From Promethearchaeota archaeon (lineage in GTDB: Archaea; Asgardarchaeota; Lokiarchaeia; Sigynarchaeales; SOKP01): DNA of 10,779 nucleotides. Below are positions 1 through 10,779 of the stretch, piece after piece (positions within the stretch are counted from its first letter, which is position 1; every line of letters starts with the position of its first letter). The notes beneath the pieces are model-generated. The model was not told the origin of the DNA, did not search any database, and saw nothing but the letters and a program-made list of their open reading frames with translations. The stretch covers positions 1-10,779 of the forward strand of contig JAGXOB010000076.1 in assembly GCA_019894735.1 (NCBI GenBank). Direction: 5' to 3'. A program made the translations under genes and the position numbers.

Positions 1-314
1 GCTCCAATATCGTAATCGAAGTAAGATTTCTTAATATTCGTGTTTACAAGAACTATAATATACGCTGTTGGTTCTCTTCCGCTTTCAGGAGTTCTTTCCT
101 CTTTAGGGAGAGACGATGCCCATCCTACTAGTGGAAACATTTTCTCTCTTATCGCAAGACTTTCTACAATCACGTACTCAACAGCTTGAATATTGCTAGC
201 CACTGGAGCTATTCGAGCGTAATCGATTAATTTCTTTAAAATATCGCTTGGAATAGGTTCTTGTTTAAATCTCCTAATAGTTCTTCTTTTATGAATTGCT
301 TCTTCAATGTCCAT
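1..314 (-). CDS. Nitroreductase-family flavoprotein, N-terminal part only (cut by window edge)
   Basis: About 104 residues from an ATG at 314 are visible and the frame is open to base 1. The protein opens with the nitroreductase signature: 'AIHKRRTIRRF' (residues 6-16, the basic cluster that holds the FMN phosphate), then 'IPSDILKKLIDYARIAPVAS' and 'NIQAVEYVIVE' (about 40-50), matching the family pattern of a helix followed by A-P-x-A-S-N-x-Q and a beta strand. Near residue 85 comes 'REPTAYIIVLVNT', and the visible part ends in 'YDIGA', the region before the family's central helix. Family members are FMN enzymes that pass electrons from NAD(P)H to nitro compounds, quinones or other electrophiles; the substrate cannot be told here. 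The start follows the GTPase stop by 11 bases and carries a Shine-Dalgarno-like AAAGG overlapping that stop, so the two genes look co-transcribed and translationally coupled. Family call is firm; function is open. Confidence 0.85.
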   Translation of the reverse strand, partial: MDIEEAIHKRRTIRRFKQEPIPSDILKKLIDYARIAPVASNIQAVEYVIVESLAIREKMFPLVGWASSLPKEERTPESGREPTAYIIVLVNTNIKKSYFDYDIG

Positions 315-328
315 ATTTAAAACCTTTA
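315..328 (-). promoter_or_regulatory. Shine-Dalgarno-like site overlapping the upstream stop codon
   Basis: On the minus strand the GTPase stop codon TAA (326-328) overlaps AAAGG (327-323), which lies 8 bases before the nitroreductase ATG at 314. The overlap supports this start choice and suggests translation of the second gene by ribosomes finishing the first. Confidence 0.5.
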
Positions 329-1375
329 ATTTTTTTCTACTCTTGATTTTATTACGGATTCCGCTATATCATAAAAGGCATATTCTACATTTTTACCTGT
401 CATAGCGGATGTTTCTATATATTTAAGGTTTAATTCCTTAGCTAATGTTAAAGCTTCAATTAATTTAACTTTACGTACTTCAATAAGATCGCTTTTATTG
501 CCAAAAATATACCCAATCATTTGATGATGATGTTTTTCCATATTTTTCATCACATCTTCATACCAATTTTTAATACTGTTAAATGAGATTCGGTTGGTTA
601 AGTCAAAGATAAGTAGTATCGCCTCTGAACCTTGGTAGAAGTGTCTCCTCATCGTTTGGAACTTATTTTGACCAGCGATATCCCATAATATCGTTTCTAT
701 TACTTTATCATTAGCTTGTATGATCTTCTCGGTAATGCTGACTCCCAGCGTGGGAATATAGGTTCTAAGAAATGCATTATCAGTAAAACGCAAAATAGTT
801 GAGGTTTTTCCGACTCCTGGATCACCTACCACTACGAGTTTGAACCGATAATCAACAATTTTTTCGTCTCTAATAATTACTTCGGGAAATTCTTGAGATG
901 GAGGGAAGGAAATTTCTTTAGCTCTAAAATCGTCTAATAATTGACCTACACTATTTCTTAGGTTATTGATCTCTTCAAAAATTTTTTCTCTATCAGTATT
1001 CTGTTCTTCTAATTCAATGATTTTTCTGACTGTTTCATCAAAAGGGGCCTTAAGGTAGCTCATATATTTATAAAAGACGACATCATCGGCTTCTTTAAAT
1101 AAAAACGTAATTACTGTACGCGCGAACCCTCCCCTTTTGCTTGTATCCTCTCTTTCTATATATTGTATTAATCCTTTTAGTTTTAATGAAGGGAAAGGAA
1201 TTATCAATAAAGAATCTGGCACAGATCCTTGATCCCCTGTGAGAATAGTCACAGATTTAATAGCAACAAGCATTCGTATCGATTCTGGCAAATCTAAAGG
1301 GTCCCAATGGATAGGATCCGGTCCTAATTCATCGTGAATATCGGTATAAATTACAGCGTCAATTAGTTTCTTCAT
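326..1375 (-). CDS. Longin-like domain / coiled coil / Ras-Rab-like small GTPase fusion
   Basis: 349 residues. The C-terminal half (about 177-345) is a complete Ras-superfamily GTPase: G1 'GDPGVGKTS' (184-192), G2 Thr209 in 'YIPTLGVS', G3 'WDIAGQ' (231-236, with the catalytic-type Gln236), G4 'NKSD' (293-296) and G5 'ETSA' (321-324); 'FDLTNRISFNSIKNWYEDV' is Rab/Ras-like. Pro186 sits where Ras has Gly12. Residues 1-110 form an alpha/beta domain that starts 'IYTDIHDELGP', recalling the first strand and loop of longin domains of the NPRL2/FLCN type; I infer a longin-like fold. Residues 111-155 are charged and probably coiled coil. There is no C-terminal Cys, so no prenylation is expected, and no membrane segment. 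The gene leads a unit with the nitroreductase. Its own promoter lies just upstream and predicts a leader of only a few bases. The GTPase call is very sure; the longin call is moderate. Confidence 0.93.
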   Translation of the reverse strand: MKKLIDAVIYTDIHDELGPDPIHWDPLDLPESIRMLVAIKSVTILTGDQGSVPDSLLIIPFPSLKLKGLIQYIEREDTSKRGGFARTVITFLFKEADDVVFYKYMSYLKAPFDETVRKIIELEEQNTDREKIFEEINNLRNSVGQLLDDFRAKEISFPPSQEFPEVIIRDEKIVDYRFKLVVVGDPGVGKTSTILRFTDNAFLRTYIPTLGVSITEKIIQANDKVIETILWDIAGQNKFQTMRRHFYQGSEAILLIFDLTNRISFNSIKNWYEDVMKNMEKHHHQMIGYIFGNKSDLIEVRKVKLIEALTLAKELNLKYIETSAMTGKNVEYAFYDIAESVIKSRVEKN

Positions 1376-1400
1376 ATCTTAGATTATGGTAAAGAGAAGA

Positions 1401-1415
1401 TTTTAAATATCCTTT
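1401..1415 (-). promoter_or_regulatory. Archaeal BRE/TATA promoter of the GTPase gene
   Basis: Read on the minus strand, a purine BRE-like AAAGG (1415-1411) is followed by the TATA-like ATATTTAAAA (1410-1401). Its centre is 30 bases before the ATG at 1375. With the usual archaeal spacing of about 25 bases the start site falls near 1380, giving a leader of roughly 5 bases, consistent with no Shine-Dalgarno sequence before this ATG. Confidence 0.55.
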
Positions 1416-1510
1416 AATCTGCTTTCAAAAGGTAATATATATCTAAAAAATTAAAATTATTTATATTTGTGTTTATAGAAATATAAGCCAGAAATATTAA
1501 ATTTTAGAAA

Positions 1511-1534
1511 TTACCAAAACTACTCTTTTGGTAA
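1511..1534. repeat. Perfect 9-bp inverted repeat in the divergent intergenic gap
   Basis: TTACCAAAA (1511-1519) and TTTTGGTAA (1526-1534) are exact reverse complements around a 6-base spacer. The element is 135 bases from the GTPase start and 128 bases from the start of the plus-strand gene. A T-rich stretch (1536-1556) follows on the plus strand. It could be a dimer-binding operator or, if transcribed to the right, a hairpin with a U-tract ending a short RNA. The rest of 1376-1662 is AT-rich with several TATA-like stretches and no reading frame I would defend. Confidence 0.55.
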
Positions 1535-1662
1535 GTTTATCTTTTTTTATTTTTAATTAATTTGTTCTTTAGTCACGAAATTGTATAATTATCTAGCAAT
1601 TTTTAAATTTCTAATTATTTCTTAATTTAACAGGTTAATTGTAAATGGTGTATGAATAAGCT

Positions 1663-1932
1663 ATGGCAGATGCAGATGTTGTATACGAATCAACTAAAAA
1701 AGCTCTTAACAACTTTGAAAACATTAAGGAATGCATTCAGGGTCTTTACGATATCCTAAAAATAACTCTCCCTTCTGAGAACATGTATTTCAATATGGGA
1801 CAAGACAACATAGAAGCGTTGTATGAAAATTTTCTAGAATTAATGATAAATGAATTGGGAACTGTAGAATTCATGAAAAAGCTTAAAAGTGCTGAAGTAG
1901 ATTTGGATTTACCCTTAGATAATTTATTGTAG
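1663..1932 (+). CDS. Small acidic helical protein, unknown function
   Basis: 89 residues, unrecognised. The protein is rich in Asp and Glu, has one Cys (in 'NIKECIQ'), and looks almost wholly helical, with a Leu/Ile-rich middle ('EALYENFLELMINELG', about 51-66) and an acidic, leucine-rich tail 'DLDLPLDNLL'. There is no signal peptide or membrane segment, so a soluble cytoplasmic protein, perhaps a small adaptor, is most likely. The start at 1663 is the first usable ATG; an in-frame ATG at 1645 runs into TAA at 1657. Candidate TATA stretches lie at 1581-1590, 1601-1609 and 1621-1630 and I cannot choose between them. It ends 12 bases before the stop of the convergent glycosylase gene. Its even codon use and the lack of any better frame here favour a real gene. 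Confidence 0.6.
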   Translation: MADADVVYESTKKALNNFENIKECIQGLYDILKITLPSENMYFNMGQDNIEALYENFLELMINELGTVEFMKKLKSAEVDLDLPLDNLL

Positions 1933-1942
1933 TAATTACAAT
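1926..1942. repeat. Short hairpin at a convergent gene junction
   Basis: ATTGTA (1926-1931) and TACAAT (1937-1942) are exact reverse complements around 5 bases. They span the stop of the plus-strand gene and the gap to the convergent gene. With 6-bp arms in AT-rich DNA this may be chance; if real it would serve as a bidirectional 3'-end structure. Confidence 0.25.
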
Positions 1943-1944
1943 TC

Positions 1945-2571
1945 TTATTTCAGTACTTCACTCGTTTCCATGTACCATAAGTATAAATCTAACTTACCCA
2001 TATCAAGTTTTAACTTATCTCCTATTTCTTTAAGAATAGTTTCAATTTCCAAATATTTCTTTTTTGTAAGGGCTTTAGGTTTCTCAATAATACTATATGA
2101 CACCATAAGATCGATAATGTGAAAGTCTATAATCGCGAAATTTCTATAACCGATGTTTCTCAAAAAATGACTTGCTTCTTTGTAGCCTAAACCCTTAATA
2201 AATTTCACGATCCAATCTCGTAATTCAGTTTCATCGATATTTGAGTTTAATTGACGTTCTAAATCCGGTAAATAACCTCTAGCTTCAATAATATACTTCG
2301 CTCTAATATTTGGATAACGATATCCAAATTCCTTAAATTTTATTTTTAACTCGTCTTCAGAATATGTTAAAAAACCGTCGTTTATCTTTTGTTGTACTTC
2401 TATGCATTTTTTAGCTCCACAATTAGCCGTCATAATGCAAAAACAAAGTTCTTTAAAAATTTCATCTATACCTGAATTTGATACAGAGGAGAATTGGTTT
2501 ATGCGCTTATCTACAATATTTGAGATGTTACTATTTTTTAGGGATTCAATTGATTTTATGAGTTGTTTCAT
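1945..2571 (-). CDS. ogg: Archaeal 8-oxoguanine DNA glycosylase/AP lyase (Ogg2 type)
   Basis: 208 residues, the usual length of the archaeal Ogg2 family. It removes 8-oxoguanine from DNA and then cleaves the abasic site by beta-elimination, the first step of base excision repair. The helix-hairpin-helix-GPD region is clear: 'IKGLGYKEASHFLRNIGY' (125-142) holds the Schiff-base Lys131, and 'FAIIDFHIIDLM' (145-156) holds the catalytic Asp149. Other family blocks are 'LCFCIMTANCGAKKC' (42-56), 'YRYPNIRAKYIIEAR' (84-98) and the ending 'LDLYLWYMETSEVLK'. The protein ends exactly on Lys208; in Methanocaldococcus Ogg2 the C-terminal Lys is reported to help tell 8-oxoguanine from guanine. The ATG at 2571 is supported by a TATA element 25 bases upstream, which implies a leaderless mRNA. 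It stands alone, divergent from the kinase gene and convergent with the small gene at 1663. Confidence 0.95.
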   Translation of the reverse strand: MKQLIKSIESLKNSNISNIVDKRINQFSSVSNSGIDEIFKELCFCIMTANCGAKKCIEVQQKINDGFLTYSEDELKIKFKEFGYRYPNIRAKYIIEARGYLPDLERQLNSNIDETELRDWIVKFIKGLGYKEASHFLRNIGYRNFAIIDFHIIDLMVSYSIIEKPKALTKKKYLEIETILKEIGDKLKLDMGKLDLYLWYMETSEVLK

Positions 2572-2590
2572 GTATTTTAAAGAAAAATTG

Positions 2591-2600
2591 ATATTTTAAA
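2591..2600 (-). promoter_or_regulatory. TATA element of the ogg gene, leaderless spacing
   Basis: Minus-strand TTTAAAATAT lies with its centre about 25 bases before the A of the ogg ATG (2571). At normal archaeal TATA-to-start distance, transcription would begin at or within a base or two of the start codon. Confidence 0.5.
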
Positions 2601-2661
2601 AGCTAAACTCTTTAATTTAATAAGTTCAATTATTCATAAAATCTTTATTGAATGCTTGAAA

Positions 2662-2697
2662 TTATATTAATATAGCTTTATCAAATTTTAATTAAGG
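2662..2697 (+). promoter_or_regulatory. Likely promoter and Shine-Dalgarno of the PfkB-family gene
   Basis: GAAA is followed by TTATATTA (2662-2669), a plausible BRE/TATA pair. Start would be expected near 2692, leaving a leader of about 17 bases that would include AAGG (2694-2697), 11 bases before the ATG. An alternative weaker TATA (about 2683-2688) would give a leaderless mRNA. Confidence 0.35.
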
Positions 2698-2708
2698 TTA
2701 ACATCGCT

Positions 2709-3707
2709 ATGAAAGGAAATAAAATTATCGTTTTGGGCTCACTTGCATTTGATTATATTATGAGCTTCGAAGAAAATTTTGTGAATGCTGTTTCTATTGA
2801 TCATGAGAAAGAAGAATACCAAAGTACTGTAACTGCCAATAGCCGAGTCCAAAGATTTGGCGGTACAGCCGGAAATATTTCATATAATCTCGGATTACTT
2901 AATACTTCAACTGTCTTATTACTAGGTTCTGTAGGATTAGACTTTAATACTCTGGGTTATAGAGATCACATAACCAAATTCCCCAACATCGATTTAAATG
3001 TGGATATACAACCTGATTTGTTTACGGCAGCTTGTTACATAGTAAACGATAAGAAATCAAATCAGATGATAATTTTTCATGGCGGGGCTTTAGATGAAAA
3101 TAAAAACATAGATTTACAACAGAAGATTAAAGAACCAGAACAATATGCCTACGCTATAAATTCAACCCAAAGTGTTGATGCGATGAAATCTTTTGCAGAT
3201 CAACTGAGTGATTTAAACATTCCAATGATATTTGATCCTGGGCAAGTTACCCCTCTATTTTCCAAAGATGATTTAGTAGATATATTAAAAAAATCAGACA
3301 TTTTAATTGGAAATTCATTCGAAATAAAGCAAGTATTGAAGAAGACAGATTTAGACGAACAAAACATTCTCAAACTTGTTAATATTATAATAAAAACCAA
3401 AGGCTCTGAAGGCTCAGAATTAATTTATAAAACAGACTCTGAGGAGTTAAAGCGTAATGAAATCCCTATCGCAATACCTAATACTATGGTTGACGCAACT
3501 GGTGCTGGAGACGCATATCGTGCGGGAATCCTCACTGGATTAATTTTAAATATGAATCCCTTAGAATCTTGTAAATTAGGATCCATATTAGGTTCATTCG
3601 TAGTTGAGACAAGTGGCGCTCAAACGCAAACTTATGACATTGAAAAGGTAAAAAAGCGATTTCAGAAGACTTATGGATATATTCCTCCAGAATTAGAAAA
3701 ACTCTAA
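2709..3707 (+). CDS. PfkB-family kinase, adenosine kinase-like
   Basis: 332 residues, a full-length ribokinase-fold sugar/nucleoside kinase that transfers phosphate from ATP to a hydroxymethyl group. Motifs in order: N-terminal strand 'IIVLGSLAFDYIM' (6-18); PfkB signature 1 around 'RFGGTAGNISYNLGLL' (49-64); 'NQMIIFHGGAL' (118-128), a segment typical of the adenosine-kinase-like branch; 'MIFDPGQ' (173-179); 'GNSFE' (201-205), the Asn-x-x-Glu magnesium/phosphate motif; and signature 2 'DATGAGDAYRAGILTGL' (262-278) with anion-hole Gly residues and catalytic base Asp268. The ending 'LGSILGSFVVETSGAQTQTYD' (290-310) closely parallels what I recall of mycobacterial AdoK. Adenosine is the best substrate guess; another nucleoside or sugar cannot be excluded. 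It appears monocistronic, with 240 bases to the next gene. The branch looks bacterial-type, which may reflect ancient transfer. Confidence 0.88.
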   Translation: MKGNKIIVLGSLAFDYIMSFEENFVNAVSIDHEKEEYQSTVTANSRVQRFGGTAGNISYNLGLLNTSTVLLLGSVGLDFNTLGYRDHITKFPNIDLNVDIQPDLFTAACYIVNDKKSNQMIIFHGGALDENKNIDLQQKIKEPEQYAYAINSTQSVDAMKSFADQLSDLNIPMIFDPGQVTPLFSKDDLVDILKKSDILIGNSFEIKQVLKKTDLDEQNILKLVNIIIKTKGSEGSELIYKTDSEELKRNEIPIAIPNTMVDATGAGDAYRAGILTGLILNMNPLESCKLGSILGSFVVETSGAQTQTYDIEKVKKRFQKTYGYIPPELEKL

Positions 3708-3733
3708 CAATTTTCCCTTGGTAACTTTAACTT

Positions 3734-3758
3734 TGTGATATATTATCCAAATATCACA
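3734..3758. repeat. 8-bp inverted repeat downstream of the kinase gene
   Basis: TGTGATAT (3734-3741) and ATATCACA (3751-3758) are exact reverse complements around 9 bases, 27 bases after the kinase stop. An A-rich run (3760-3770) follows instead of a T-run, so it is not a classical plus-strand terminator; a 3'-end stabilising hairpin or a protein-binding dyad are the options. I see nothing else in 3708-3905. Confidence 0.4.
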
Positions 3759-3905
3759 TAAAAAAATAAAACGCCAATACGAATTTTTTAACTGAACAAT
3801 GTAAGATTCGTTTTCCAAGTAAATTAATTTAAATATGCAACTACAAGAACACGTGCAAATATATTAACAAAAAACTAATAATCTCCTCTAATTTAAAAAC
3901 AAATT

Positions 3906-3920
3906 TTAAGGTTATATATG
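3906..3920 (+). promoter_or_regulatory. BRE/TATA promoter of the 105-residue protein gene
   Basis: TTAAG (3906-3910) followed by GTTATATATG (3911-3920) is a good archaeal BRE/TATA. Its centre is about 32 bases before the ATG at 3948, predicting a start near 3941 and a leader of about 7 bases. Confidence 0.5.
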
Positions 3921-3947
3921 TAAGAATACGGTTTAAGAATAACGCTT

Positions 3948-4265
3948 ATGTCAAATAACAACGATAATTACGAACTAGATTATTATCTAAGTATAATTGA
4001 TTTCTTTCAAAACCAAGATACAAACAGAGAAACAACAGAAATTTGGAGAAACAAATCGTTTATTCAATTAATGAAAGTCTTGAAACGAACAAGAAACAAG
4101 GAGTTCGTAAAAAATGCTATTATCCTTCTTCTCTCTCTTTTTGATGAAACGCCTCCCGATATTTATAATGGTAGGGGAATTGAAGTACATTCGCTAACAA
4201 ATAGCGATAAACTTTCGTACGTTAATCTACTTAAATCAGAATTTGCCAACGATATTCCTAACTAA
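3948..4265 (+). CDS. Hypothetical soluble protein, 105 residues
   Basis: I do not recognise a family. The N-terminus is polar and Asn/Asp-rich ('MSNNNDNYELDYY'), followed by predicted helices 'LSIIDFFQN' (about 14-22), a basic stretch 'IQLMKVLKRTRNKEFVKN' (39-56), a short hydrophobic helix 'AIILLLSLFDE' (57-67), and a Pro/Gly-containing C-terminal third ('TPPDIYNGRGIEVH'). The hydrophobic run is too short and is flanked by charges, so a membrane segment is unlikely. The last helix 'SDKLSYVNLLKSEF' may pack against it. A clear TATA element at a short-leader distance supports the start and the reality of the gene. It sits between the kinase and the giant membrane protein, with its own promoter and a palindrome after it, so it may be an independent unit. 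Confidence 0.65.
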   Translation: MSNNNDNYELDYYLSIIDFFQNQDTNRETTEIWRNKSFIQLMKVLKRTRNKEFVKNAIILLLSLFDETPPDIYNGRGIEVHSLTNSDKLSYVNLLKSEFANDIPN

Positions 4266-4360
4266 ATATCAAATAGAATAGCTGATTAATCCAGCGTTCC
4301 TATTATTATATTATAGGGTGAAATATGTAAAGAAATATTGCAATCCTCTCTTTCTAACTT

Positions 4361-4388
4361 AAAACTTAAATTTATTAATTTAAGTTTT
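4361..4388. repeat. Perfect 12-bp palindrome next to the TATA box of the surface-protein gene
   Basis: AAAACTTAAATT (4361-4372) and AATTTAAGTTTT (4377-4388) are exact reverse complements around TATT. The right arm touches the TATA-like stretch starting at 4387, so a bound dimer would block or help the promoter of the 4430 gene. Read as RNA from the upstream gene, it is an A/U-only-tipped hairpin ending in UUUUU about 100 bases after that gene's stop, so a terminator role is also possible. Confidence 0.5.
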
Positions 4389-4402
4389 TATAAATTTTAT
4401 AA
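4387..4402 (+). promoter_or_regulatory. TATA region of the surface-protein gene
   Basis: TTTATAAATTTTATAA contains two overlapping TATA candidates centred near 4391 and 4398. They predict start sites near 4416 or 4423, i.e. leaders of about 14 or 7 bases. Only a weak purine stretch (AGAG, 4421-4424) precedes the ATG. Confidence 0.45.
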
Positions 4403-4429
4403 TTATTTTAATCAACAACAAGAGATAAT

Positions 4430-7400
4430 ATGAAAATAATTTCTAGTACTTCACTTAAAAAAAATAAATCAAGCCAAAGAATAGCGGCTCTTATCATTTT
4501 ATCAGCAGTATTTCTTTCAAGTAGTTTTCTCATCTCAAACTCTAATAATAGTACAGAATTAAACAAAGACTTCAATAACACACCTCAAATACCATCAGTT
4601 GCAGATGTTGATTCAGTTTTATTTGAAGGTAATGAAAATGCTTTAAATATGACCGATTATGGAAATTTGTACGAATACAATCAAGAAATATCCCTATCTA
4701 ATCAAGAAGAACTTAATTTAAATTATTATCTTGATGATGCAAATGATTGGAAAGTTTCAAAAGTTGAGACACAAATAAAAAATATTGAAGATACAAGAAA
4801 TTGGATTAATAACAGTGGATTTCAACCTGTTCAAATTTTCAGAGTATATCAAACATATGAAAGTGCTCATGATTATCTTAATAATAATGATCCATATGCT
4901 GATATCGATCATACTATTTTTGAATCAGGAGCTTACTATTTACGAGTTCATTTTGTAAATATATCATTTGATTATCAAACTGATGTATCCGATTCTGATT
5001 TCATGGTAGTCTTAAATGAATCTCAAAGTGAAGTTCTTGCAGTATCAGGATATAGAGAAGATTTTTACTCACCTTGGTCAATTGGTGAAACCATTTATTT
5101 ATCTTATAGTTCTGATAATAATCCTTCAACAAGGGATTATGGTTATTATATTGATTATTATGAATTAATTAATGCTTCTAGTAATCTAGAAGTAAATTCC
5201 ATTAATTGGAAGGGACGATATTCCCAAAGTGGGACATATGGTTCAAATACCTACGGTTCTGGAAACATTGAATATGCTGATGGAATGTTTATAGGCTATC
5301 ATGGAGGTTGGTATAGTGATATTGAAACGTACGTTTTCTACGAGAACACATTTACAGAATTATACCAAGATAACATTGTTGTTCCACGAGGAAAGGTTTT
5401 AGATGCATATCTAAGTTTTGATTATTATACTCAGTTTGCCCTTGATACAAACAATATAATTATGTATATGAAAATAAATGGAGAAAGGGTTTATTCTAAG
5501 GGATTACTTGATTTAAATACTGAAGGTAAAAATAAATGGCATCACACTAATAATGTGCCAATGTATTTATGGATAAATCAAACTAATATTTTTACTTCAG
5601 GTAATATTAATGATCAAACTCTAAATATATCGTTTGGAATCAGAAATGAAGGATCAAGTACAATATATAGTGGATATGGTGACGGAAATGCAAATTTGAT
5701 ATGGTTCGATAATGTCTCTTTAGCTATAAGCACAATTGCCAATTCCACTCAGGAAGGAATCAACTTAAAGATAAACACACTTGATCTAATAGACACAAAT
5801 GAATGGGGTAAAGCTAATTTGAATCTAACAGATGGGTGGGACACAGATCCTATCAGTTTGAATTTTAATTCAACTTCTCCTTCATTATCTTTTGATTTGA
5901 ATACAATGTTATACGGATATCACGAAACTACTTCAAGAGTAGGTCAAACAACACTCGAAGGAATCTCTTATGAAATCTTAGAAAATGGATCAGTTTATTG
6001 GTACTTTTCACATAATTTTATTAAGCCTTCTTACTATTCAGATTTTGAATTCATAATAGATAAACCCTTTAATTGGGAGTTTTTCTACGCCTTGGACCAA
6101 GCATTAGTTTCTTATCCGTTCGAATATGGAAATGTAGGTGATTCTATATTAAAAATAAATAAATCCAATGACTTACTCCATGGTTGGTGGTCTTTCAAAG
6201 CCACCTCTCCAAATTACCTCGATATCGTAAATACAAAGATGTTGAAACAAGGTGAATGGACACACTCAAGTTTTGATACCGGTGAGTCAACACGGATTAA
6301 AACACAAGTAAATTACAGTAGTGAAATTCCTGATGATATTGAATTAACAGATGTAAATTTAACTATATTTGATCCCGAAGGTAACCAATGGTACTCAGAA
6401 GTAAATTCACCCCTGTCAAACGGAACCGTTTTCTTTTCAGATATAACATTTTCTGCGTTAAACACGACTGGTGGTCAATATGAATACACATTATTCTGGA
6501 GCAATGGAACCGCATTAGGTGGTCTTAAATCAGATTTTATTGTCAATCATCAAAGTAAACTTAAACTATTAAAACCTGACGACGCAAAAATCGACCTGAG
6601 AACTGATGGCTTCGTTGGTGACATCATCCCCGTAAGAATTATCTTAACGGATCCAGAAAATAATTTATCCATTTCAGATGCGATTGTTTCTTATAATTGG
6701 ACAGGGGGAACAACTCTTAATTTTACTGAAGCTGCGATTGGTGTCTATGAGATCATTCTTTATACTGCCGATTTAGCTTCGAGAGGGTTATACGAGATAG
6801 TAATAAGTTCGTCGAAATTAGGTTTTATTGATAGTAATCTTACGCTTGAGGTAAATTTAGGCGAGGAAACAGGCTTACAAAGACTTGAATCTGAATATAA
6901 TATAGAACTCCACGCAAATAGCACTATTAAGTTCAAGTTTACTGACTTTAGTGGCGACGGTATTGATGGAGCTACGGTTAACATTAGTATAAGTAACCCC
7001 TCACATTATTATATTGATAATCTTGGTAATGGAACCTATGATATTGAATTTAGTACGTCCTATATTACTAATATCGGAATATATCAACTGAACTTTAGTT
7101 TTTCGGCAACGGGGTATGAACCTCAGTATTACGTCTACCAATTTCAAATTGTAGAGCAGTCTGTAAATCTTTCAGTTTTTATTAATTCTGTCAGCATTCA
7201 AGGCAATTCTCTTCACGAATTTACATTTTTTGATACAATTAATGTTTCTGCTAAAGCGATGTCAATCATAGATGAAGTATATATTTCAGGAGGTAATTTT
7301 ACATGGATTAGCGCAACTTATGAAAAAAATTTAACAGAATACTCAGGTAATTGGTATAACTCATCGATTGAATGTCTGCCAGAATATTTCTCATCTGGAA

Positions 7401-8620
7401 TCAATTTCATTTATCTAAAGTTTTACCATTCGAATTATAGAACGCAAACTTTTGGCTTCGAAATATTGATAGATCGAATTGAATTCGATGTTGATATAGT
7501 TGGACATATAGATTCAAACCCAACCATAAAAGCAGAAATAGGAGGATCTTTAGTGCTTCAAATAGAATTGTTGGATATCGAAACCGATCTACCTATTGTA
7601 AACGCAACTGTTTTATACGAATGGACTTATGGAGTAGGAGAATTAACTGAAGTAAGTCCAGGCACATATCAGCTATCTGTAGGATTACCTGAAAACCTCC
7701 AAGGAAATTTCATATTCAATCTCATTATATCGAAAGAAGGAACAGTGTATAAAACGACGCAATCTTCTTTTCTCTTAGTTATAGGTGAGCCAGAATTTCC
7801 TACTTTCATAATTTGGATTATAATATTAATTTCGGCTGCAATTATTAGCACATTAGGCATAATGAGCTTGAGATCCTACGTTATTCTGCCAAGGAGGAGG
7901 AGGAGGGAAGCAGAATTACTATCTAGAACCCAAAAATTTAAGGATATACAAAATATCCAAGCAATCGTTGCAATTCATCGAGATAGCGGAATTCCTCTAT
8001 ATACCAAAAGCTATTCAATTCTTGAAAAGCATAAGAAAGAAATCTTCTCTGGTTTCATTCAGGCAATTATAACGGTTGGAGAAGAGATGGTAGGAAAACG
8101 AGGAATGGAAGGAGAATTAGTCGAACCTGCCAAAGAAGATGGTACTCGAACGATTTTAGAGCTGGATTTCAAATATTTTTATTGTTTGATATGCGATCGC
8201 CAAGATTTACGGATCATTTTCATTCTCACTGAAAGAGCTTCTGACCTAATGAAAAAACAGATTTCTGATTTGTCTTTAGGGGCTTTGTTAGAACTTTCAG
8301 AGCAAATAGGGAATTGGGATGGGGCTATTCATGAATTTGAAACAAAATTTCCCCCAATTATCAACAAATACGTAGAATTAGCCTATAAAGAAGCATTTAC
8401 GATAAATAACGCAGAATTCGTGGCTAAAATAAGAAAAGAAGGAGATTTAAATTCAATGGAAACCCGTATTTTAAACGTTATCTATTCTATTGCTAAGAGT
8501 AAAAAAGAATTTCACTTGGATACAATATTTGAACTTATTCATGAGAAAAATGAAAATATTGTTATCGATGGCATAGAGACCTTGATAAAGAAGCAACTTA
8601 TTATACCATCAACAAAATAA
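4430..8620 (+). CDS. Giant receptor-like membrane protein: Ig-like ectodomain, TM helix, cytoplasmic longin-like domain and winged-helix-like tail
   Basis: 1396 residues. A basic start ('KKNKSSQR') and hydrophobic segment 18-36 form a signal peptide or anchor. Residues 40-1120 are extracellular by inference: about 35 N-x-S/T sequons, a single Cys (982), and mostly beta structure. About 255-435 resembles a jelly roll of the carbohydrate-binding kind, ending 'IWFDNVSLAI'. From about 705 to 1118 there are four degenerate repeats of roughly 100 residues; the first and last share 'AIVSYNWTGG'/'ATVLYEWTYG' followed by 'GVYEI'/'GTYQL'. A transmembrane helix (1124-1148) is followed by Arg5 (1155-1159), so the C-terminus is cytoplasmic. 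Residues 1174-1325 fit a longin-like beta-beta-alpha-beta-beta-beta-alpha-alpha order, with 'IQAIVAIHRDSGIPLYTKSY' and 'IFSGFIQAIITVGEEM'. Residues 1340-1396 look like a winged helix ('METRILNVIYSIA', 'IETLIKKQLII'). Topology is confident; ligand and partners are unknown. Binding of a small GTPase is my inference. Confidence 0.85.
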   Translation: MKIISSTSLKKNKSSQRIAALIILSAVFLSSSFLISNSNNSTELNKDFNNTPQIPSVADVDSVLFEGNENALNMTDYGNLYEYNQEISLSNQEELNLNYYLDDANDWKVSKVETQIKNIEDTRNWINNSGFQPVQIFRVYQTYESAHDYLNNNDPYADIDHTIFESGAYYLRVHFVNISFDYQTDVSDSDFMVVLNESQSEVLAVSGYREDFYSPWSIGETIYLSYSSDNNPSTRDYGYYIDYYELINASSNLEVNSINWKGRYSQSGTYGSNTYGSGNIEYADGMFIGYHGGWYSDIETYVFYENTFTELYQDNIVVPRGKVLDAYLSFDYYTQFALDTNNIIMYMKINGERVYSKGLLDLNTEGKNKWHHTNNVPMYLWINQTNIFTSGNINDQTLNISFGIRNEGSSTIYSGYGDGNANLIWFDNVSLAISTIANSTQEGINLKINTLDLIDTNEWGKANLNLTDGWDTDPISLNFNSTSPSLSFDLNTMLYGYHETTSRVGQTTLEGISYEILENGSVYWYFSHNFIKPSYYSDFEFIIDKPFNWEFFYALDQALVSYPFEYGNVGDSILKINKSNDLLHGWWSFKATSPNYLDIVNTKMLKQGEWTHSSFDTGESTRIKTQVNYSSEIPDDIELTDVNLTIFDPEGNQWYSEVNSPLSNGTVFFSDITFSALNTTGGQYEYTLFWSNGTALGGLKSDFIVNHQSKLKLLKPDDAKIDLRTDGFVGDIIPVRIILTDPENNLSISDAIVSYNWTGGTTLNFTEAAIGVYEIILYTADLASRGLYEIVISSSKLGFIDSNLTLEVNLGEETGLQRLESEYNIELHANSTIKFKFTDFSGDGIDGATVNISISNPSHYYIDNLGNGTYDIEFSTSYITNIGIYQLNFSFSATGYEPQYYVYQFQIVEQSVNLSVFINSVSIQGNSLHEFTFFDTINVSAKAMSIIDEVYISGGNFTWISATYEKNLTEYSGNWYNSSIECLPEYFSSGINFIYLKFYHSNYRTQTFGFEILIDRIEFDVDIVGHIDSNPTIKAEIGGSLVLQIELLDIETDLPIVNATVLYEWTYGVGELTEVSPGTYQLSVGLPENLQGNFIFNLIISKEGTVYKTTQSSFLLVIGEPEFPTFIIWIIILISAAIISTLGIMSLRSYVILPRRRRREAELLSRTQKFKDIQNIQAIVAIHRDSGIPLYTKSYSILEKHKKEIFSGFIQAIITVGEEMVGKRGMEGELVEPAKEDGTRTILELDFKYFYCLICDRQDLRIIFILTERASDLMKKQISDLSLGALLELSEQIGNWDGAIHEFETKFPPIINKYVELAYKEAFTINNAEFVAKIRKEGDLNSMETRILNVIYSIAKSKKEFHLDTIFELIHEKNENIVIDGIETLIKKQLIIPSTK
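7892..7906 (+). repeat. (AGG)5 run encoding the Arg5 stop-transfer cluster
   Basis: Five consecutive AGG codons (residues 1155-1159) follow the transmembrane helix. They form a polypurine run resembling repeated Shine-Dalgarno cores. Other Arg codons nearby are AGA or CGA, so the uniform choice stands out. Confidence 0.8.
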
Positions 8621-8631
8621 AATAGTAGTTA

Positions 8632-8648
8632 TTTTTTTTTGATTTTTT
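8632..8648 (+). terminator. Poly-T terminator-like tract
   Basis: Nine T (8632-8640) and, after GA, six more T (8643-8648) lie 11 bases after the stop of the surface-protein gene. Archaeal intrinsic termination relies on such U-tracts without a strong hairpin. The next ATG is only 12 bases on, so either readthrough feeds the downstream gene or that gene has a promoter inside the preceding coding region. Confidence 0.45.
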
Positions 8649-8660
8649 CTTAATTTAATT

Positions 8661-9278
8661 ATGAGTACTCCAAATGATTTAAGGTTTGAATGCGTACATT
8701 GTGGAAACTGTTGTACTGATTTAAACACACTTGTTAATACTACCTATTTAGATATTCTACGCATCAGAGATGGCTTAAATCTGACTCAAGATGAAGTGAT
8801 TGAAATTTTAGGATTTTATGTATTCGAAAAAAAACCATCAACTAAAGAAATAGATAGGATGGTTCTTCCACCTATTGAGACAGAAAGAGGTTTAGCTTTT
8901 ACAGGGCTTAAGAAAAAACAGAGTGGCCAGTGTTACTTTTATAACAACAAATCAAAGAGATGTTCAATTTATAAATTTAGACCGAATTTTTGTAGGACTT
9001 TTCCCTTTACTTTTAAGGTCACAGTTAACAGAAAAAGTTCAGGTGAAAATGCGATTAAAGTATTCTACACAGAAACAGGGCTTCAATATTGTCAAGGAAT
9101 AGGAGATAAATCTCCTATTATCGAGAAGGATAATTGGATTCAATTAGGTCAAAGAGTTCTCCAAGATTTAGCTAAAAACACAGTTTTGATTAAGAAATGG
9201 AATGAGAGCGTTAAAAATAAGGTAATATTACCTTCTGTAAATAATTTTATTCTAACGATTTTTAATTTAGATCACTAA
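8661..9278 (+). CDS. YkgJ-type cysteine-cluster (putative metal-binding) protein
   Basis: 205 residues. The family pattern is complete: 'FECVHCGNCC' near the N-terminus (Cys11, 14, 17, 18), then 'GQCYFYNNKSKRCSIYKFRP' (Cys91, Cys101) and 'FCRTFPF' (Cys111), with an extra Cys144 in 'LQYCQG'. In this UPF0153/CxxCxxCC group the cysteines are thought to bind zinc or an Fe-S cluster; the biochemical role is generally unknown, and some relatives accompany flagellar or methylation functions. No signal peptide or membrane segment, so it is cytoplasmic. It starts 40 bases after the surface-protein gene on the same strand, across a poly-T tract. I see no good TATA at the right distance, so partial co-transcription with the surface protein is plausible but unproven. 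The ATG at 8661 places the Cys motif at the usual N-terminal position. Family assignment is strong; function is not known. Confidence 0.88.
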   Translation: MSTPNDLRFECVHCGNCCTDLNTLVNTTYLDILRIRDGLNLTQDEVIEILGFYVFEKKPSTKEIDRMVLPPIETERGLAFTGLKKKQSGQCYFYNNKSKRCSIYKFRPNFCRTFPFTFKVTVNRKSSGENAIKVFYTETGLQYCQGIGDKSPIIEKDNWIQLGQRVLQDLAKNTVLIKKWNESVKNKVILPSVNNFILTIFNLDH

Positions 9279-9283
9279 ATTTA

Positions 9284-9312
9284 CACTCTCATTTAACAAT
9301 ATTGCGAGAGTG
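9284..9312. terminator. Hairpin at the convergent gene ends
   Basis: CACTCTC (9284-9290) and GAGAGTG (9306-9312) are exact reverse complements around 15 bases. The element lies just past the stop of the cysteine-cluster gene and overlaps the last codons and stop (9293-9295) of the opposing gene, so it could fold in both transcripts. The GC content of the arms is well above the local average, which argues against pure chance. Confidence 0.4.
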
Positions 9313-10779
9313 CCAATAACATCCAAAATAACATACGCAACTCAATTTTGAATGCGATTTTATTTTGATAACAATTAAATTCACCAAAATCTTGGCTGTC
9401 TATAAAAAATTTTAAATTTTGATTTAAAAACTGTAGTAACTCTGAAATTATGCTTATGTCTTTCCCAGTCGAATCTAGTAATACTAGTGTTAATAATGTC
9501 CTAGCGGTGTCTGTTGCGTTTCCGTTAATAGATCCATTGGATTGTATTTTCTTTTCTAATTCGGTTAAATAAGGAGCTTGCAAATTAGTAAAATCAAATC
9601 TAGCATCTAACAATTTCAATAAACCTAAGTAAAAAAACATATCTGACAACTGATATTCTTCTGAATTAAATAAATTAAGGTTTGCTAAAGGTTCAATAAG
9701 ATGCCTTTTATTTGTTATAATTCCACCACTTTTTTTTAACATCTTTAAGCTTAAAATAGTGAAAAAGTTAAGAGTTATTTTATCGGGAATGAAAGGGTTG
9801 AGGTCATTTTCTAAAAACATTTCGATATCCAATAAATCAACCACTTCTGAATTATTCAATAACTCTAATTCAGAAAGAATGGAAAGTCCATAGTATATAC
9901 TAATCGGGTTCGGTATGTGGTACCTCCCAGTACTGAAAACTTTTCCACTGATAAAATTATTTATAACATTTTTAATATACCCTGGTTCTAATTGTAGTTC
10001 TTCTCCTAACATTTTAAAAATATTCACGACATAAAACAAATTTTCTAAATCTAGATAATCAGGTGAAGTTGTAACATATTTTCTTAATTGTTTTATATCG
10101 ATTATTATTTTATCAGCAATAGATTGATTTAATTTAGGGAAACTCACGAAATAATTCAAGAGTGAAGGTGTCTTCTCCTCATTTTGGATAATTTCTTTTT
10201 TTTTTTGATTTGAGGAATGACTGATAGTTTCTATGTTATCTCGGCGAGCTTTTTGTAGTGCTTTTAATATATCTTCTTCAGATATAATTTCCTTAGGATT
10301 ATCTATCTGGAAAATTTCTTCTTTAAAGGTGAAATTAGAAGGATTGAAGTATTTTAACAAGTCGTTGTTTATTATATTGAAGTGCTCCTTTAATTTCTCT
10401 GAAATTATGTTATCTTTTCTAAATTTATTTAGTTTATTACGAAATTCAAGGGGCAATAGATCAAAAAGATCTAAATTTTCGATAATTAAGTCATTTTTTT
10501 CTATTAAATATTCTGAAATTATAATAAATAAGTGTTTATTGTTATATTCGTTTAATCCCATTTGTAGAAAAGCTAAATAATCACTAAACTTGTTTTTATT
10601 TTTTTTGTATAACTCTTCAAATAATTGACGATCTGCCATCAACTTACTTTTAGATACTCCTATTGTAATTAGTGCCGAGTTTGTCGCTGCGATAATCGAA
10701 AGAATATTGTCTTCCGTATCTTTTTGTTCATTTGAATCTATTTTTAACGATATATCAATATTTTTAGAGAGGATAAGGT
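9293..10779 (-). CDS. Helical protein with alpha/alpha-toroid-like C-terminal half, 5' end beyond the window
   Basis: The frame from the stop at 9293 stays open through an ATG at 10639 and a TTG at 10642 to the window edge, adding about 45 sense codons ('ILSIIAATNSALITIGVSKS' is encoded upstream of the ATG). I therefore call it 5'-partial, at least 495 residues. No Shine-Dalgarno sits at a proper distance from the ATG at 10639. The first third is charged and helical, with a Lys/Glu-rich linker (about 10150-10260). The C-terminal half (about 9300-10120) alternates helices in the manner of terpene-cyclase/prenyltransferase-like alpha/alpha toroids: a 'TGRYHIPNPISIYYGLSIL' block (around 9880-9930) and an 'NGSINGNATDTARTLLTLVL' block (9482-9541) resemble the repeated G-x-aromatic/small loop followed by helix. 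No catalytic DxDD or metal-binding prenyltransferase residues are evident, so a structural or binding role is likelier than cyclase chemistry. Family and function remain uncertain. Confidence 0.7.
   Translation of the reverse strand, partial: LILSKNIDISLKIDSNEQKDTEDNILSIIAATNSALITIGVSKSKLMADRQLFEELYKKNKNKFSDYLAFLQMGLNEYNNKHLFIIISEYLIEKNDLIIENLDLFDLLPLEFRNKLNKFRKDNIISEKLKEHFNIINNDLLKYFNPSNFTFKEEIFQIDNPKEIISEEDILKALQKARRDNIETISHSSNQKKKEIIQNEEKTPSLLNYFVSFPKLNQSIADKIIIDIKQLRKYVTTSPDYLDLENLFYVVNIFKMLGEELQLEPGYIKNVINNFISGKVFSTGRYHIPNPISIYYGLSILSELELLNNSEVVDLLDIEMFLENDLNPFIPDKITLNFFTILSLKMLKKSGGIITNKRHLIEPLANLNLFNSEEYQLSDMFFYLGLLKLLDARFDFTNLQAPYLTELEKKIQSNGSINGNATDTARTLLTLVLLDSTGKDISIISELLQFLNQNLKFFIDSQDFGEFNCYQNKIAFKIELRMLFWMLLALSQYC

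Follow-up and report, generated by a model that had tools for sequence, protein, structure and literature searches.

A putative single-pass Asgard receptor with a predicted longin tail and family members that adjoin small GTPases

A 10,779-nucleotide stretch of a Promethearchaeota archaeon (contig JAGXOB010000076.1, hereafter the window) encodes a large surface protein whose tail is predicted to carry a longin domain beneath the membrane (Table 1). On balance we favor reading it as a single-pass Asgard receptor, or signalling adhesin, whose longin tail docks or regulates Ras-superfamily GTPases. The longin under a variable ectodomain, together with the frequent GTPase neighbors of the family, is best read as belonging to a receptor that would position or regulate GTPases. 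In the proposed mechanism, a beta-sandwich stalk would carry a variable, glycosylated tip of CUB and jelly-roll type that meets something outside the cell, and changes in clustering or conformation would pass through the helix. In the cytoplasm the longin, probably dimeric, would then dock and regulate GTPases of the Arf, Rag or Rab kind at the membrane (by exchange, hydrolysis or recruitment), while the winged-helix-like end may bind further proteins. Ligand binding, dimerization, GTPase binding and the direction of regulation are steps that we infer.

Table 1. Features of the window and of the receptor-like protein.
Feature	Residues	Position	Strand	Basis or remark
Rab-like GTPase, N-terminal domain common with the Rag-type fusion		326..1375	-	sequence profiles
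105-aa protein (orf105), upstream of receptor		3948..4265	+	kept in 18/23 loci
Receptor-like protein	1396 aa	4430..8620	+	ATG start; stop within coordinates
N-terminal hydrophobic segment	18-36	4481..4537	+	signal peptide or anchor; hydropathy
Apparently exchangeable ectodomain tip	~100-600	4727..6229	+	pairwise identity profiles; tree conflict
CUB-like beta domain	137-250	4838..5179	+	structure model
MAM/CBM-like jelly roll	251-435 (first strand near 123)	5180..5734	+	structure model
Putative beta-sandwich stalk	601-1115	6230..7774	+	Ig/Invasin-D3-like by sub-threshold Pfam and relatives' domains
Transmembrane helix	~1125-1147 (placed by eye)	7802..7870	+	sequence, hydropathy
Arg5, cytoplasmic side	1155-1159	7892..7906	+	sequence; charge asymmetry in 121/121 proteins
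Longin domain (predicted)	1174-1321	7949..8392	+	AF2, Foldseek, VIA
Winged-helix-like segment, acidic	1328-1393	8411..8608	+	model secondary structure; charge
CxxCxxCC (PF03692) protein		8661..9278	+	40 bp past receptor; kept in 28/34 loci
449-aa ORF (orf526 in loci)		9293..10642	-	frame open to window edge; kept in 25/31

The open reading frame bears out the layout given in the initial annotation, namely a hydrophobic N-terminus, a sequon-rich ectodomain of about 1080 residues, a single C-terminal helix, Arg5 and a tail of about 240 residues (237 lie C-terminal of Arg5). Pfam and NCBIfam together place zero families on the receptor above cut-off, and up to E 1 they return no kinase family. 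Invasin_D3 (Pfam) matches residues 828-891 below cut-off (E 0.022), and the ectodomains of relatives match MG4, Big and CarboxypepD_reg, some of them below cut-off. The ectodomain is of beta type, as had been proposed, but the Ig-like description does not apply along its whole length: a CUB-like domain and a MAM/CBM-like jelly roll are modeled for residues ~137-435.

The AF2 model of the tail has the bb-a-bbb-aa topology and five-stranded sheet of a longin fold, and a fold search matches it to solved longins, with the trafficking proteins VAMP7, Sec22b and AP sigma as best matches. Model confidence (pLDDT in ten-residue blocks) is mostly 74-92, with 44-67 over model residues 31-70, which hold the first helix and a loop. 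At the sequence level, the Pfam matches of 39 family members include no longin profile, distant relatives give sub-threshold matches only (Sybindin 0.04, Fuz_longin_1 0.088, RIMC1 0.038), and PDB sequence searches with the tail, as a single sequence and as a profile, returned chance-level matches only. The predicted core agrees with the longin assigned earlier to residues 1174-1325, and no structure of another kind was found there.

A cytoplasmic position of the tail agrees with both sequon bias and charge asymmetry. Residues 41-1140 of the receptor hold 33 sequons compared with 17.2 +/- 3.6 in shuffled sequences, a count reached in 0 of 1000 shuffles, and the last 231 residues hold zero. Across 121 proteins (that of the window and 120 relatives), sequons occur at 3.33 per 100 aa in the ectodomain (1.60 when shuffled) and at 0.21 per 100 aa in the tail (0.50 when shuffled). 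In the same set, the 25 residues past the helix contain a mean of 7.8 K+R (minimum 7) and the 15 residues preceding it a mean of 0.31, with more after than before in 121/121. These sequence signals are consistent with a tail on the inside, as originally proposed, with no sign of an outside placement, and we infer that the ectodomain is glycosylated.

Of the earlier proposal of an Asgard single-pass receptor, the Asgard origin holds in a genome scan (35 loci, all Lokiarchaeota or Lokiarchaeia) and the single pass is consistent with the signals above, but the idea of one receptor gives way to a multi-paralog family that is phylum-wide. Residues 1135-1396 match 163 proteins at E<=1e-3, and among the matches listed (120 of the 163) the organism names are those of Asgard MAGs (Loki-, Prometh-, Hermod-, Hod-, Heimdall- and Thorarchaeota); one of the matches listed is from a sediment metagenome. 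Thirteen Lokiarchaeota/Lokiarchaeia genomes carry 4-9 matches each, usually one close ortholog (E ~1e-99 or better) and several paralogs. At the level of the phylum, 198/227 genomes match at E<=1e-3, of which the weakest matches may be generic longins, and at the level of the class 39/83 match at E<=1e-60. Copy numbers are lower bounds, because the phylum scan scored no more than 12 candidates per genome and another scan no more than 8.

Loci beyond the orthologs often show the same layout: of 30, sampled in 23 genomes picked to lie outside the ortholog group, 18 have one hydrophobic helix that ends ~20 residues ahead of the longin. One further locus (L107) has seven hydrophobic helices before the longin, and 11/30 have no helix within the 1.5-kb flank. 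The profile of a 750-residue paralog class matches the receptor over 233 columns at 99.4%. In soluble paralogs an MIT-like tail scores under the Pfam cut-off.

The genes around the receptor lie on both strands and thus represent a conserved order rather than an operon; common descent alone can preserve gene order. Counted over loci with enough sequence (at >45% identity for the upstream GTPase and E<=1e-6 for other genes), the downstream side keeps a methyltransferase (25/30 loci), orf164 (24/30), a 211-residue protein that is longin-like by eye (21/25) and a transglutaminase-like protein (19/25). Upstream genes are mostly less kept (PfkB 7/21, OGG 10/20, orf89 7/20). A homolog of the 449-aa ORF has a weak prenyltransferase-toroid match. 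The neighborhood is absent in 6/34 loci: L031, L033 and L034, which are paralogs at 37-38% identity, and L017, L018 and L032. When profiles of the 211-residue neighbor ('LonginWH') and the receptor tail are compared, the first strands and helix look similar, but at a probability of just 6% (E 0.006) this likeness is a lead only.

A point new to this analysis is a Rag-type GTPase fusion of 470-500 residues, found 4-8 kb downstream of the receptor in 19 of the 23 loci with room for it. It combines a Gtr1/RagA core (E 1e-24) with a sub-threshold N-terminal folliculin match (0.003). Its C-terminal part looks roadblock-like by eye only, and the window ends short of where the gene would lie. The N-terminal domains of the Rag-type and the upstream Rab-like fusion match each other (99.1%) and not the receptor tail in profile comparison, and that of the Rab-like fusion is probably a longin. 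The Rab-like fusion itself lies beside the receptor only in its nearest relatives (5/20 loci) and was therefore rejected as a general partner.

We further note, also beyond the initial annotation, that paralogs with a transmembrane longin appear to adjoin small GTPases above expectation, including in conserved adjacent pairs. We considered 26 longin genes, which make up the full set of A2 matches with E<=1e-8 from four of those 13 genomes, and GTPases on the same contigs, with some far ones left out. For five of the 26 a GTPase lies on the same strand within 500 bp, and for 21 none does (expected 0.34, p 2e-5, an optimistic value because the 500-bp limit was chosen once cases had been seen and the five pairs include two that are orthologs). 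Within 3 kb the count is 9/26 (expected 2.9, p 0.0016). Some of these neighbors are due to chance, because Ras-family matches number 68, 78, 82 and 53 in the four genomes and 53-87 across six Loki genomes. The receptor's own ortholog has no GTPase within 3 kb in any of the four.

The adjacent pairs include an Arf-type GTPase family (Arf E 3e-24) that has a longin directly ahead in 7/30 loci and none in the flank of 22/30; an eighth scripted case (L139), a 160-aa convergent fragment, was not counted, and two of the seven pairs are already within the 26-gene count. In each of the seven longins, 225-233 residues separate a hydrophobic helix from the end of the protein. In at least 18 genomes, a different GTPase family is convergent with a longin of a second class at a distance of 1.5-4.6 kb, and the claim is limited to these because the 23 longin matches behind the count were hand-picked, mostly with a GTPase on the same contig. 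A P-loop was seen by eye in 8/8 of the adjacent or nearby GTPases read out. Genomic context thus supports a putative link from receptor to small GTPase. Against it stand excerpts of PMC10933270, according to which operons of strain MK-D1 generally do not combine genes for GTPases with those for roadblock, longin or TRAPPC3 proteins.

The alternative that survives best, although we consider it unlikely, is a surface adhesin or coat protein in which the longin is a mere sorting or assembly tag and no signalling takes place. Adhesin-type beta domains in the stalk and in relatives fit this reading, as do length classes among relatives that suggest varying repeat number and the trafficking proteins at the head of the fold matches; some longins (SNAREs, AP sigma) are not known to regulate GTPases. 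What a tag needs, however, is exceeded by the tail identity of at least 48% in 32/35 loci and by the GTPase neighbors of the paralogs. The many surface proteins on Loki cells, mentioned in parts of PMC9834061, would also suit an adhesin.

The ectodomain tip appears to have been swapped between lineages independently of the tail, a feature the initial annotation did not include. In pairwise profiles, identity falls within the tip and rises again on either side, with the tip end differing from pair to pair (~500 to ~600). The conflict between trees is consistent with such independent movement; the trees cover 43 of 106 long relatives, author-chosen and built by a quick method, the tested clades were named after the trees were seen, and P0116 sits on a long branch when the tail is used for the tree. 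Pfam on 22 tips gave chance-level matches only, and a viral fold library gave mostly phage-tail or unnamed matches at low TM scores, which were set aside. The exchange and the CUB/CBM-like tip would suit a recognition protein under diversifying selection, for virus attachment or kin or partner recognition, in which the longin would act in uptake or membrane remodelling once contact is made. We assign this reading a small probability; it is compatible with a GTPase-regulating receptor rather than opposed to it, and some of the apparent exchange could be an artifact of chimeric assemblies.

The tail extends past the longin into the winged-helix-like segment, an addition to the earlier description. 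Fold-search rows for the tail mostly span 5-156, so that this part is barely covered. A distant relative (L079) has Pfam HTH_47 at the matching place. Despite its winged-helix-like end and a Sar-family match at residues 1328-1392 below cut-off (E 0.025), a membrane-tethered transcription regulator that binds DNA directly or after cleavage is very improbable, and DNA binding is disfavored because this acidic segment averages a net charge of -1.3 in 39 sequences and the presumed recognition helix, placed from the model, has no positive charge (mean -1.8, range -4 to 0, none above 0 in the same 39).

Asgard archaea are the closest prokaryotic kin of eukaryotes, and eukaryotes use longin domains around small GTPase switches. 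We tentatively suggest, with less assurance than for the receptor reading itself, that the longin, in place of a kinase, cyclase or chemotaxis domain, may be the output of an Asgard receptor class of its own. It would lie under single-pass, exchangeable-tip ectodomains and seven-helix sensors, each with its own Arf/Rag/Rab-like GTPase; this class would predate eukaryotes, and longin GTPase regulators could descend from it. The GTPase neighbors of relatives hint at such a receptor-to-GTPase route older than eukaryotes. The family supplies concrete receptor candidates for signal input into Asgard GTPase switches and its paralogs supply concrete receptor-GTPase gene pairs, so that one can test in vitro whether GTPase signalling at the cell surface arose before eukaryotes.

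The initial annotation's suggestion that this architecture is a candidate for an undescribed system accords with a literature search of titles, abstracts and excerpts, with few subscription journals, which found no such description. Longin SNAREs (VAMP7, Sec22, Ykt6), among the best fold matches of the tail, carry the longin at the N-terminus, ahead of a SNARE motif and a C-terminal anchor, and are not known to have a large ectodomain, whereas the receptor longin sits after the transmembrane helix and is followed only by the winged-helix-like segment. In NPRL2/NPRL3 (GATOR1) a longin is followed by a winged helix, and the modeled order of the receptor tail agrees, within the scant fold-search coverage of its winged-helix part; a KICSTOR-GATOR1 chain ranks 13 in Foldseek (E 1.7e-3), but with an rmsd of 13.7 the two chains superpose poorly along the match. 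NPRL proteins are not known to have a transmembrane helix or ectodomain.

Asgard longins, roadblocks and GTPase-longin/roadblock fusions are already known (Tran et al. 2024, PMC10933270), and the receptor shares their phylum and fold class. Excerpts of that paper count 37 Rab-like, 38 roadblock and 41 longin domains in Loki genomes, describe longin/roadblock dimers as platforms for small GTPases and note that genome layout makes it hard to match GTPases to their regulators. Its design of a GTPase between longin and roadblock is resembled by a neighbor gene at the receptor locus. The word 'transmembrane' occurs nowhere in the text of that paper and its excerpts describe no transmembrane longin, while the longin of the receptor forms the tail of a large surface protein. 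A figure legend in PMC9834061 has the categories 'longin' and 'NPRL2-like longin'. ESCRT-linked multidomain Asgard longins carry adaptin-appendage, Ig-like, TPR or HTH/PCI domains; Pfam finds none of their cytoplasmic partner domains in the receptor, and the portions seen of PMC10936438 do not describe a transmembrane receptor layout for them.

In how it works, the system that comes closest is the Streptomyces conservon, as outlined in parts of PMC13343842, which comprises a histidine-kinase-like sensor (CvnA), a roadblock protein (CvnB), CvnC and a Ras-like GTPase (CvnD). Both would join a sensor, a platform of the roadblock class and a small GTPase; in the conservon the sensor is kinase-like and separate from the roadblock, whereas the receptor, which matches no kinase family, carries the platform fold in the same polypeptide as the putative sensor.

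Directly downstream of the receptor gene, the gene for a CxxCxxCC protein is kept in 28 of 34 loci, and its product is possibly a maturation partner. The conserved convergent gene beyond it gave two sub-threshold matches, to a prenyltransferase toroid (0.0003) and to ribophorin II (0.0017). The receptor's conserved locus also includes the transglutaminase-core gene, whose product, as judged by eye, carries a signal as well as a hydrophobic helix near the C-terminus. Close to this locus in L001 lies the roadblock-like gene.

Features of the conserved locus and longin relatives (L numbers denote loci from Asgard genome scans)
Feature	Coordinates	Strand	Basis or position
CxxCxxCC metal-chelating protein	window 8661-9278		40 bp after receptor
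Conserved convergent gene	window 9293-10642; counterpart L001:11402-12979		
Transglutaminase-core protein	L001:15958-17178	+	E 1.4e-23
Roadblock-like protein, 125 aa	L001:20310-20687	-	Robl_LC7 E 0.0017, below cut-off
Seven-helix longin-like protein	L107:691-1815	+	predicted hydrophobic helices
Soluble paralog, 457 aa	L069:1765-3135		
Soluble paralog, 457 aa	L075:6072-7442		
Soluble paralog, 457 aa	L081:5537-6907		
361-aa relative	L079:5748-6830	-	HTH match
Longin-wH-profile relative	L112:1-2217	+	profile match, Pfam

Several relatives lie beside GTPase genes. In the soluble paralogs a longin and a winged-helix-like part are joined to a helical tail, whose matches to MIT stay sub-threshold (E 0.027, 1.3e-4 and 2.6e-4). 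Three GTPase genes follow this type of paralog in the Loki genomes G001 and G003, but not in G009 and G013. The L107 protein has its longin-like C-terminal domain after the seven helices. Relatives of this type (about 360-440 aa) have matches in 171 of 227 genomes at E<=1e-5, many covering the longin part only, and a Ras-family GTPase gene adjoins theirs in G001 (C177) and G003 (C56). A Rab-like GTPase gene (L079:6902-7435) adjoins that of the 361-aa relative, in which HTH_47 scores above and NPRL3-HTH below cut-off.

In the L112 product, PCI, DDRGK and E3_UFM1_ligase all exceed their Pfam cut-offs, and these sequence matches suggest a possible link to UFMylation factors.
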